A program made the position numbers and the translations under genes. This document shows positions 1 to 49,752 of a stretch of DNA of 49,752 bases, piece after piece. The DNA lies in the NCBI GenBank assembly GCA_021299375.1, contig JAJTGR010000016.1, forward strand, positions 1-49,752. Reading direction: 5' to 3'. Under the pieces are notes generated by a model. That model had not been told where the DNA came from. It did not search any database and worked only from the letters and a program-made list of their open reading frames with translations. Every line of letters begins with the position of its first letter. Within the stretch, counting starts at the first letter, position 1. This DNA is from Gemmatimonadota bacterium. Lineage in GTDB: Bacteria > Gemmatimonadota > Gemmatimonadetes > Gemmatimonadales > Gemmatimonadaceae.

Positions 1-120
1 CGCGTTTCGTGCTGCCGCGTTTCGTGCTGCCGCGTTTCGTGCTGCCGCGTTTCGTGCTGCCGCGTTTCGTGCTGCCGCGTTTCGTGCTGCCGCCGTCCGT
101 GCTACCGCCGTTCGTGCTAC
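1..120. repeat. 15-bp tandem repeat array at the window edge
   Basis: Six perfect copies of CGCGTTTCGTGCTGC fill 1-90. Two diverged copies (CGCCGTCCGTGCTAC and CGCCGTTCGTGCTAC) follow to 120, then half a unit. The array begins before the window, so its length is unknown. It lies just downstream of the decayed kinase gene on the minus strand. A 15-bp period can be read as a five-codon peptide repeat, but no start, ribosome site or known family supports a gene here. Confidence 0.95.
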
Positions 121-141
121 CGCCGTTTGCCGTCCAACGCT

Positions 142-1752
142 CTACCCCAGCCTCACCGCGGCCCCCACGGCTTCGTACAGTTCTCCGGCAGTGAACGGCT
201 TCTGCAGGAAGCCCGAGCGCTCGCGTCCGGCGAACATGCGCGCCACGTCCTGCTCGTTGTAGCCGCTCATCAGCAGCACGTTGAGATCCGAACGGATGTG
301 ACGCAGCGCCCGCAGCGTCTCCTCGCCGTTCATGTTGGGCATGGTCAGGTCGAGCAGCACCAGCGAGGACTGCGAGGGCGCCGCGCCGAACACGGACACG
401 GCATCGAGTCCGTCCCGGCCTTCGGTCACGGTGAAGCCGCGCCGCCGCAGCAGCGCGGCAGCGACCGACCGGACACTCTCCTCGTCATCGACCCCGAGGA
501 CGTGTCCGGCGCCTTCCGATCGTGCATCGTCGGGCGTGCCCCGTGGCGGCAGCGTCGTGCTCGAGGGGAACAGCAGCGTCACCGACGTGCCCGAGCCCAC
601 TTTGCTGTACACGCGAATGGCGCCGCCGTGGCTGCGCATGATGCCGATCGTGGCCGTGAGGCCAAGGCCGGTGAACTTGGTGGAGAAGAACGGCTCGAAC
701 ATGCGCTGGCGGGTCTCGACATCCATGCTGGCCCCCGTGTCGTGCATTTCGACGAACACATGGGCCCGGGGGTGGCCGTGGTGCCGGGCATGCAGGCCCC
801 GAGATACTCGGCCGTGACCTCCTGGCGTCCCGTCAACACGCTGATCACGCCCTGTCGTTCGGTCAGCGCGTCGGGCGCGCTGGTCACCAGCGTCATCACG
901 ACCTGGCAGAACTGGTTCACGTCCACCTCGATCGGCGGGATCGTGGTCGGCAGGTCGAATTGGAGCGATGCGCTGCGCGAGACCGCCGACCGCAGGAGCG
1001 AGCCCACGTCCTGGATCGTGGACGAGGGGTCGACGGGGTCGACGAGGTAGCGCCCCTTGCCGGCAGAGGCCAGCAGCTGGCGCGTGAGTTCGGCGGCCTT
1101 CTGAGAGGCGCGCTCGATCTCCTGCAGGCAATCGCGCACCGGGCTGGGTGCGTCGAGTTCCAGCAGCGCCAGCGAAGCGTTGCCGAGAATACCGACCAGC
1201 AGGTTGTTGGAGTCGTGGGCGATGCCCCCGGCGAGGATGCCGAGCGACTCCAGCTTCTGGGCTTGCGGCATCGGCGCGTCGATGCGCACGCGTTCCTCCT
1301 CGGCGTGCACGTCGGCCGTGACCTCCAGGGCCGTACCCACCAGACGGCTCGCCGCCGACTCACTGTCGGGAACGAGCATGGCGCTCACCTGCAGGTGGCG
1401 GACCGTGCCATCCGGGCGAACGACGCGGGTGCGCAGCATCTGCTTGTCACCCGCCGCGATCGCCCGCAGCATGACGGCCGCACCGAATCCCGGTCCTCGG
1501 GATAATGAGCGGCAAGGCCATGGCGGGATCGACCTGCGACGGATCGGAGGTGTCGAGATCGAAGCCGAACAGGCGGATGAGTTGGTCGGACCACGTCCGC
1601 CGCCCCGTCTGCAGGTCGTACTCGAAGCTTCCGACCATCGCGGCCTCCTGGGCGAGCCGCAGCGTCCCCTCGCTTCGGCAGCAAAGGCCGGAAGGGCGGC
1701 GTTCCATTCCCATCGGATGACGATGGCACGTGGTTCTGCATCGGAATTCCAA
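142..1752 (-). pseudogene. Decayed hybrid sensor histidine kinase (PAS-HisKA-HATPase-receiver)
   Basis: Read from the right, fragments of one protein lie in three frames. A PAS segment (MVGSFEYDLQTG, about 1635) is followed by HPEDRDSV-like residues in another frame near 1500. A HisKA helix then carries GIAHDSNNLL (about 1190-1235), and an ATPase domain changes frame near 765-775 in a G/C run. A complete receiver domain closes the protein (LVLLDLTMPNMNG, phosphoacceptor Asp; C-terminal KPFT). Beyond the frameshifts, key boxes are eroded: the usual HDFNN is HDSNN, the N-box asparagines are missing (MTLVTSAPDAL), and the G2 box is shortened to TKFTGLGL. Intact relatives are soluble or membrane hybrid kinases. 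The receiver frame remains open, so a short receiver-bearing peptide could still be made. The N-terminal boundary is uncertain. Confidence 0.8.
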
Positions 1753-1924
1753 TCGTGCCCCGTGGCCTCAGGGGCGTCTCACAGCGGACGGAGTCGCGGC
1801 ATCGCGAGCTCAGCCGTAAAGAACCATCGAACACTGAAGCCGCCAACCAGATGGACCACAAGTAGTGGGACCCAAGGGCCAACTCGGCAAAGCGCCGTGG
1901 AAGCCGCCCCGCCCCCGTCGACGA

Positions 1925-4054
1925 TCAGAACTCGATTTGGGTTCCCAGCTCCACCACCCGATTGGGGGGGATGCAGAAAAACTCGGTGGCGGAGCGCGCA
2001 TTCCGGGCCATGATGGCGAACACGATCTTGCGCCAGCGTGACAGTGCGATCTTGTCGCCGGTCTTGCTTGCCACCGGGATGAGACGCTCGCGCCCCAGGA
2101 AGTAGCTCGTTTCCATGGGCTTGCAGCGAATGCCCATCCGGTCCACCACCTCCAGGACGCTCGGCACGTTCGGCGTCTGCATGAAGCCATAGGACGCCAC
2201 CACTCGCCAGAACCCGTGGCCCAGCGGCATCACGCGTACACGCTCGGCGGCCCGTGTCTCCGGCACGTCGGCCGTCTTCACCGACACCAGCAGCACCCGC
2301 TCATGCAGCACCTTGTTGTGTTTGAGGTGGTGCAGCAGCACCGGGGGCACGCCGTCGTCGCTGCCGGTCATGAACACCGCCGTACCCGGTACACGATGCA
2401 CCTTCGACTTCTCGACGCCGTCGAGGAAGAGCCCGAGCGGCATGGTGCCCTCGGCCAGCCGCTGGTTGAGCAGCAGACGGCCGCGTTTCCAGGTGAGCAT
2501 GAGCAGGAAGAGCACGAGCCCGAGCGCCATGGGTACCCACCCCCCGTGCATGATCTTCACCACGTTCGCGCTGAAGAAGCAGATGTCCACCGTCACGAAC
2601 AGTGACACGAGCGCGAGGGCTTGCCACGCCTTCCAGCGGAAACGGATGCGTGCCACGATGTAGAACAGGAGGCTCGTGATGAGCATCGTACCGGTGACGG
2701 CGATCCCGTACGCCGCGCCGAGCGCCGACGTATTGCGGAAGCTCATCACGATGATCAGGCACCCCACGGCGATGAACCAGTTCACCTCGGGGATGTAGAT
2801 CTGCCCCTCTTCCACCGTTGAGGTGTGCCGGATCTCGAGCCGGGGGATGAAGCCGAGCGCAATGCCCTGGCGTGTGGTGGAGAACGCCCCGGAGATCATG
2901 GCCTGAGAGGCCACGATGGCCGCCAGCGTGGCGATCACGAGCAGCGGAATGAGGAACCAGGGCGGCGCCAGCAGGAAGAACGGATTCTCCGCGGCGGCGG
3001 GATTCTCCAGCAAGAGGGCGCCCTGCCCGAAGTAGTTGAGCAGGAGCGATGGGAACACGAGGAAGATCCACGCGAACCGGATCGGCTTGCGTCCGAAGTG
3101 GCCCATGTCCGCATAGAGCGCTTCGCCGCCGGTGATCACGAGCACCACGGACCCCAGCACAAAAAAGGACAGGGTCCCGTTCGCCCGCACGAATTGCACG
3201 GCGTACCAGGGGTTGACCGCCGCGAGGATCGACGGCTGCTGCGCGATCTCCACGGCCCCGAGCACGGCGATGGTGATGAACCAGATCAGGGTGATCGGAC
3301 CGAACGCCTTGCCCACCAGGTCAGTCCCGAAGCGCTGCACGAAGAACAGGGTCGCCAGGATGACGACCGTGAACGGCACGATGTAGGCCGCCAACGAGGG
3401 GATGGCGAATTCCAGCCCCTCCATGGCGCCGAGCACACTCATGGCCGGGGTGATGATGCCATCGCCGTAGAGCAGGGCCGTGCCGAAGAGGGCCAGCGCC
3501 ACGATGAGTCGCCCCTTGGCCACGGTCTGCGGGGTACCGCGCGGGAAGATCAGGGCGAGGAGGGCGAACTGGCCACCTTCACCGCGATTGTCGGCGCGAA
3601 GCACGAAGCTCACGTACTTCACGCTGATCACCAGCGTGAGCGCCCACACAATGAGGGAGAGTACGCCGAACACGTTGTCGCGTGTCGGCTGCAGGCCATA
3701 GAGGTGGCCGAAGATTTCCTTGACCGAGTAGAGTGGGCTCGTCCCGATGTCGCCATACACCACGCCAAGCGCGGTGAGGGTCAGGATGGCGAGTCGCTCG
3801 CCCGTTGGATCGGTGTCCTTGTGATGATGGCCGGCAGGGGCCTTCGCCGCGGGGAACATGCCAGTGTGCGCCCGCAGCTCCTCGCCAGGGGCCGCCTCGA
3901 GCGCGTTCACGGAACCTCGAGGAGGCGTCGGCCCCGTGGGGTGACGCAACCCGTCGGCCGGTGGGGTCGGCTTGTCGGGAGGGGCGTCGGCGCTGTGGTG
4001 GGGATCGGCCTCGCCGCTGGACGGCGAGGCCGGTGGAGTGGAATCGTCGGGCAT
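1925..4054 (-). CDS. kup: Kup-family low-affinity potassium uptake protein
   Basis: An inner-membrane K+/H+ symporter of the Kup/HAK/KT family, 709 aa against about 620-630 in typical members. The family hallmark GDIGTSPLYS lies at residues 101-110. About twelve hydrophobic segments follow to about residue 520, including GDGIITPAMSVLGAMEG, and a soluble C-terminal domain ends the protein. The surplus length is a Pro/Ala/His-rich N-terminal tail of about 85 residues. Met66 (MFPAAK) is an alternative start that would remove most of it. There is no Shine-Dalgarno sequence at either ATG. A TAGATT hexamer stands 21-26 bp upstream of the first ATG. It lies 75 bp downstream of the efflux permease gene and may share its transcript. 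The family call is secure; the start is not. Confidence 0.95.
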   Translation of the reverse strand: MPDDSTPPASPSSGEADPHHSADAPPDKPTPPADGLRHPTGPTPPRGSVNALEAAPGEELRAHTGMFPAAKAPAGHHHKDTDPTGERLAILTLTALGVVYGDIGTSPLYSVKEIFGHLYGLQPTRDNVFGVLSLIVWALTLVISVKYVSFVLRADNRGEGGQFALLALIFPRGTPQTVAKGRLIVALALFGTALLYGDGIITPAMSVLGAMEGLEFAIPSLAAYIVPFTVVILATLFFVQRFGTDLVGKAFGPITLIWFITIAVLGAVEIAQQPSILAAVNPWYAVQFVRANGTLSFFVLGSVVLVITGGEALYADMGHFGRKPIRFAWIFLVFPSLLLNYFGQGALLLENPAAAENPFFLLAPPWFLIPLLVIATLAAIVASQAMISGAFSTTRQGIALGFIPRLEIRHTSTVEEGQIYIPEVNWFIAVGCLIIVMSFRNTSALGAAYGIAVTGTMLITSLLFYIVARIRFRWKAWQALALVSLFVTVDICFFSANVVKIMHGGWVPMALGLVLFLLMLTWKRGRLLLNQRLAEGTMPLGLFLDGVEKSKVHRVPGTAVFMTGSDDGVPPVLLHHLKHNKVLHERVLLVSVKTADVPETRAAERVRVMPLGHGFWRVVASYGFMQTPNVPSVLEVVDRMGIRCKPMETSYFLGRERLIPVASKTGDKIALSRWRKIVFAIMARNARSATEFFCIPPNRVVELGTQIEF

Positions 4055-4074
4055 GTGGGATGTCGGAAACCTGC

Positions 4075-4080
4075 AATCTA
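4075..4080 (-). promoter_or_regulatory. Candidate -10 element TAGATT upstream of kup
   Basis: On the minus strand the sequence reads GTAGATTGCAGG, with TAGATT ending 20 bp before the kup ATG. The same TAGATTGC octamer precedes the cyclophilin, PolX and YggT genes. Its role as a -10 box is inferred from this recurrence and from its TAnnnT form. Confidence 0.4.
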
Positions 4081-4129
4081 CACGGGCGACCTTCCGGCGC
4101 AGAGGGCGGCGTCCATCACCCGACTCGGT

Positions 4130-5353
<1,224 letters not shown>

Positions 5354-5381
5354 AGGATCCTCCAGCTGCTCTGCGGCATGG

Positions 5382-6815
5382 TCACCGCCCGCCCGGTCGT
5401 CCGCCTCCCCCCGCCGCGCCGCCAGCCGGCGCCGACATGCCCGGCATGCCTCCCCCCGTCATGCTGCGGAAGCGGTCGTTCTGCTGCTCCCGCTTGGCCT
5501 GCAGTGCGCCCACGGCAAGCAGTGCGACCTTGTCCCCTTCAGCGAGGCCCGACAGCACTTCGCTGTAGTCGTAGTTGGATGCCCCGAGTCGTACCACGCG
5601 CGGCGCGTACCGGCCGGGCGCCGTCTCCACAAACACGAGAGCCGTTCGGGCGCGGGGACTCCGTCCGCCGCTTGCCGCCGTCGCGCCCGTTCGCTCGCGC
5701 TCATTCGCTCGCGCACCCTGGCTCGCGCCGCTACGGCTCGCGCCGCTACGGCTCGCGCCGTCCCGCGTCGCGACTGCTTGGGTCTGCGCGGCGTCACCAG
5801 ACCGCGCCCCGCCGCCGTTCCCCCGTAGGCTCGCCTGCTGCGCCTGCACCTGCGCCGCCACGCTGTCCGGGTTCAGCTTGAGTATGCCCGCCGCGATGGC
5901 CGCTTCACGCAGCGTACGGACCGCGTCGTTGGCCACCGCGAGCACGTTCTCGCGTCGGTCCACGAGCAGCGAGACTTCGCCGTTCATGCCCGGCTTGAGC
6001 AACCCCTCCTTGTTGTCCAGCGACACGATGACCGGGAACATCGTCACGCTCTGCTGCACCACCGCCTGCGGCTCGATCTTCTCGACGGCGCCGAGGAACG
6101 GCCGGTCCGGGTACGCATCGACCGTGACCCGCGCCTCCTGGTCAGCGCGTACGCTGCCGATATCGGTTTCGTTCACCAGGGCGCGCATGCGCACCTTGCC
6201 GAGATCGGCCATGCGGAGCAGGGTGGTGCCGCCGGTGACGGAGCCCGTGGCCGAGGCGATGACCTGGCCCAGCGCGACCGGCTTCTCGATGATCGTGCCG
6301 CCCACCGGTGCCACCACGGTGGCGTCCTCGAGCCGCTGCTTGGCGAGATCCACATTCGTGGTGGCCCGCACGATTTGCCCCTGGGCCTGGGTGAGCTGCA
6401 GTTGGGCCGTCTCGTATTCCTGCGTGGTGATGACACGCTGCTTGTAGAGGTCGTCCGACCGCTGCCGCTGCGCCTGTGCAACTTCGAGGCTGGCCTGGGC
6501 GCTACGCAGGTCGGCCATCGCCTGGTCGTACTGGTTCTTCACGTCGCGCGTGTCCACCTGCACCAGCAGGTCGCCAGCGTTGACCTGCGAGCCGGTTTCC
6601 ACCGGCATCTTCACGATCTGTCCGGACGCCTTGGACTTCACCTCGATCACGTTGATCGGCTCCACGGCGCCGGTGGCCTGGGCATCGACGACAATGGTAC
6701 GGCGTTCGACGGCGGCCGTCGGGATCGGCGCGCTGGCCTCCTGCTTCTGGCCACAGGCGGCGAGTGCGACCAGCAGCGCACCCGCCAGACGCGGACCGCT
6801 GCGGGGGCGTGCCAT
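5382..6815 (-). CDS. Lipid-anchored HlyD/RND-type periplasmic adaptor
   Basis: A 477-aa membrane-fusion protein. The N-terminus is a lipoprotein signal ending in LAAC (Cys21), so it is probably anchored in the inner membrane. A barrel-sandwich half (about 45-75), a long coiled-coil hairpin (about 75-150), the second lipoyl half (VVAPVGGTIIEKPV) and a beta-barrel follow; this is the MacA/AcrA order. An unusual low-complexity Ser/Gly/Ala/Arg/Glu insert near residues 350-385 coincides with a DNA minisatellite. The tail after about residue 440 is Met/Gly-rich. The ATG shares one base with the upstream TolC stop (TGATG), which indicates translational coupling. It should link the FtsX permease to TolC. 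The family is certain; the substrate is unknown. Confidence 0.92.
   Translation of the reverse strand: MARPRSGPRLAGALLVALAACGQKQEASAPIPTAAVERRTIVVDAQATGAVEPINVIEVKSKASGQIVKMPVETGSQVNAGDLLVQVDTRDVKNQYDQAMADLRSAQASLEVAQAQRQRSDDLYKQRVITTQEYETAQLQLTQAQGQIVRATTNVDLAKQRLEDATVVAPVGGTIIEKPVALGQVIASATGSVTGGTTLLRMADLGKVRMRALVNETDIGSVRADQEARVTVDAYPDRPFLGAVEKIEPQAVVQQSVTMFPVIVSLDNKEGLLKPGMNGEVSLLVDRRENVLAVANDAVRTLREAAIAAGILKLNPDSVAAQVQAQQASLRGNGGGARSGDAAQTQAVATRDGASRSGASRSGASQGARANERERTGATAASGGRSPRARTALVFVETAPGRYAPRVVRLGASNYDYSEVLSGLAEGDKVALLAVGALQAKREQQNDRFRSMTGGGMPGMSAPAGGAAGGGGRPGGR
5690..5767 (-). repeat. Minisatellite inside the adaptor gene, core GCGCGAGC
   Basis: Five units begin at about 5690, 5704, 5719, 5734 and 5749, so the spacing is 14, 15, 15 and 15 bp. 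On the coding (minus) strand each contains GCGCGAGC, and the three left-hand units contain GGCGCGAGCC. Because one spacing is 14 bp, the repeat is read in two frames: SGASR-type peptide in most units and ANERERTG in the others. The DNA core, not the peptide, is therefore what is conserved. Confidence 0.85.
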
Positions 6816-8158
6816 CAGAGCTCCCGGCCGATGAGCGCCGACAACTGCGCGCGGGCGATACGTCCGTCGAGACGAGCCTGGATGAGGGCCTGCCTCGCCT
6901 GATTGAGCTGCGTCTGCGACGTGAGCAGGTCGAGCAAGGTCGATGCGCCCAGCGCATAGCGCTGCTGCTGGACTCGCAGGTCCTCTTCGGCGGCGGCAAT
7001 CGCCGCCAGCTGCACGGCCACCCGGGCCTGTGCGTTCTGCAAGGCACGCATCTGCTGGGTGAGCGTCTGTCGCGCGCTCAGGCGCGCATCGCGCAGCTGC
7101 GCTTCGGCGTTGCGCAGGGCGACATCGGCCTGCACCGTCTGCTGTTCACGCTGGAAGCCGTTGAACAGGGGGTACGAGAAGTTGAAGGTCATGTTCTTCC
7201 GATTGGGGTTCTGTGCGCCCACCAGGAAGAGGTTCCCACCGTCGAAGGTCCGGCTGCCTTGCGTGAAGGTGTAGAGGTACGACATGGACAGCGTCGGCAA
7301 GTACTGCGAGCGCTGCGCCCGGCGCCCGGCCTTGGCCGCTTCGTAGGAGGCTTCGGCCACCAGCACCCCGGGGCCGCGGTTCACCAGCGCCTCGAGCTCC
7401 GTTTCCGTGGGTATCGTCGGGAGCACTTCCACCGTATCGGTCAGCGAGGCCGTGACGGTCGTGGTGGATCCCACGAACCGGGTGAGCGCGGCATTGGCCA
7501 CCCGCAGGTCGTTCTGCGCCGTGAGCACAGCCAGCTGGGCGTTGCCCACCTGAATGGCCGAGCGGAGCGAGTCTGACTTGGTCGCCACACCGGCGGCGAC
7601 GCGCGCGGTGGACGCCTTGAGCTGCTGCTCCGCCTGCTCGAGCTGCGCCTTGGCGGCCGCCTCCGACTCGTGGGCGGCGAGCACGGCGTAAAACTGTTGC
7701 TTGGCCTGCAAGGCCGCGTCGAACCGTGCCTGGATGGTGCTGGCGTCGGCCACGTCGCTGCTGGCGCGCGCACGCCGAAGCTCGGAGAGTCGCCGCCCGC
7801 CATCGAACAGCTCGAGTTGCGTGTTGAACCCGTTGTTGTAGTTCCACGGGTTGCCGGTGATCGGAATCAGCTGCCCCTGGAAGAACTGCACACCCAGGGT
7901 CCGGCCGGTGGACGCGTTCATGGTCAGTGTCGGCATGTAGGAGCCGATCACGGCGCGGTGCGAGGCGCTGGCATTCCGCTCGAGGCCGCGCGCCTGCACG
8001 ACACCCGGCGCGTTGCGCTGCGCCAGCTGCACCGCTTCAGCCAGCGAGATCGGCCGCGCGCCATCCTCGGGCACTGCCGGAACCTGGGCACGCAACGGGG
8101 CGGCCACGAGGACCGCCCCGATCACCACCGCTCGGCCCATTGCACACGAACGATTCAC
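6815..8158 (-). CDS. TolC-family outer-membrane efflux protein
   Basis: A 447-aa outer-membrane channel protein. The GTG start at 8158 is chosen because it overlaps the upstream stop as GTGA and opens directly into a signal peptide (VVIGAVLVAAPLRA, cleavage near residue 24). Starts further upstream would run into the preceding gene. Two OEP repeats follow, each with long amphipathic helices rich in Ala/Gln/Arg and a short beta strand segment, as in TolC, CusC and NodT. It is coupled at its 3' end to the adaptor gene. Together with the adaptor and the FtsX permease it forms the outer-membrane part of a three-component exporter. Confidence 0.92.
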   Translation of the reverse strand: MNRSCAMGRAVVIGAVLVAAPLRAQVPAVPEDGARPISLAEAVQLAQRNAPGVVQARGLERNASASHRAVIGSYMPTLTMNASTGRTLGVQFFQGQLIPITGNPWNYNNGFNTQLELFDGGRRLSELRRARASSDVADASTIQARFDAALQAKQQFYAVLAAHESEAAAKAQLEQAEQQLKASTARVAAGVATKSDSLRSAIQVGNAQLAVLTAQNDLRVANAALTRFVGSTTTVTASLTDTVEVLPTIPTETELEALVNRGPGVLVAEASYEAAKAGRRAQRSQYLPTLSMSYLYTFTQGSRTFDGGNLFLVGAQNPNRKNMTFNFSYPLFNGFQREQQTVQADVALRNAEAQLRDARLSARQTLTQQMRALQNAQARVAVQLAAIAAAEEDLRVQQQRYALGASTLLDLLTSQTQLNQARQALIQARLDGRIARAQLSALIGREL

Positions 8159-8541
8159 CGTTTCCCCCCTCGTGCACGCGCGACACTGTCGGCGTAGCGC
8201 TGGTTGCGCTCGATCAGGCGGCGAAAGGCCGCCGTCTGGGTGCTGTCGAACGAGTTCATCATGAGAACCCGGGCACTGTCGCGCACGGAGTCGAGTGCGG
8301 GACGCACGGTCGCCATGATCTCGCGTGAGCGGGCGCGTCGCCACGCCCACACCGAGTCGACGTGGCGCCGCTGGGCGTCGTTGAGGGCCAGTTCGCGCGC
8401 GAGTTCCTGCTGCGCGTCATAGGCCGGAATGGCCGGCTTGCTCACGGCGCGCTCGGCCGCAAACCCCACGGCGCCGCCGGCGAGGAATGCGCCGAGGATG
8501 AACAGCATCGCCAGCGACTTGGAACGGGAAGACGACGGCAC
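8155..8541 (-). CDS. Spy/CpxP-like periplasmic stress protein
   Basis: A 128-aa protein with one N-terminal hydrophobic segment (LAMLFILGAFLAGGAVGFAA, residues about 10-29), acting as a signal peptide or anchor. The rest is a helical, Arg/Ala/Asp-rich domain. It carries the LALNDAQRRHVDSVW and FDSTQTAAFRRLIERN pattern typical of Spy, CpxP and ZraP proteins, which bind unfolded proteins or metals in the periplasm. Its stop overlaps the TolC start (GTGA), and its start lies 13 bp after the anti-sigma-like gene. It is therefore probably a sensor or chaperone feeding envelope state back to the sigma factor of the same operon; this role is inferred from family and context. Confidence 0.75.
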   Translation of the reverse strand: MPSSSRSKSLAMLFILGAFLAGGAVGFAAERAVSKPAIPAYDAQQELARELALNDAQRRHVDSVWAWRRARSREIMATVRPALDSVRDSARVLMMNSFDSTQTAAFRRLIERNQRYADSVARARGGKR

Positions 8542-8554
8542 AGGTTGCTCGCGG

Positions 8555-8992
8555 TCAGTAATCGAACGGGTTCAGGAACCGCTCGGGGGCATCCGGCGCC
8601 AGGTGCACCCGCGCCCGCGTCATGGTGGCGTCATCCAGGGGCAAGGGCATCGCCGACTCCGCCGCCGCCCGGGCGGCCAGCTCCCGCGCCTGCGCGCTGG
8701 CTTCCTTGTCGCGCACGAAGCTGGCGCCGGCGGCGATGAGCGTGAGGGTGGCGGCAATCAGGCCGGCCGTGCGCCAGTCGGTGGACCGGAATTCGGTGAA
8801 GCCGCTCCACCACGACGGACGCAACTCGTGCACGGCACCGGAGACTGCCGCGGAGATCCGCCGCATCATCCGCTGCTCCGTGGCCTGCCAGTAGGCGTCG
8901 TCCTGCGGCGCCGCATAAAGCGCCCGCAGGGCTGCGGTCACTTGGGGATCCGCGCCCGGGCTCCGCCCGTCGTCGTTCCTCGTGCCGTTCAT
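8555..8992 (-). CDS. Putative membrane anti-sigma factor
   Basis: A 145-aa protein whose ATG overlaps the stop of the ECF sigma gene (ATGA). The first 70 residues are soluble and should face the cytoplasm. One membrane segment follows (TAGLIAATLTLIAAGASFV, about residues 75-95), then a short Ala/Arg-rich outer part. No Cys/His zinc motif of ZAS anti-sigma factors is present, so assignment rests on size, topology and position. The likely role is to hold the sigma factor inactive until an envelope signal arrives, possibly through the Spy-like product encoded next. Confidence 0.65.
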   Translation of the reverse strand: MNGTRNDDGRSPGADPQVTAALRALYAAPQDDAYWQATEQRMMRRISAAVSGAVHELRPSWWSGFTEFRSTDWRTAGLIAATLTLIAAGASFVRDKEASAQARELAARAAAESAMPLPLDDATMTRARVHLAPDAPERFLNPFDY

Positions 8993-9552
8993 TGCTCACT
9001 CCGAAGATTGCTCAGCTGGCGCCGCAGGTGCGCCCGAGCATGATGCAGGTCCGACCGGGCCGTTCCCTCGGGAATTCCGAGGAGGGCGCCGATCTCGGCG
9101 TGCTTGTACCCCTCGACGTCGTGCAACACGATCACCGCGCGCTGCCGCTCCCCGAGCGTCGCGAGCGCCCGACCCAGGCGCGCCCGCAGTTCCTCCGCTT
9201 CGGCCGGGTCACGATGCGGCGACGACAACGTCTCCGGCAGCTCGTCGGCGTCCCGCACCTTGCGTCGCCGCGCGATGTCGAGCGCGGCATTCGCCACGAT
9301 GCGGTGCAGCCACGCCCCGAAGGCCTGCTCGGGACGGAACCGCTCGAGCGCCCGGAAGGCATGCAGAAATCCCTCCTGCACGGCGTCCTCGGCGTCGTCG
9401 TGCGACAGGACGATCGCCCGCGCCACCGCGTAAGCCCGCCGCTGGTGGCGACGGACCAGCCCGGCGAAGGCGACGTGGTCGCCCGCCTGCGCGGCCAGTA
9501 CCAGCTCCCGCTCTTCGAGCACCTCCGCCGACACCGGTCGCTCAGGCCCCAT
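8989..9552 (-). CDS. ECF-type RNA polymerase sigma factor
   Basis: A 187-aa sigma-70 family protein. Region 2 spans about residues 25-95, with the DAEDAVQEGFLHAFRAL -10-recognition helix and the FGAWLHRIVANAALDIARRR stretch. Region 4 spans about residues 125-180, with the helix-turn-helix YKHAEIGALLGIPEGTARS. It has the usual ECF length and lacks regions 1 and 3. It is the first gene of a minus-strand operon and overlaps the next gene by four bases, the usual sigma/anti-sigma arrangement. It probably directs transcription of the efflux operon and itself, but no promoter of the AAC/CGT type was found in the 100 bp before it. Confidence 0.93.
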   Translation of the reverse strand: MGPERPVSAEVLEERELVLAAQAGDHVAFAGLVRRHQRRAYAVARAIVLSHDDAEDAVQEGFLHAFRALERFRPEQAFGAWLHRIVANAALDIARRRKVRDADELPETLSSPHRDPAEAEELRARLGRALATLGERQRAVIVLHDVEGYKHAEIGALLGIPEGTARSDLHHARAHLRRQLSNLRSEQ

Positions 9553-9656
9553 GCGCGCGTCCGAACGGGTACCCCACGGGGTGACGCCCGGAGCGGACGT
9601 GGCAAGCGGGGCGGGAAGAGGGATCGCGGTCAGGGGATCGGGTTGGGTTACCCGAC

Positions 9657-10289
9657 TTACGCATCGGGGGAAGGCGTCGTTGAGGACGGGGCGGACGGCG
9701 TGGGGGCGGCAGCCCCAGCCAGGCCAAGCGCGGCGGCATCGGCCTGCATGGCGGTGAGCACGAGACCGATGTGGTCATCGAGCGGTACGCCCAGTGCCTC
9801 AGCCCCCTGCACAATGTCGTCGCGGTTCACCCCACGGGCGAAGGCCTTGTCCTTCATCTTCTTCCGGACACCGGCCACGTCCACGTCGGCGACAGCCTTG
9901 GACGGCTTCACCAACGCGCAGGCGGTAATCAGCCCGGTCAGCTCATCCACGGCAAAGAGCGCCTTGGCCATGGGCGTGACCCGCGGTACACCCGTGTACT
10001 GGGCGTGCCCCAGCACCGCCTCACAAATCTCCTCCGACCACCCGAGGGCCCGCAGGTGGCGGACCCCCTCGGCCGGGTGCTCGGCGTCAGCAGCGTGGGC
10101 ATCGTTCGGAAAGCGCTCGTAGTCGAAATCGTGGATCAGCCCGGCGATCCCCCATGTCGCCTCGTCCTCCCCCAGCCGACGGGCATAGGCGCGCATGGCG
10201 CACTCCACGGCCAGCATGTGCTTGCGGAGGGACTCGGACTGGGTCCAGTGGTGGACCAGCTGCAGGGCGTCGGCGCGGGTCGGGACCAT
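9657..10289 (-). CDS. HD-domain phosphohydrolase
   Basis: A 210-aa cytosolic protein with the HD metal motif at residues 53-54 (GLIHDFDYERF), an upstream conserved His24 and a downstream Asp in FAVDELTGLI. This is the arrangement of small HD hydrolases annotated as HDIG or HDc proteins. The substrate is unknown; relatives act on nucleotides. The ATG at 10289 was chosen because sequence upstream of it is a low-complexity run with intergenic repeats, although an open frame continues to 10385. The last 15 residues are Ala/Pro/Ser/Thr-rich. It stands alone between two operons on the same strand. Confidence 0.8.
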   Translation of the reverse strand: MVPTRADALQLVHHWTQSESLRKHMLAVECAMRAYARRLGEDEATWGIAGLIHDFDYERFPNDAHAADAEHPAEGVRHLRALGWSEEICEAVLGHAQYTGVPRVTPMAKALFAVDELTGLITACALVKPSKAVADVDVAGVRKKMKDKAFARGVNRDDIVQGAEALGVPLDDHIGLVLTAMQADAAALGLAGAAAPTPSAPSSTTPSPDA

Positions 10290-10375
10290 GGCAACAGTTT
10301 GGGGGACCAGAGGCCGGCGGACAACCGGGGGACGACGAACGGCGGGACCGACGAACAGCGGAGAACGGCAACTAC

Positions 10376-10478
10376 GGTACACCAACGGCGTAACGTGCAG
10401 GGACGTGAGCGGGATCCGGCACCCGCCGCCATCCCTCGCCCCCGATCACGTCGGTACACGTTACGCGGCTGGTGTACC
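10376..10478. repeat. Imperfect inverted repeat between efflux operon end and HD gene
   Basis: Arms at 10376-10397 and 10457-10478 (GGTACACCA near the ends, GCGTAACGTG inside) match at 20 of 22 positions when one is reversed. Similarity continues for about 20 bp more inside the arms (GACGTGA..CGGG). The loop is about 59 bp. It lies in a 208-bp gap after the EmrB stop and before the HD start, both on the minus strand. There is no T-run, so it is not a simple terminator. Confidence 0.75.
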
Positions 10479-10497
10479 GCCGTTCGCTGTCCCAGCG

Positions 10498-12027
10498 TCA
10501 GTGCCCGTCCACTGACACCCTTCCAGCCGTCCGCCCCGTCCGCCACAGCAGCAGCAGCGGCAGCGCGCACACCAGCAGGATGCCCGAGACCAGGTAGATC
10601 CGCGAGAACGCCATCACGCCCGCCCGGGCGCCGATCTGCCCGTCGAGCAGCAGCAGCGCCTGCGGCTTGGCAGTCGCGGCATCGTTGCCGCGACTCATCA
10701 GCCCCCTTGTCACCGCCCCCAGCCGTTCGGCGGTGGCCGGATCGTAGGCGCCGGCGTGCTCGGTGAGCACCGCTTTCTCCACCCTCGTGAGCCGGGCCAG
10801 CATCGTGGCCATGATGGCGATACCGAGCGAGCCGCCCAGCTGGCGCATGAGGTTGAACATGCCGGTGCCCTGCCCGAGCTTGTGCATGGGCAGGCCGGCC
10901 ATGCTCGCGCCGGTGAGCGGCACGAAGATCATGCCGAGCCCCACCCCGCGGGCGATCAGCGGCCAGAAGAAGTCGTCGTGGCCGGCATCCAGCGACAGCA
11001 GCGACAGCCGCCACATGGCCCACAGGAACAGCAGCGCGCCTGCCGTGATCAGCGGCCGCTCGTCCACGCGGTTGGCAGCGGGCCCCATCACCGCCATGGT
11101 AATGGCCGACGCAATCGCACCGGGCAGAATCACCAGCCCCGTCTGCTGGGCGCTGTAGCCGTGCAACTGCTGCAGGAACACCGGCAGCACGAACACCGCG
11201 CCGTACAGCGACAACCCCAGAAACCCGGCAAACAGCATGCCCGGCGCCAGCTGCCACGACCGCAGCACGCGCAAGTCGATGACCGGTTCCTTCACCGTGA
11301 GTTCCCGCCACACCAGCAGCACCGCCGACAGCGCCCTCACCGCCGCCAGCGTGAGCAGCACGATGCCGAGCCCATCCACCGACATCGCCCGCACCTGGTG
11401 CGACACGTCCTTGACGTACGTCCACACCAGTACCGCTGCCACCAGCCCCAGCGGCACGTTGATGTAGAAGATCCACGGCCACGCGTAGGCGTCGACGATG
11501 TCACCACCGAGCGTGGGCCCCAAGGTGGGGCCCACCATGACGCCCACCCCGAAGATCGCCTGCCCGATACTGCGCTCGTGCGGGGGGAACGACTCGAACA
11601 GCGTGGTCTGCGCGGTGGACAGCAGCGCTCCGCCACCCAGCCCTTGCAGCACACGCCAGAACACCAGCCCCCACAGCGACGTCGCCACCCCGCAGAAGAA
11701 CGACGCCGCGACGAAGATCATGATGGAGCCGGTCAGGTAGCGCTGGCGGCCGAAGTACGCCGACAGCCAGCTCGACATCGGGATCACGATCACGTTGGCG
11801 ATGATGTACGACGTGCTCACCCACGCGATCTCATCGAGAGTGGCGCTGAGCGTGCCCATCATGTGCGGAATCGCCACGTTGACGATGCTCGTATCCACCA
11901 GTTCGAGCACCGCCGCCAGCGTCACCGCGATGGCGATGAGATAGCGATTCCGGTACGGATCCGCGTCGGCCCTCGCCGCCGAAGCAGCGGCCGGGGCGTC
12001 GGGCGTGGGCAGGACGGCAGTCGCCAC
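10498..12027 (-). CDS. emrB: EmrB/QacA-type MFS drug exporter (DHA2 family)
   Basis: A 509-aa inner-membrane drug/proton antiporter with about fourteen membrane segments. Typical DHA2 features are visible: LVDTSIVNVAIPHM (motif D1) near residue 42, VSTSYIIANVIVIPMSSWL, YLTGSIMIFVAASFFCGVA (around motif A), GVMVGPTLGPTLGGDIVD (motif C, about 160) and WPWIFYINVPLG. It starts with GTG, 10 bp after the EmrA-like gene, and ends the tetR-tolC-emrA-emrB order. In the family the complex expels hydrophobic compounds through TolC. Its partner adaptor is interrupted here, so pump function is doubtful. Confidence 0.93.
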   Translation of the reverse strand: MATAVLPTPDAPAAASAARADADPYRNRYLIAIAVTLAAVLELVDTSIVNVAIPHMMGTLSATLDEIAWVSTSYIIANVIVIPMSSWLSAYFGRQRYLTGSIMIFVAASFFCGVATSLWGLVFWRVLQGLGGGALLSTAQTTLFESFPPHERSIGQAIFGVGVMVGPTLGPTLGGDIVDAYAWPWIFYINVPLGLVAAVLVWTYVKDVSHQVRAMSVDGLGIVLLTLAAVRALSAVLLVWRELTVKEPVIDLRVLRSWQLAPGMLFAGFLGLSLYGAVFVLPVFLQQLHGYSAQQTGLVILPGAIASAITMAVMGPAANRVDERPLITAGALLFLWAMWRLSLLSLDAGHDDFFWPLIARGVGLGMIFVPLTGASMAGLPMHKLGQGTGMFNLMRQLGGSLGIAIMATMLARLTRVEKAVLTEHAGAYDPATAERLGAVTRGLMSRGNDAATAKPQALLLLDGQIGARAGVMAFSRIYLVSGILLVCALPLLLLWRTGRTAGRVSVDGH

Positions 12028-12037
12028 GGACCGGTGC

Positions 12038-13066
12038 CTACTTCACCACGATGTCGGCGAGCACCGACATGCCCGGGCGCAGCGGACGGTCGGGCCCCAG
12101 ATCCCGAGTGACCCGAGTGCGCACGGGAACACGCTGCACGACCTTGGTGAAGTTGCCGGTGGCATTGTCGGGAGGCCGCAGCGCGAATCGGGCGCCGGTG
12201 GCCGAGGCGATGCTCTCCACTTCGCCTTCGGCGGTCGCCCCGTAGGCGTCCACCTCGAGGCGTACACGCTGGCCGGGGCGGATGCGGGCGAGCTGCGTTT
12301 CCCTGACGTTCGCCGTCACGAACACGCCCGTGTCGGCCACGATGGAGGGCAGCGTCTGTCCCGGTTGCACGAGCTGTCCCACTTCCACCTGCTTGCGTGC
12401 CACCGTGCCGCCCAGCGGCACCGTGAGCGTGGTGTACGACTGCTGCAGGGCGGCCTGATCGCGCGCGGCCTCGGCGGCCGCGAACCGTGCCTGCGCCAGC
12501 CGCACCCCGGCTTCGGCGTTGGCGATGCTGCTGGTGGCGGCCACCACCTGCCGCACGGTGGCGTTCAGCTGCGCGCTGGCCGCGTCGAGCGCCGCCTGCG
12601 CGGCATCGAGCTGGGTAACACTGATGATCTGCTTGGTCGCCAGCTCCTTCGCCCGCGCCAGATCACTCTACGCCTTGGCGCGCTGCGCCCGCGCGGCCTC
12701 GACCTGAGCCGTGCCCACATCCCGCTGGTTCGACGCTGTGCGCACGACCGTGCGCGCCTGTCCCTCCACCCCGCGCCCGCCGGCCGCCGCCAGCGCCGCC
12801 GCCAACTCGGCGTCCGCCTGCGCCAGCCGCACCGCGTGCTCCCGCGCATCGAGACGCACCAGCTCCGCGTTCGGCAGCACCGGCGCATTCTCGATGACGT
12901 CCACCGCCGCCACATAGCCCCCCACCTTGACCACAATGGGCACGATGTGCCCCTCCACCTGCGCGTTGTCGGTGGACTCGTGCGACTGCGCAAACGACCA
13001 GCGGTTGAAGCCCCACACGCCGACTCCGCCGAGCAGCGTGGCGGGGACGAGCAGACGGATGTTCAT
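12038..13066 (-). pseudogene. emrA: EmrA-type HlyD adaptor interrupted by an in-frame TAG
   Basis: The frame runs from an ATG at 13066 (AAGGA seven bases upstream) to a TAG at 12038 and would encode 342 residues, the normal EmrA size. A second TAG at 12668-12670 stops it after 132 residues. Both sides are clearly the same protein: an N-terminal anchor (LLVPATLLGGVGVWGFN), the first lipoyl half (ESTDNAQVEGHI) and coiled coil to RAQRAKA; then after the stop SDLARAKELATKQIISVTQLD, the second coil, VPLGGTVARKQVEVGQLV and the beta-barrel. No frameshift is present, so one base change explains it. The first product would lack the second half of the hairpin. Suppression or a sequencing error would restore a full adaptor. 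The gene's own stop is also TAG. Confidence 0.85.
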
Positions 13067-13091
13067 GTGTGAGTCCTTGGAGAGGCGGAAC

Positions 13092-13255
13092 GGCGCGAGC
13101 TAAACGGCGTGAGCTAAACGGCGTGAGCTAAACGGCGTGAGCTAAACGGCGCGAGCTAAACGGCGTGAGCTAAACGGCGCGAGCTAAACGGCGCGAGCTA
13201 AACGGCGCGAGCTAAACGGCGCGAGCTAAACGGCGCGAGCTAACGGGCGCGAGGG
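13092..13255 (+). repeat. 14-bp minisatellite GGCGYGAGCTAAAC, 11 units
   Basis: Eleven consecutive 14-bp units start at 13092 and every 14 bases up to 13232, followed by a ten-base partial unit. Units differ only at the Y (C or T) and in the last unit's tail. The array fills most of the 301-bp gap between tolC and emrA inside the efflux operon, so it would be transcribed into the intercistronic RNA. The T of TAA appears in every unit, placing stops in one forward frame. Confidence 0.97.
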
Positions 13256-13280
13256 AAGCACGCCGCAGTACGCGCGCGCT

Positions 13281-13350
13281 GGTTCGCGCCCCATGGCTCA
13301 CGCCCCATGGCTCACGCCCCCTGGCTCACGCCCCATAGCTCGCGCAGTTT
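13281..13350 (-). repeat. Second 14-bp array in inverted orientation, GGCTCACGCCCCAT
   Basis: Five 14-bp units start at 13281, 13295, 13309, 13323 and 13337. On the minus strand the unit reads ATGGGGCGTGAGCC, which contains the same GGCGTGAGC core as the neighbouring array but with another tail. The two arrays lie 25 bp apart in opposite orientation and together fill the tolC-emrA gap. Pairing of the core across the arrays could form a hairpin. Confidence 0.9.
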
Positions 13351-13367
13351 CGCAGTTACAAACGCCC

Positions 13368-14708
13368 TCACGGCAACCGCCGGACCGCGCCCATCGCCCG
13401 CGCGAGCCCCACGCGGGCCGTCTGGTATTCCGCCAGCGCATTGTTGCGCAGGGTGCGGGCCTGATTCAGCGACAGCAGGGCGGCGATCACGTCGGCGTTG
13501 CCGGCCACGCCGGCCTCGAAGCGGTCCTGCGCCTGCGCCACTTCCTGCTCGGCCAGTCGCAGGCGTTCGGCCACGGCGGTCACCTGCTCTTCCGACGAGG
13601 CCAGATCGAGCAGCGCCGTGCGCACCTCGAGGGTGCTCTGGGTGCGCAGGTCCTTGAGCCGCGCCTCGGTTTCGCGGGCCACGGCCACCTGCTCCTCGAG
13701 GCGGGCTGTGCGGCGGAAGCCGTCGAACAGTGCGAACGAGAGTTGCACACCCCAAGTGTAGGTGGGCAGCAGCCGCTCCCAGTTGCGGCCGATCACGCCG
13801 TGGTCGACGACGAGCCCCAGCTGCGGTGTGCGTTCCCATCGAATGGCCCGCGCCGCCTGCAGCTGCGCGCGTTCCTGCGCCTCCAGCGCCCGCAGGTCGG
13901 CGCGCTGTTCCATCGCGGCGCCGAGCGCGGCGTCGGGGGACGGCAGTGACGACGCCACCGGCAGTCCGGCCAGCGAATCGGCGAGCAGCACGGCGGCATC
14001 GGGCGCCAGGCCGGTCACCCGCTTGAGCTCGAGCAGCGTGCGACTCCGGTCGTTGCGGGCGGCGATGATCTGGGCCCGCACGGCGGCGAGTTGCGATTCA
14101 GCGCGGGTCACGTCGAGCGCGATGCCGACGCCGGCCTGCAACTGGTCGCGGGCAATGCGCACGAGATCGGCGGCAAGGGCAGAGTCGGCCTGGCGTGCAG
14201 AGAATTGGGCGTCGGCGCGGACGGCCCGCACATAGGCGACCGCGGCGGCGGCCGCCGCGAGGTCGGCCTGGGCCTCCACGTCGGCGCTGGCGGCCGTGGT
14301 GGCGGCCTGGGCGGCGCGCCACCCGGCGTAGCGGCCGAGGTCCAGCAGCGGTGCTTGCACCCGGTAGCGCAGGTCTACCGTGGGCACCGGTCCGATGAGT
14401 TCCCCATCGGGGCGCAGCAGCGGCTGGCCGGTGACCGGGTTGGCGAAGGTGAAGCCGAAGGTGGCCGAGTTGATGGTGCGCTCGGCCTGCTGGACGTCGG
14501 CGGCGAGATTGGGGATGAGCGCGCCGCGGCGCTGCCGGGCGCGCGAAGCGGCCTGATCCACACGGGCGCGCGCCACGTCGAGCGCACCGTTCTGACGTGC
14601 CGCGAGCCGAGCCGCATCGCCAAGTGACAGCGGCGTTTGCGCGGCGGCGACGGACGCAGCGAGGGCGATCGTGGTGCCGATGGTGGAAATACGGACAGTC
14701 GTCTTCAT
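13368..14708 (-). CDS. TolC-family outer-membrane protein of the EmrAB operon
   Basis: A 446-aa outer-membrane channel protein. The ATG at 14708 overlaps the TetR stop as ATGA and begins a signal peptide (IGTTIALAASVAAA, cleavage before QTP about residue 24). Two OEP repeats follow with Ala/Gln/Arg-rich coiled helices, LTQ-like turns and the aromatic strand segments LQFxxPLLDLGRYAGW and WGVQLSFALFDGFRR. It is the second gene of the operon, followed after a 300-bp repeat gap by the adaptor and the MFS pump. It is distinct in sequence from the other TolC gene at 6815-8158. The function as exit duct for EmrAB is inferred from operon order. Confidence 0.9.
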   Translation of the reverse strand: MKTTVRISTIGTTIALAASVAAAQTPLSLGDAARLAARQNGALDVARARVDQAASRARQRRGALIPNLAADVQQAERTINSATFGFTFANPVTGQPLLRPDGELIGPVPTVDLRYRVQAPLLDLGRYAGWRAAQAATTAASADVEAQADLAAAAAAVAYVRAVRADAQFSARQADSALAADLVRIARDQLQAGVGIALDVTRAESQLAAVRAQIIAARNDRSRTLLELKRVTGLAPDAAVLLADSLAGLPVASSLPSPDAALGAAMEQRADLRALEAQERAQLQAARAIRWERTPQLGLVVDHGVIGRNWERLLPTYTWGVQLSFALFDGFRRTARLEEQVAVARETEARLKDLRTQSTLEVRTALLDLASSEEQVTAVAERLRLAEQEVAQAQDRFEAGVAGNADVIAALLSLNQARTLRNNALAEYQTARVGLARAMGAVRRLP

Positions 14709-15340
14709 CGCTTGATCGCTCCGAGGTAGAAGTCGAGCATTTCGGCGAGGAGCTGCTCGTCGCTGCCGAGTGTGGGGTCGAACTGCCGGCCGGCGGCCCA
14801 GGTGGAGTGGGTGAGCCAGATGGCGGAGTACATGCGGGCGGCGAGCTGCGGGTCGATGGGTCGGAACTCGCCGCGCTCGACGCCGCAGGCGATGATGCCG
14901 GCGACGAGGCGGCGTCCGCGGGCGATGACTTCGTCGGCAAAGAACTGCATCAGTTCGGGGAAATGATGGAGTTCGGCGAGGGCCAGACGATGGATGGTGG
15001 TGACTCGTTCGGTGCGCAGGAACTTCCACCACCAGGCGGCCAACTCTCGGATAAATGACTCGATGCTGTCGTTTTCATACGCTGATTGTGCCTGTTCAGC
15101 GACGGTGATGGCTTCGATCAGCGTCGTTCGCACCATCTCCTCGAACAATGCTTCCTTGTTCGGGAAGTAGAGGTAGATGGTGCCTTTGGCGACACCGGCG
15201 CGGCGGGCGATGTCGTCCAGCCGGGTGCTGGCAAGGCCGCGCTCCCCGAATTCGTGGAACGCGGCATCGAGGATCTGCTGCGGGCGCGCTTCCGGTGCGC
15301 GCCGGCGTCCGGCGCTACTGGTGTCGACTGGTCTGGGCAT
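14705..15340 (-). CDS. TetR-family transcriptional repressor
   Basis: A 211-aa regulator. The N-terminal helix-turn-helix (about residues 20-65) shows the family pattern ILDAAFHEFGERGLASTRL..IARRAGVAKGTIYLYFPNKEALF. The C-terminal ligand domain is helical and unlike any specific subfamily I can name. It is first in the operon with tolC, emrA and emrB, and a 22-bp palindrome starts five bases before its ATG. The obvious model is autorepression of the efflux operon relieved by a drug or metabolite. The very short distance between operator and ATG leaves almost no 5' leader. Confidence 0.93.
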   Translation of the reverse strand: MPRPVDTSSAGRRRAPEARPQQILDAAFHEFGERGLASTRLDDIARRAGVAKGTIYLYFPNKEALFEEMVRTTLIEAITVAEQAQSAYENDSIESFIRELAAWWWKFLRTERVTTIHRLALAELHHFPELMQFFADEVIARGRRLVAGIIACGVERGEFRPIDPQLAARMYSAIWLTHSTWAAGRQFDPTLGSDEQLLAEMLDFYLGAIKR

Positions 15341-15345
15341 CGTAG

Positions 15346-15367
15346 TAACTGACTGGTCAGTCAGTTA
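15346..15367. promoter_or_regulatory. TetR operator palindrome
   Basis: Perfect inverted repeat with 10-bp arms TAACTGACTG and CAGTCAGTTA separated by GT. It stands five bases upstream of the TetR ATG, in the only gap where an operon promoter can lie. The size and symmetry fit TetR-family operators. Binding by this regulator is inferred. Confidence 0.85.
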
Positions 15368-15419
15368 ACGTAGCGACTCCACCGACGGCTTCAAGCGCGG
15401 GCCCAGTCGCGGCCGGACA

Positions 15420-15455
15420 ACAAAAAAACGGGCCCGGCGCAAAACGCCGAGCCCG
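15420..15455 (-). terminator. Rho-independent terminator after the 59-aa protein gene
   Basis: On the minus strand an 11-bp GC stem (arms 15445-15455 and 15429-15439, one mismatch) with a TTTTG loop is followed by seven T at 15428-15422. It ends the transcript of the small gene at 15476-15655 and lies about 55 bp before the TetR operator. Confidence 0.85.
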
Positions 15456-15475
15456 CTTCTCGTACCGCGGCCGCT

Positions 15476-15655
15476 TCAAGCGACCGGCGCCGACACCGTC
15501 ACCACCGCCGCCTTCTTCTCGGCGCCGTGCCCCTCGAACTGCTTGTTGGTCCAAACGACAATCGCATACAGAATGGCGCCGATGAAGATCGCGCCGCCGA
15601 TGAGGCCGGTGAACGCCGCCCCCATGTCCGGGTTGGTGTCGTGCTTGTCAGCCAT
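15476..15655 (-). CDS. Small single-span membrane protein, unknown function
   Basis: A 59-aa frame from ATG 15655 to TGA. The N-terminus is polar (MADKHDTNPDMG), one membrane helix follows (FTGLIGGAIFIGAILYAIVVW, about residues 15-35), then a Lys/Glu/Ala tail ending VSAPVA. A strong terminator just after the stop and clean spacing from the cyclophilin gene (30 bp) support a real gene. Size and shape resemble small respiratory or assembly subunits, but no signature motif identifies it. It may be cotranscribed with the cyclophilin gene. Confidence 0.7.
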   Translation of the reverse strand: MADKHDTNPDMGAAFTGLIGGAIFIGAILYAIVVWTNKQFEGHGAEKKAAVVTVSAPVA

Positions 15656-15685
15656 CGTGGTGGGTGTCAGGGGAGTGAGGGTCCG

Positions 15686-16156
15686 TTAGTCAGCGTCGGC
15701 CACGCGGACCGACACCATGTGATCGTTGGCCACGATAGACGGCAGGATCTCGAGTCCCTGCGTGACCTGACCGAACACCGTGTGCACCCCGTTCAGGTGC
15801 CGCGTGTTGGACTCGCTGAGCACGATGAAGAATTGGCTGCCGCCCGTGTTCCGGCCCGCGTGCGCCATGGACAGCGCGCCGACCGCGTGCTTATGCGGGT
15901 TGCCGGACGTCTCGCAGGGGATCTGCCAGCCCGGGCCACCCGTGCCGATGCGCCGATCGCCCTCCGGCAGGTCGCGCGAATACGGGTCGCCGCCCTGGAC
16001 CACGAAATCGGGAATCACCCGGTGGAACTTCACCCCGTCGTAGAAGCCGGAATTCGCGAGCTTCTCGAAGTTCTCGACGGTCTGGGGGGCTTCGCCGGGG
16101 AACAGCTCGGCGACCAGCGTCCCCTTGTTGGTTTCGAAAGTGGCCTGTTTGGTCAC
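15686..16156 (-). CDS. Cyclophilin-type peptidyl-prolyl cis-trans isomerase
   Basis: A 156-aa cytosolic prolyl isomerase. The catalytic cyclophilin signature is [15 protein letters not shown] (Arg, Phe, Gln), followed by [15 protein letters not shown] and [13 protein letters not shown]. No signal peptide or membrane segment is present. The GTG at 16156 is chosen because residues before it are a translated repeat and not cyclophilin-like. The length matches bacterial single-domain cyclophilins (PpiB type). A TAGATT hexamer lies 33 bp upstream. It probably heads a two-gene transcript with the 59-aa membrane protein. Confidence 0.92.
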
Positions 16157-16188
16157 GGTTGGTCTCGGTAGGTGAAATGTGCGCCCGC

Positions 16189-16194
16189 AATCTA
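16189..16194 (-). promoter_or_regulatory. Candidate -10 element TAGATT of the cyclophilin gene
   Basis: The minus strand reads CTAGATTGCGGG, 33 bp before the GTG start. It shares TAGATTGC with three other promoter regions in the window. A promoter here would give a leader of about 25 bases. Confidence 0.4.
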
Positions 16195-16230
16195 GTCCGG
16201 TGAACCGGATCGGCGACAGCGTCGCAACGC

Positions 16231-16314
16231 CGCCCGCCCCGACGCCGGTCCACCGCCCGCTCCGACGCCGCCCGCCGCTACGCCGGTACACCGCCCGCGG
16301 CTACGCCGGTGTTG
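16231..16314. repeat. 23-bp tandem repeat in the cyclophilin/DUF1800 divergent gap
   Basis: Units start at 16231, 16254, 16269 and 16292. Each begins CGCCCGC and continues (C/G)nnACGCCGGTnCAC; the second lacks the last eight bases. They lie in the 473-bp gap between the divergent starts at 16156 and 16630. The rest of that gap (16315-16566) shows no gene or clear promoter. Confidence 0.75.
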
Positions 16315-16566
16315 CCGGGGAGCCGGAGCCACGTGGGCCCGCGTGCCCAACGCGCGGTCACCAGTACCCGAAACGATCGCCGCCCGCGCTGTGACCACGC
16401 ATGCCATCCGCAAGACGCCACGCGTGTCGTCCCCGGCCGAGTGACCATGCGCCGGTCACGGAACGGACGTCTCGGCTGTTGCGGCACGGGGCCCGAGTCT
16501 GTCCTGTCTGTACGTGCGGGCGCCTCGGCATGGCCCCGTCCCGCGCCGCGCCGTATGCTTTGGCCG

Positions 16567-16605
16567 CGTCCCTGTGTTGCGTCCCTGTGTTGCGTCCCTG
16601 TGTTG
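16567..16605. repeat. 13-bp repeat CGTCCCTGTGTTG, three perfect copies
   Basis: Perfect copies at 16567, 16580 and 16593, followed by a degenerate CCTCCCTCC. The array ends 24 bp before the DUF1800 start codon, in what should be its 5' leader. Confidence 0.95.
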
Positions 16606-16629
16606 CCTCCCTCCGTCGACGCCCACCCC

Positions 16630-18186
16630 ATGACTGAACCGCACCGGCACAGCCGGCGTCAGTGGCTGCGGGGCAGTGCCGCGGCGCTCGGTGCCGCCGC
16701 CCTCGCGCCTGCCGTACTGCCTACCGACGCGGAGGCCCAGCCGCCCCGCCCCAGCAACACCACGCGCCTGCCCGGGCTCTTCAACCAGCTGACGCAGCAG
16801 ACCCAGTGGCGCTCGCCCGAGCTCCGGCTCGTGCGCCGGGTCACCCAGGGACTCACCGAGGCCGACGTGGCCCGTGTGCAGGCGCTCGGCTACAGCGGCT
16901 ATCTCGAGGAGCAGCTCAACCCGTCGGGGATCGACGACAGCGAGATGGATGCGCGGCTGCGTGACCCGCTCTACGTGCGCCTGCTGGGCTACACCCCCAA
17001 GGAACTGATCGACCGGGACGACGCGGGGAGCATCTACTTCGACGCGATCCTCCCCATGTCGTTGCTCACCGCCGAACGCGCCGTGCGATCGCGGCGGCAG
17101 CTGCAGGAGCGGATGTTCGAGTTCTTCTGCGACCACCTGCACGTGCCCGTCTGGTTCGAGGGGCTGCCGCCCATTCACTACGAGCGGGTGATCCGCCCGC
17201 ACGTGCTGGGCAGTTTCGGCGATCTCACGCGCGCCAGCATGCGCAGCACCGCGATGCTCTGGTATCTCGATCAGGTGTGGAGCACACGCTTCGGCCTCAA
17301 CGAGAACTACGCGCGTGAGCTGATGGAACTCCACACCGTCGGCGTGGATGGCGGCTACACCCAGGAGGATGTCGTGGGACTCGCCCGCGTGCTGACCGGG
17401 TGGAGCATGAACGAGCGCGGCGAGTTCGAGTACAAGGCCGGCAATCACGACTTCGGCGCCAAGCGCGCGTTCGGGATGTCGTTCCCCGCGCGCCCGCAAG
17501 CGTTCAGCGGAACCTCCGGCATGGAGGAAGGCATCGCCTTCGGCGAGATGCTCATTCGTCATCCGAGCACCAAGCGGTACCTCGCCACCAAGCTGCTGCG
17601 CTGGTTCGTGACGCCGACACCCACCGAGAAGCAGATCGTCGACGTGATGGCGGCGTACGGTGAACAGGGCGACATCAAGGCCATGCTGCGGGTGGTCCTC
17701 TCACGAGACAACATCACGCGGGCGCCCGCCAAGCTGAAGCGCCCGGCGCACTATGCGGCGTCGGTGCTGCGGGCCGTGCAACCGGAGCTGCGGCCAATCG
17801 CGGACATCCGGCGGGACTACCTCGTGCTCGCCTATCCGCAGAGCGGGATGCGACACCCGTACATGAACTGGTCCACGCCCGACGGCTATCCCGACAAGGC
17901 GGAGTACTGGGCCGGCCTGATCGTGGATCGCTGGAACGAGGTGGAGTGGAACCTTGTGACCGATTTCGACGCTCCTGGCCGCGCGGTCACGAATCCGGCC
18001 CGCTTCAACCCGGACGGGAGCATCGACGGCGTCGTCCGCACGATCAACACCCGGCTATTCGCCGGCGAGATGAGCGCCGCGCTCGATGGCGAGTTGCGGG
18101 CGGCGCTGCGTGGCGGGGTCACCAACGCTCGCATCCTGAACGCCCTCCGGTTGGCCGTGTCGGCCCCCGAATTCCACTTCTACTGA
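16630..18186 (+). CDS. DUF1800 family Tat-exported protein
   Basis: A 518-aa protein of unknown biochemical role. The N-terminus is a Tat signal (SRRQWLRGSAAALGAAALAP, cleavage near DAEA), so it is exported folded. Family landmarks follow: LNENYARELMELHTVGVDGG (about residues 225-245), VVGLARVLTGWSMN, a HDFGAK segment and HPSTKRYLATKLLRWFV. The length is normal for DUF1800. The ATG at 16630 is chosen because it starts the Tat signal; upstream frame is repeat. The next gene starts 20 bp downstream and encodes DUF1501. The two families are repeatedly found side by side, suggesting a joint periplasmic or surface role. The function is unknown. Confidence 0.9.
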   Translation: MTEPHRHSRRQWLRGSAAALGAAALAPAVLPTDAEAQPPRPSNTTRLPGLFNQLTQQTQWRSPELRLVRRVTQGLTEADVARVQALGYSGYLEEQLNPSGIDDSEMDARLRDPLYVRLLGYTPKELIDRDDAGSIYFDAILPMSLLTAERAVRSRRQLQERMFEFFCDHLHVPVWFEGLPPIHYERVIRPHVLGSFGDLTRASMRSTAMLWYLDQVWSTRFGLNENYARELMELHTVGVDGGYTQEDVVGLARVLTGWSMNERGEFEYKAGNHDFGAKRAFGMSFPARPQAFSGTSGMEEGIAFGEMLIRHPSTKRYLATKLLRWFVTPTPTEKQIVDVMAAYGEQGDIKAMLRVVLSRDNITRAPAKLKRPAHYAASVLRAVQPELRPIADIRRDYLVLAYPQSGMRHPYMNWSTPDGYPDKAEYWAGLIVDRWNEVEWNLVTDFDAPGRAVTNPARFNPDGSIDGVVRTINTRLFAGEMSAALDGELRAALRGGVTNARILNALRLAVSAPEFHFY

Positions 18187-18206
18187 GCCGCCCACCCCAC
18201 CGACCC

Positions 18207-19493
18207 ATGCATCATCCGCATCCTCATCACGAGGCGGGCGGCTGCGACGAGTATCGCACGCTCGACCGGCGTCGCTTTGTCAGTCTGAGTTCCATGAGTG
18301 CCATGGCGGCGGCGATGCCGGCGTGGTTTCCCGAGGTCCGTCTCGCGTCGTCGCAGAACAGCGCCCGTGACATCGTGGTGTCCGTGTTCATGCGCGGCGG
18401 GGCCGATGGCCTCACGCTCGTGGCGCCGTTTGGCGATCCGCTGTACTACGCCGGTCGTCCGACGATCGCCGTGCCGCGCCCCGATGCGACCTCGCCGAAT
18501 CGCGGCACCGCGCTGGACGACTTCTTCATGCTGCCGCCCGGCATGGCCGCGCTTCTGCCGGCCTACCGGGCCGGCCAGTTGGCCATCGTGCACGCGGCCG
18601 GGCAGCGGTACACCACGTCCCGCTCCCATTTCGAGGCCGAGATCTACCTCGAGAACGGCAAGCCGGACTATGCGATCGAGACCGGCTGGCTGGCCCGCCA
18701 TCTCGCGTCCTCCGAGCCGCTCGATCCGTCGGCTCCGCTGCGCGCCATTTCGGTCACCGGGGGCACGCGCCGTACCATGCAGGGCGCGCCCAGGACGCTA
18801 CCCATCCCGAACCCGGACAGCTACCAGCTCGGCTCCCCGAACGAACTCGCGTTGCAGCGCCTGTTCGCCAACGCCTGGTCGCCCATGCGCAATGCGGCGC
18901 TCGACGGGTTGAACACCGTGAACGTGATGCGCGGCGTGGACTTCCCGGGCTATCGCCCGGCGAATGGGGCGCAGTATGGCGACAACTATTTCGCGCGGTC
19001 GCTCCGGTCGGTGGCCACGATGATCCGCGCCGAAATCGGCTTGGAAGCGGCCCACCTCGACTACGGCGGCTGGGACACGCACGCCAATCAGGGCAGCGTG
19101 GGGCGTGGCAACGTCATGCACGACCTCATGACGGAATTCTCGGGAGCGCTGGCCGCCTTCTGGCAGGACATCATGCAGGGGCCGCCCTCGTTGCGCGTCA
19201 CACTGGTTGTGGCCACGGAGTTCGGCCGCAACGTGCGCGAGAACGGCAGTATGGGCACCGACCATGGCCGCGCGGGCGTGATGTTCGTGATGGGCCCCGC
19301 CGTGCGCGGCGGGCGCGTGTTCGGTGACTGGCCCGGCATCGCCATGGAGCTCCTCGAGGATGGGCAGGACCTGCGCGTGACCACCGATACCCGCGACATC
19401 CTCGCCGAACTGGTGCAGACGCGCCTCGGCAACGCCAATCAGTCACTGGTCTTCCCCAACTACGTGCCCCGTTTCCGCGGAGTGTTCCGATGA
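18207..19493 (+). CDS. DUF1501 family Tat-exported protein
   Basis: A 428-aa protein related to the sulfatase/alkaline phosphatase fold. The N-terminus has a twin-arginine motif ([10 protein letters not shown]) before a weakly hydrophobic stretch. Characteristic DUF1501 segments are [13 protein letters not shown] (about residue 50), [34 protein letters not shown] and [18 protein letters not shown]. The Asp/His residues in the last segments are where metal ligands sit in related hydrolases. It starts 20 bp after DUF1800 and overlaps the collagen-like gene by four bases (ATGA). No substrate can be given. Confidence 0.9.
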
Positions 19494-19972
19494 CCGTGTT
19501 CCAGCTGCCGCGTCGCCTGGTGCTGATCGGTACGCTGCTCGCGACCGCCGCCTGCGCCGGTGCTGAGGGGCCCGCCGGGCCGCAAGGGCCCGCCGGTCCG
19601 ACCGGTCCACAAGGGCCGACCGGGCCTGCCGGCCCCGCCGGGGCACCGGGGGCGACGGGGCCGGCAGGGCCCGTTGGACCGCAGGGCCCGGCTGGTCCGG
19701 CGGGTGTCGTGAACCGTGTGGAGTCCACCGGCCTGTTCGACGCCAGCGGCACCTTTTCGCTTCCCCTGCCGGCGGCGGCTACGGCCAACGGGCGGCTCCC
19801 GTTCGTGGCCTGCTGGATCTCCACCGACAACAACACCTGGCTCTCGGTGAGTCAGGTGCCCGCCACCAGCAGTGACGTGTACTGCGGGGTGACGACCGTC
19901 GGCACGACGCGCTCGATCACGATCGTGAACGGCGTGGCCGGCTGGCGCTACTACCTGCTGGCCATGTGGTGA
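19490..19972 (+). CDS. Collagen-like putative lipoprotein
   Basis: A 160-aa exported protein. After a signal peptide with a possible lipobox (LLATAAC, Cys22; Thr at -3 is atypical), about sixteen uninterrupted Gly-X-Y triplets span residues 24-71 ([15 protein letters not shown] type). A globular C-terminal domain of about 88 residues carries Trp and two Cys (FVACWIS, DVYCGV). Gly-Pro-rich triplets imply a trimeric collagen triple helix projecting a C-terminal head. The ATG overlaps the DUF1501 stop and its own stop overlaps the next start, so it is part of one coupled unit. Head function is unknown. Confidence 0.85.
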
Positions 19973-22605
19973 GCGCGCCCGTGATCCGGCGTCTCCTCGC
20001 CACGCGCGACCCACAGCGGATGGCCGCGCTGCTGGCCGGCGGGACCGCGGCGTTGCTGTTCGGCGGCTGCCAGGCCGCGGAGGCGCCGGTGCGCAGCACC
20101 GACGCCACCCTCACCGTGTCGGTGCCCGACTTCCGGGCCGGCTCACCGCGCGTCGATGTCACCGCGGCTGAGGTGGTCGTGGGGCAGAGTCGTGGTGGTG
20201 GATTCCAGAGCTTCGGACAGGTACCGGTGACGGCGGCGCAGTTCGGGCAGCGTGTCGCCGTGCCCGTGAAGCTTGCCTGCGGCACGGTGTCGGGCTGCAC
20301 CGTGCTGGCGCGGCTGCGCCTCCTCGGGAACGGCGGGGCACCCTTCGACTCCGCCGACTCCGAATCGTTCGCCCTCACCGGAGGCGCGACGCGCGAGGTG
20401 GGTGGCTTCACGTTGCGCGCCGTGCGCCGGCTCGCGGCCGCCGATACGCTGCTGGTGGCGCCACTCAATGGCACCGGCCAACTCACGGTCACGGCGTTCG
20501 ACGACGCCGATCGCCCACTCCAGCGGCGAGTGCTGACCTGGTCGTCGCTCGATCCCACGGTGGCGGCCGTCGACTCGCTCGGGCGCGTGACCGGGCTGCG
20601 CCCCGGCCGCACCGCAGTGGTGGCCACGGCCGGCGCAGCACGCGCCACGGTCGCCGTGGCGGTGAACGCCGTGCAGGCGTTCACCCTGTCGGCGAGCGCC
20701 ACACGCGTCATCGCCACGCTGACCGTGCGTCTCACGCCCTCCATCACGGTCGGCCCCGGCGTCAGCCAGCGCGTACGCTACCGGAGCAGCGACACCGCCG
20801 TGGCCGTCGTGAGCGACAACGGCACGGTGCAGACCCGCCGCAATGGCACGGTGATCATCACGGGCATTGCGGAGGCCGACACGCTGCAGCAGCGCACCGT
20901 GTCGATCACCGTCGACCCGTTTCGCGCCGCGACCAGCTACGCCGGGGTGCAGGTGCTCTCACGCGGTGACATCCCGGGCAACCTCACCGGGCTCTGGGGC
21001 GAGCGCTTCGACAACCTGGTGGGAGTGGGATGCGGCGTGTTCGCGCGCTGGAACGGCACGTCGTGGCGCGTCGAACAGACGCCTGGCTACTGCGCCCTTG
21101 GCGCGGCGGGCACTGCCGACAACAACGTGGTGGCGGTTGGCACCCAGATCTGGCGCTTCAACGGCACGGCGTGGGCGCGTGAGACGGTCGCGTTCACCGG
21201 CGAACTGCAGTCGGCGGCCGCCGTCGACGGCGTCATCTACGCCGTGGGTCAGCATGGCCAGATCCTGCGGCGATCCGACGCCGGGTGGAGCCCCATGCCG
21301 TCGCCCACGACGCGCACGCTTCGCACCGTGCACGGCATCACCGGCAACAACATCTGGGCCGTGGGGGACGGGGGGGTGATGCTCCGCTACAACGGGACCA
21401 CGTGGCAGGTGCAGAACGCGCCCGACGGACAGTTTTTCGATTGCCGCACGGTCCACGTGCGCGGCCCGAGCGATGTGCTGGCCAGCTGCAATGAACGCGG
21501 CTGGGGGTGGAGCATCCAGCGCTGGAATGGCTCGAGCTGGATACGTATGGACACGCCGCAACGCGAGTTCATTACCGACATCGCCGAGGGGAACGGGCGC
21601 CTGTGGGCTGTGGGGTCGCAGCGCACGATCTACCGGCAGGAAGGTGATGGGTGGGTGCAGGATGCCGAGCGGCTCGGTGACGTGAATGTGCAGGCGATCT
21701 ACGCCGACGCGCGTGGTGTGTTGGCCGTGGGCAACGAAGGTCTGTCCATGCAGCGCACGACGAGTGGGTGGACCATCCGGTCGGGGTATCCACTGTACGA
21801 GGCCATGTGGGCGGGTGGTCCCGATCTCATCGTGGCGGGCGGGACACGTGGGGCCATCGACGTGTTCGACGGGACGCGCTGGAGTGCGTCCCGTCCGATC
21901 GGCGAGCAGCACAGTATTCGGGCCGTATGGGGCGCGGCGCGCGATGCGATCTTCGCGGTGGGGCCGTTCGCCACCATGCTGCGCTACAACGGCCTGCAAT
22001 GGCAGCAGATGAACGTCCCCACCACGGCGTGGATTCACGGGGTATGGGGCGTGAGCCGCGACAGTGTGTGGGCCGTCACCTCGAGTGGCGAGATCATGTT
22101 CTACAACGGCAGCCAGTGGGCGCTCACCTTCCGCACGGGAGGCCAGCTCCTCGATATCCATGGCCGCGATGCCCGAAACATCGTCGCCGTTGGCGACGGC
22201 GGGCGAATCTGGCGATTCGATGGTCGCAGCTGGCAGCGCGAGGAGTCCAACACCGATGTGCAGCTGCGCGCCGTGTTCGTGGGCCCCACGCGCACGTTCG
22301 CCGCGTCGGGGAGCCAGCTCTTCGAGTACCGTGGCGGTGAGTGGCTGGCTCCGGTGACCGTTCCCGGCAGCAACTTCACGTGGCTTGCCGGCACGGGTGA
22401 TGCCGACGTGTATGCTGGCGGGTGTGGCGCGCAGACCCGTCGGTTCGATGGGTCGACGTGGACGGCCGAGGTCCCCACGACCCTTACTCAGTGCACGTTC
22501 AGTGGTGCGGTGCTGCCAGGTGGCGGGCTGGTGATCGGCGGCGCGCTGCGTGACGTGATCAGCGGCACCGGGCCAAACGGGGTCACCCCGGGGGTGCCGC
22601 GCTGA
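19969..22605 (+). CDS. Large Big_2 / beta-propeller-like lipoprotein
   Basis: An 878-aa surface or periplasmic protein. The GTG at 19969 overlaps the previous stop as GTGA; GTG 19966 is also possible. A hydrophobic signal ends in FGGC. Two Big_2 (Ig-like) domains are seen near residues 165-225 ([20 protein letters not shown]) and 245-310. From about residue 320 to 860 the pattern WAVGxxGxIxRYNGxxW recurs at roughly 45-55 residue spacing, at least ten times, as in propeller-type repeats. No catalytic motif is visible. It is the last gene of the DUF1800 unit. Structural or adhesive function is an inference. Confidence 0.8.
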
Positions 22606-22780
22606 GGGCTCCTGCCGTCCAGACGATGAACCCGGGCTGAGACCGCCCCATCCTCCCGGGTGCGCCGGCGCGAGCGGCGGCCCGCCATCGCCTCACGCCG
22701 CATGGCGGGACCTGAGGCGCGGCCAACCCAGCTGGGCACGCGTCCCACCGTGGTCAGGGTGGCCGACACACCTGGCCTGG

Positions 22781-23617
22781 CTACTCGACTCCCCCAGCGC
22801 TCGGGCAGATGTCCTGCACCACGCACCGGCCGCACTCCGGCTTGCGTGCGAAACACGTGCGCCGGCCGTGCCAGATGAGCAGGTGACTCAGCAGGGCCCA
22901 GTCCTCGCGCGGGAACAAGGGCATCAGGGCCTTCTCGATGCCGATGGGGTCGGCCTCGCGCGTGAGGCCCAGCCGCCGCGCCAGGCGCTGCACGTGCGTG
23001 TCCACCACGATGCCCTCGTTGATGGCGAACGCGTTGCCGAGGATGACGTTCGCCGTCTTGCGCCCCACGCCGGGAAGTGGCACGAGCTCGGCGATGGTGC
23101 GCGGCACCTCGCCCCCGTGCCGGTCGACCAGCGCGTTGGCCATCCCCACGAGGCTTCTGGCCTTGGCGCGGAAGAATCCGGTGGTGCGCACGATCTCCTC
23201 CACATCCTCCAACCTGGCCACGCTCAGCGCCTCGGCGGTCGGGTAGGCCTTGAACAGCTGCGGCGTGACCATGTTCACCCGGGCGTCGGTACACTGGGCC
23301 GACAGTATGGTCGCGCAGAGCAGTTCGAACGCGTTGGTATGATCGAGTTCGCAGTGGGCGTCGGGATACTCGGCCTTGAGCCGTTCGAGCACGACCTGCG
23401 CCACGGTCAGCTTCTCGGCCCTGGTCTTCGGGCTCTTGGCTGCAGGCGCTGCCCGTTGGCTGGGCTTCTGCCCGAAGGTCTTGGTGGTGTTGCGCGTCTT
23501 CACCTTGCCGGCGCTGCGGGCGAGCGGCTCGCCCGTAGCCGGCGCGGATCGCGAGGCGGCCTTGGCGGGCTTCTTCACGCGGAGCGGTTGACGGGGGGCG
23601 TTCGATCCTTTTGCCAT
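22781..23617 (-). CDS. nth: Endonuclease III (DNA glycosylase/AP lyase)
   Basis: A 278-aa base-excision repair enzyme that removes oxidised pyrimidines and cleaves the abasic site. The helix-hairpin-helix LPGVGRKTANVIL contains the catalytic Lys187, and the catalytic Asp206 is in VVDTHVQR. The iron-sulfur cluster Cys are 255, 262, 265 and 271 (C-x6-C-x2-C-x5-C). The enzyme core starts near residue 70; before it lies a Lys/Arg/Ala/Pro-rich tail about 65 residues longer than in E. coli Nth, probably disordered and DNA-binding. It is a lone gene on the minus strand; nothing supportable lies in the 224 bp upstream. Confidence 0.95.
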   Translation of the reverse strand: MAKGSNAPRQPLRVKKPAKAASRSAPATGEPLARSAGKVKTRNTTKTFGQKPSQRAAPAAKSPKTRAEKLTVAQVVLERLKAEYPDAHCELDHTNAFELLCATILSAQCTDARVNMVTPQLFKAYPTAEALSVARLEDVEEIVRTTGFFRAKARSLVGMANALVDRHGGEVPRTIAELVPLPGVGRKTANVILGNAFAINEGIVVDTHVQRLARRLGLTREADPIGIEKALMPLFPREDWALLSHLLIWHGRRTCFARKPECGRCVVQDICPSAGGVE

Positions 23618-23841
23618 CAGACGCGAGGGGGCAGAGGGCGGCGACAGACAGAATCCGACACCGCTGTGGCGGGCGGCCGCGGATGCTGCGGACGCACGGC
23701 AGAAACGGCACGGATACCACTCGTCAGCATGCGCGCGGCGAATGTGGCATACACCGTGAAGAATCCGTCGAATGCGGTCATCGTTTCCGTGTCATCCGTG
23801 GCGTGCCGTTCGTCGACCTTGCCACACACGACTCAGCATGG

Positions 23842-25614
23842 TTACACGACGCGAAGGCGCGGTACGCGGCCAGCCGCGGCAGCGCGCCGCGCCCGCGCGA
23901 ACGCCAGCACCTCGTCGGCAGGGCGCGTGTTGAGGACGTTCGCCGCCCCGAGCCAGCCCTTGCGCGCCTGGGCAACGCCCAGCTCGAGGTTCTCGAAGCC
24001 CTGCGGCGAATGCGCATCGGGTCCGATGCTCACCAGCGTCCCCATCTCCGCCGCCAGGCGGCAGGCGCGCCAGTCGATGTCGAGGCGGTGCGGGTCGGCG
24101 TTGAGTTCGACGGCCACCCCCACGCGACCGGCCTTCTCGATGATGCGGTCCATGTGAATGGCGTACGGCTCCCGCGTGAGCAGGAGCCGCCCGGTCGGGT
24201 GCCCCAGGATGGTGAGGTGCGGGTCGTCGAGCGCCTTGAGTACCCGGTTCGTCATCTGCTCGGCGTTCATGCCGTAGCGCGTGTGTACCGACGCAATCAC
24301 GAAGTCGAAGCGGTCGAGGAATGCCGCGTCGTAGTCCACACGGCCGCACGGCAGGATGTCGGCCTCGATCCCCTTGAGTATGCGGAAGTCGATACCCTCG
24401 GCCGCGAAACGCGCATTCAGCGCATCGATCTCGGCGTGCTGCTCGACGATGCGGTCGCGCGACAAGCCGCCGGCGTACGTGTTGGACTGCGAGTGGTCGG
24501 ACACCCCGAGGTATCGCAGGCCTCGCGTCATGGCCGCGGCGGTCATCTGCTCGATCGTGGCGCCACCGTCGCTGTACTGCGAGTGGCAGTGCAGGGCACC
24601 ACGCAGGTCGCGCTCCTCGATGAGCGGCGTGAAGGGGCCGCGCGCGGCGGCCGACACTTCGCCGGCGGCTTCGCGCTGTTCTGGCGTGATGAACGCGAGA
24701 CCGAGCTGCGCATAGAGGGTGGCCTCGTCGGGAATCGCGACCACGGCCCCGGCGGCATCACGCAGTTCGTCGCCGGCCAGCACGTAGCCCAGCTGGGCCG
24801 CGCGCTCGGTGACCTGCTGCACGTGGGCCGCACTGCCGGTGGCGCGCCAGAGGGCGAGCGCAAACTGCTCCGGGCGTACACAGGTGAGGTCCACCCGGAC
24901 GCCATTGTCGAGGCGCAGCGACAGGCTGCGCCCACCGCCGCCGAGGACTTCCGTCACGCCACGCAGCTGCGCGAGTGACGCGGCGACGATGCTGGGTGAG
25001 CCGCGCACGGCGGCCACGAGGTCCACATCGCGCACGATCTCCATCCGCCGGCGGATGGAGCCGGCGACGGCGATCCGCAGCACGTCAGGGTGGACCTGCA
25101 GCATGTGCATGATGCGTTCCGCCTCGGCACGACCGTGCTGCCAGAGCACAGAGGCCCCGGTGGCACGAAGGTCAGCGATCCCCTTGAGGACCTTGTCCGC
25201 CGTGCGGACACCGAACTTGGGCAGGGCGGCGAGCCGTCCGTCGCGCGCGGCCTCTTCGAGCTCATGCAGCGAGTCGACGTCGAGGCCGTCGTGGATGGAG
25301 CGGATGCGCGCGGGGCCGAGGCCGGGGACGCGCAGCATCTCCATGAGGCCCTCGGGCGTTTCCTCCTGCAGCTGCTCCAGCAGCGCCGAGCTGTGGCTCT
25401 CGGCGAGGTCCTCAAGCACGGCAAGGGCCGCCGGCGCGATGGCATCGGGCGCGCGAAGCCGCGAGGCCAGCGACTCGGCCAGCGGTGTGTCGCCAAGGCC
25501 AGCCACGGTGCGCGCCGCCGCCTGCATGGCCCGCACGGAGAGCTTGTCCTCGCCGTGCAGCTCGAGCAGCGTGGCGACCTGCGTCAGGGCGTGAGCGGCG
25601 GCGCGGCAGTCCAT
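23842..25614 (-). CDS. polX: DNA polymerase X with C-terminal PHP domain
   Basis: A 590-aa repair polymerase. The N-terminal 8-kDa-like and helix-hairpin-helix region (VPGLGPARIRSIHDGL, about 96-112) is followed by the nucleotidyl-transferase palm. There GSIRRRMEIVRDVDLV supplies Asp196 and Asp198, and VRVDLTC supplies Asp242. The PHP domain starts near 335 with LHCHSQYSDG (His342, His344), SDHS (373-374), KGIEADIL, SVHTRYG and GPDAHSP; these residues form the metal site of a 3'-5' exonuclease/AP endonuclease in bacterial PolX. The ATG at 25614 is preceded at -11 to -6 by TAGATT and has no Shine-Dalgarno sequence. The role is short-gap filling in base-excision repair, close to nth. Confidence 0.95.
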   Translation of the reverse strand: MDCRAAAHALTQVATLLELHGEDKLSVRAMQAAARTVAGLGDTPLAESLASRLRAPDAIAPAALAVLEDLAESHSSALLEQLQEETPEGLMEMLRVPGLGPARIRSIHDGLDVDSLHELEEAARDGRLAALPKFGVRTADKVLKGIADLRATGASVLWQHGRAEAERIMHMLQVHPDVLRIAVAGSIRRRMEIVRDVDLVAAVRGSPSIVAASLAQLRGVTEVLGGGGRSLSLRLDNGVRVDLTCVRPEQFALALWRATGSAAHVQQVTERAAQLGYVLAGDELRDAAGAVVAIPDEATLYAQLGLAFITPEQREAAGEVSAAARGPFTPLIEERDLRGALHCHSQYSDGGATIEQMTAAAMTRGLRYLGVSDHSQSNTYAGGLSRDRIVEQHAEIDALNARFAAEGIDFRILKGIEADILPCGRVDYDAAFLDRFDFVIASVHTRYGMNAEQMTNRVLKALDDPHLTILGHPTGRLLLTREPYAIHMDRIIEKAGRVGVAVELNADPHRLDIDWRACRLAAEMGTLVSIGPDAHSPQGFENLELGVAQARKGWLGAANVLNTRPADEVLAFARARRAAAAGRVPRLRVV

Positions 25615-25619
25615 GCGGC

Positions 25620-25625
25620 AATCTA
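25620..25625 (-). promoter_or_regulatory. Candidate leaderless -10 element TAGATT of polX
   Basis: The minus strand reads GGGTAGATTGCCGC directly before the ATG, placing the hexamer at -11 to -6. The 13-mer GGGTAGATTGCCG is identical upstream of the YggT gene. Confidence 0.5.
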
Positions 25626-25666
25626 CCCAACGGGCGGCCTGGCCCGTCAGCCCGCCGTCAGCCCGG

Positions 25667-26122
25667 TCAGCCTTCCACGCCGGCCAGATTCCGCATCTGG
25701 CCGACCAGAGCCAGCATCTGCCGTTCGGTGAGTTCCAGCTCCTGCGCCGCCGCTTCGGGGTCGAGCAGCCCACTGCGCATGCTGACGCCCACCTGATTCA
25801 GGTAGCGCACCTTGGCCAGCACTTCGAGGGTGAGTTGCCGCAGGCCGTGATAGCGGCGCTTCTCGGCATTCGCCCGCCGGTAGCGCTGCGCGAGCTCCTC
25901 GGGTCGGAGGTCGTCGGCCAGTGCCTGCACCGCGTCGACCGTGCGCCCCGGGAGCGTCCCCCGGTCGGGGATCCCGTTGTTCGGCCAGTCGGGTTCCGCA
26001 AAGAACAAGCGGCCCACGAACTCGATGCCATCGTGCGCCGTGTGCAGCGTTACCTGCACCTCGCGCCCATCGATGTGCAGGGTCGTGAGCGGACATCGCG
26101 TGACCGGACCAAAGGGTGCCAT
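25667..26122 (-). CDS. Conserved-looking protein of unknown function
   Basis: A 151-aa soluble protein with no signal peptide or membrane segment and no motif I recognise. Residues 1-60 look beta-rich (VQVTLHTAHDGIEFVGRLFF); residues 75-150 are helical and charged (ANAEKRRYHGLRQLTLEVLA). GGAG ten bases before the ATG supports the start. It lies 52 bp before polX and 18 bp after the hydrolase gene on the same strand, so the three may share a transcript. Confidence 0.65.
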   Translation of the reverse strand: MAPFGPVTRCPLTTLHIDGREVQVTLHTAHDGIEFVGRLFFAEPDWPNNGIPDRGTLPGRTVDAVQALADDLRPEELAQRYRRANAEKRRYHGLRQLTLEVLAKVRYLNQVGVSMRSGLLDPEAAAQELELTERQMLALVGQMRNLAGVEG

Positions 26123-26140
26123 GCGTGAAGATCTCCAGTG

Positions 26141-27013
26141 TCACGGCGTGGTGAGGCTCCTGCCTGTTTCCTGACCGTGCAAAAATGCAGCAATCGCTCC
26201 AAACAGCGCGTCGGCCTGCTCAACATACGGCACGTGCCCGCACCGCTCCAACACGACCAGCTCCCCCCCCAGGCACGCCGCCGCCGCCGCTGCCGATGCC
26301 AACGGGATCGGATCGTTCCGCCCATGCACGACGAGTGTGGGTACGTCGACGCCACGCAACGCGTCGCGGAGGTCGAAGTCGCCAAGGCTGCCCCAGACCG
26401 ACTGCTGCACCTTGCCCGTCACCCGGAACGGCGTGAGCGCCATGGCGCGGTGCGGGTCGGCGAAGTAGCCGGCCACACTCAGCTCGAAGCTGCGCTGCCG
26501 GTACGCCGCCGGGTCGGTTTCGCGAAGCCCCGAGGCCGCCAGCGCCTCGCGCATCGCCAGTATCGCCGCACGGCGCCCGCGCTCGGCGAGCGACTGCTCG
26601 AACTCGTCCCGCCAGGCGCGCGTGATCGGTGCCGGCGCCACCAACACGAGTCGTGCCGGGGCGCACCACGAGGGTTCGTATCGGCACTGCACGGCGTAGA
26701 GCATGGCCAGCAACGCGCCCCACGAGTAGCCGACGATGGTGGGGGGCACGAGGCCGAACTCCGTGATCACCTGGGCCAGATCGGCCACCTGCGTCTGCCA
26801 GGTGATGGGCTCGGGGGCGTCGGTCTTTGACTGCCCGCCGCCGCGCTGATCGTACGTGATGACGCGATGTGTCGCGGCGAGGGCCAGCATCTGCGGGTAC
26901 AGGTAGTCATGGTGGGCGCCGGGGCCACCGTGCAGCAGGAGCAGCGGGGGAGCGGCCGGGGGGCCGTCCTCGCGGAAGAAGAGGGGGACGGGAGTGGAGG
27001 TGGTGAAGGGCAT
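26141..27013 (-). CDS. Alpha/beta hydrolase, proline iminopeptidase-like
   Basis: A 290-aa serine hydrolase of peptidase family S33 type. The oxyanion-hole segment is LLLLHGGPGAHHDYL (about residue 25). The nucleophile elbow is GYSWG (Ser near 95), the acid is in HGRNDPIP (about 235) and the catalytic His is in CGHVPYVEQ (about 263). YDQRGGGQS is typical of proline iminopeptidases and related hydrolases. There is no signal peptide, so it is cytosolic. A seven-unit minisatellite starts 17 bp upstream of its ATG and would lie in its leader if a TAGACT box at about 27154-27159 is the promoter. Substrate specificity cannot be assigned. Confidence 0.88.
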   Translation of the reverse strand: MPFTTSTPVPLFFREDGPPAAPPLLLLHGGPGAHHDYLYPQMLALAATHRVITYDQRGGGQSKTDAPEPITWQTQVADLAQVITEFGLVPPTIVGYSWGALLAMLYAVQCRYEPSWCAPARLVLVAPAPITRAWRDEFEQSLAERGRRAAILAMREALAASGLRETDPAAYRQRSFELSVAGYFADPHRAMALTPFRVTGKVQQSVWGSLGDFDLRDALRGVDVPTLVVHGRNDPIPLASAAAAAACLGGELVVLERCGHVPYVEQADALFGAIAAFLHGQETGRSLTTP

Positions 27014-27029
27014 GAGATGGGGGACGGCG

Positions 27030-27138
27030 GGACAGCGCGAGCGGGGACGGCGCGAGCGGGGACGGCGCGAGCGGGGACAGCGCGAGCGGGGACGGCGCGA
27101 GCTAAGGGGGCGCGAGCGATGGGGGGCGCGAGCGGGGG
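27030..27138 (+). repeat. 15-bp minisatellite with core GCGCGAGC
   Basis: Seven 15-bp units start at 27030. The first four are GGAC(A/G)GCGCGAGCGG; the later ones end in CTA, CGA and CGG. The core is GGCGCGAGC in five units and AGCGCGAGC in the other two, matching the arrays at 5690 and 13092, but the tail is different. It lies between the divergent hydrolase and HEAT-protein genes. Confidence 0.93.
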
Positions 27139-27257
27139 GGCAGACGCTCGGGAAGTCTAGACGCGGGCGGGCGCGCCCCCAACTCGGGCCGGCCGGTGCG
27201 CGCTCCGGCTTGCGCCACCGTGCCGTCCCGCCGTCCCGCGGTTACCCTCACCCGTAT

Positions 27258-27263
27258 TACCAT
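27258..27263 (+). promoter_or_regulatory. Candidate leaderless -10 element TACCAT of the HEAT-protein gene
   Basis: TACCAT lies exactly at -12 to -7 relative to the ATG at 27270. There is no Shine-Dalgarno sequence between them, so transcription starting at the A of ATG is plausible. Confidence 0.4.
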
Positions 27264-27269
27264 TCCGAC

Positions 27270-28895
27270 ATGCCACCGCTCGGATACCGTCGCGCATCGC
27301 CGTCCACCATCGCCGCCGTCGACAGCGGTCTGCACCATGGCATCCCCGATGGCCCCGCGGCGCGCGGTACGTTGCGCGCGCTGGCGCTGTTGGTCGATCG
27401 CCTGGCCACGCTGGGCGACCGGGCCCCGGCCGACGAGCGCGATGCGGCGCAGGTCGCGGCCGTCCGCCGTGCGCTCCGGCAGTACACATCCCGCATCCGC
27501 GACGCGGCGATGCTCTGCCGGATCATCGACGGCCAGTTCGTGCTCGCCGGCGAGCCCGTCGATCGTGGGCTCACCCGCGAGGATCCGCTCATCGACAGCC
27601 TCCTGCAGCGTTGCCTGAATCTGGACATTGGTGGCATCACTGTACGGCAGGGCGCGGCCCCCAACGAACTGCTGTCGCTCGCGCAGCTGCTCACGGGGGC
27701 GTCACGGCCCACCATGGGGGCGCCGCGGCTGTCGAGCGACACGCCGACCACCATGAGCAGCATCGCCGCTGTCGCGCCGGCCCGCGAACTGCTCCGGTCA
27801 TGGAGTGTGCTGGTGACGCGGGCCGATCAGGCGCCGGCTCCGCCTGTGGCACCCGGTGCGGAGCAGGCGCCGACACGTGCGGAAGGGGCGACCGGCTCCG
27901 CCGTCGCCACGGCACTCGCGATGTTCGCCGCCTCCCGCAGCGACGAAAGCGCGTCCCGGGCGGCCGACCGACTCCTCGCCCTGCTCGACGACGCCGAGCG
28001 CCGCGGCGAGGCGCAGGTCATCGAAGGCATGGCCCGGTCGGCCATGCAGTACGTGCACACCGTGGGCACCTCGGGCGGACGCCTGGCGGTCGAACGCGTG
28101 CTCCGGCGCCTGCAGCATCGCAAGACGCTCGAGCAGCTGGCCGACCGGCTGCCGCACACGCCGGACCGCGCCCTGCTTCTGGAGCTGTTCGCCAGGGCCG
28201 GCGAGGTCGGCGCGGAACTGCTCGTGACTCGACTGATGCACGCCGAGGATGCGCAGGTGCGGCGCACGTACTTCGACAGCATCGTGGCGCTCGACATCGG
28301 CGCCACGTTGCTCTACGACCTCGTGCACGATCCGCGCTGGTACGTGGTGCGCAACACGGTGGCCTTGTTGGGTGAGATGGGGTTGGAGCACGCCGACGTG
28401 GTCGTCTTGCCGCTGCTGGCACACGCCGACGATCGCATTCGCACCGCCGCGGCCCGGGCGCTGATCCGGCTTGGTACGGCCAAGGCGCTGCACGGTGTGC
28501 AGGGGGCCGTGGACGATCCGAACACCGAGGTGCGCCGTCTTGCCGCCGTGAGCTATGGGCTGTCGTCCGGCACGGCCGGCGGCGTACGTCCCGCGACGGC
28601 GCGGCTGGCGGGTGCCCTCGAGAGGGAAACGGACGAGGACGTCGCGCTCGAAATGCTGGCGTCGCTCGGCAAGCTGGGAAGCGCCGATGCGATCCAGCGG
28701 TTGCTGCGCGTGGCGGTGCCGCTGCCGGCCGAGCAGGGAGAGCGGGTGGTGCCGCGGGAGTCCTACCTCCGCATCGCCGCCCTCGAGGCGCTCATTCGTG
28801 CCCGCGGCCAGGCGGTCGTGTCGGCGCTCGAGGGGTTGATCAACGACCCGGACCCCGAGGTCGCGGCCGCGGCCGCTCGCCTGACGCGCTCCTGA
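27270..28895 (+). CDS. HEAT-repeat protein of unknown function
   Basis: A 541-aa soluble protein. The first 150 residues are helical and unassigned. A Pro/Ala linker (about 185-210) follows, and from about residue 250 to the end run HEAT-type helix pairs: LLHPDPRWYVVRNTVALLG-like units, PLLAHADDRIRTAAARALIR, AVDDPNTEVRRLAAVSYGL and LINDPDPEVAAAAARL. HEAT arrays are protein-binding scaffolds. The ATG at 27270 is preferred because the longer frame starts inside the minisatellite. It has no neighbour on its strand, so no partner can be named. Confidence 0.82.
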   Translation: MPPLGYRRASPSTIAAVDSGLHHGIPDGPAARGTLRALALLVDRLATLGDRAPADERDAAQVAAVRRALRQYTSRIRDAAMLCRIIDGQFVLAGEPVDRGLTREDPLIDSLLQRCLNLDIGGITVRQGAAPNELLSLAQLLTGASRPTMGAPRLSSDTPTTMSSIAAVAPARELLRSWSVLVTRADQAPAPPVAPGAEQAPTRAEGATGSAVATALAMFAASRSDESASRAADRLLALLDDAERRGEAQVIEGMARSAMQYVHTVGTSGGRLAVERVLRRLQHRKTLEQLADRLPHTPDRALLLELFARAGEVGAELLVTRLMHAEDAQVRRTYFDSIVALDIGATLLYDLVHDPRWYVVRNTVALLGEMGLEHADVVVLPLLAHADDRIRTAAARALIRLGTAKALHGVQGAVDDPNTEVRRLAAVSYGLSSGTAGGVRPATARLAGALERETDEDVALEMLASLGKLGSADAIQRLLRVAVPLPAEQGERVVPRESYLRIAALEALIRARGQAVVSALEGLINDPDPEVAAAAARLTRS

Positions 28896-28982
28896 CCCAC
28901 GGTTCGGCGGTCGTGGTGGTGTGCGGCTAGCCCGCCGCGGGGGCGCACCATGCCCCGCGCGGTCGCCAGCGCACCAGACGGG

Positions 28983-30056
28983 TCAGCGGTCGGTGAAATC
29001 CGTCGAAGCCGACACCGACCGGCACGCCTCGGCAATCAGCGACGCCGCGCGGTCGAGGTCGTCGAGGGAGACCATCTCGTTCGGCGAATGCATGTAGCGG
29101 TTGGGGATGCTCACCAGCGCCGTCGCCACACCGTCGCGCGCCAGGTGCATGGCGTCGGCATCGGTGGAGGTGAACCGCCCGGCCGCGTGAATGGAGAACG
29201 GGATGTCCAGCCGCCGCGCCGAGTCGGCCAGCAGGCGATAGACCACCGGACTCACCACCGAACCACGCGTGAGCACCGGCCCCCCGCCGATGTTGTGCTC
29301 GCCGATCTCCTCCTTCTTCATCCCCGGATGGTCGGTCGCGAACGTCACGTCCACCGCGATCGCCATCTGCGCGTGCACTGCCTGCGCCGCCACCCGCGCG
29401 CCGCCGCCCGAGTAGCCGATCTCCTCCTGCGCCGTGGCCGCCGCAATCACCCGCGCTGCACCGGGATTGGCCGCGTAGCGCCGCAGCGCCTCCAGCACCA
29501 CAAAGGCACCGATGCGGTCGTCGATGCTGCGCGAGACGATACGGTGGTTCGGCAGGTCCATCGTGCGCGAGTCGATCACCCCTGCATCGCCCACCTCCAG
29601 CACCTCGAGCGCTTCGGCCTTGTTCTTCACGCCGATGTCCACCCAGAGGTCCGTGATCTTCGAGGCTTTTTCCCGCTCCTCGGGCTTCATGAGGTGGATG
29701 GGCTTCTTGCCGATCACCCCGAACACGTCGCCGTGACGCCCGAGGAAGCGCATGCGCTGCGCCACCAGCACCTGCGGATCCCAGCCGCCGATGGGCTCGA
29801 AGTACACGTAGCCGTTGTCGTCGATGTGGGTGATGATCACCCCGATTTCATCGATGTGGCCGGCGAGCAGGATGGTGGGGCCGGTACCGTTGCCAGCCAC
29901 GGTAGCCAGCGAGTTGCCGACGACGTCGGCACGGACCTCGGCCGCAAAGGTGGCCGCTTCGGCGCGCCAGACACGTGCCGGCGCGCCCTCGAACCCCGAC
30001 GGTCCAGGGGTGTCGAGCAGGCGCTTGAGGAAGGCGAGAGAGGAGTCGGAAAGCAT
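28983..30056 (-). CDS. M42-family aminopeptidase (glutamyl aminopeptidase/endoglucanase M type)
   Basis: A 357-aa cytosolic dinuclear metallopeptidase, normally a large tetrahedral oligomer. Metal ligands and catalytic residues are visible in order: AGHIDEIG (His67, Asp69), DDRIGAFVVLEAL (bridging Asp), AQEEIGYSGG (catalytic Glu pair), VDVTFATDHPG (Asp) and NRYMHSPNE (His). The length is normal. Its ATG is only 29 bp from the divergent TauE ATG, and TATATT sits at -12 to -7. Role: degradation of short peptides from proteasome-like or other proteases. Confidence 0.92.
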   Translation of the reverse strand: MLSDSSLAFLKRLLDTPGPSGFEGAPARVWRAEAATFAAEVRADVVGNSLATVAGNGTGPTILLAGHIDEIGVIITHIDDNGYVYFEPIGGWDPQVLVAQRMRFLGRHGDVFGVIGKKPIHLMKPEEREKASKITDLWVDIGVKNKAEALEVLEVGDAGVIDSRTMDLPNHRIVSRSIDDRIGAFVVLEALRRYAANPGAARVIAAATAQEEIGYSGGGARVAAQAVHAQMAIAVDVTFATDHPGMKKEEIGEHNIGGGPVLTRGSVVSPVVYRLLADSARRLDIPFSIHAAGRFTSTDADAMHLARDGVATALVSIPNRYMHSPNEMVSLDDLDRAASLIAEACRSVSASTDFTDR

Positions 30057-30062
30057 GCGGGG

Positions 30063-30079
30063 AATATATGTGCTAACGT
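30063..30079. promoter_or_regulatory. Divergent pair of leaderless-type -10 boxes
   Basis: On the minus strand TATATT (30068-30063) lies at -12 to -7 of the M42 gene. On the plus strand TAACGT (30074-30079) lies at -12 to -7 of the TauE gene. The two hexamers are five bases apart in the 29-bp gap, so any -35 contacts must fall inside the opposite coding region. Confidence 0.55.
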
Positions 30080-30085
30080 AAGCGC

Positions 30086-30442
30086 ATGATCCTCATGCTT
30101 CTCGCCATCGGACTGGGGGCCGGCGTCCTCTCCGGCGTCTTCGGAATCGGCGGCGGCATCGTCATCGTGCCGGCGCTCATCTACCTCGCCAAGATGACAC
30201 CGCAGCAGGCGGCGGGCACGTCATTGGCGGCACTCGTGCTGCCGCTGGGTGCGGCGGTGGGCGCCGCGACGTACTACAGGGCCGGTCACCTGCAGCCCGT
30301 CGATTCGCTCTGGATTGCCGTGGGCATGGCGGGCGGGGCGTTCATCGGGGCCTACGTTTCCACGCATGTGGACGCCGAGCTGCTGCGGCGCGGGTTTGCG
30401 GTGCTCATGGTCGTCATGGCCGTGAAGCTCTGGGTGAGCTGA
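30086..30442 (+). CDS. Half-size TauE/SafE (DUF81) membrane protein
   Basis: A 118-aa inner-membrane protein with about four helices and the family motif GVFGIGGGIVIVPALIYL (about residues 15-32) followed by QAAGTSLAALVLPLGA. Full TauE/SafE permeases have about 250 residues made of two such halves, so this is a single-repeat version that would need to dimerise or pair with another half. Members export sulfite, sulfonates or related anions; the substrate here is unknown. No second half lies adjacent; the next 78 bp are non-coding. Confidence 0.85.
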   Translation: MILMLLAIGLGAGVLSGVFGIGGGIVIVPALIYLAKMTPQQAAGTSLAALVLPLGAAVGAATYYRAGHLQPVDSLWIAVGMAGGAFIGAYVSTHVDAELLRRGFAVLMVVMAVKLWVS

Positions 30443-30520
30443 GCGCGCGGCGTGTCGCGCCACTCGCTCAGGCTGCCAGCAACCAGGCCGCGCGAGAGCA
30501 CGTCCCCGCCAGCCCCCTCG

Positions 30521-31423
30521 CTACTGCACCCGCACCGCATGCCGTGCGTCGATGGGCGAGAAGCACGACGGATTGAACACGCACGCCATGGCCTCGATGC
30601 CGTCCACCACGCGCGGACCGGGGCGTGAGGTGAGCCCGTTGGCATCCAGCGCCCACACCTGGCGCCCCGCCAGCCACGACCACGCGGGCAGCGCCAGGCA
30701 CCGCTCGGCCTCGGCCGCCGCCGCCTTCACACCGTAGCCACAGGGCGCAAAGAGCACCATGTCGGGGTTCGCCGCCCGCAGGTCGTCCATGCCGACGGGC
30801 ACCGAGTGCGTGCCGGCGGTGCCCAGCACGTCGATGCCGCCGGCCCGGCGGATCTGCTCGGGGCCCCAGTGCCCGGCGACATACACCGGGTCCGTCCACT
30901 CCACGAGTGCCACGCGCGGCCGAGGGGCCTGCGCGGCCTTGAGCACCTCGTGTACATGCCTCACGCGGTCGTGCAGCCCGGCCAGCAGCTCGTCGGCCTC
31001 GTCGTCGACGCCGATGGCCTGCGCCACGGCGCGGATGTCGGCGGAGATGCCGTCGAGTGATGTCCCACCCAGCGTGATCACCCGTGGCTCCGGTGCGAGT
31101 CGCGACGCGAGCGCCCGCACGTCCGTCTCGCGCACGGCGCATACATCGCACTGCGCCTGCGTGAGCATCACGTCGGGGTGCAGCGCACGAATACGCTTCT
31201 CGTCGAGCGAGAACAGCGCCAGCCCCTGCCCGTGCTGCGCCCGAACCGCGGCGTCGATCGCGCCGGGATCGTGCGTGTCGGGTATCGCACTCTTCGTGAC
31301 GCGCGCCCTGGAGCCGACGATGTCGGGGTAATCACACTCGTGCGTGATGCCCACGAGGTGGTCGGTGGCTCCGAGCAGGGCGACAATCTCGGTGGCGGCA
31401 GGAAGCAGGCTGACGATGCGCAT
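30521..31423 (-). CDS. BtuF-like cobalamin-binding protein without signal peptide
   Basis: A 300-aa protein of the TroA/BtuF periplasmic-binding fold. Features are RIVSLLPAATEIVALLG at the N-terminus, GITHECDYP, LTQAQCDVCAVRE, a central helix and NPDMVLFAPCGYG. This QC-x2-C subgroup is usually annotated as cobalamin-binding. The chosen start (31423) opens directly into the first strand, so no signal peptide is present and the protein should be cytosolic. The frame is open further upstream, but that part is translated intergenic repeat. No BtuCD genes or cobalamin riboswitch are nearby, so the ligand is inferred from family only. Confidence 0.82.
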   Translation of the reverse strand: MRIVSLLPAATEIVALLGATDHLVGITHECDYPDIVGSRARVTKSAIPDTHDPGAIDAAVRAQHGQGLALFSLDEKRIRALHPDVMLTQAQCDVCAVRETDVRALASRLAPEPRVITLGGTSLDGISADIRAVAQAIGVDDEADELLAGLHDRVRHVHEVLKAAQAPRPRVALVEWTDPVYVAGHWGPEQIRRAGGIDVLGTAGTHSVPVGMDDLRAANPDMVLFAPCGYGVKAAAAEAERCLALPAWSWLAGRQVWALDANGLTSRPGPRVVDGIEAMACVFNPSCFSPIDARHAVRVQ

Positions 31424-31490
31424 CTCGATGTCTCGGGCAGACGGGGGACTACAGATCGTTGAGAGGGGAGCATTCAGATGAGCAGAGCGC

Positions 31491-31707
31491 AGACGACGAG
31501 AGAGTGTTGAGACGGTGAGCGACCAACGAGCGTTGAGAGTACCGAGCACTTCATCCGCAGTGCTTGTACCGAGCACTTCATCCGCGCGCTGGGTGCCTGG
31601 CACATGCACCACGGCCGACGACCATTCCCCCGACAGTCCCAGCGGATGGAGTGCTCGGTACTCTCAACTCCTGGGTGGCTCAGCGTCTCCATGCTCTCTC
31701 GTCGTCT
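31491..31707. repeat. Long imperfect palindrome, dispersed repeat copy
   Basis: Arms 31491-31558 and 31642-31707 pair when one is reversed. The inner 27 bases (GTTGAGAGTACCGAGCACT and on) match 26 of 27, and the outer 30 (AGACGACGAGAGAG and on) about 26 of 30. A 20-bp direct copy starting GTACCGAGCACTTC lies at 31539-31558 and again at 31566-31585. It occupies the 333-bp gap between the BtuF-like gene and the amidohydrolase gene, which otherwise holds no feature. A related sequence lies at 33562-33610. Confidence 0.88.
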
Positions 31708-31756
31708 GGGTTCGAGACGCGGCGCTCTCGGTTCTCAGCATTGCAGAACGCAGAGC

Positions 31757-33442
31757 TCAGGGCGCCCGGTACACCGGCTTCCCGCCCAGGTACGTCGCCA
31801 GCACGCGCGTCTGCAAGACCAGCTCCGCCGGTACGCGCATGATGTCCTGGTCCAGCACCACGAAGTCCGCGTACTTGCCCGGTGTGATGCTACCCATGTC
31901 CTTCTCCTGGAACGCCGCGTAGGCCGGCCAGAGCGTCATGCTGCGCAGCGCGTCCTCGCGCGACATGCGCTGCTCGGCGAACCAGCCGCCCTCCGGCCAG
32001 TCGCGCGCATCCTGACGCGCGATGCTGGCGTGGAAGGAGATGAGCGGGTTGACCTCTTCCACGGGGAAGTCGGAACCGTTCGGAATCACCACGCCGGTCT
32101 TGAGCAGCGACTGCCAGGCGTAGGCGCCGTAGAGACGCGTGGGGCCAAGCCGCTTGCCGATCCAGTACATGTCGCTCGTCTGGTGGCTGGCCTGCATGCT
32201 CGGGATCACGCCCAGCTGGGCAAAGCGCGGGATGTCGTCCTGGTGCAGGATCTGCGCGTGCTCCACGCGGAAGCGGTGGTCCACCGTGGGCACCTTCTCG
32301 AGTGCCTTCTGGTACGCATCGAGCACCACGCGATTGCCGCGGTCGCCGATGGCGTGCGTGTTGATCTGGAAGCCCGCCTTGAGCCCGGCCTCGGCGACTT
32401 CCTGGATGTGGGCTGGTGCACTGAGCAGCAGGCCGGTGTTGTTCGGGTCGTCGCTGTACGGTTCCAGCAGCGCGGCGCCGCGCGAGCCCATGGCGCCGTC
32501 GGCGTAGAGTTTCACGGCGCGCACCCAGACCTGCCCGTCGTACAGCCCTGCGCGCGGCCCCATGGCGAAGTAGTGCGTCAAGGCCTCGGCGTTGTCCCCG
32601 ATCATCACGTAGAGGCGCAGGTTGAGCGTGCCCTGCTTCGCCATGTCCTCGAACAGGTCGATGTGCTCGCGTGAAGCACCGGCGTCGTGCATGCCGACCA
32701 GCCCCAGCGAATGCATGCGCGCCACCGCGTCCCTGAGCGCGGCGCGCGTCTCCTCGCGCGTGGGGGCGGGCACCTTGCTCTCCACCAGCCCACTCGCGCG
32801 ATCGATCAGCACGCCGGTGGGACTACCCTTCGCGTCCCGCAGGATCTTGCCGCCGCTCGGGTCCTTGCTGGTGGCAGTGAGGCTGGCGAGGCGCATGGCG
32901 GCCGCATTCGCGAGGGCGGCGTGCCCGTCCACCCGCTCCAGCAGCACCGGGTGGTCGGGGGTGGCGGCACTGAGCGGCTCGTGGGTGGGGAAGTCGGTGT
33001 TGCCCCAGGCGTTCTGGTCCCAGCCGCGGCCGATGATCCACGTACCCTTGGGGGTGCGCTGCGCGCGCTCCACGACGCGCGCGATCACCTCGGCGTAGCT
33101 CTTCGTGCCCACCAGGTCCACGCTGCGCAGCTTCTGCGCCAGCCCCGCAAAGTGGGCATGCCCGTCGACCATGCCCGGGATGACGGTGCGCCCGCCGGCG
33201 TCGACCACCCGGGTCGTGGCCCCCTTGAGCACGGCCGCCTCACGCTGCGACCCGGCAAACACGAAGCGCCCGCCGCGCACGGCAAAGGCCTCGACCAGCG
33301 GGCGGGTGTCGTCGGCGGTGTAGACGCGGGCGTTGGTGACGATCAGGTCGGCGGGGGGCGTCGCGGGCTGGGCCGCGAGCAACGCGGGGACGAGGACCGC
33401 GAGGGCGGAGGCCGCATTGGCGGCGGAGGGGCGGAGGGACAT
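31757..33442 (-). CDS. YtcJ-like metal-dependent amidohydrolase, exported
   Basis: A 561-aa amidohydrolase-superfamily enzyme. The N-terminus is a signal peptide (ALAVLVPALLAAQ, cleavage near residue 25). A first-strand DLIVTNARVYTADD and the metal motif VDGHAHFAG (HxH) follow. Further barrel residues are KLYADGAMGSRGAALLEPY, NTHAIGDRGN, RVEHAQIL and GSDFPVEEVNPL (metal Asp). It ends with the ITPGKYADFVVLD hallmark. The length matches YtcJ/NfdA proteins. The ATG at 33442 is chosen because it begins the signal. The gene is flanked on both sides by copies of one palindromic repeat. The substrate is unknown. Confidence 0.9.
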   Translation of the reverse strand: MSLRPSAANAASALAVLVPALLAAQPATPPADLIVTNARVYTADDTRPLVEAFAVRGGRFVFAGSQREAAVLKGATTRVVDAGGRTVIPGMVDGHAHFAGLAQKLRSVDLVGTKSYAEVIARVVERAQRTPKGTWIIGRGWDQNAWGNTDFPTHEPLSAATPDHPVLLERVDGHAALANAAAMRLASLTATSKDPSGGKILRDAKGSPTGVLIDRASGLVESKVPAPTREETRAALRDAVARMHSLGLVGMHDAGASREHIDLFEDMAKQGTLNLRLYVMIGDNAEALTHYFAMGPRAGLYDGQVWVRAVKLYADGAMGSRGAALLEPYSDDPNNTGLLLSAPAHIQEVAEAGLKAGFQINTHAIGDRGNRVVLDAYQKALEKVPTVDHRFRVEHAQILHQDDIPRFAQLGVIPSMQASHQTSDMYWIGKRLGPTRLYGAYAWQSLLKTGVVIPNGSDFPVEEVNPLISFHASIARQDARDWPEGGWFAEQRMSREDALRSMTLWPAYAAFQEKDMGSITPGKYADFVVLDQDIMRVPAELVLQTRVLATYLGGKPVYRAP

Positions 33443-33561
33443 GCCGTTCCGTGGGCAGGGGGAGCGCGAAGGGAACGGCTGCAAGTTACTCCGGTCGGCC
33501 GGCCCATGCGTCGACAGCCGCCCCGGGGTGAGTGCGGAGCCACGAACGGCATGGGGACGGT

Positions 33562-33610
33562 GACGACGAGAGAGCATTGAGCGGACAGCGAACCACCGAG
33601 TATTGGGCTC
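33562..33610 (+). repeat. Diverged copy of the 31491 dispersed repeat
   Basis: GACGACGAGAGAG followed two bases later by TTGAG is shared with the left arm at 31492. Weaker similarity (GCGAnCCAnCGAG) continues for about 30 bases. It lies upstream of the amidohydrolase gene, opposite to the palindrome on its downstream side. Confidence 0.7.
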
Positions 33611-33668
33611 TTCCGGGTTCGGCGTGGGTTGCTCTGGCCTCATCGCGGTCCCCGGGATATCAGGTCAG

Positions 33669-33780
33669 GCGGGCGCCGTGAAGCGGGCGCAGCGATGCGG
33701 GCGCCGTGATGCGGGCGCCGTGATGCGGGCGCCGTGCTGCGGGCGCCGTGCTGCGGGCGCCGTGCTGCAGGCGCCGCCTT
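33669..33780 (+). repeat. 14-bp minisatellite GCGGGCGCCGTGMT, eight units
   Basis: Units start at 33669 and every 14 bases to 33767. Central units are perfect GCGGGCGCCGTGAT or the GCT variant; the first two and last are degenerate. It sits in a 609-bp gap (33443-34051) that also holds the diverged repeat copy and a terminator. I see no gene there; 33781-33990 has no recognisable feature. Confidence 0.93.
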
Positions 33781-33990
33781 CGGCGTCGCGATCAACAACG
33801 GGAGCACGGCCGGATCGCTCGGCGCAGCAGGCCACCCACACGCGCTCCGCGGGTGGCGCACCCGGGGGGATACGCTGGGGCCCCGCCTCGCATTCGAGGG
33901 CCCCTGACGCTCCCCCCGAGTTCCGACCTCCAGGCCCAGTCCGGATTCCCAGCGCGGGCATCGTCCGACCGTCCGGCTATCCGATGAGCC

Positions 33991-34033
33991 AAAAAGCAGA
34001 ACGCCGCCCCCTCGAACCGAGGGAGCGGCGTTC
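33991..34033 (-). terminator. Rho-independent terminator of the fasciclin gene
   Basis: On the minus strand GAACGCCGCTCCCTCGG and AGGGGGCGGCGTTC form a stem of about 13 bp around a TTCG loop. CTGCTTTTTGG follows. It begins 19 bp after the fasciclin stop codon. Confidence 0.85.
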
Positions 34034-34051
34034 GTCCAGCCAAACCGGCGG

Positions 34052-34540
34052 TTACTTGGCCGGCGGCAGGATCACCGCATCGATCACGTGGATGATGCCG
34101 TTCTTCGCCATGATGTCCGTCTTGACGATGTGCGCCTGATTGATCATCGGCGTGCCACCCATGACCGAGATCTTGGCTTCCGAGCCTTCGACCGTCTTGG
34201 CGCCCTTGCCGGCGAGCTTCAGCGCTTCAGCGGCCGGGACCTTGCCGGCGACGACATGGTACAGCAGCACGGCCTTGAGCTTGGCCTTGTCGGCGGCCAG
34301 CGCCTGCAGCGTGGCGGCCGGGACCTTGGCGAACGCCTCGTCGGTCGGGGCGAACACGGAGAACGGGCCGGGGCCCTTGAGCGTCTCGACCAGGCCGGCG
34401 TCGCCGAGCAGCTTGGCGAGCGTCTTGAATGAGCCCGCGGCGACGGCGGTCTCGACGATGTCCTTGTCCTGCGCCTGAGCGGCGGCCGGGGCAGCGAACG
34501 CAATGACCGCGGCGGCGGCGAGCAGGGAAAGCTTGCGCAT
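34052..34540 (-). CDS. Secreted fasciclin-domain protein
   Basis: A 162-aa protein with a signal peptide ([18 protein letters not shown], cleavage near residue 23) and one complete FAS1 domain. The H1-type box is [18 protein letters not shown], the central conserved segment is [10 protein letters not shown], and the H2-type end is [13 protein letters not shown]. Bacterial single FAS1 proteins are usually adhesive or cell-surface proteins. The ATG at 34540 begins the signal peptide. GGAG lies 11 bp upstream of it. A strong terminator follows, so it is a single-gene unit; a small palindrome at 34578-34595 may regulate it. Confidence 0.93.
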
Positions 34541-34577
34541 CAGTTGGGGCTCCGAAAAGTCGGGGTTCCAGATCATG

Positions 34578-34595
34578 TAGGACCACCCGGTCCTA
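34578..34595. promoter_or_regulatory. Palindrome upstream of the fasciclin gene
   Basis: Perfect 7-bp arms TAGGACC and GGTCCTA with a 4-bp spacer, 38 bp before the ATG. On the minus strand it is followed by TACATGAT, a possible -10 region. It could be an operator overlapping the promoter. Confidence 0.4.
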
Positions 34596-34693
34596 GCACG
34601 CGATAGAACACCGGCCCCGACAGGCCGGTTCCACGGTCGGCGTTTCGTGACAGTCCGAGACCGTGGGTCCGAATTCCCGGGGCTCCCTCTCGC

Positions 34694-35293
34694 TTACCGC
34701 AGCAGCACCCCGACAACCAGCGACTCCAGAATCCCCAGCCCGAAATACGCCACCAGCACCGTGATATCGATCATGCCAATAGTCGGAATCACGGTGCGCA
34801 GCGGGGCCAGGAACCACTCGGTCAGCACGTAGCTCCAGCGCCACCACTTGGAGTAGGGGCCGCCGCCCACCCAGCTGGCGATCACGCGCGCGAAGAGTGC
34901 AATGCGCAGGATGCTGAAGGTCCACTTCACCAGCACCGCCAGCAGCCCCGCACCCGACCGTGACGCGTAGGCCATCATCACGATCTGGTCGCGCAGGAAC
35001 TGCACCGCCGAAATGAGCAGCAGGCCACCCAGCACCACCGCGGCCAGCGCCCACCATGGCGCCGACACGGGGGTGCCCCCGGCACGCACCAGGCGGCGTT
35101 CCATGGGGGCAATCAGCCACGGGTCCACTTTTTCGCGCGTCAGGCGGGCGAGCGGCGAAAAGGGCGACAGCCGGCGCGTGCGCGCCGCCCACGAGGTGCC
35201 GGCCGCCACGGCGGCCACCGCGCCGGCGACGAATACCGCCGGGCGAAGCAGGAGCAGGAAGGCGTCGAGGGCGCCGACGATCGTTTCGATCAT
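34694..35293 (-). CDS. YggT-family membrane protein
   Basis: A 199-aa integral membrane protein. Two YGGT-type segments are visible. The N-terminal one has a helix at about 10-32. The C-terminal one has FSILRIALFARVIASWVGG, WFLAPLRTVIPTIGMIDIT and VAYFGLGILESLVVG. The LRxxIPxxGxxD motif defines the family, linked to osmotic or cell-shape functions in some bacteria. The ATG overlaps the VanZ-family stop (ATGA), so the two are coupled. TAGATT lies exactly at -12 to -7, within the end of the upstream gene, and may give an extra internal leaderless transcript. Confidence 0.85.
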   Translation of the reverse strand: MIETIVGALDAFLLLLRPAVFVAGAVAAVAAGTSWAARTRRLSPFSPLARLTREKVDPWLIAPMERRLVRAGGTPVSAPWWALAAVVLGGLLLISAVQFLRDQIVMMAYASRSGAGLLAVLVKWTFSILRIALFARVIASWVGGGPYSKWWRWSYVLTEWFLAPLRTVIPTIGMIDITVLVAYFGLGILESLVVGVLLR

Positions 35294-36558
35294 ATCGGCA
35301 ATCTACCCCGGTGCAGCAAGCGTGAGCCGACGGCGCCCGCCGCGAGCAGCACCGCGAGCGCCATCCATTGGGGCCGCGACACCGGGGCCACGCCGGTGAT
35401 CGGTGGCAGGAAACGCAGCACGATCGCCACGGCGCCGGCTGCGGCCAGCGTGATCCACCGCGACCCCCCACCGCTTCGCGCCCCCCACCAGCCGATAGGC
35501 AGCACCAGTCCGGCCAGCCAGCAGCACAGCACGATCGGGGCCAGCGCCGACGATGGCTCCACCACCGTCTGGATCATCGCCCATCCGAGCGTTGGCGCGA
35601 GCGCCAGTACGGCACGGCCCTCGTAGCCGGGCCCTCGCGCCGACAGCACCAGCGAGTCGCGCCCGACGTGGGCCACCAGATGGAGCGGTCGTGCGTCGTC
35701 CGGAGTGCGCCCGCGGAACGCGTCGGCCAGGCGCGCTGGTGGGAGCGCCAGCCCCCACGCCCAGGCGCGGCGCGTCACGGCGAGTTCGGCCGCGTCCCCA
35801 TGACTGCGCAATTGCAGCACGGGCGCGCTGTCGCTGGGGGCATGCACGAAGACGATCGGCACCGTGGACGGCTCGGTCGCGCGGCCGTGGACGAACGCCT
35901 CGGCATCCAGCATTGGGACATCGCGCCCAATCTGCACGATCGCCGGCTCGGACGATCCGCGCCGCACACGGTATGTCCCGCCGACGATGGCCGAGTCGAG
36001 GATGCCGCCGGACCACGGTTGCCCGGGGATGTGCGGATAGGGGCTCGCGCTGAGGTCGGCAGCGCTCGAGGCGGCCGCGCCGACCCGCGCATCGCGCGGC
36101 CCCACGGCCAGCGTGGTGAACCCGAACACCGCACTGGCGCCGGCCGCCCACGCCACCGTGAGCCGCCGGGCCACGACGACGCTGGGCGCGACAACCCAGT
36201 CCCACCGCGCCACGAGCCCCGCCCCGAGCAGCCCGCCCAGCGAATTGGTGATCACATCGGCCAGCGCCGCCGAGCGCGCCGGCGGAAACCCCAGCGACTG
36301 CAACGTCTCCACGCCTACCGACAGCCCGAGCGCGGCAGCGCCCACGATCCACCACCGCCATCCGCGTAGCGCCAAGGCGATGCCGAGCGGTGCAAAGAGC
36401 GCCACGTTGCTGAGGGCGTCCGTCATCCAGAGGCCGCCGCACATCAGGCACCAGCGCGGCGGGATCTGCTGCGAGGCAATCTCGTTGCCGGGCAGTAGCG
36501 TCGCCCACACGATGAGCCCACCGCCCACCACCCACACCCACCGCCCGAGGCGGCTCAC
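35290..36558 (-). CDS. VanZ-like membrane protein with extra luminal domain
   Basis: A 422-aa protein. Residues 1-120 form a VanZ-like domain: a first helix with LLPGNEI, then DALSNVALFAPLGIALAL, VETLQSLGFPPARSAALADVITNSLGGLLG. Two further helices follow. A soluble part of about 150 residues (about 165-315) includes beta-rich stretches such as AIVGGTYRVRRGSSEPAIVQ resembling a carbohydrate-binding or lectin-like fold, and three C-terminal helices close it. VanZ relatives alter teicoplanin sensitivity or the envelope; the added domain is not assigned. It is coupled to the YggT gene. Confidence 0.75.
   Translation of the reverse strand: MSRLGRWVWVVGGGLIVWATLLPGNEIASQQIPPRWCLMCGGLWMTDALSNVALFAPLGIALALRGWRWWIVGAAALGLSVGVETLQSLGFPPARSAALADVITNSLGGLLGAGLVARWDWVVAPSVVVARRLTVAWAAGASAVFGFTTLAVGPRDARVGAAASSAADLSASPYPHIPGQPWSGGILDSAIVGGTYRVRRGSSEPAIVQIGRDVPMLDAEAFVHGRATEPSTVPIVFVHAPSDSAPVLQLRSHGDAAELAVTRRAWAWGLALPPARLADAFRGRTPDDARPLHLVAHVGRDSLVLSARGPGYEGRAVLALAPTLGWAMIQTVVEPSSALAPIVLCCWLAGLVLPIGWWGARSGGGSRWITLAAAGAVAIVLRFLPPITGVAPVSRPQWMALAVLLAAGAVGSRLLHRGRLPI
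35300..35305 (-). promoter_or_regulatory. Candidate internal leaderless -10 element TAGATT
   Basis: TAGATT lies at -12 to -7 of the YggT ATG, inside the last codons of the VanZ-like gene. The surrounding 13-mer GGGTAGATTGCCG is identical to that before polX. Confidence 0.45.
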
Positions 36559-36588
36559 ACGCAGCCGGCGACCCGCAGCGTGAACCTG

Positions 36589-37758
36589 CTACTTCAGGAC
36601 CGCTTTCGCGATCGTCTGCAGCTGCATGTTGCTCGTGCCCTCGTAGATCGTGCCGATCTTCGCGTCACGGTAGAACTTCTCCACCGGATACTCGCGCGTG
36701 TAGCCGTAGCCGCCGAAGAGCTCCACACACAGGCTCGTCACGCGCTCGCACATCTGCGACGCATAGAGCTTGGCCATCGCGCCTTCGCGCGCAATATCGC
36801 GCCCGGCGTCCTTGAGGCGCGCGGCGTTGTACACCATGAGCCGCGCCGCCTCCAACTCCGTCGCCGCCTGCGCCACCTGAAACTGGATGCCCTGGAAATC
36901 CGCCAGCGCTTTGCCGAACTGCCGCCGCTCCTTGAGGTAGCCGGTGGCCGCCCGCAGTGCGCCTTCGGCAATGCCGAGCATCTGCGCGCCAATGCCGATA
37001 CGCCCCTCGTTCAGCGTCTCGATGGCGATCTTGTACCCCTGGCCCACCACGCCGAGCACGTTGGCGTCGGACACGAAGACGTTCTCGAAGTGCAGCGCCG
37101 TGGTACTCGAGGCGCGGATGCCCAGCTTGTCCTCCTTGCGCCCCACGGTGAAGCCCGCCAGGCCCCGCTCCACGATGAAGGCGGTGATGCCCTTGTAGCC
37201 GGAGGCGGGGGCGGTGTTGGCGAACACCACGAACACGCTGGCCTCGCCGCCATTGGTGATCCACGCCTTCGACCCATTCAGCACCCAGCCGCCCTCGGCG
37301 CGGTCGGCGCGCGTGGTGAGCCCAAAGGCGTCGCTCCCCGAGCCGGGCTCCGACAGGGCGTAGGCGCCGATCGTGTCCGACGTCATGCGCGGCAGGAGGC
37401 GCGCCCGCTGCTCCTCGGAGCCGTAGCGGTGCAGCGGATAGTTCACCAGCGTGTTCTGCACGTCCACCTGGATGGCCGCGCTGGCGTCCACCTTGCTCAG
37501 CTCTTCCACGGCCAGCGTCACCATCATCAACGAGCCGCCCGCCCCGCCATATTGCTCGGGCAGCTCGATGCCCATGAGCCCCAGCTCGAAGAACTTGGCG
37601 GTCAGCGCGGGGTCTACCTTGCCGGCGTCCTCCATCTCGCGCACCCGCGGTCGCACCTCGGAATCGGCCAGGTCGGCCACGGCGGCGCGAAACAGCTCCT
37701 CCTCTTCGGAGAGGATCGTGAGTGGCGGACGGGTGACGTCGGCGATCGGAGCGGTCAT
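36589..37758 (-). CDS. Acyl-CoA dehydrogenase
   Basis: A 389-aa FAD flavoenzyme of short/branched-chain acyl-CoA dehydrogenase type. Order: N-terminal helices, GIELPEQYGGAGG, the flavin/substrate signature GAYALSEPGSGSDAF, WITNGG, the middle beta domain with LGIRASSTTALHFENVFV, then RRQFGKALADFQGIQFQVA and the C-terminal ELFGGYGYTREYPVEKFYRD. The catalytic Glu is in IYEGTSNMQ. It catalyses alpha,beta-desaturation in fatty acid or amino acid degradation. The ATG at 37758 is used since upstream frame has no homology. It starts 54 bp from the divergent EEP gene. Confidence 0.95.
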   Translation of the reverse strand: MTAPIADVTRPPLTILSEEEELFRAAVADLADSEVRPRVREMEDAGKVDPALTAKFFELGLMGIELPEQYGGAGGSLMMVTLAVEELSKVDASAAIQVDVQNTLVNYPLHRYGSEEQRARLLPRMTSDTIGAYALSEPGSGSDAFGLTTRADRAEGGWVLNGSKAWITNGGEASVFVVFANTAPASGYKGITAFIVERGLAGFTVGRKEDKLGIRASSTTALHFENVFVSDANVLGVVGQGYKIAIETLNEGRIGIGAQMLGIAEGALRAATGYLKERRQFGKALADFQGIQFQVAQAATELEAARLMVYNAARLKDAGRDIAREGAMAKLYASQMCERVTSLCVELFGGYGYTREYPVEKFYRDAKIGTIYEGTSNMQLQTIAKAVLK

Positions 37759-37812
37759 GGTGAGGCCGGCAAAGTTGGAGAGTTCGATGGGATTTAAGGA
37801 GCGGAGCCGCGA

Positions 37813-38793
37813 TTGCAAAGCGTGGTGACGGGGCTGGTGGTGGGATATGCGCTGGTGATGGCGGGGGTGGCGGCGGCGATCGTCGCCATCGGCGATGCCA
37901 GCGCCGCGGGCATGCTGCTGCTGTTCGGGCCGCGCTGGCTGCTCCCGTGGCCGTGGCTCGTGCTGGTGCCGCTGGCGTGGCGCGCGCGGTGGTGGGTGCG
38001 AGGCGCGGCGGTACTGGGGGCGGCGGTCACGCTGTTCGGGGTGGCGTTGTGGAACGTGCCGTTCGCGCGTCTCCGGGGCCCTGCCTCGGACGACGCGGCC
38101 GGGCCCACCCTTCGCGTGGTGACCTGGAACACCGACGGGCGCCCCCTCACGGCAGAGCAGCTGGCCGCCTACCTCCCGCGGTGGAACGCGCAGCTGGTGC
38201 TGCTGCAGGACTGCCGAGGCGACGCGCTGACGGTACTGGCCCGCCGCCGCCGCGACTTCTCCGCCTATCGCGACGGGGAATTCTGTGTGATCTCGCGCCT
38301 GCCGGCGCACCGTCTGGCCGTTGCCGCCGAGGGCAAACGCCGCGCAGGCCGAGCCATCGGCTTCGATGTCGCCTGGGCTGGGCGTCTGCTACGCATGGTC
38401 ACGGTGCACCTGCCAAGCCCCCGTGACGAACTGGGAGCGGCGCGCCAGGGCAACCCGAGCAGGCTGGCAGGCAGCGTGGCCGAGCGGTCGGCCGCGTCGC
38501 AGCGGCTGTCGGAGTGGGCGCTGGCCGGTGCCCGGCAGGCCGATGCGCTTGTCGTCGCCGGCGACTTCAACCTCCCCTACGGCAGCCGCGCCCTGCGCCG
38601 CGACTGGGGCACGCTGCGGAATGCCTTTGCCGACGCCGGCTGGGGACTGGGACACACCATGTTCGCCGGCCGCCACCGGGTACGCATCGATCATGTGCTG
38701 GCGTCGCCGACGCTGGTGGCGCGGTCGGCCCGTGTACTGTCGGGGTACCCCGCCGAGCATCAGCCGGTGGTGGTGGAGTATGGGTGGCGGTGA
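37813..38793 (+). CDS. Membrane-anchored endonuclease/exonuclease/phosphatase family protein
   Basis: A 326-aa protein with two or three N-terminal helices (TGLVVGYALVMAGVAAAIVA, LLPWPWLVLVPLAW, AAVLGAAVTLFGVALW) and an EEP domain from about residue 100. Motifs are TWNTDGR, VLLQDC, VTVHLPSP, VVAGDFNLPYG, RIDHVLAS and HQPVVVEY, covering the metal and catalytic Asn/Asp/His residues. TTG is chosen as start because GGAG lies six bases before it. The active site should face outward. The substrate may be a phosphodiester or lipid head group; unknown. The tail overlaps the end of an antisense pseudogene. Confidence 0.85.
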   Translation: MQSVVTGLVVGYALVMAGVAAAIVAIGDASAAGMLLLFGPRWLLPWPWLVLVPLAWRARWWVRGAAVLGAAVTLFGVALWNVPFARLRGPASDDAAGPTLRVVTWNTDGRPLTAEQLAAYLPRWNAQLVLLQDCRGDALTVLARRRRDFSAYRDGEFCVISRLPAHRLAVAAEGKRRAGRAIGFDVAWAGRLLRMVTVHLPSPRDELGAARQGNPSRLAGSVAERSAASQRLSEWALAGARQADALVVAGDFNLPYGSRALRRDWGTLRNAFADAGWGLGHTMFAGRHRVRIDHVLASPTLVARSARVLSGYPAEHQPVVVEYGWR

Positions 38794-39640
38794 GCAGTCA
38801 CGCCGTGCGCCCAGTCCAAACCGAGCAGCCACTGCGTGGCCGAAAACCACCGGAGGGTTCCAGGAAGGAGCCTCGCCGGTGGGGACTCCTCGTGCGTGAT
38901 CAGTGCGGCCGTGGCGCCAGGGTACGCGACGGAAGCCACCGCCAGCGCCATCACTTCACGTTCCCACGTGGCGTCGTCCGTGGTATCGAGACGGACCTCC
39001 ACTAGCAGCGGCGATTCGTCAAGGCGCGACGCATGAACGTCGACGTCGCGGTCGTCTTCGACCCGCAGCCATGAGACGTCATGCGCGCGTCGCTCCAGTT
39101 CGAGCAGACCGGCGGTCTCGAGTGCGCGCCGTTCGGTGTCCTCGGCCGGGCCGCTCGTAGGGAGGGATGAGCCCCGTATCGATCGGGTAGACCTTTCGGG
39201 GGGTGACCATGCGTTGCCGTTTCGAAGCGCGCTGCATCGCGACTGCGCGGATCAGGAACGCGTCCGGCACGTGCCCCAGGTACGCGTGACGCATGTCCTT
39301 GCTGATGGCGACGCGTTGCGACTCGCGCGACTTCCGGAGACGATGATTTCGACATCCCTCGACTCCACCAGCCGGTGAACCAGCGGTTCCCAGCCGGCGA
39401 CGATCTGGACCTCGTCGAGGTACAGCGAGAGGAGGCCTTGGGGGCGAATCGCGGGGAATTGGCGCGCGTGTTCGTCGATCACCCACCCGAGGGCTAGCGC
39501 CGTCATGCCGACCAGGCGCTCGTCTTCGAGCCCACGCATGACCTGCGCTTCGCGTGGCCGCCCGGCGGCGAGGCGATCCGCCCGCTGCTGGTGACGGAAC
39601 GATGTCTTCCTGCCCCACCGTCCGTGGCCGGCGAATGAAG
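38760..39640 (-). pseudogene. Decayed AAA-type ATPase with DUF4143 domain
   Basis: Recognisable pieces lie in several frames, read right to left. These are a damaged P-loop (GRWGRKTS), GLEDERLVGMTALALGWVID, LYLDEVQIVAGWEPLVHRL (Walker B) and VEIIVSGS; then after a jump YLGHVPDAFLIRAV and VTPRKVYPIDTGLI; then AGLLELERRAHDVSWLRVED in another frame; and finally LVEVRLDTTDDATWEREVMA to TQWLLG. About 130 residues between VSGS and YLGHV are missing. Intact members have about 400-450 residues and are common as DNA-exchange-linked ATPases of unknown role. At least three frame changes plus the deletion make function impossible. Confidence 0.85.
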
Positions 39641-39686
39641 CAGAGAACGCCCGGTTCGGCACGCCGGTTGCCCCATCCTTTGACGA

Positions 39687-41738
39687 GTGAGGGATCAGGC
39701 CACTTCCGTGAGGCCACACCGAGTGTTCGCAACGCAAGGCTCCACAACCACTTGCACCGTCGCCCCCAGGCGGCGTCGCCACCCGCTCGGCGCCGCGCGG
39801 GTGGCATGCCTCGTGGGGGTGTTGCACGCCTGCAGCGGTGGTGACGCCACGGCGCCAGCCCCGGCTCCGACGACCTCGGCGCCCGCCACCCCGATCGCGC
39901 CCCGGGTGACCCGACTCGGCCCCGACACCCTCACTGCCGGCGGCACGCTGATCATCGAGGGCCTTCACTTTCCCGCCGCCCTCGCGGACATCCAGCTCAC
40001 CGTGGGCGGCGTGCCGCTCGCCGTTCGCGCCGCCAGCGCCACCCGCATCGAAGCCACCATGCCGGACACCGCCTTCGCCTGCCGCGCCGTGACCGCCATG
40101 CCGGTGCGCCTCCGTCTGGCCAGCATCGTGATCGACACCGTCGCCCCCGTCGCGACCGCCACCCGCCTCGCCCTCTCCCCCGGCGAGACCGCCCAGCTCC
40201 TCGAAACCCACGAGTCCCGCTGCCTCGAACTCGTCGCCCCCACGAACGGCACCACCGCCCGCTACGTCGTGGCCGTCGTCAACACCAGTACCGACCCCAA
40301 CGGCGCCGCGACCGTTGACCTCCGCGGCACCGGCACCGGAAGCCTCGCCGGCGTAGAAAGCACCGAGCAACTCCACGGCCTCACCGCGCACTGGCGGTCC
40401 TCCCCCCTCCCCCCGGCACCGCTCCCCGCTGATGCCTCGGGGTTCCACACAAGAAGCCTCACCACCTCCGTCTCCGCCACAGCCGCCTGGTCCTCCGCCA
40501 CCCGCACCACCCTGAAGTCCCTCCGCGCCCCCCTCCAGCTCGGCGACACCCTCAGCATCACCGCGCTGCTCGGCTCCTGCACCACCGGCAAGCCCCTCGA
40601 GGCCCGCGTTGTCTACGCCGGCACCCGGGCCCTCATCCTCGAGGACCTCGCCGCCCCCCGCGCCGGCCGCATGGATGGCACCTACAAGCAGCTTGGTACC
40701 GAATACGAACAGGTCGTTCACCCCCTGCTCACCGGGCAGATCGGTAACCCCCTCGCCATGAACGCCACCATGGGCGGCGACGGGCGCATCACCATGCTCT
40801 TCACCCCGTTCGTCAACGACTCCGCCCCCGGCACCGCCGCCTATGTGAGCGCCTGCAACTTCTATCCGCGCGCCACCTTTGCCGGCAGCAACGAGAATGA
40901 AGTCATCTACGCCCGCATCGCCACCGCGCACGAGACGCCGGACGATTGGCGCCGGGCCATGCGCTCCACGATCGTGCACGAGGCCAAGCACCTTGCCAGC
41001 TTCGCCGAGCGACTGGCTCGCGGGCATGGCTTTGACGACGCGTGGATGGAGGAGGCTACTGCGCGCATCGCCGAGGAGCTGTACGCGCGCACCTTCCCGG
41101 GCGGAGGGAGTTTCCGGGGGCGCACCGGGTTCGCCGGCAGCGTAGGCTGCGAGCTGCGCCTGTGCGATGATCGCCCGCTCATCATGTGGAAGCACTTTTC
41201 GCAGCTGCACCAGTATCTGGCCGGCGGCGAAACGCTTACGCCGCTTGGCCCGGCCCATCGCGCCGACGCCACTCACTACGCGAGCGGCTGGTCCCTGGTG
41301 CGCTGGGCCCTCGATGCCTTTGCCACCGAGGAATCGCAGGCCCTCCGGGCACTCGTGCGGGGCGGCGGTGGCCGCGGCGTGGAGGCGTTGGCGTCGAGTA
41401 TCGGCCGGCCTCGCGATGAGGTGGTCACCGGGTGGGCGATCGCCAACGCGGTCGGTGCCCTTGGGAGCGACCTGACCAATGCCGGCCAGGCGTCGTGGAA
41501 CGTGCCCGACGTGTGGAGTGGGTTGGCCAGGGAGTTTCCCGGGGCGTTTCGCGCCACGCCGCTCCAGGCGCGACAGCTGACCTTCGGGCGCTTCTCCACC
41601 CACGTGGCCGCGCTCGCCCCGCTGGGCGTGCACCACGTCGTACTCGCCGGCGAGCAGTCCGGTGCCCAGCTGCTCGTACTCGAGGGCGCGCGGATGGATC
41701 CATCGGGTCTACGGCTGCTGGTGAGTCGGCTGCCGTAG
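39687..41738 (+). CDS. IPT-domain lipoprotein with HExxH metalloprotease motif
   Basis: A protein of up to 683 aa; GTG starts at 39687, 39708 or 39723 are possible and none has a Shine-Dalgarno sequence. A signal with LHAC (lipobox) suggests a lipoprotein. An Ala/Pro/Thr linker precedes an IPT/TIG domain (LGPDTLTAGGTLIIEGLHF). The central part is unassigned. At nt 40977-40991 the frame reads HEAKH, in IVHEAKHLASFAERL, with a Glu about twenty residues later (WMEEATARIAEE), the zinc gluzincin layout seen in hyicolysin-like peptidases (M30). Cys residues near 41150 may form a disulfide. No neighbour suggests a substrate. The protease call is by motif only. Confidence 0.72.
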   Translation: MRDQATSVRPHRVFATQGSTTTCTVAPRRRRHPLGAARVACLVGVLHACSGGDATAPAPAPTTSAPATPIAPRVTRLGPDTLTAGGTLIIEGLHFPAALADIQLTVGGVPLAVRAASATRIEATMPDTAFACRAVTAMPVRLRLASIVIDTVAPVATATRLALSPGETAQLLETHESRCLELVAPTNGTTARYVVAVVNTSTDPNGAATVDLRGTGTGSLAGVESTEQLHGLTAHWRSSPLPPAPLPADASGFHTRSLTTSVSATAAWSSATRTTLKSLRAPLQLGDTLSITALLGSCTTGKPLEARVVYAGTRALILEDLAAPRAGRMDGTYKQLGTEYEQVVHPLLTGQIGNPLAMNATMGGDGRITMLFTPFVNDSAPGTAAYVSACNFYPRATFAGSNENEVIYARIATAHETPDDWRRAMRSTIVHEAKHLASFAERLARGHGFDDAWMEEATARIAEELYARTFPGGGSFRGRTGFAGSVGCELRLCDDRPLIMWKHFSQLHQYLAGGETLTPLGPAHRADATHYASGWSLVRWALDAFATEESQALRALVRGGGGRGVEALASSIGRPRDEVVTGWAIANAVGALGSDLTNAGQASWNVPDVWSGLAREFPGAFRATPLQARQLTFGRFSTHVAALAPLGVHHVVLAGEQSGAQLLVLEGARMDPSGLRLLVSRLP

Positions 41739-41821
41739 CACGCAACCCGGTGGAGCCCCAACAGCGTCTGACCGTTCACCGTGGGCTTGAAGGTGACCGG
41801 CGGCCGGAATCATCGTCCACC

Positions 41822-43522
41822 ATGGCATACCCCAATGCCCGTCCGGTACGGGTCGCGCGCGATCAGTCCGTCCTCCACCCGGCGGTTTCCGCCTTGGCGA
41901 TGTCGCTTCCCTCCCTGTGTCGCCTCGTGGTCGATGCCGCAGCGCGTCACGCACCCCGTCCGGCACTGGTGGGCCGGTTCGGCGTGCTGTCGTTCGAGGA
42001 ACTCGACACGGCAGCGCGTCGCTGGGCGGCTGCCCTGCGCGAGGCCGGTGTCGATCCGGGAGGGCGCGTGGGCATCATGGGCAACCGGTCGCGCGTCACG
42101 TACATCGGCGCGCTGGCGGCTGCGTACGCCGGGGCCGCCTTCGTCCCGCTCAATACTCGGCTCCATCCTGACCGGCTCCGGCGCATCGCGCAGCTCGCGG
42201 AGCTCGACGCCGTGATCGTGGAGCCCGAGGCATCCGACCTGCTGGCGTCGATGCTCGATGCCGTGCCGGCGGTGCGGGCCGTGCTGCTCCCCGAATCCCC
42301 ACGCGGGCTTCCGGCGTCCGGCGTCCCGGCGCTCACCGCCGCCGACATGCCCGCGACGGGTGCGCCGCCGTGCGTCGACCCCGATCCGTCGTGGGTGGCC
42401 TATCTGCTCTTCACCTCGGGCACTACAGGGACGCCGAAAGGCGTCGGCGTCACGCAGGGCAACGTGGCGGCGTATCTCGCCAATGCCCGCGCCCGATTCG
42501 AGTTCACGCCCGACGATCGGTTCTCGCAGATGTTCGAGCAATCGTTCGACGTCTCGATCTTCGATCTGTTCGTGGCCTGGGCGAGCGGCGCGTGTGTGCA
42601 CACGCTCGATGCGCGGCAGTTGGTGGCCCCGGCCAGCTACATCGAGCAGCAGCAGCTCTCGGTGTTCTCGTCGGTCCCCTCGGTGCTCACACTCATGCAG
42701 CAGCGCCGGGCGCTGCGCCCCGGGCGTTTTGCGTCGGTGCGCTACAGCATGTTCGCCGGTGAGGCGCTGCCCGTGTCGCTGGTGCGCCAGTGGGCGGCGG
42801 CGGCCCCGAAGAGTGTCATCGAGAATCAGTATGGCCCTACGGAAGCGACCGTGGTCGTGACCGGATTCCGCTGGTCGCCGAACGATCCCGCGGCCTATCC
42901 GCTCGATTGCGTGCCCATCGGCACCCCGTTCCCCGGTGTGCAGCTTCGCATCGTCGATCCCGACGGGCATCTGGTCGCGCCCGGCGAGGCCGGCGAACTC
43001 TGGATCGGTGGCGCGCAGACCGTGCCGGGCTATTGGCGTGACGACGAGCAGACGCGGCGGTGTTTTACCGAGGCCGAGGGCATCGATGGGCGGCGGCATC
43101 GCCATTACCGCTCGGGCGATCTGGTGCGCATGTTGCCCGGCGGCGACATTGCGTACCTCGGGCGCGTCGATCATCAACTCAAGATCCTTGGCCGGCGCGT
43201 CGAGCCCGGCGAGGTGGAGGCGCTGGCTCGGCAAGTGGCTGGCGTGTCCGACGCGGTGGCCGTGGGGTTCCCCCTGGAGGAAGGGCGTCCGGTGGCGCTC
43301 ACGCTCTTCGTGCAGAGCGCTGCGCCGGCCGAGACCGTGTCCGCTGCCGTCGCGGCGACCCTCAGCGAGTGGCTGGAACCCTTTCTCGTGCCCCGCTCGG
43401 TGGTGTGCTGCACCGCGTTCCCGCTCAACGCCAACGGCAAGGTCGATCGCGGCGCGCTGTTGCAGGGGCTGTCGCAGGGGCTGTATCCTTCGTCGTCTCC
43501 GACGCCGATCCGCACCGGATGA
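41822..43522 (+). CDS. AMP-dependent adenylation enzyme (NRPS-like, stand-alone)
   Basis: A 566-aa member of the ANL superfamily. Core motifs: LLFTSGTTGTPKGV (A3, phosphate loop), NQYGPTEATV (A5), YRSGDLVR (A7), GRVDHQLKILGRRVEPGEVE (A8) and NANGKVDR (A10 catalytic Lys). Spacing matches amino-acid-adenylating domains and DltA more than acyl-CoA synthetases. The start is uncertain: ATG 41822 gives 25 residues before the core, and ATG 41899 begins MSLPSLCRL. Its stop overlaps the start of an acyl carrier protein gene (ATGA), so it should load that carrier with an amino or carboxylic acid. The substrate pocket residues are not assignable by eye. Confidence 0.88.
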   Translation: MAYPNARPVRVARDQSVLHPAVSALAMSLPSLCRLVVDAAARHAPRPALVGRFGVLSFEELDTAARRWAAALREAGVDPGGRVGIMGNRSRVTYIGALAAAYAGAAFVPLNTRLHPDRLRRIAQLAELDAVIVEPEASDLLASMLDAVPAVRAVLLPESPRGLPASGVPALTAADMPATGAPPCVDPDPSWVAYLLFTSGTTGTPKGVGVTQGNVAAYLANARARFEFTPDDRFSQMFEQSFDVSIFDLFVAWASGACVHTLDARQLVAPASYIEQQQLSVFSSVPSVLTLMQQRRALRPGRFASVRYSMFAGEALPVSLVRQWAAAAPKSVIENQYGPTEATVVVTGFRWSPNDPAAYPLDCVPIGTPFPGVQLRIVDPDGHLVAPGEAGELWIGGAQTVPGYWRDDEQTRRCFTEAEGIDGRRHRHYRSGDLVRMLPGGDIAYLGRVDHQLKILGRRVEPGEVEALARQVAGVSDAVAVGFPLEEGRPVALTLFVQSAAPAETVSAAVAATLSEWLEPFLVPRSVVCCTAFPLNANGKVDRGALLQGLSQGLYPSSSPTPIRTG

Positions 43523-43782
43523 CCGTGCCATTCTGCAGGCCACTTGTCCCGATGCCCGCTCTTCTCGAATCCGTCATTGCCATCGCCCTTCGGTTGCCGC
43601 GCGACGAGGTCGATGACGCACTCGCCTACCAGGTGCATCCGCAATGGGATTCCGCGAACCATGTCGCGCTCATTGGTGCGCTGGAGGATGCGTATGGCCT
43701 GATCATCGCGGACGAGGACATCCCCGACCTGACGACCGTGGCCATCATTCGCGCCTATGTCGAGCGACATACGGCTGGCTGA
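43519..43782 (+). CDS. Acyl/peptidyl carrier protein
   Basis: An 87-aa protein, or 76 aa if started at ATG 43552, which is the usual carrier length. The phosphopantetheine attachment site is Ser45 in WDSANHVALIGALEDAYG, matching the DS motif of carrier proteins; the acidic helix IADEDIPDLTTVAIIRAY follows. It overlaps the adenylation gene by four bases and the acyltransferase gene by 26. It should carry the activated group between the two enzymes. Confidence 0.9.
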   Translation: MTVPFCRPLVPMPALLESVIAIALRLPRDEVDDALAYQVHPQWDSANHVALIGALEDAYGLIIADEDIPDLTTVAIIRAYVERHTAG

Positions 43783-44395
43783 GGTCGGGCGCGAGGCACC
43801 CGAGGAGGTCGCGTTCGGCCCCGGCACGTTCTCGCGCGCCCTGCGGGAGCCGAGCTATGCGCTGATGGTTGCGATGGCCATCGTGAAGGGTCGGGTGTTC
43901 TCCTGGTGGGTGCGGATCTTCCGCCCGCGGGTCGTGATCGGCCGCGGGCTGCGCATTTATGGCACGCTGTGCATTCGTGGCCCCGGCACCGTGGTGCTCG
44001 GTGATGACGTCCACATTCACGGCACGGTGACGCCGTGGACGAATCGTGCCACCGCCCGGATCGTGGTGGGCGACCGCACCAAGCTCGATGGCACGCGGTT
44101 CAGCTGCGTGCAGTCGGTGGAGATCGGCGCCGACTGCCTGATCGCGAACTGCCGTATCCTCGATACCTCCTTTCACCCCACCGCCCGCCGCGAATCGGGG
44201 AGCGATGCCCGCGTACTCGAGGCCCCCGTGTCCGTCGGGAACTCCGTGTGGATCTCCCCCGACGCGGGGCTGCTGCCGGGCACGCGGATCGGCGATGGCT
44301 CGGTGGTGGCCATGGCGGCCATCTGCAAGGGCGAGTATCCCGCCGACGTCATGATCTTGGGGAATCCGGCGCGTGTGGCGGGGCGGATTCCCTGA
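43757..44395 (+). CDS. Left-handed beta-helix (hexapeptide) acyltransferase
   Basis: A 212-aa transferase of the WbbJ/LacA type. Imperfect hexapeptide rungs are seen from about residue 60 (RVVIGRGLRIYGTLCIRG, VVLGDDVHIHG, IVVGDRTKLDG, VEIGADCLIANC, VSVGNSVWISPDAGLLPG, TRIGDGSVVAMAAICKG). The catalytic His is in DTSFHP (about 137), and the C-terminal ILGNPARVAGRI is typical. Its N-terminus overlaps the carrier protein gene. It may transfer the group from the carrier onto a sugar, or use acetyl-CoA. It ends 25 bp before the convergent serine hydrolase. Confidence 0.88.
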   Translation: MSSDIRLAEVGREAPEEVAFGPGTFSRALREPSYALMVAMAIVKGRVFSWWVRIFRPRVVIGRGLRIYGTLCIRGPGTVVLGDDVHIHGTVTPWTNRATARIVVGDRTKLDGTRFSCVQSVEIGADCLIANCRILDTSFHPTARRESGSDARVLEAPVSVGNSVWISPDAGLLPGTRIGDGSVVAMAAICKGEYPADVMILGNPARVAGRIP

Positions 44396-44420
44396 CGGGT
44401 GTCGCCAGCGCCTGAGCTGC

Positions 44421-45536
44421 TCAGCGCGTCACGCACGACAGGACGGCACGCCCGAGCAGGGGGCCGTAGCGCAGTAGCCATCCGGAGTGGCTGCTGCGGG
44501 TGCCGACCATGGCCCACGACACGTCGGCCACGGGGTCATGCCAGGCCAGCGTACCGCTGACGCCCACGTGACCGAAGGACGCAGGGCTGGCCTCACCCGG
44601 TGTCCAGTGCGGCTGCTTGTGGCCGCGCAGCTCGACGCCCAGGCCCCAGGCACACGGCTCCCACTCGAGGCGTGGGATGGGGTCGATGCCGAGCTGGCTT
44701 CCCTCGATACAGCCAGCCAGCGCCCCCCCGTTCGGATCGCGCACGGCCAGGTTACGGAGCGACTCGGGCAGCAGGGTGCCCGCGCGCGAGAACTCGCGGA
44801 CCAGGGTCAGGGCATCCTCCGGCCTTCCGCATATCCCGGCCCAGGGCAACGACAGCCCGTGCCAGAACGGTGAGTTGAGCGGTTCGATGGCGGTACCACG
44901 ATGGGGTGAAGGCACGCCGATCACCTCGACGTACTCCGTACCCGGGGGCTGTCCCAGGCTCAACCGGGTGCCCAGCGTCGCGTTGAGGCGCGACTCCAGC
45001 GCGGTGTGCAGCGAGTGGCCGGTGACGGTCTCGATCACGATGCCCAGGAGGCCATAGGCGACGTCGCTGTACAGCACGCGGGTACCGGTCGGCTGCGTAC
45101 CGGCGTACCCGAGGCAGGTCGCGCGCAGCTGCGCCCACGTGAGTGACGCCTGGTACGGCGCCTCCGACTCCCGGACGGTGGGCGGAATGCCTGCGCGGTG
45201 GGACAGCAGCCCGCCCATGGTCGCTCGACCCACAGGGCCGACCGCCTCCGGGCAGACCGACGCCAGCTCGGTGGAAAGGGTGAGCGCGCCACGATCGATG
45301 AGCTCCAGCACCAGGAGCGCCACGGCCAGCTTCCCGACCGAGGCCAGGCAGACGGTGCGATTGGCGGTGACTGGATTCCCACGGGAATCCGTTCCAGCGA
45401 AGACATGCGCCCGACGCCCCTCGCCATCGCAGGCGAAGAGCGCCACGCCGGGCATACCGAAAGGGTTGTCCGGGTTGGCAGTGATGCGGGCGCCGAGGGT
45501 GCGGAGGGCGGCGTCGGCGCGGGCGCTATCAAGCAT
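44421..45536 (-). CDS. Beta-lactamase-family serine hydrolase
   Basis: A 371-aa class C-like hydrolase or esterase. The nucleophile motif SVGK (Ser66, Lys69) is followed by YSD (Tyr156, in place of Y-A-N) and HVG in FGHVGVSG, the third motif of this family. No signal peptide is visible, so a cytosolic esterase or peptidase is more likely than antibiotic resistance. ATG 45536 is used, but in-frame ATGs at 45587 and 45599 are possible; the former overlaps the divergent glycosyltransferase start. It sits antisense within the envelope locus. Confidence 0.82.
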   Translation of the reverse strand: MLDSARADAALRTLGARITANPDNPFGMPGVALFACDGEGRRAHVFAGTDSRGNPVTANRTVCLASVGKLAVALLVLELIDRGALTLSTELASVCPEAVGPVGRATMGGLLSHRAGIPPTVRESEAPYQASLTWAQLRATCLGYAGTQPTGTRVLYSDVAYGLLGIVIETVTGHSLHTALESRLNATLGTRLSLGQPPGTEYVEVIGVPSPHRGTAIEPLNSPFWHGLSLPWAGICGRPEDALTLVREFSRAGTLLPESLRNLAVRDPNGGALAGCIEGSQLGIDPIPRLEWEPCAWGLGVELRGHKQPHWTPGEASPASFGHVGVSGTLAWHDPVADVSWAMVGTRSSHSGWLLRYGPLLGRAVLSCVTR

Positions 45537-45585
45537 GAGGTCGCGGTGCCTGATTGTCAGGAATTGGGGGCGTGCGTAATTGACC

Positions 45586-46815
45586 ATGCGCGCTGCCATT
45601 CGTCACCTTAGGGGTCTCATCTCGCCTTCTGTCTTTCTGTCCGCTGCCCTCGTGTTCCTGCTGACGCTGAAGCTGCTGTTCTGGACCGGGCTGCTCGCCG
45701 TCGTCTGGAGCTACGCCGGTTATCCGCTGCACCTGTGGCTGCTGGCGCGCGGTCGGCGGCGCCCCGAGGCCGCGCCGGTGGGGCTGCCATCAGTCACGGT
45801 AATCGTAGCGGCCTACAACGAGGAGCGGCATCTGGCCGCCAAGCTCGACAACCTGCTGGCGCTGGCGTATCCGAAAGAGCAACTGCAGCTCATCGTGGCC
45901 TCCGACTGCTCCACCGACGGCACCCATGCCATTGCCCAGCGATACGCCGAGGCCGGGGTGGAGCTGGCAGCGCTGCCGGAGCGCGGTGGCAAGACGGCTG
46001 CGCAGAACCTGGCCGTCACGCGGGCCACGGGTGACATCGTGGTGTTCACCGATGCGACCACCGAGTTTGCCCCGGAGACGCTGCACGACCTGCTGGCACC
46101 CTTCGGTCGCCCCGAAGTCGGGTGCGTGGGGGCGGAGCTCGAGTATGTCAGCACAAAGGGCTCGGTGGTGGGGCGCGGCGCCGGCGCCTATTGGCGCTAC
46201 GAAAAGGCGGTCAAGGCGCTGGAGGCCCGGGTGCACTCGCTGGTGGGTGTGTCGGGGTGTCTGTATGCCGTGCGCCGGGCACTGTATCGCCCCATGGACC
46301 CGGTGCTCATCAGCGACTTCATGATCGCCGGTGACGTGTACGAACAGGGCTGCATTACGGTGGGCGCGCGCGGGGCGGTGTCGCGGGAAACCACAAACGA
46401 GGATGCGGAGCGGGAGTTCGACATGCGCGTGCGGGTGGCGGTGCGCAGCATCAACGCGCTGGTCACCCGGTCGCGGCTGCTCAATCCGTTCCGATTCGGA
46501 TTCTTCGCGTATCAGCTGTGGAGCCACAAGGTGCTGCGCTATGCGGCGCCGCAGTTGCTGCTGCTGTCGCTGGGCGCGGCGGTGCTGATCGTGCAGCAGG
46601 AAGGGCTGCGCAGCGTGTACGGCGCTTCGCTGGTGGGCGGCGTGGCGCTGCTGGCGGCGGCGGCGGTGGGTTGGATGGCGTCGCGGGCCGGGCGCCGGCT
46701 GCCGTTGGTGCACGTGCCCTTCTACTTCGCGCACGTTAACGTGGCGGCGCTGTGGGCGGCGGTGCTGTACCTGCGGGGCGAGCGCAAGGTCACGTGGACG
46801 ACGGTGCGGGTGTGA
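45586..46815 (+). CDS. Membrane glycosyltransferase family 2
   Basis: A 409-aa processive-type glycosyltransferase. An N-terminal membrane region (about 12-50) precedes the GT-A domain: VTVIVAAYNEERHL, VASDCSTDGTHAIAQRY, the metal-binding VVFTDATTEFAPE and a SDFMIAGDV acceptor site. Three C-terminal helices follow (LLLLSLGAAVLIV, GGVALLAAAAVGW, NVAALWAAVLYL). Such enzymes add sugars to lipid carriers or polymerise polysaccharides. ATG 45586 is used; TTG 45580 is possible. A TTGTCA hexamer at 45554 and a weak AT-rich -10 lie just upstream. It overlaps the next glycosyltransferase by four bases. Confidence 0.9.
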   Translation: MRAAIRHLRGLISPSVFLSAALVFLLTLKLLFWTGLLAVVWSYAGYPLHLWLLARGRRRPEAAPVGLPSVTVIVAAYNEERHLAAKLDNLLALAYPKEQLQLIVASDCSTDGTHAIAQRYAEAGVELAALPERGGKTAAQNLAVTRATGDIVVFTDATTEFAPETLHDLLAPFGRPEVGCVGAELEYVSTKGSVVGRGAGAYWRYEKAVKALEARVHSLVGVSGCLYAVRRALYRPMDPVLISDFMIAGDVYEQGCITVGARGAVSRETTNEDAEREFDMRVRVAVRSINALVTRSRLLNPFRFGFFAYQLWSHKVLRYAAPQLLLLSLGAAVLIVQQEGLRSVYGASLVGGVALLAAAAVGWMASRAGRRLPLVHVPFYFAHVNVAALWAAVLYLRGERKVTWTTVRV

Positions 46816-48047
46816 CAAAGCTGCTCTTCCTCGCCAACCGCTTTCCGTACCCCACGCATTCGGGGGCGGACATTCGCACCTACAATGTCTGGCGCGAATT
46901 GGCACGCGATTGGAACGTGGAAGCCATCGTGCTGCACAACAGCGCGGAAGATGTGCCCGGCTTGTCCATGGAGCAGCGCGTTGCCGCGCTCTCCGAGCTC
47001 GGTACGGTGCGGGTGGTGCCCCTCGAGGCGCAGCGGGCCCGGACGCGCATGTTGGCCGCACACGCGCGGGCATTCCTGCACGCCGAGCCCTACGTGAATC
47101 AGGTCTTCGGCGGCCCCGTGTTCGCCGACGCGCTGGAGCAGCACCTCGCGCGGACCCGATACGACGTGATTCACGTGGACGGCATCTCGCTGATGCACAA
47201 CTTCCGTGGCCGACCGTCGAGCCGGGTGGTGCTCACGCACCACAACATCGAGAGCGATCTGCTGGATCGGCGCGCCGCGTTCGTGGGCAACCCCGTGCTG
47301 AGCGCCTACATGCGACTGCAGGCGCGTCGGTTGCGGGCCACGGAGGCCTATTGGGCCGCGCGTGTGGCCATGAACATCTGCGTGTCGCGGGAAGATGCCG
47401 TTCGCCTCCGGGAAATCGCGCCGACGGCCAAGCTGGTGGAGATCCCGAACGCCGTCGATGATTCGGGTGCCGGGCCGGTGGCGCTCGGCGAGCGTCGGCA
47501 GGGTGGACTTTTCGTTGGCGGATTGAACTGGTTCCCCAACGCCGACGCGCTGGCGTACTACGCGCAGGACATCGAGCCGCTGTTCGGCGCGGGCGCGGCG
47601 GCGTTTCCCACCACGTGGGTGGGTAAGGCGGGCGGGGCGCAGGTGGCCGAGTATGCGGGGCATCGCAGTATTCGCGTGGTGGGGCACGCCCCGTCGCTGC
47701 GTCCGCACACCGACGCCGCGCGCGTGTTCATTGCGCCGCTGCGCGTGGGTGGTGGTACGCGCCTCAAGATTCTGGATGCATGGGCCGCCGGCCTGCCAGT
47801 GGTTGCCACCGCACTGGCCTGTGAAGGCCTCGGCGTGACGTCCGGAAAGGAGCTGCTGATTGCCAACACGCCGGACGAGTTCGTGAACCGTGTTCGGCAA
47901 CTCGTGACCGATGACCGCCTTTGGCTCGCGGTCGCGTCGCACGCTCGTGCACGACTGCAGGCCGACTTCTCGTGGGCGGCGCTGGGACCACGGCTTCGGG
48001 CGCACTATGCAGAGGTTGCTGGGCGCGCGGCGAGTGGCACGGGCTGA
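46812..48047 (+). CDS. Glycosyltransferase family 4/1
   Basis: A 411-aa GT-B enzyme starting at a GTG that overlaps the preceding stop (GTGA). N-domain: LLFLANRFPYPTHSGADIRTYN and VLTHHNIESDLL. C-domain: GGLNWFPNADAL, RVFIAPLRVGGGTRLKILDAWAAGLPVVAT. The donor-binding Glu normally found in LKILEA is Asp here (LKILDA), a conservative change. It should act with the GT2 gene in polysaccharide or glycolipid synthesis. Its stop lies 11 bp before an insertion sequence, so any later genes of the locus could have been cut off. Confidence 0.9.
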   Translation: MTKLLFLANRFPYPTHSGADIRTYNVWRELARDWNVEAIVLHNSAEDVPGLSMEQRVAALSELGTVRVVPLEAQRARTRMLAAHARAFLHAEPYVNQVFGGPVFADALEQHLARTRYDVIHVDGISLMHNFRGRPSSRVVLTHHNIESDLLDRRAAFVGNPVLSAYMRLQARRLRATEAYWAARVAMNICVSREDAVRLREIAPTAKLVEIPNAVDDSGAGPVALGERRQGGLFVGGLNWFPNADALAYYAQDIEPLFGAGAAAFPTTWVGKAGGAQVAEYAGHRSIRVVGHAPSLRPHTDAARVFIAPLRVGGGTRLKILDAWAAGLPVVATALACEGLGVTSGKELLIANTPDEFVNRVRQLVTDDRLWLAVASHARARLQADFSWAALGPRLRAHYAEVAGRAASGTG

Positions 48048-48058
48048 CGCGCTAGCCC

Positions 48059-48071
48059 CAATACTGTCCAG
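48059..48071. repeat. IS4 left inverted repeat
   Basis: CAATACTGTCCAG, exact reverse complement of 49566-49578. The transposase stop TAA directly adjoins it at 48072-48074. Confidence 0.92.
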
Positions 48072-49516
48072 TTACCGTGATGGTCGTCGTGACCATCGTT
48101 TCGGGGGACGGTGGCGCACGATGATATGCGGGGCCGTGTCACGGCGCGTGGTGCGCTGCGAGCGGCGTGGGCGCAACGGGAAGTTACTCATCTTGCGTTT
48201 CACGCCGCGGGGCACGACGCGGCCGCGACTCGAGCTGACGACCGCGCGCCGGATCTCCGCGACGACCTGCTGACGCGCGCGCTGCTGGCGCGGGAGGTCC
48301 TGAGGGGGGAAGGGCCGCCACCTGCGGGAGCGTGCGGCGGACGACGCGAAGCGTGTGGGTGAAGGACACCGGGTCGGGATCACGCGCCTTCGGGAGGGCC
48401 CCGAGGGCCGCCTCGTGCATGAGCGCGCGCAAGGCGTAATGCGTGAGGAGAAAGCCCCACGCCTCCTGACGGACCAAGTCGGGCGTCTTGCTCCGCAGGA
48501 CGCGCTGGGCGCCGCGCAAGTGCGTCTTGAATTCATCAAAGGCGGTCTCGATCTCCCAGCGCTCGTGGTAGAGTGCGGCCAGTTCCGCGGCGGGCGCGCG
48601 CGCCGGCTCGAGGATCGAGGTCACCAGGCGATAGCGCGTCACCGGACTGGGGGCGCCCTCGAGCGTGTATTCGAGGACGCGCACCGCCTGCGGGCGCCGA
48701 TCCGGGCTCGTGCAGCCCGCGTTCCAGCGGAGCTCGCTTCGATAGGAGCCATCCGCGTAGCGCTCCAGCACGGGCAGCGTGACCGTCGCCGGGGCCCGCC
48801 ACAGGAGCGTGGCGCCGGTCGCGGCCGCCGTGCGCCACAGATCGAAGCTGAGGAAGCCGCGATCCGCAAGGCAGAGCATCTCGCCGGTCAGGCCGGCGAC
48901 GACGTCGACGGCGAGCCCGCGTTCATGCGTCCCGTACGCGCCCAGCTGCGCCGCGGTGATCACATGGGTGCCGTTCTCCAACAGCCCCACGAGCCGGAGC
49001 TGGGGAAACGCCCCCGTCGCGTTCACGCCGCGCGTACTGGCAGGGCGGCCGAAGGCCTCGGCATTCGCGGCCGTGTCCCCCACATCGAGCGTCGTACCGT
49101 CCAGGCTCATCACGCGCCAGCCGCGATACCACGCCCCCGGCGTGCCCGCCGTGGCGACCGGCGCGACCACCGCGCGATACAACGCCTCGAGCGGCGCGGC
49201 CCCCCAACCGAATCCTGGCTTGCGAGATCGCCGACTTGGTGGGCAGGGCCGCCTCGGTGGGCTCGCCGAGCCATCGGGCTCCCTCCACCACGCACCGCAG
49301 CAGCTCCTGCGTCGACACGTCGGCATAGAGGGCCAGCGCCAGCACATAGTACACCATCACGTGCGCCGGTAATGCCCGCTCCCTCGCATTCACCGCTTCC
49401 GTCTCGAACAACACCTGGTCCACCAGCTCGCGCGGAAACTGCGCGCTCAACACGCCCAAGCTGATGTGATCGGTCAAGCGCATCCCGGGAGGGATCGTTG
49501 CAGCCGTCCGCGCCAT
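48072..49516 (-). pseudogene. IS4-family transposase with two frameshifts
   Basis: The reading starts at ATG 49516 (AGGAG just upstream) with the IS4 N-terminal domain (LTDHISLGVLSAQFP). It loses frame at a run of six C at 49200-49205; five would give the expected RLGAAPLEALYRAV. The catalytic domain follows: SLDGTTLDV (first Asp), CLADRGFLSF (second Asp) and YHERWEIETAFDEFK (Tyr/Arg/Glu/Lys signature). A second frame change near 48285-48310 separates it from the genuine tail RQQRARQQVVAEIRR to GVKRKMSNF, which ends at TAA 48072. Restored length is about 480 aa. The C-run could be a programmed shift, but two lesions argue for decay. Confidence 0.85.
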
Positions 49517-49565
49517 CGGCTCCTCTTGAGTCGGTACGCACCGAAAGTAGCCGTTAAACACCTAT

Positions 49566-49578
49566 CTGGACAGTATTG
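49566..49578. repeat. IS4 right inverted repeat
   Basis: CTGGACAGTATTG, exact reverse complement of 48059-48071. Confidence 0.92.
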
Positions 49579-49591
49579 CTACTAGGTTACG

Positions 49592-49752
49592 TTAGGATGA
49601 GTCATCCCACGGCCGTCGACACGTCGGACACCACGCGCCCCAGCGAATCAGGAGGGCTTGGAGCTGTCGGCGGATCGCCGGGAGGGTGACGCGCGGCGTT
49701 TTTTTCTGCGTAGCCCCTCGAGCACCAGAAACGCGTACGCCATCGAGGCGAG
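49592..49752 (-). CDS. C-terminal end of a second transposase (partial, frameshifted)
   Basis: The gene enters from the right edge. In the entering frame it reads LASMAYAFLVLEGLRRKK and would stop at 49648. A -1 shift at a run of seven A (minus strand, 49705-49699) continues TPRVTLPAIRRQLQALLI, then a C-x2-C end (WCPTCRRP) to TAA at 49592. The helix with AYAFLVLEG and the TLPxxRR segment resemble IS701-type DDE transposase ends; the subfamily is tentative. Codons are read as AGA-AAA-AAA, exactly the A_AAA_AAA slippery pattern. Confidence 0.55.
   Translation of the reverse strand, partial: RLDGVRVSGARGATQKKTPRVTLPAIRRQLQALLIRWGAWCPTCRRPWDDSS

Follow-up and report, generated by a model that had tools for sequence, protein, structure and literature searches.

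A tandem array within a MacA/HlyD-type adaptor gene is probably a coding member of a REP/BIME-like palindromic repeat family in a Gemmatimonas-like clade

The gene for a MacA/HlyD-type adaptor in a Gemmatimonadota genome (G000, the source of the DNA analysed here) carries a tandem array of the 8-mer GCGCGAGC. Taken together, our data favour, with moderate confidence, a reading in which this array is a coding resident of a REP/BIME-like palindromic repeat family that belongs to one clade of a Gemmatimonas-like genus and is spread or kept by a trans factor recognising the core. One DNA word, in varied spellings, occupies the same linkers in sister species, and the accompanying change in the proteins can thus be seen as incidental to forces acting on the DNA. 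Throughout, the window is the whole stretch of 49,752 nucleotides that was analysed.

Results

The array in the adaptor gene

The host gene (5382–6815, minus strand; 477 aa; Pfam HlyD_D23 and HlyD_3) sits between a MacB-type permease gene (4130–5353, minus strand; Pfam MacB_PCD/FtsX) and a TolC-type channel gene (6815–8350, minus strand; Pfam OEP), and has matches in all 61 of the 61 genomes searched. The array (5693–5758, minus strand) comprises five exact GCGCGAGC cores, at 5693, 5707, 5721, 5736 and 5751, with a leader-like GCGGGACG ahead of them. A preliminary description of this DNA had counted the five cores correctly but gave one spacing as 14 and the others as 15 bp; the series in gene order is 15, 15, 14, 14, with two 14-bp steps. 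The codon phases of the five core starts are 1, 1, 1, 0 and 2, giving GAS, GAS, GAS, ARA and ERE, so that all three frames are used.

The array peptide covers residues 353–375 or thereabouts, in agreement with the insert previously placed at about residues 350–385. ZneB (3lnn), the best solved relative by sequence, aligns on both sides, with 13 of its residues facing adaptor residues 294–393, and the array insert therefore appears to lengthen a membrane-proximal loop. Judged from sequence, the role of the array in the adaptor may be only to lengthen this linker, and the composition and variability of the insert suggest that it is disordered. A single-sequence AlphaFold model made without an alignment had a mean pLDDT of 45.7, too poor to use.

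The preliminary description had also predicted a linker that varies among orthologues between aligned flanks, and this is what an alignment of 30 adaptor sequences returned. The stretch from about residue 322 to 395 is rich in Gly, Ala, Arg and Ser and highly variable in length, and its flanks align (the linker was compared in the first 20 sequences; the G010 orthologue ends at a contig edge). A shared peptide with synonymous changes in the DNA, which would argue against action on the DNA, was not seen. The linker of G021 holds GCGGAAGC, GCGGAAGC and GCGGGAGC in 15-bp steps, an array with that species' own core, and among the nine orthologues listed only G000 and G021 have at least three such cores in register (five and three, respectively). 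The idea that repeat DNA invades a coding region is too simple, since among the 12 orthologues from the genus that were shown in full this linker is hypervariable, and G021 carries its own array at that place.

A family of palindromic intergenic elements

The adaptor array, to which the preliminary description was confined, is a small part of a larger family. Typical members of that family are palindromic and lie between genes: a leader (GTRACKGCGNNACK) comes first, then 14-bp units in tandem, a centre, and a second run in mirror image. The leader follows the pattern GTRAC-K-GCG-NN-AC-K and is succeeded by units of the core plus a 6–7 bp spacer; it starts with GTRAC, and the GTAG or CGTC tag of REP/BIME sequences is absent. 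Leaders at both ends form terminal inverted repeats, as in MITEs. Independent loci have the leader and core in common but not the spacer.

The window contains a complete element of this kind (13079–13359), with a plus-strand leader at 13079–13100, eleven forward 14-bp units (13092–13240), a centre, four reverse units and a minus-strand leader at 13338–13359. A second element (27021–27245) has a plus-strand leader at 27021–27042, seven forward units of 15–16 bp extending to 27133, and a degenerate inverted arm on the minus strand (27224–27245). There is an array of a second subfamily at 33669–33776 (minus strand; ACGGCGCCCGC plus spacer, 14 bp), the core of which recurs on contigs C8, C39 and C41 of G000, and an intergenic palindrome of another, degenerate subfamily at 10289–10497, where G021 has a GCGGAAGC element at the corresponding site. 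A 15-bp array of another unit occupies the contig end (1–128, minus strand). Unrelated units also form arrays: a 13-bp array of GCGTCCCTGTGTT lies at 16566–16612, roughly 17 bp upstream of a called gene on the plus strand, and on contig C1 of G000 two tandem arrays directly follow stop codons (L068, 8173–8243 and 6214–6286; units GGACAGCGTCCCCCT, itself an inverted repeat, and GACGTCGTGGA).

The window holds 31 GCGCGAGC cores as against 17.8 (sd 4.35) in shuffles, none of 100 shuffles reaching 31. By manual count 11 of the 31 are solitary; the single core is not enriched outside arrays, nor did solitary motifs show convincing enrichment outside arrays when all stop codons were considered. Across G000, adjacent cores 14–15 bp apart number 255 compared with 2 for the reversed pattern, and in the other 99 genomes such pairs stay near the controls (top excesses, 9 against 3 in G025 and 11 against 5 in G071). 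A wider, cross-phylum family defined by the exact core was considered and dropped: it has at least 104 stretches, and the 80 listed are scattered over many phyla, mostly with one or two matches per contig, and were read collectively, rather than one by one, as chance or local arrays. Leader matches with no array beside them were found in relatives at four sites in G025, in G005, G003 and G011, at one of four sites in G049 and at one of two in G035.

In stretches not selected for arrays (the window and C1:1–160000, together 210 kb of G000), TRF reports 15 arrays with a score of at least 80, as compared with 7 in 400 kb of G029, none in 200 kb of G020 and one in 200 kb of G028; densities cannot be read from other G000 stretches because these were partly picked for holding arrays. 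The number and length of arrays in G000 are probably underestimated, since contigs C16, C24, C26, C27, C28, C31, C32, C42, C96 and C110 end in or near arrays.

Position and folding

With genes called by a simple caller of our own based on codon usage, 28 G000 intergenic runs had a called upstream neighbour. Seventeen follow the stop codon of a same-strand gene, 15 of them with 10–45 bp to the first core; three strong cases have a leader that overlaps the stop codon (offset −4). The other 11 face a gene start, as expected for the second arm of an element between co-directional genes, yet they weaken a strict stop-codon rule; seven more runs have no neighbour. A converging partner within 300 bp accompanies 11 of the 28 runs when exact cores are counted, and among the remainder several are cut by a contig end or have a degenerate second arm.

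Modelled as RNA, the 13079–13359 element folds with −162.2 kcal/mol (z −6.3). The z values for elements were −6.3, −7.2 and −13.2, the last for a near-perfect hairpin in G021 (−87.6 kcal/mol). A single typed arm shows no folding advantage over its shuffles (z 0.33), and the same is true of one-sided arrays; the unit is thus not a 20–40 bp palindrome of the REP/BIME type. No terminator-like T run was found at the 13 kb element, and no Rfam match at the gathering score in six sources.

The core is conserved and the spacer is not

Units of the same array, compared site by site in 25 arrays with a 14-bp unit, differ on average by 0.019 in the core and by 0.220 in the spacer. Because these runs had been found by their core, the test was redone on arrays found by TRF only (period 13–16, at least 3.5 copies), of which 23 out of 31 hold the exact core; in 19 of these 23, by manual count, six or more bases of the core fall within the 8-base window of highest conservation. 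Core changes within G000 arrays fall as 0, 6, 2 and 4 at positions 3, 4, 5 and 6. A GNRA tetraloop as the defining feature of the core was not upheld, given changes outside the N and R positions, a second core with GCCC and the poor folding of arms alone.

Of 14 runs in called genes, 13 advance by multiples of 15 bp only (7/8 in G000, 6/6 in G021), the exception being the adaptor array itself; 4 of 45 intergenic runs do so. Not all eight coding runs of G000 are strong, two having just two cores and one lying in a doubtful ORF. The coding runs in the adaptor, C31 and C46 genes are one-sided, and so the coding copy is not itself palindromic as in Rickettsia palindromic elements.

Each species spells the core in its own way

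We counted same-word pairs at 14–15 bp for all 256 GC-NNNN-GC words. G000 has 183 pairs with GCGA, 6 with GCCC, 5 with GGCA and 4 with GTGA; G021 has 23 with GGAA and 4 with GGGA, and G004 has 28 with GGAA, whereas G029, G020 and G028 have at most 2 of any word among those listed. The sister species G021 and G004 use the core GCGG[AG]AGC in the architecture seen in G000, with mirror runs after stops and 15-bp runs in genes; the G021 elements resemble one three-unit consensus. As a separate observation, a palindrome in G025 (L270, contig C2) has two GCGCGAGC cores followed by GGGAGC-type units in both arms and is perhaps a further dialect.

Four array-bearing G000 genes were traced through the genus, namely the adaptor (the finding itself), an RND pump (picked after a similar array had been noticed in G003), and an HrpB-type helicase and the C46 gene, both picked without such knowledge; a fifth (C27:29944) was left out. 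Each of the four has, in one or more other species, an array spelled with that species' own core at the corresponding linker, and the peptide shifts with it (TARA to TAEA, GAS to GGS). Arrays or remnants are seen by eye in 7 of 25 RND pump orthologues (G000, G003, G004, G021, G001, G022 and, decayed, G015), confined to a group of 12 genomes with gene-tree support of 1.0, none occurring in the 13 outside; the encoded peptide is T-A-R-A in G000 and T-A-E-A in G003. The helicase carries RRLRDGASLNGAS in G000 and RRLRDGGSLYGGS in G021, the leader CTGCGGGACGGCG being common to both, and has fewer units in G003 and G001. The leaders match between species at the RND and the helicase sites alike. At the C46 gene the arrays run antisense in G000 and G004; G021, G001 and G022 have other units there, and the cores of G003 point the opposite way.

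The repeat is thus read in frame inside otherwise conserved proteins, in the manner of Rickettsia palindromic elements, and across the traced genes one word appears in differing frames in different proteins and in differing spelling in different species. Species-own cores at shared linkers imply that constraint or copying acts on the DNA. The suggestion that selection or spread acts at this level is accordingly strengthened: the same 8-mer is held in three frames in the adaptor and in other frames in other proteins, and is exchanged as a DNA word in sister species.

Gain and loss at orthologous gaps, and the search for a mobiliser

The comparison of G000 with G021 covered 50 conserved neighbouring gene pairs, and at three of these one or both species have an element: one site has an element in both, one has a G021 element opposite a 10-bp gap in G000, and one has a G021 element opposite another palindrome in G000. 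One element lies opposite a 27-bp gap in the 23 pairs of G021 and G029; the 7 pairs of G000 and G004 include one G004 element opposite a 24-bp gap and one site with cores in both (the G021 and G004 stretches compared were selected for their arrays). The 26 pairs of G000 and G029 include no such site. The gaps of 10, 24 and 27 bp correspond to element-bearing intergenic regions of 157–201 bp in the other species. The few junctions that were inspected by eye showed no evident target-site duplication.

The Y1_Tnp profile (PF01797) is matched in 11 of 37 genomes and gave no match in G000 (about 96% complete), G021, G004, G001 or G003; mobilisation by a RAYT was considered, and the lack of a match in G000 argues against it. 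The genus members that have a Y1_Tnp gene (G005, G006, G009, G013, G015 and G017) differ from those rich in core arrays. Two other repeats were noted in the genomes examined. G006 has long clusters of a different repeat of about 120 bp with ACGGCAGGAGCCCAGACGGCAGGGGC on contigs C1, C2, C4, C10, C17, C24, C26 and C28, and G029 has 8.7 copies of a 16-bp, A+T-richer unit, ACTTTTAGCGCAGTTC, with an iteron-like look (L090, 9287–9425).

Discussion

Judged from the pattern, a trans factor with a species-specific taste for the core, together with slippage, would be the most likely cause of these arrays. We propose a model in which a long hairpin would form from single-stranded DNA or RNA, as modelled, and slippage or unequal exchange would add or remove units. 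A candidate trans-acting factor (a transposase, a hairpin-processing enzyme or an RNA/DNA-binding protein) may then recognise the core and spread or keep locally spelled copies, by which the core would shift as a dialect genome-wide, and genic copies would persist only as whole codons and where a linker tolerates them. A stronger version, to which we give rather low credence, is that a change in the specificity of the factor re-spelled hundreds of units in place, intergenic and coding alike, the linker peptides being rewritten (TARA to TAEA) as a by-product. If a trans factor does set the dialect, co-variation could reveal it.

The main rival holds that mobile palindromes, specific to each species, inserted repeatedly and independently at a small number of tolerant sites, and that the dialect is just that of the last active element. 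Gain and loss at orthologous gaps would be expected from such a process, as would the resemblance of the G021 elements to one three-unit consensus, and the opposite orientation of the G003 cores at the C46 site fits repeated entry rather than change in place. However, all four of the four traced coding sites are shared, the RND and helicase leaders match between species, and the diverse G000 spacers are unlike one recent burst, so we regard repeated insertion as possible but clearly the minority reading. The elements might instead act as RNA at 3′ ends, with mirror arrays that fold in the mRNA and end or stabilise transcripts and a core selected as a processing or protein-binding motif of the GC-GNRA-GC tetraloop kind. 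This would account for the placement after stops, the strong folds, and the fact that GCGA, GTGA, GGAA and GGGA, among the commonest tetramers, are all GNRA; we nevertheless consider it unlikely, as the 13 kb element has no terminator-like T run, single arms and one-sided arrays (a form that occurs in genes) fold no better than shuffles, the array core changes beyond the N and R positions, cores with GCCC and GGCA exist, and an Rfam match is absent.

Ordinary minisatellites, arising by local replication slippage on G+C-rich seeds and tolerated in gaps and linkers, would require neither dispersal nor a trans factor, and both the unit numbers that differ between orthologues (five against three cores in the adaptor, nine against four units in the RND pump) and the arrays of unrelated units in G000, such as GGACAGCGTCCCCCT and GCGTCCCTGTGTT, are what slippage would leave. 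For the GCGCGAGC family this explanation is already hard to hold in view of the leader and core common to independent loci with different spacers, the mirror pairs and the species dialects at orthologous sites, and we judge it improbable. An uptake-signal system like the DUS of Neisseriaceae would share the dialects and the inverted pairs near gene ends, for which the part of PMC3630211 consulted offers parallels; it seems very improbable here, where cores standing alone show no enrichment (about 18 are expected for the whole window, and 11 lie outside its arrays) and there are hundreds of tandem copies, not thousands dispersed.

The reading that we prefer, a REP/BIME-like family with a core-recognising factor, can be set beside known systems, of which REP/BIME palindromes are the nearest kind. 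In the part of PMC3733652 consulted, which also mentions Rickettsia palindromic elements, REP units are 20–40 bp palindromes with a GTAG or CGTC tag, the GTAG REPs being linked to RAYT, and REP dimers or BIMEs are inverted pairs just 3′ of ORFs that may supply the stop codon, lie sometimes inside genes and form species-specific families. The G000 family is likewise intergenic, near 3′ ends and in inverted dimers. It differs in that each arm is made of non-palindromic 14/15-bp direct repeats, with a species-dialect core, another tag and no Y1 transposase found in G000; REP-like palindromic repeats without a detected RAYT bear on how such repeats spread. Searches of the literature for Gemmatimonas tandem or intergenic palindromic repeats and for Gemmatimonadetes repetitive extragenic palindromic sequences found no account of such repeats.

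Rickettsia palindromic elements are selfish-looking DNA carried within protein genes and read in frame. Such in-frame carriage is alike here, but the copies in our genes form one-sided tandem arrays, have a core particular to the species and sit in linkers. The DUS, as described in the same part of PMC3630211, resemble our family in that the short core varies from one related species to another and forms inverted pairs, whereas the G000 core is not enriched singly and lies in tandem arrays, without the very high number of dispersed single copies that marks a DUS. BOX elements of pneumococcus are modular, with a variable number of internal units. Our elements share this modularity and variable unit number, but differ in unit size, symmetry and host.

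Follow-up and report, generated by a model that had tools for sequence, protein, structure and literature searches.

A Recurrent Gene Unit Couples DUF1800 and DUF1501 Proteins to a Collagen-like Lipoprotein in Gemmatimonadota: A Possible Cassette for Enzyme Display at the Cell Envelope

DUF1800 and DUF1501 are widespread families of exported proteins, for which no function was found in the literature searched. In Gemmatimonadota, genes for one member of each family form a compact unit with genes for a collagen-like lipoprotein and, in most of the variants described below, a second lipoprotein. The reading favoured here, tentatively and at close to even chances, is a cassette that displays an enzyme in the envelope or at the surface, in which the putatively Tat-exported DUF1800-DUF1501 pair would be presented by stalked lipoproteins. 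No description of the four-gene unit was found in the literature searched, but its core pair is already known from PVC bacteria and from chitin-synthase operons, while the accessory collagen and copper proteins seem to be new. The initial annotation as the best candidate for an undescribed system thus holds, within that literature, for the whole unit and not for its core. The locus and its relatives provide handles on both families, i.e., a predicted enzyme fold for DUF1501, coupling of the pair to a probably lipid-anchored collagen stalk, and a reproducible association, within one phylum, with genes for type II secretion and for blue-copper lipoproteins.

Gene Order and Distribution

The window, i.e., the whole stretch of 49,752 nucleotides that was analysed, originates from a freshwater Gemmatimonas-type bacterium. 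Four open reading frames span positions 16630-22605 of its plus strand: a DUF1800 gene (16630..18186, 518 aa), a DUF1501 gene (18207..19493, 428 aa), a gene for a collagen-like lipoprotein (19490..19972, 160 aa) and a gene for a Big_2/propeller lipoprotein (19969..22605, 878 aa). The order and the spacing of +20, -4 and -4 bp that had been noted initially are borne out by the reading frames and by Pfam matches. The adjacent and co-oriented DUF1800 and DUF1501 genes each exceed their Pfam cut-offs (E 1.8e-93 and E 3.2e-26, respectively), and the third and fourth proteins match Collagen (E 4.1e-9, 36.5 bits against a cut-off of 27.2) and Big_2 (E 7.5e-14). The overlapping nucleotides are ATGA between the DUF1501 and collagen genes and GTGA between the collagen and propeller genes. 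The unit is self-contained: it is flanked by a PPIase gene upstream and nth downstream, both on the minus strand, and holds its four genes alone, without a chitin synthase gene. A scan for sigma-70 promoters and terminators found none and is uninformative at such G+C. A defence system was considered as well and rejected, as PADLOC gave no match.

The four-gene unit is not a one-genome accident. The initial annotation had staked its case on the collagen and propeller genes adjoining the pair in more than this one genome, and they do so in 11 and 6 genomes, respectively. A DNA-pattern search of genome contigs gave just three loci, to which whole-genome searches added others, and the DUF1800-DUF1501-collagen trio is now seen in 11 sampled genomes from three genera and in several genomic contexts. 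All collagen-linked DUF1501 proteins (11/11) fall into one clade with a support of 100/98. The start/stop overlap between the DUF1501 and collagen genes is exactly 4 bp in 8/8 carrier genomes of the genus (7 ATGA, 1 GTGA) and is also found in G185, which belongs to another genus. Such overlaps suggest translational coupling, as opposed to binding between the products.

The pair itself has a much wider distribution than the lipoproteins. Azospirillum and Sphingomonas plasmids carry DUF1800-DUF1501 pairs without these lipoproteins and with no annotated collagen gene or redox partner, and at G401-type loci outside the phylum the pair is present while no Gly-X-Y, blue-copper or type II secretion gene was flagged. 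The collagen and propeller lipoproteins are therefore dispensable for the basic function of the pair. They could even be co-regulated passengers, which share the promoter of the pair and act apart from it. This would agree with solo collagen lipoproteins that have the same C-terminal domain in G262 and G329, and a more divergent one in G208, and also with the exchangeable fourth slot and the propeller-like proteins encoded elsewhere in the same genome. The single clade of the collagen-linked DUF1501 proteins (11/11) and the start/stop overlap kept across several genomic contexts speak against passengers, however, and this explanation is considered clearly unlikely.

The DUF1501 and DUF1800 Proteins

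The model of the DUF1501 protein (mean pLDDT 85) predicts a fold of the alkaline phosphatase superfamily, which includes PafA, NPP, sulfatases, MCR/EptC, BcsG and YejM. Foldseek matched it to alkaline phosphatases, NPP phosphodiesterases, sulfatases and phosphoethanolamine transferases with a best E of 1.2e-4, yet at only about 10% identity and TM values of just 0.3-0.4, and catalysis is putative. The best structural match is PafA (Z 18.5, rmsd 4.3 over 280 residues). Residues D67, S140, D290, H292, D352 and H353 are invariant in 42 sequences, and E338 is listed as invariant as well. The resulting Asp, Ser, Asp/His and Asp-His set may correspond to that of the superfamily and provides candidate active-site residues. 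A sequence-only search for solved relatives gave nothing usable for either DUF1501 or DUF1800.

The DUF1800 protein is predicted to be mostly helical and has a set of invariant residues, H169, R229, E230, E233, H235, D247, H273 and K278. Foldseek with its model returned unrelated helical proteins at a best E of 1.0, and thus no recognisable solved fold. The initial description of both proteins as being of unknown function is qualified by the predicted enzyme fold in the case of DUF1501.

Tat export of both proteins, as initially proposed, is plausible on the basis of conserved twin arginines. These occur as SRRQWLR in DUF1800 and as DRRRFV in DUF1501, where they are preceded by a conserved C-x-E-Y and nearly invariant among DUF1501 sequences. 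The profile searches fall short of this: the window DUF1800 reaches 13.0 bits against a TAT cut-off of 16.7 bits, and the window DUF1501 does not match the TAT model TIGR01409, which two of its relatives pass at 19.0 bits.

The Lipoproteins

The collagen-like lipoprotein contains a signal peptide and a likely lipid-carrying Cys22, followed at residues 24-74 (19559..19711, plus strand) by 17 uninterrupted Gly-X-Y triplets with proline at X in 13. Its C-terminal domain (19709..19969, plus strand; 87 aa) is better conserved than the stalk, with two invariant cysteines and 26 invariant columns among 10 relatives, and no Pfam or PDB relative of this domain was found. A collagen-like stalk with a globular head is also seen in streptococcal Scl and in Legionella Lcl. 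Lcl is a trimer that is secreted and then targeted to the bacterial surface, where its stalk with a trimeric head acts as an adhesin (PMC11162425). The window protein differs from both by its probable N-terminal lipid anchor and by having just 17 triplets. The protein does not classify as an Lcl/Scl-type adhesin, since neither a DUF1566 match in the head nor an LPXTG motif was found and the scores against curated collagen-like adhesin models (31.0-38.6 bits) are far below the cut-offs of 325-500.

In a broader sense, the two lipoproteins could still be the functional products of an adhesin or matrix system, with DUF1800 and DUF1501 maturing or modifying them. The role of Lcl as an adhesin and the conservation of the C-terminal domain over the stalk are in line with this, but the role of the pair cannot be lipoprotein-specific, because the pair occurs much more widely than they do, and the identity of the fourth protein changes. 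This alternative is therefore rated improbable. Of the functions envisaged initially, i.e., matrix, adhesion or export, a pure matrix or adhesin is less likely than a stalk-displayed surface enzyme because of the predicted DUF1501 fold, and no direct support was found for an export system.

The fourth protein contains a likely lipid-carrying Cys34 and Big_2 domains, followed by about 550 residues of beta-propeller-like repeats with a 39-residue period. This region has no curated Pfam match, with Tectonin remaining below its cut-off. Propeller-like proteins are also encoded at other places in the same genome. The fourth gene is exchangeable: its slot is occupied by the propeller lipoprotein in 6 genomes of one genus and by a lipoprotein with three Ig domains and, at its end, a blue-copper domain in G003, G122 and G185, while G029 has no fourth lipoprotein. 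The tight spacing had been taken initially to imply a stoichiometric surface complex, but the exchangeable fourth gene argues against a fixed four-protein complex.

Proposed Role at the Cell Envelope

In the display cassette favoured here, DUF1501 would be a hydrolase or transferase of the alkaline phosphatase superfamily, as predicted from its model, and would leave in a folded state via Tat together with its regular partner DUF1800. The two lipoproteins of the overlapping gene chain would tether the pair to the outer membrane or display it there. The collagen protein may form a lipid-anchored trimeric stalk of about 14 nm that bears the conserved head, while the fourth protein would be an Ig-stalk lipoprotein with a swappable head, a propeller here and a blue-copper domain elsewhere. 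The substrate would probably be an ester of the phosphate or sulfate type, carried by a polymer outside the cell or on its surface. If the collagen protein indeed presents an enzyme, bacterial collagen would here serve a purpose other than adhesion.

A type II secretion system is a plausible route across the outer membrane. Type II secretion core genes are located upstream of sister pairs from this phylum, and a blue-copper lipoprotein gene adjoins the same clade, but no type II secretion gene adjoins the window copy. The type II secretion neighbours could also point to an apparatus that itself serves secretion or export. As none of the four proteins matched a pore, ATPase or pseudopilin family in profile searches and the fold predicted for DUF1501 belongs to an enzyme superfamily, this is scarcely credible. 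A further-reaching version of the display cassette is a modular machine on the surface of Gemmatimonadota that has not been described before. A Tat- and type II-secreted enzyme of alkaline phosphatase fold and DUF1800, as a novel-fold metalloprotein, would sit on a triple helix of lipid-anchored collagen, and an Ig stalk next to it would bear a head of either the blue-copper or the propeller type as an exchangeable part. In this full form, the proposal is unlikely.

Copper-Linked Neighbourhoods and Related Modules

The blue-copper motif is closely associated with the loci of this clade, with 21 matches within 3 kb and 0 in the 464 kb beyond. It could thus reflect a copper-linked extracellular redox system, in which DUF1800 would be a metalloenzyme using H169, E230, E233, H235 and H273, and the blue-copper lipoprotein its partner in the exchange of electrons or metal. 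DUF1501 would then be a companion, and the propeller would have taken the place of the copper protein in the window lineage. In Emiliania huxleyi, an up-regulated gene set is enriched in both DUF1800 and plastocyanin-type domains (PMC7563939), which is consistent with such a link. The other DUF1501 type of the phylum is encoded after a heme-binding PSCyt1-DUF1549-DUF1553 protein (L151-L154), to whose DUF1553 region DUF1800 shows a distant hhalign match (probability 52%, E 1.4e-4); the control, DUF1501 against the DUF1553-type profile, gave no match (1%). On the other hand, neither the window nor any of the five further propeller units yielded a copper-motif gene, the plasmid-borne pairs have no annotated redox partner, and the cofactor site of DUF1800, in a fold that matches nothing solved, is putative. 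A redox system is therefore possible, though on the unlikely side.

The PSCyt1-DUF1549-DUF1553 module resembles the window unit in that DUF1501 directly follows a large partner. In the window, however, this partner is DUF1800, which has no heme domain, and the DUF1501 subfamily differs. Bacterial chitin synthase operons contain DUF1800 and DUF1501 as neighbouring genes, the latter with a twin-arginine motif (PMC5122149), and thus share with the window the two Pfam families and their arrangement. In contrast to these operons, the window unit is devoid of a chitin synthase or sugar epimerase, its pair is followed by the collagen and propeller lipoproteins, and in its relatives the pair has blue-copper lipoproteins or genes for type II secretion as companions.

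Organization of the gene unit

The DUF1800-DUF1501 pair is encoded in the window at 16630-18186 and 18207-19493 on the plus strand, followed on the same strand by genes for a collagen lipoprotein (19490-19972) and a large lipoprotein with Big_2 domains and beta-propeller-like repeats, termed propeller here (19969-22605). Checking of ORF coordinates reproduced exactly the four ORFs and the spacings (+20, -4 and -4 bp) of the initial annotation. Pfam scores are far above cut-off for DUF1800 and DUF1501, and reach 36.5 bits for Collagen (cut-off 27.2 bits) and 51.9 bits for Big_2. The unit stands alone, because gene calling places minus-strand genes on both sides, a peptidyl-prolyl isomerase (PPIase) and nth, named by reading their sequences. 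Simple scans found neither a promoter nor a terminator at the unit. Immediately 5' of the DUF1800 start, cgtccctgtgttg occurs three times in tandem (16567-16606). A large plus-strand ORF at 39906-41738, starting like an IPT/TIG-type Ig domain, possibly encodes another surface protein.

The reading with the best support has lipoproteins displaying an exported pair of enzymes, on an observed and computed basis of conservation, gene overlap, fold prediction and genomic links. Trimerization of the collagen, binding between the proteins, a surface location, use of the type II system and the substrate are inferred.

The DUF1800-DUF1501 pair

AlphaFold models, built from alignments of 42 (DUF1501) and 40 (DUF1800) sequences, have mean pLDDT values of 85.1 and 85.7, respectively. 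The DUF1501 model resembles the alkaline phosphatase superfamily (best Foldseek E-value 1.2e-4, with low TM scores of 0.3-0.4), and in a second comparison, in which it matched PafA, NPP phosphodiesterases and phosphoethanolamine transferases, Z values reached 18.5. Asp67, Ser140, Asp290, His292, Asp352 and His353 are invariant. The DUF1800 model is mostly helical and Foldseek matched it to no solved structure; its invariant His, Glu and Asp residues might bind metal. A weak profile match links DUF1800 to a DUF1553 region (52%, E 1.4e-4), while a control gave none.

In this DUF1501 subfamily, C-x-E-Y is conserved right before the twin-arginine motif (window 18207-18280), often as C-x-C-x-E-Y and at times with a His-rich start, on the cytoplasmic side of the signal peptide. 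Metal loading ahead of Tat export is our guess for this motif.

The pair, of unknown function, is already known from chitin synthase operons (PMC5122149), and DUF1501 modules from PVC bacteria (PMC4452313). In the literature searched, no paper connects collagen-like proteins with the pair, and no paper contains both 'Gemmatimonas' and 'collagen-like'.

The collagen lipoprotein

In this protein, a signal peptide ends at Cys22, which probably carries the lipid; 17 Gly-X-Y triplets (residues 24-74) follow almost directly, and then an 87-residue C-terminal domain. The lipobox of the window's protein is non-canonical at -3 (Thr), but relatives have LQAC, LTAC or LAAC. Collagen rises by ~0.86 nm per triplet, which would give a stalk about 14 nm long. 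Stalk length varies among relatives, unlike the conserved C-terminal domain, which has 26 invariant columns, two Cys among them, across 10 relatives, and no Pfam match above cut-off or PDB sequence match. Legionella Lcl is the closest collagen-like parallel, but differs in head and anchor.

Distribution and phylogeny

In a set of 61 related genomes, a window-type DUF1501 accompanied by a collagen gene was found in the genome of the window and in seven more of its genus. Searches across the phylum, covering 200 genomes for Collagen and DUF1501 and 395 for the C-terminal domain, brought in three genomes of two further genera, G122, G185 and G282, in all of which the genes follow one another as DUF1800, DUF1501, collagen. 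The DUF1501 and collagen genes overlap by exactly 4 bp in G185 and in every one of the eight genus members; in G122, the earliest plausible collagen start lies 69 bases 3' of the DUF1501 stop. The PPIase/nth surroundings are shared by the window and its nearest relatives, and others are found in G016/G027/G024, G003 and G122/G185. A tree built from 40 DUF1501 proteins unites the 11 that are linked to collagen in a single group (support 100/98), and the label changes once; none of 500 label shuffles matched this grouping.

The identity of the fourth gene divides along this tree. The window and five relatives encode the propeller there, and G003, G122 and G185 a lipoprotein with three Ig domains and a blue-copper domain at its end; Pfam Copper-bind falls slightly under cut-off in G003 and G185 and is unmatched in G122, yet the copper-ligand motif is intact there. 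In G282, an Ig-like lipoprotein runs past the contig end, and G029 has no fourth lipoprotein.

The C-terminal domain also occurs in solo lipoproteins of G329 (L148, 8674-9240) and G262 (L147, 8301-8858), and more distantly in G208. The G329 gene lies near genes resembling phage tail or baseplate genes. A disrupted collagen gene copy in G014 (L050, 9580-9831), near which no DUF1501 was found, is apparently a decaying remnant.

Sister loci and alternative roles

Elsewhere in the phylum, DUF1501s of the same type lie mostly 3' of type II secretion genes (GspD/E/F, often GspG) or divergent from GspG/F; GspF and GspG were called by Pfam in one locus, the others by similarity to reference proteins. 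A blue-copper gene adjoins the pair in 20 loci, convergent in sister loci and as fourth operon gene in collagen loci. Its motif gave 21 matches at up to 3 kb from DUF1501 and none in the 464 kb farther out. These blue-copper partners, together with heme partners, suggest a redox role, the main rival to lipoprotein display of an enzyme pair. In the loci observed from outside the phylum, no collagen, blue-copper or type II secretion partner accompanied the pair. The adhesin or matrix system envisaged in the initial annotation is possible, but does not account for how widely the bare pair occurs.

In Emiliania huxleyi, a set of up-regulated genes is enriched both for DUF1800 and for plastocyanin-type domains, with two genes apiece, possibly the same proteins (PMC7563939).

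The window genome contains a third, more distant pair on contig C64, and a second immediately 3' of GspD/E/F on C78 (L038, 10926-15211). The C78 pair is followed by a transposase-type-looking gene where relatives have a copper or propeller gene.
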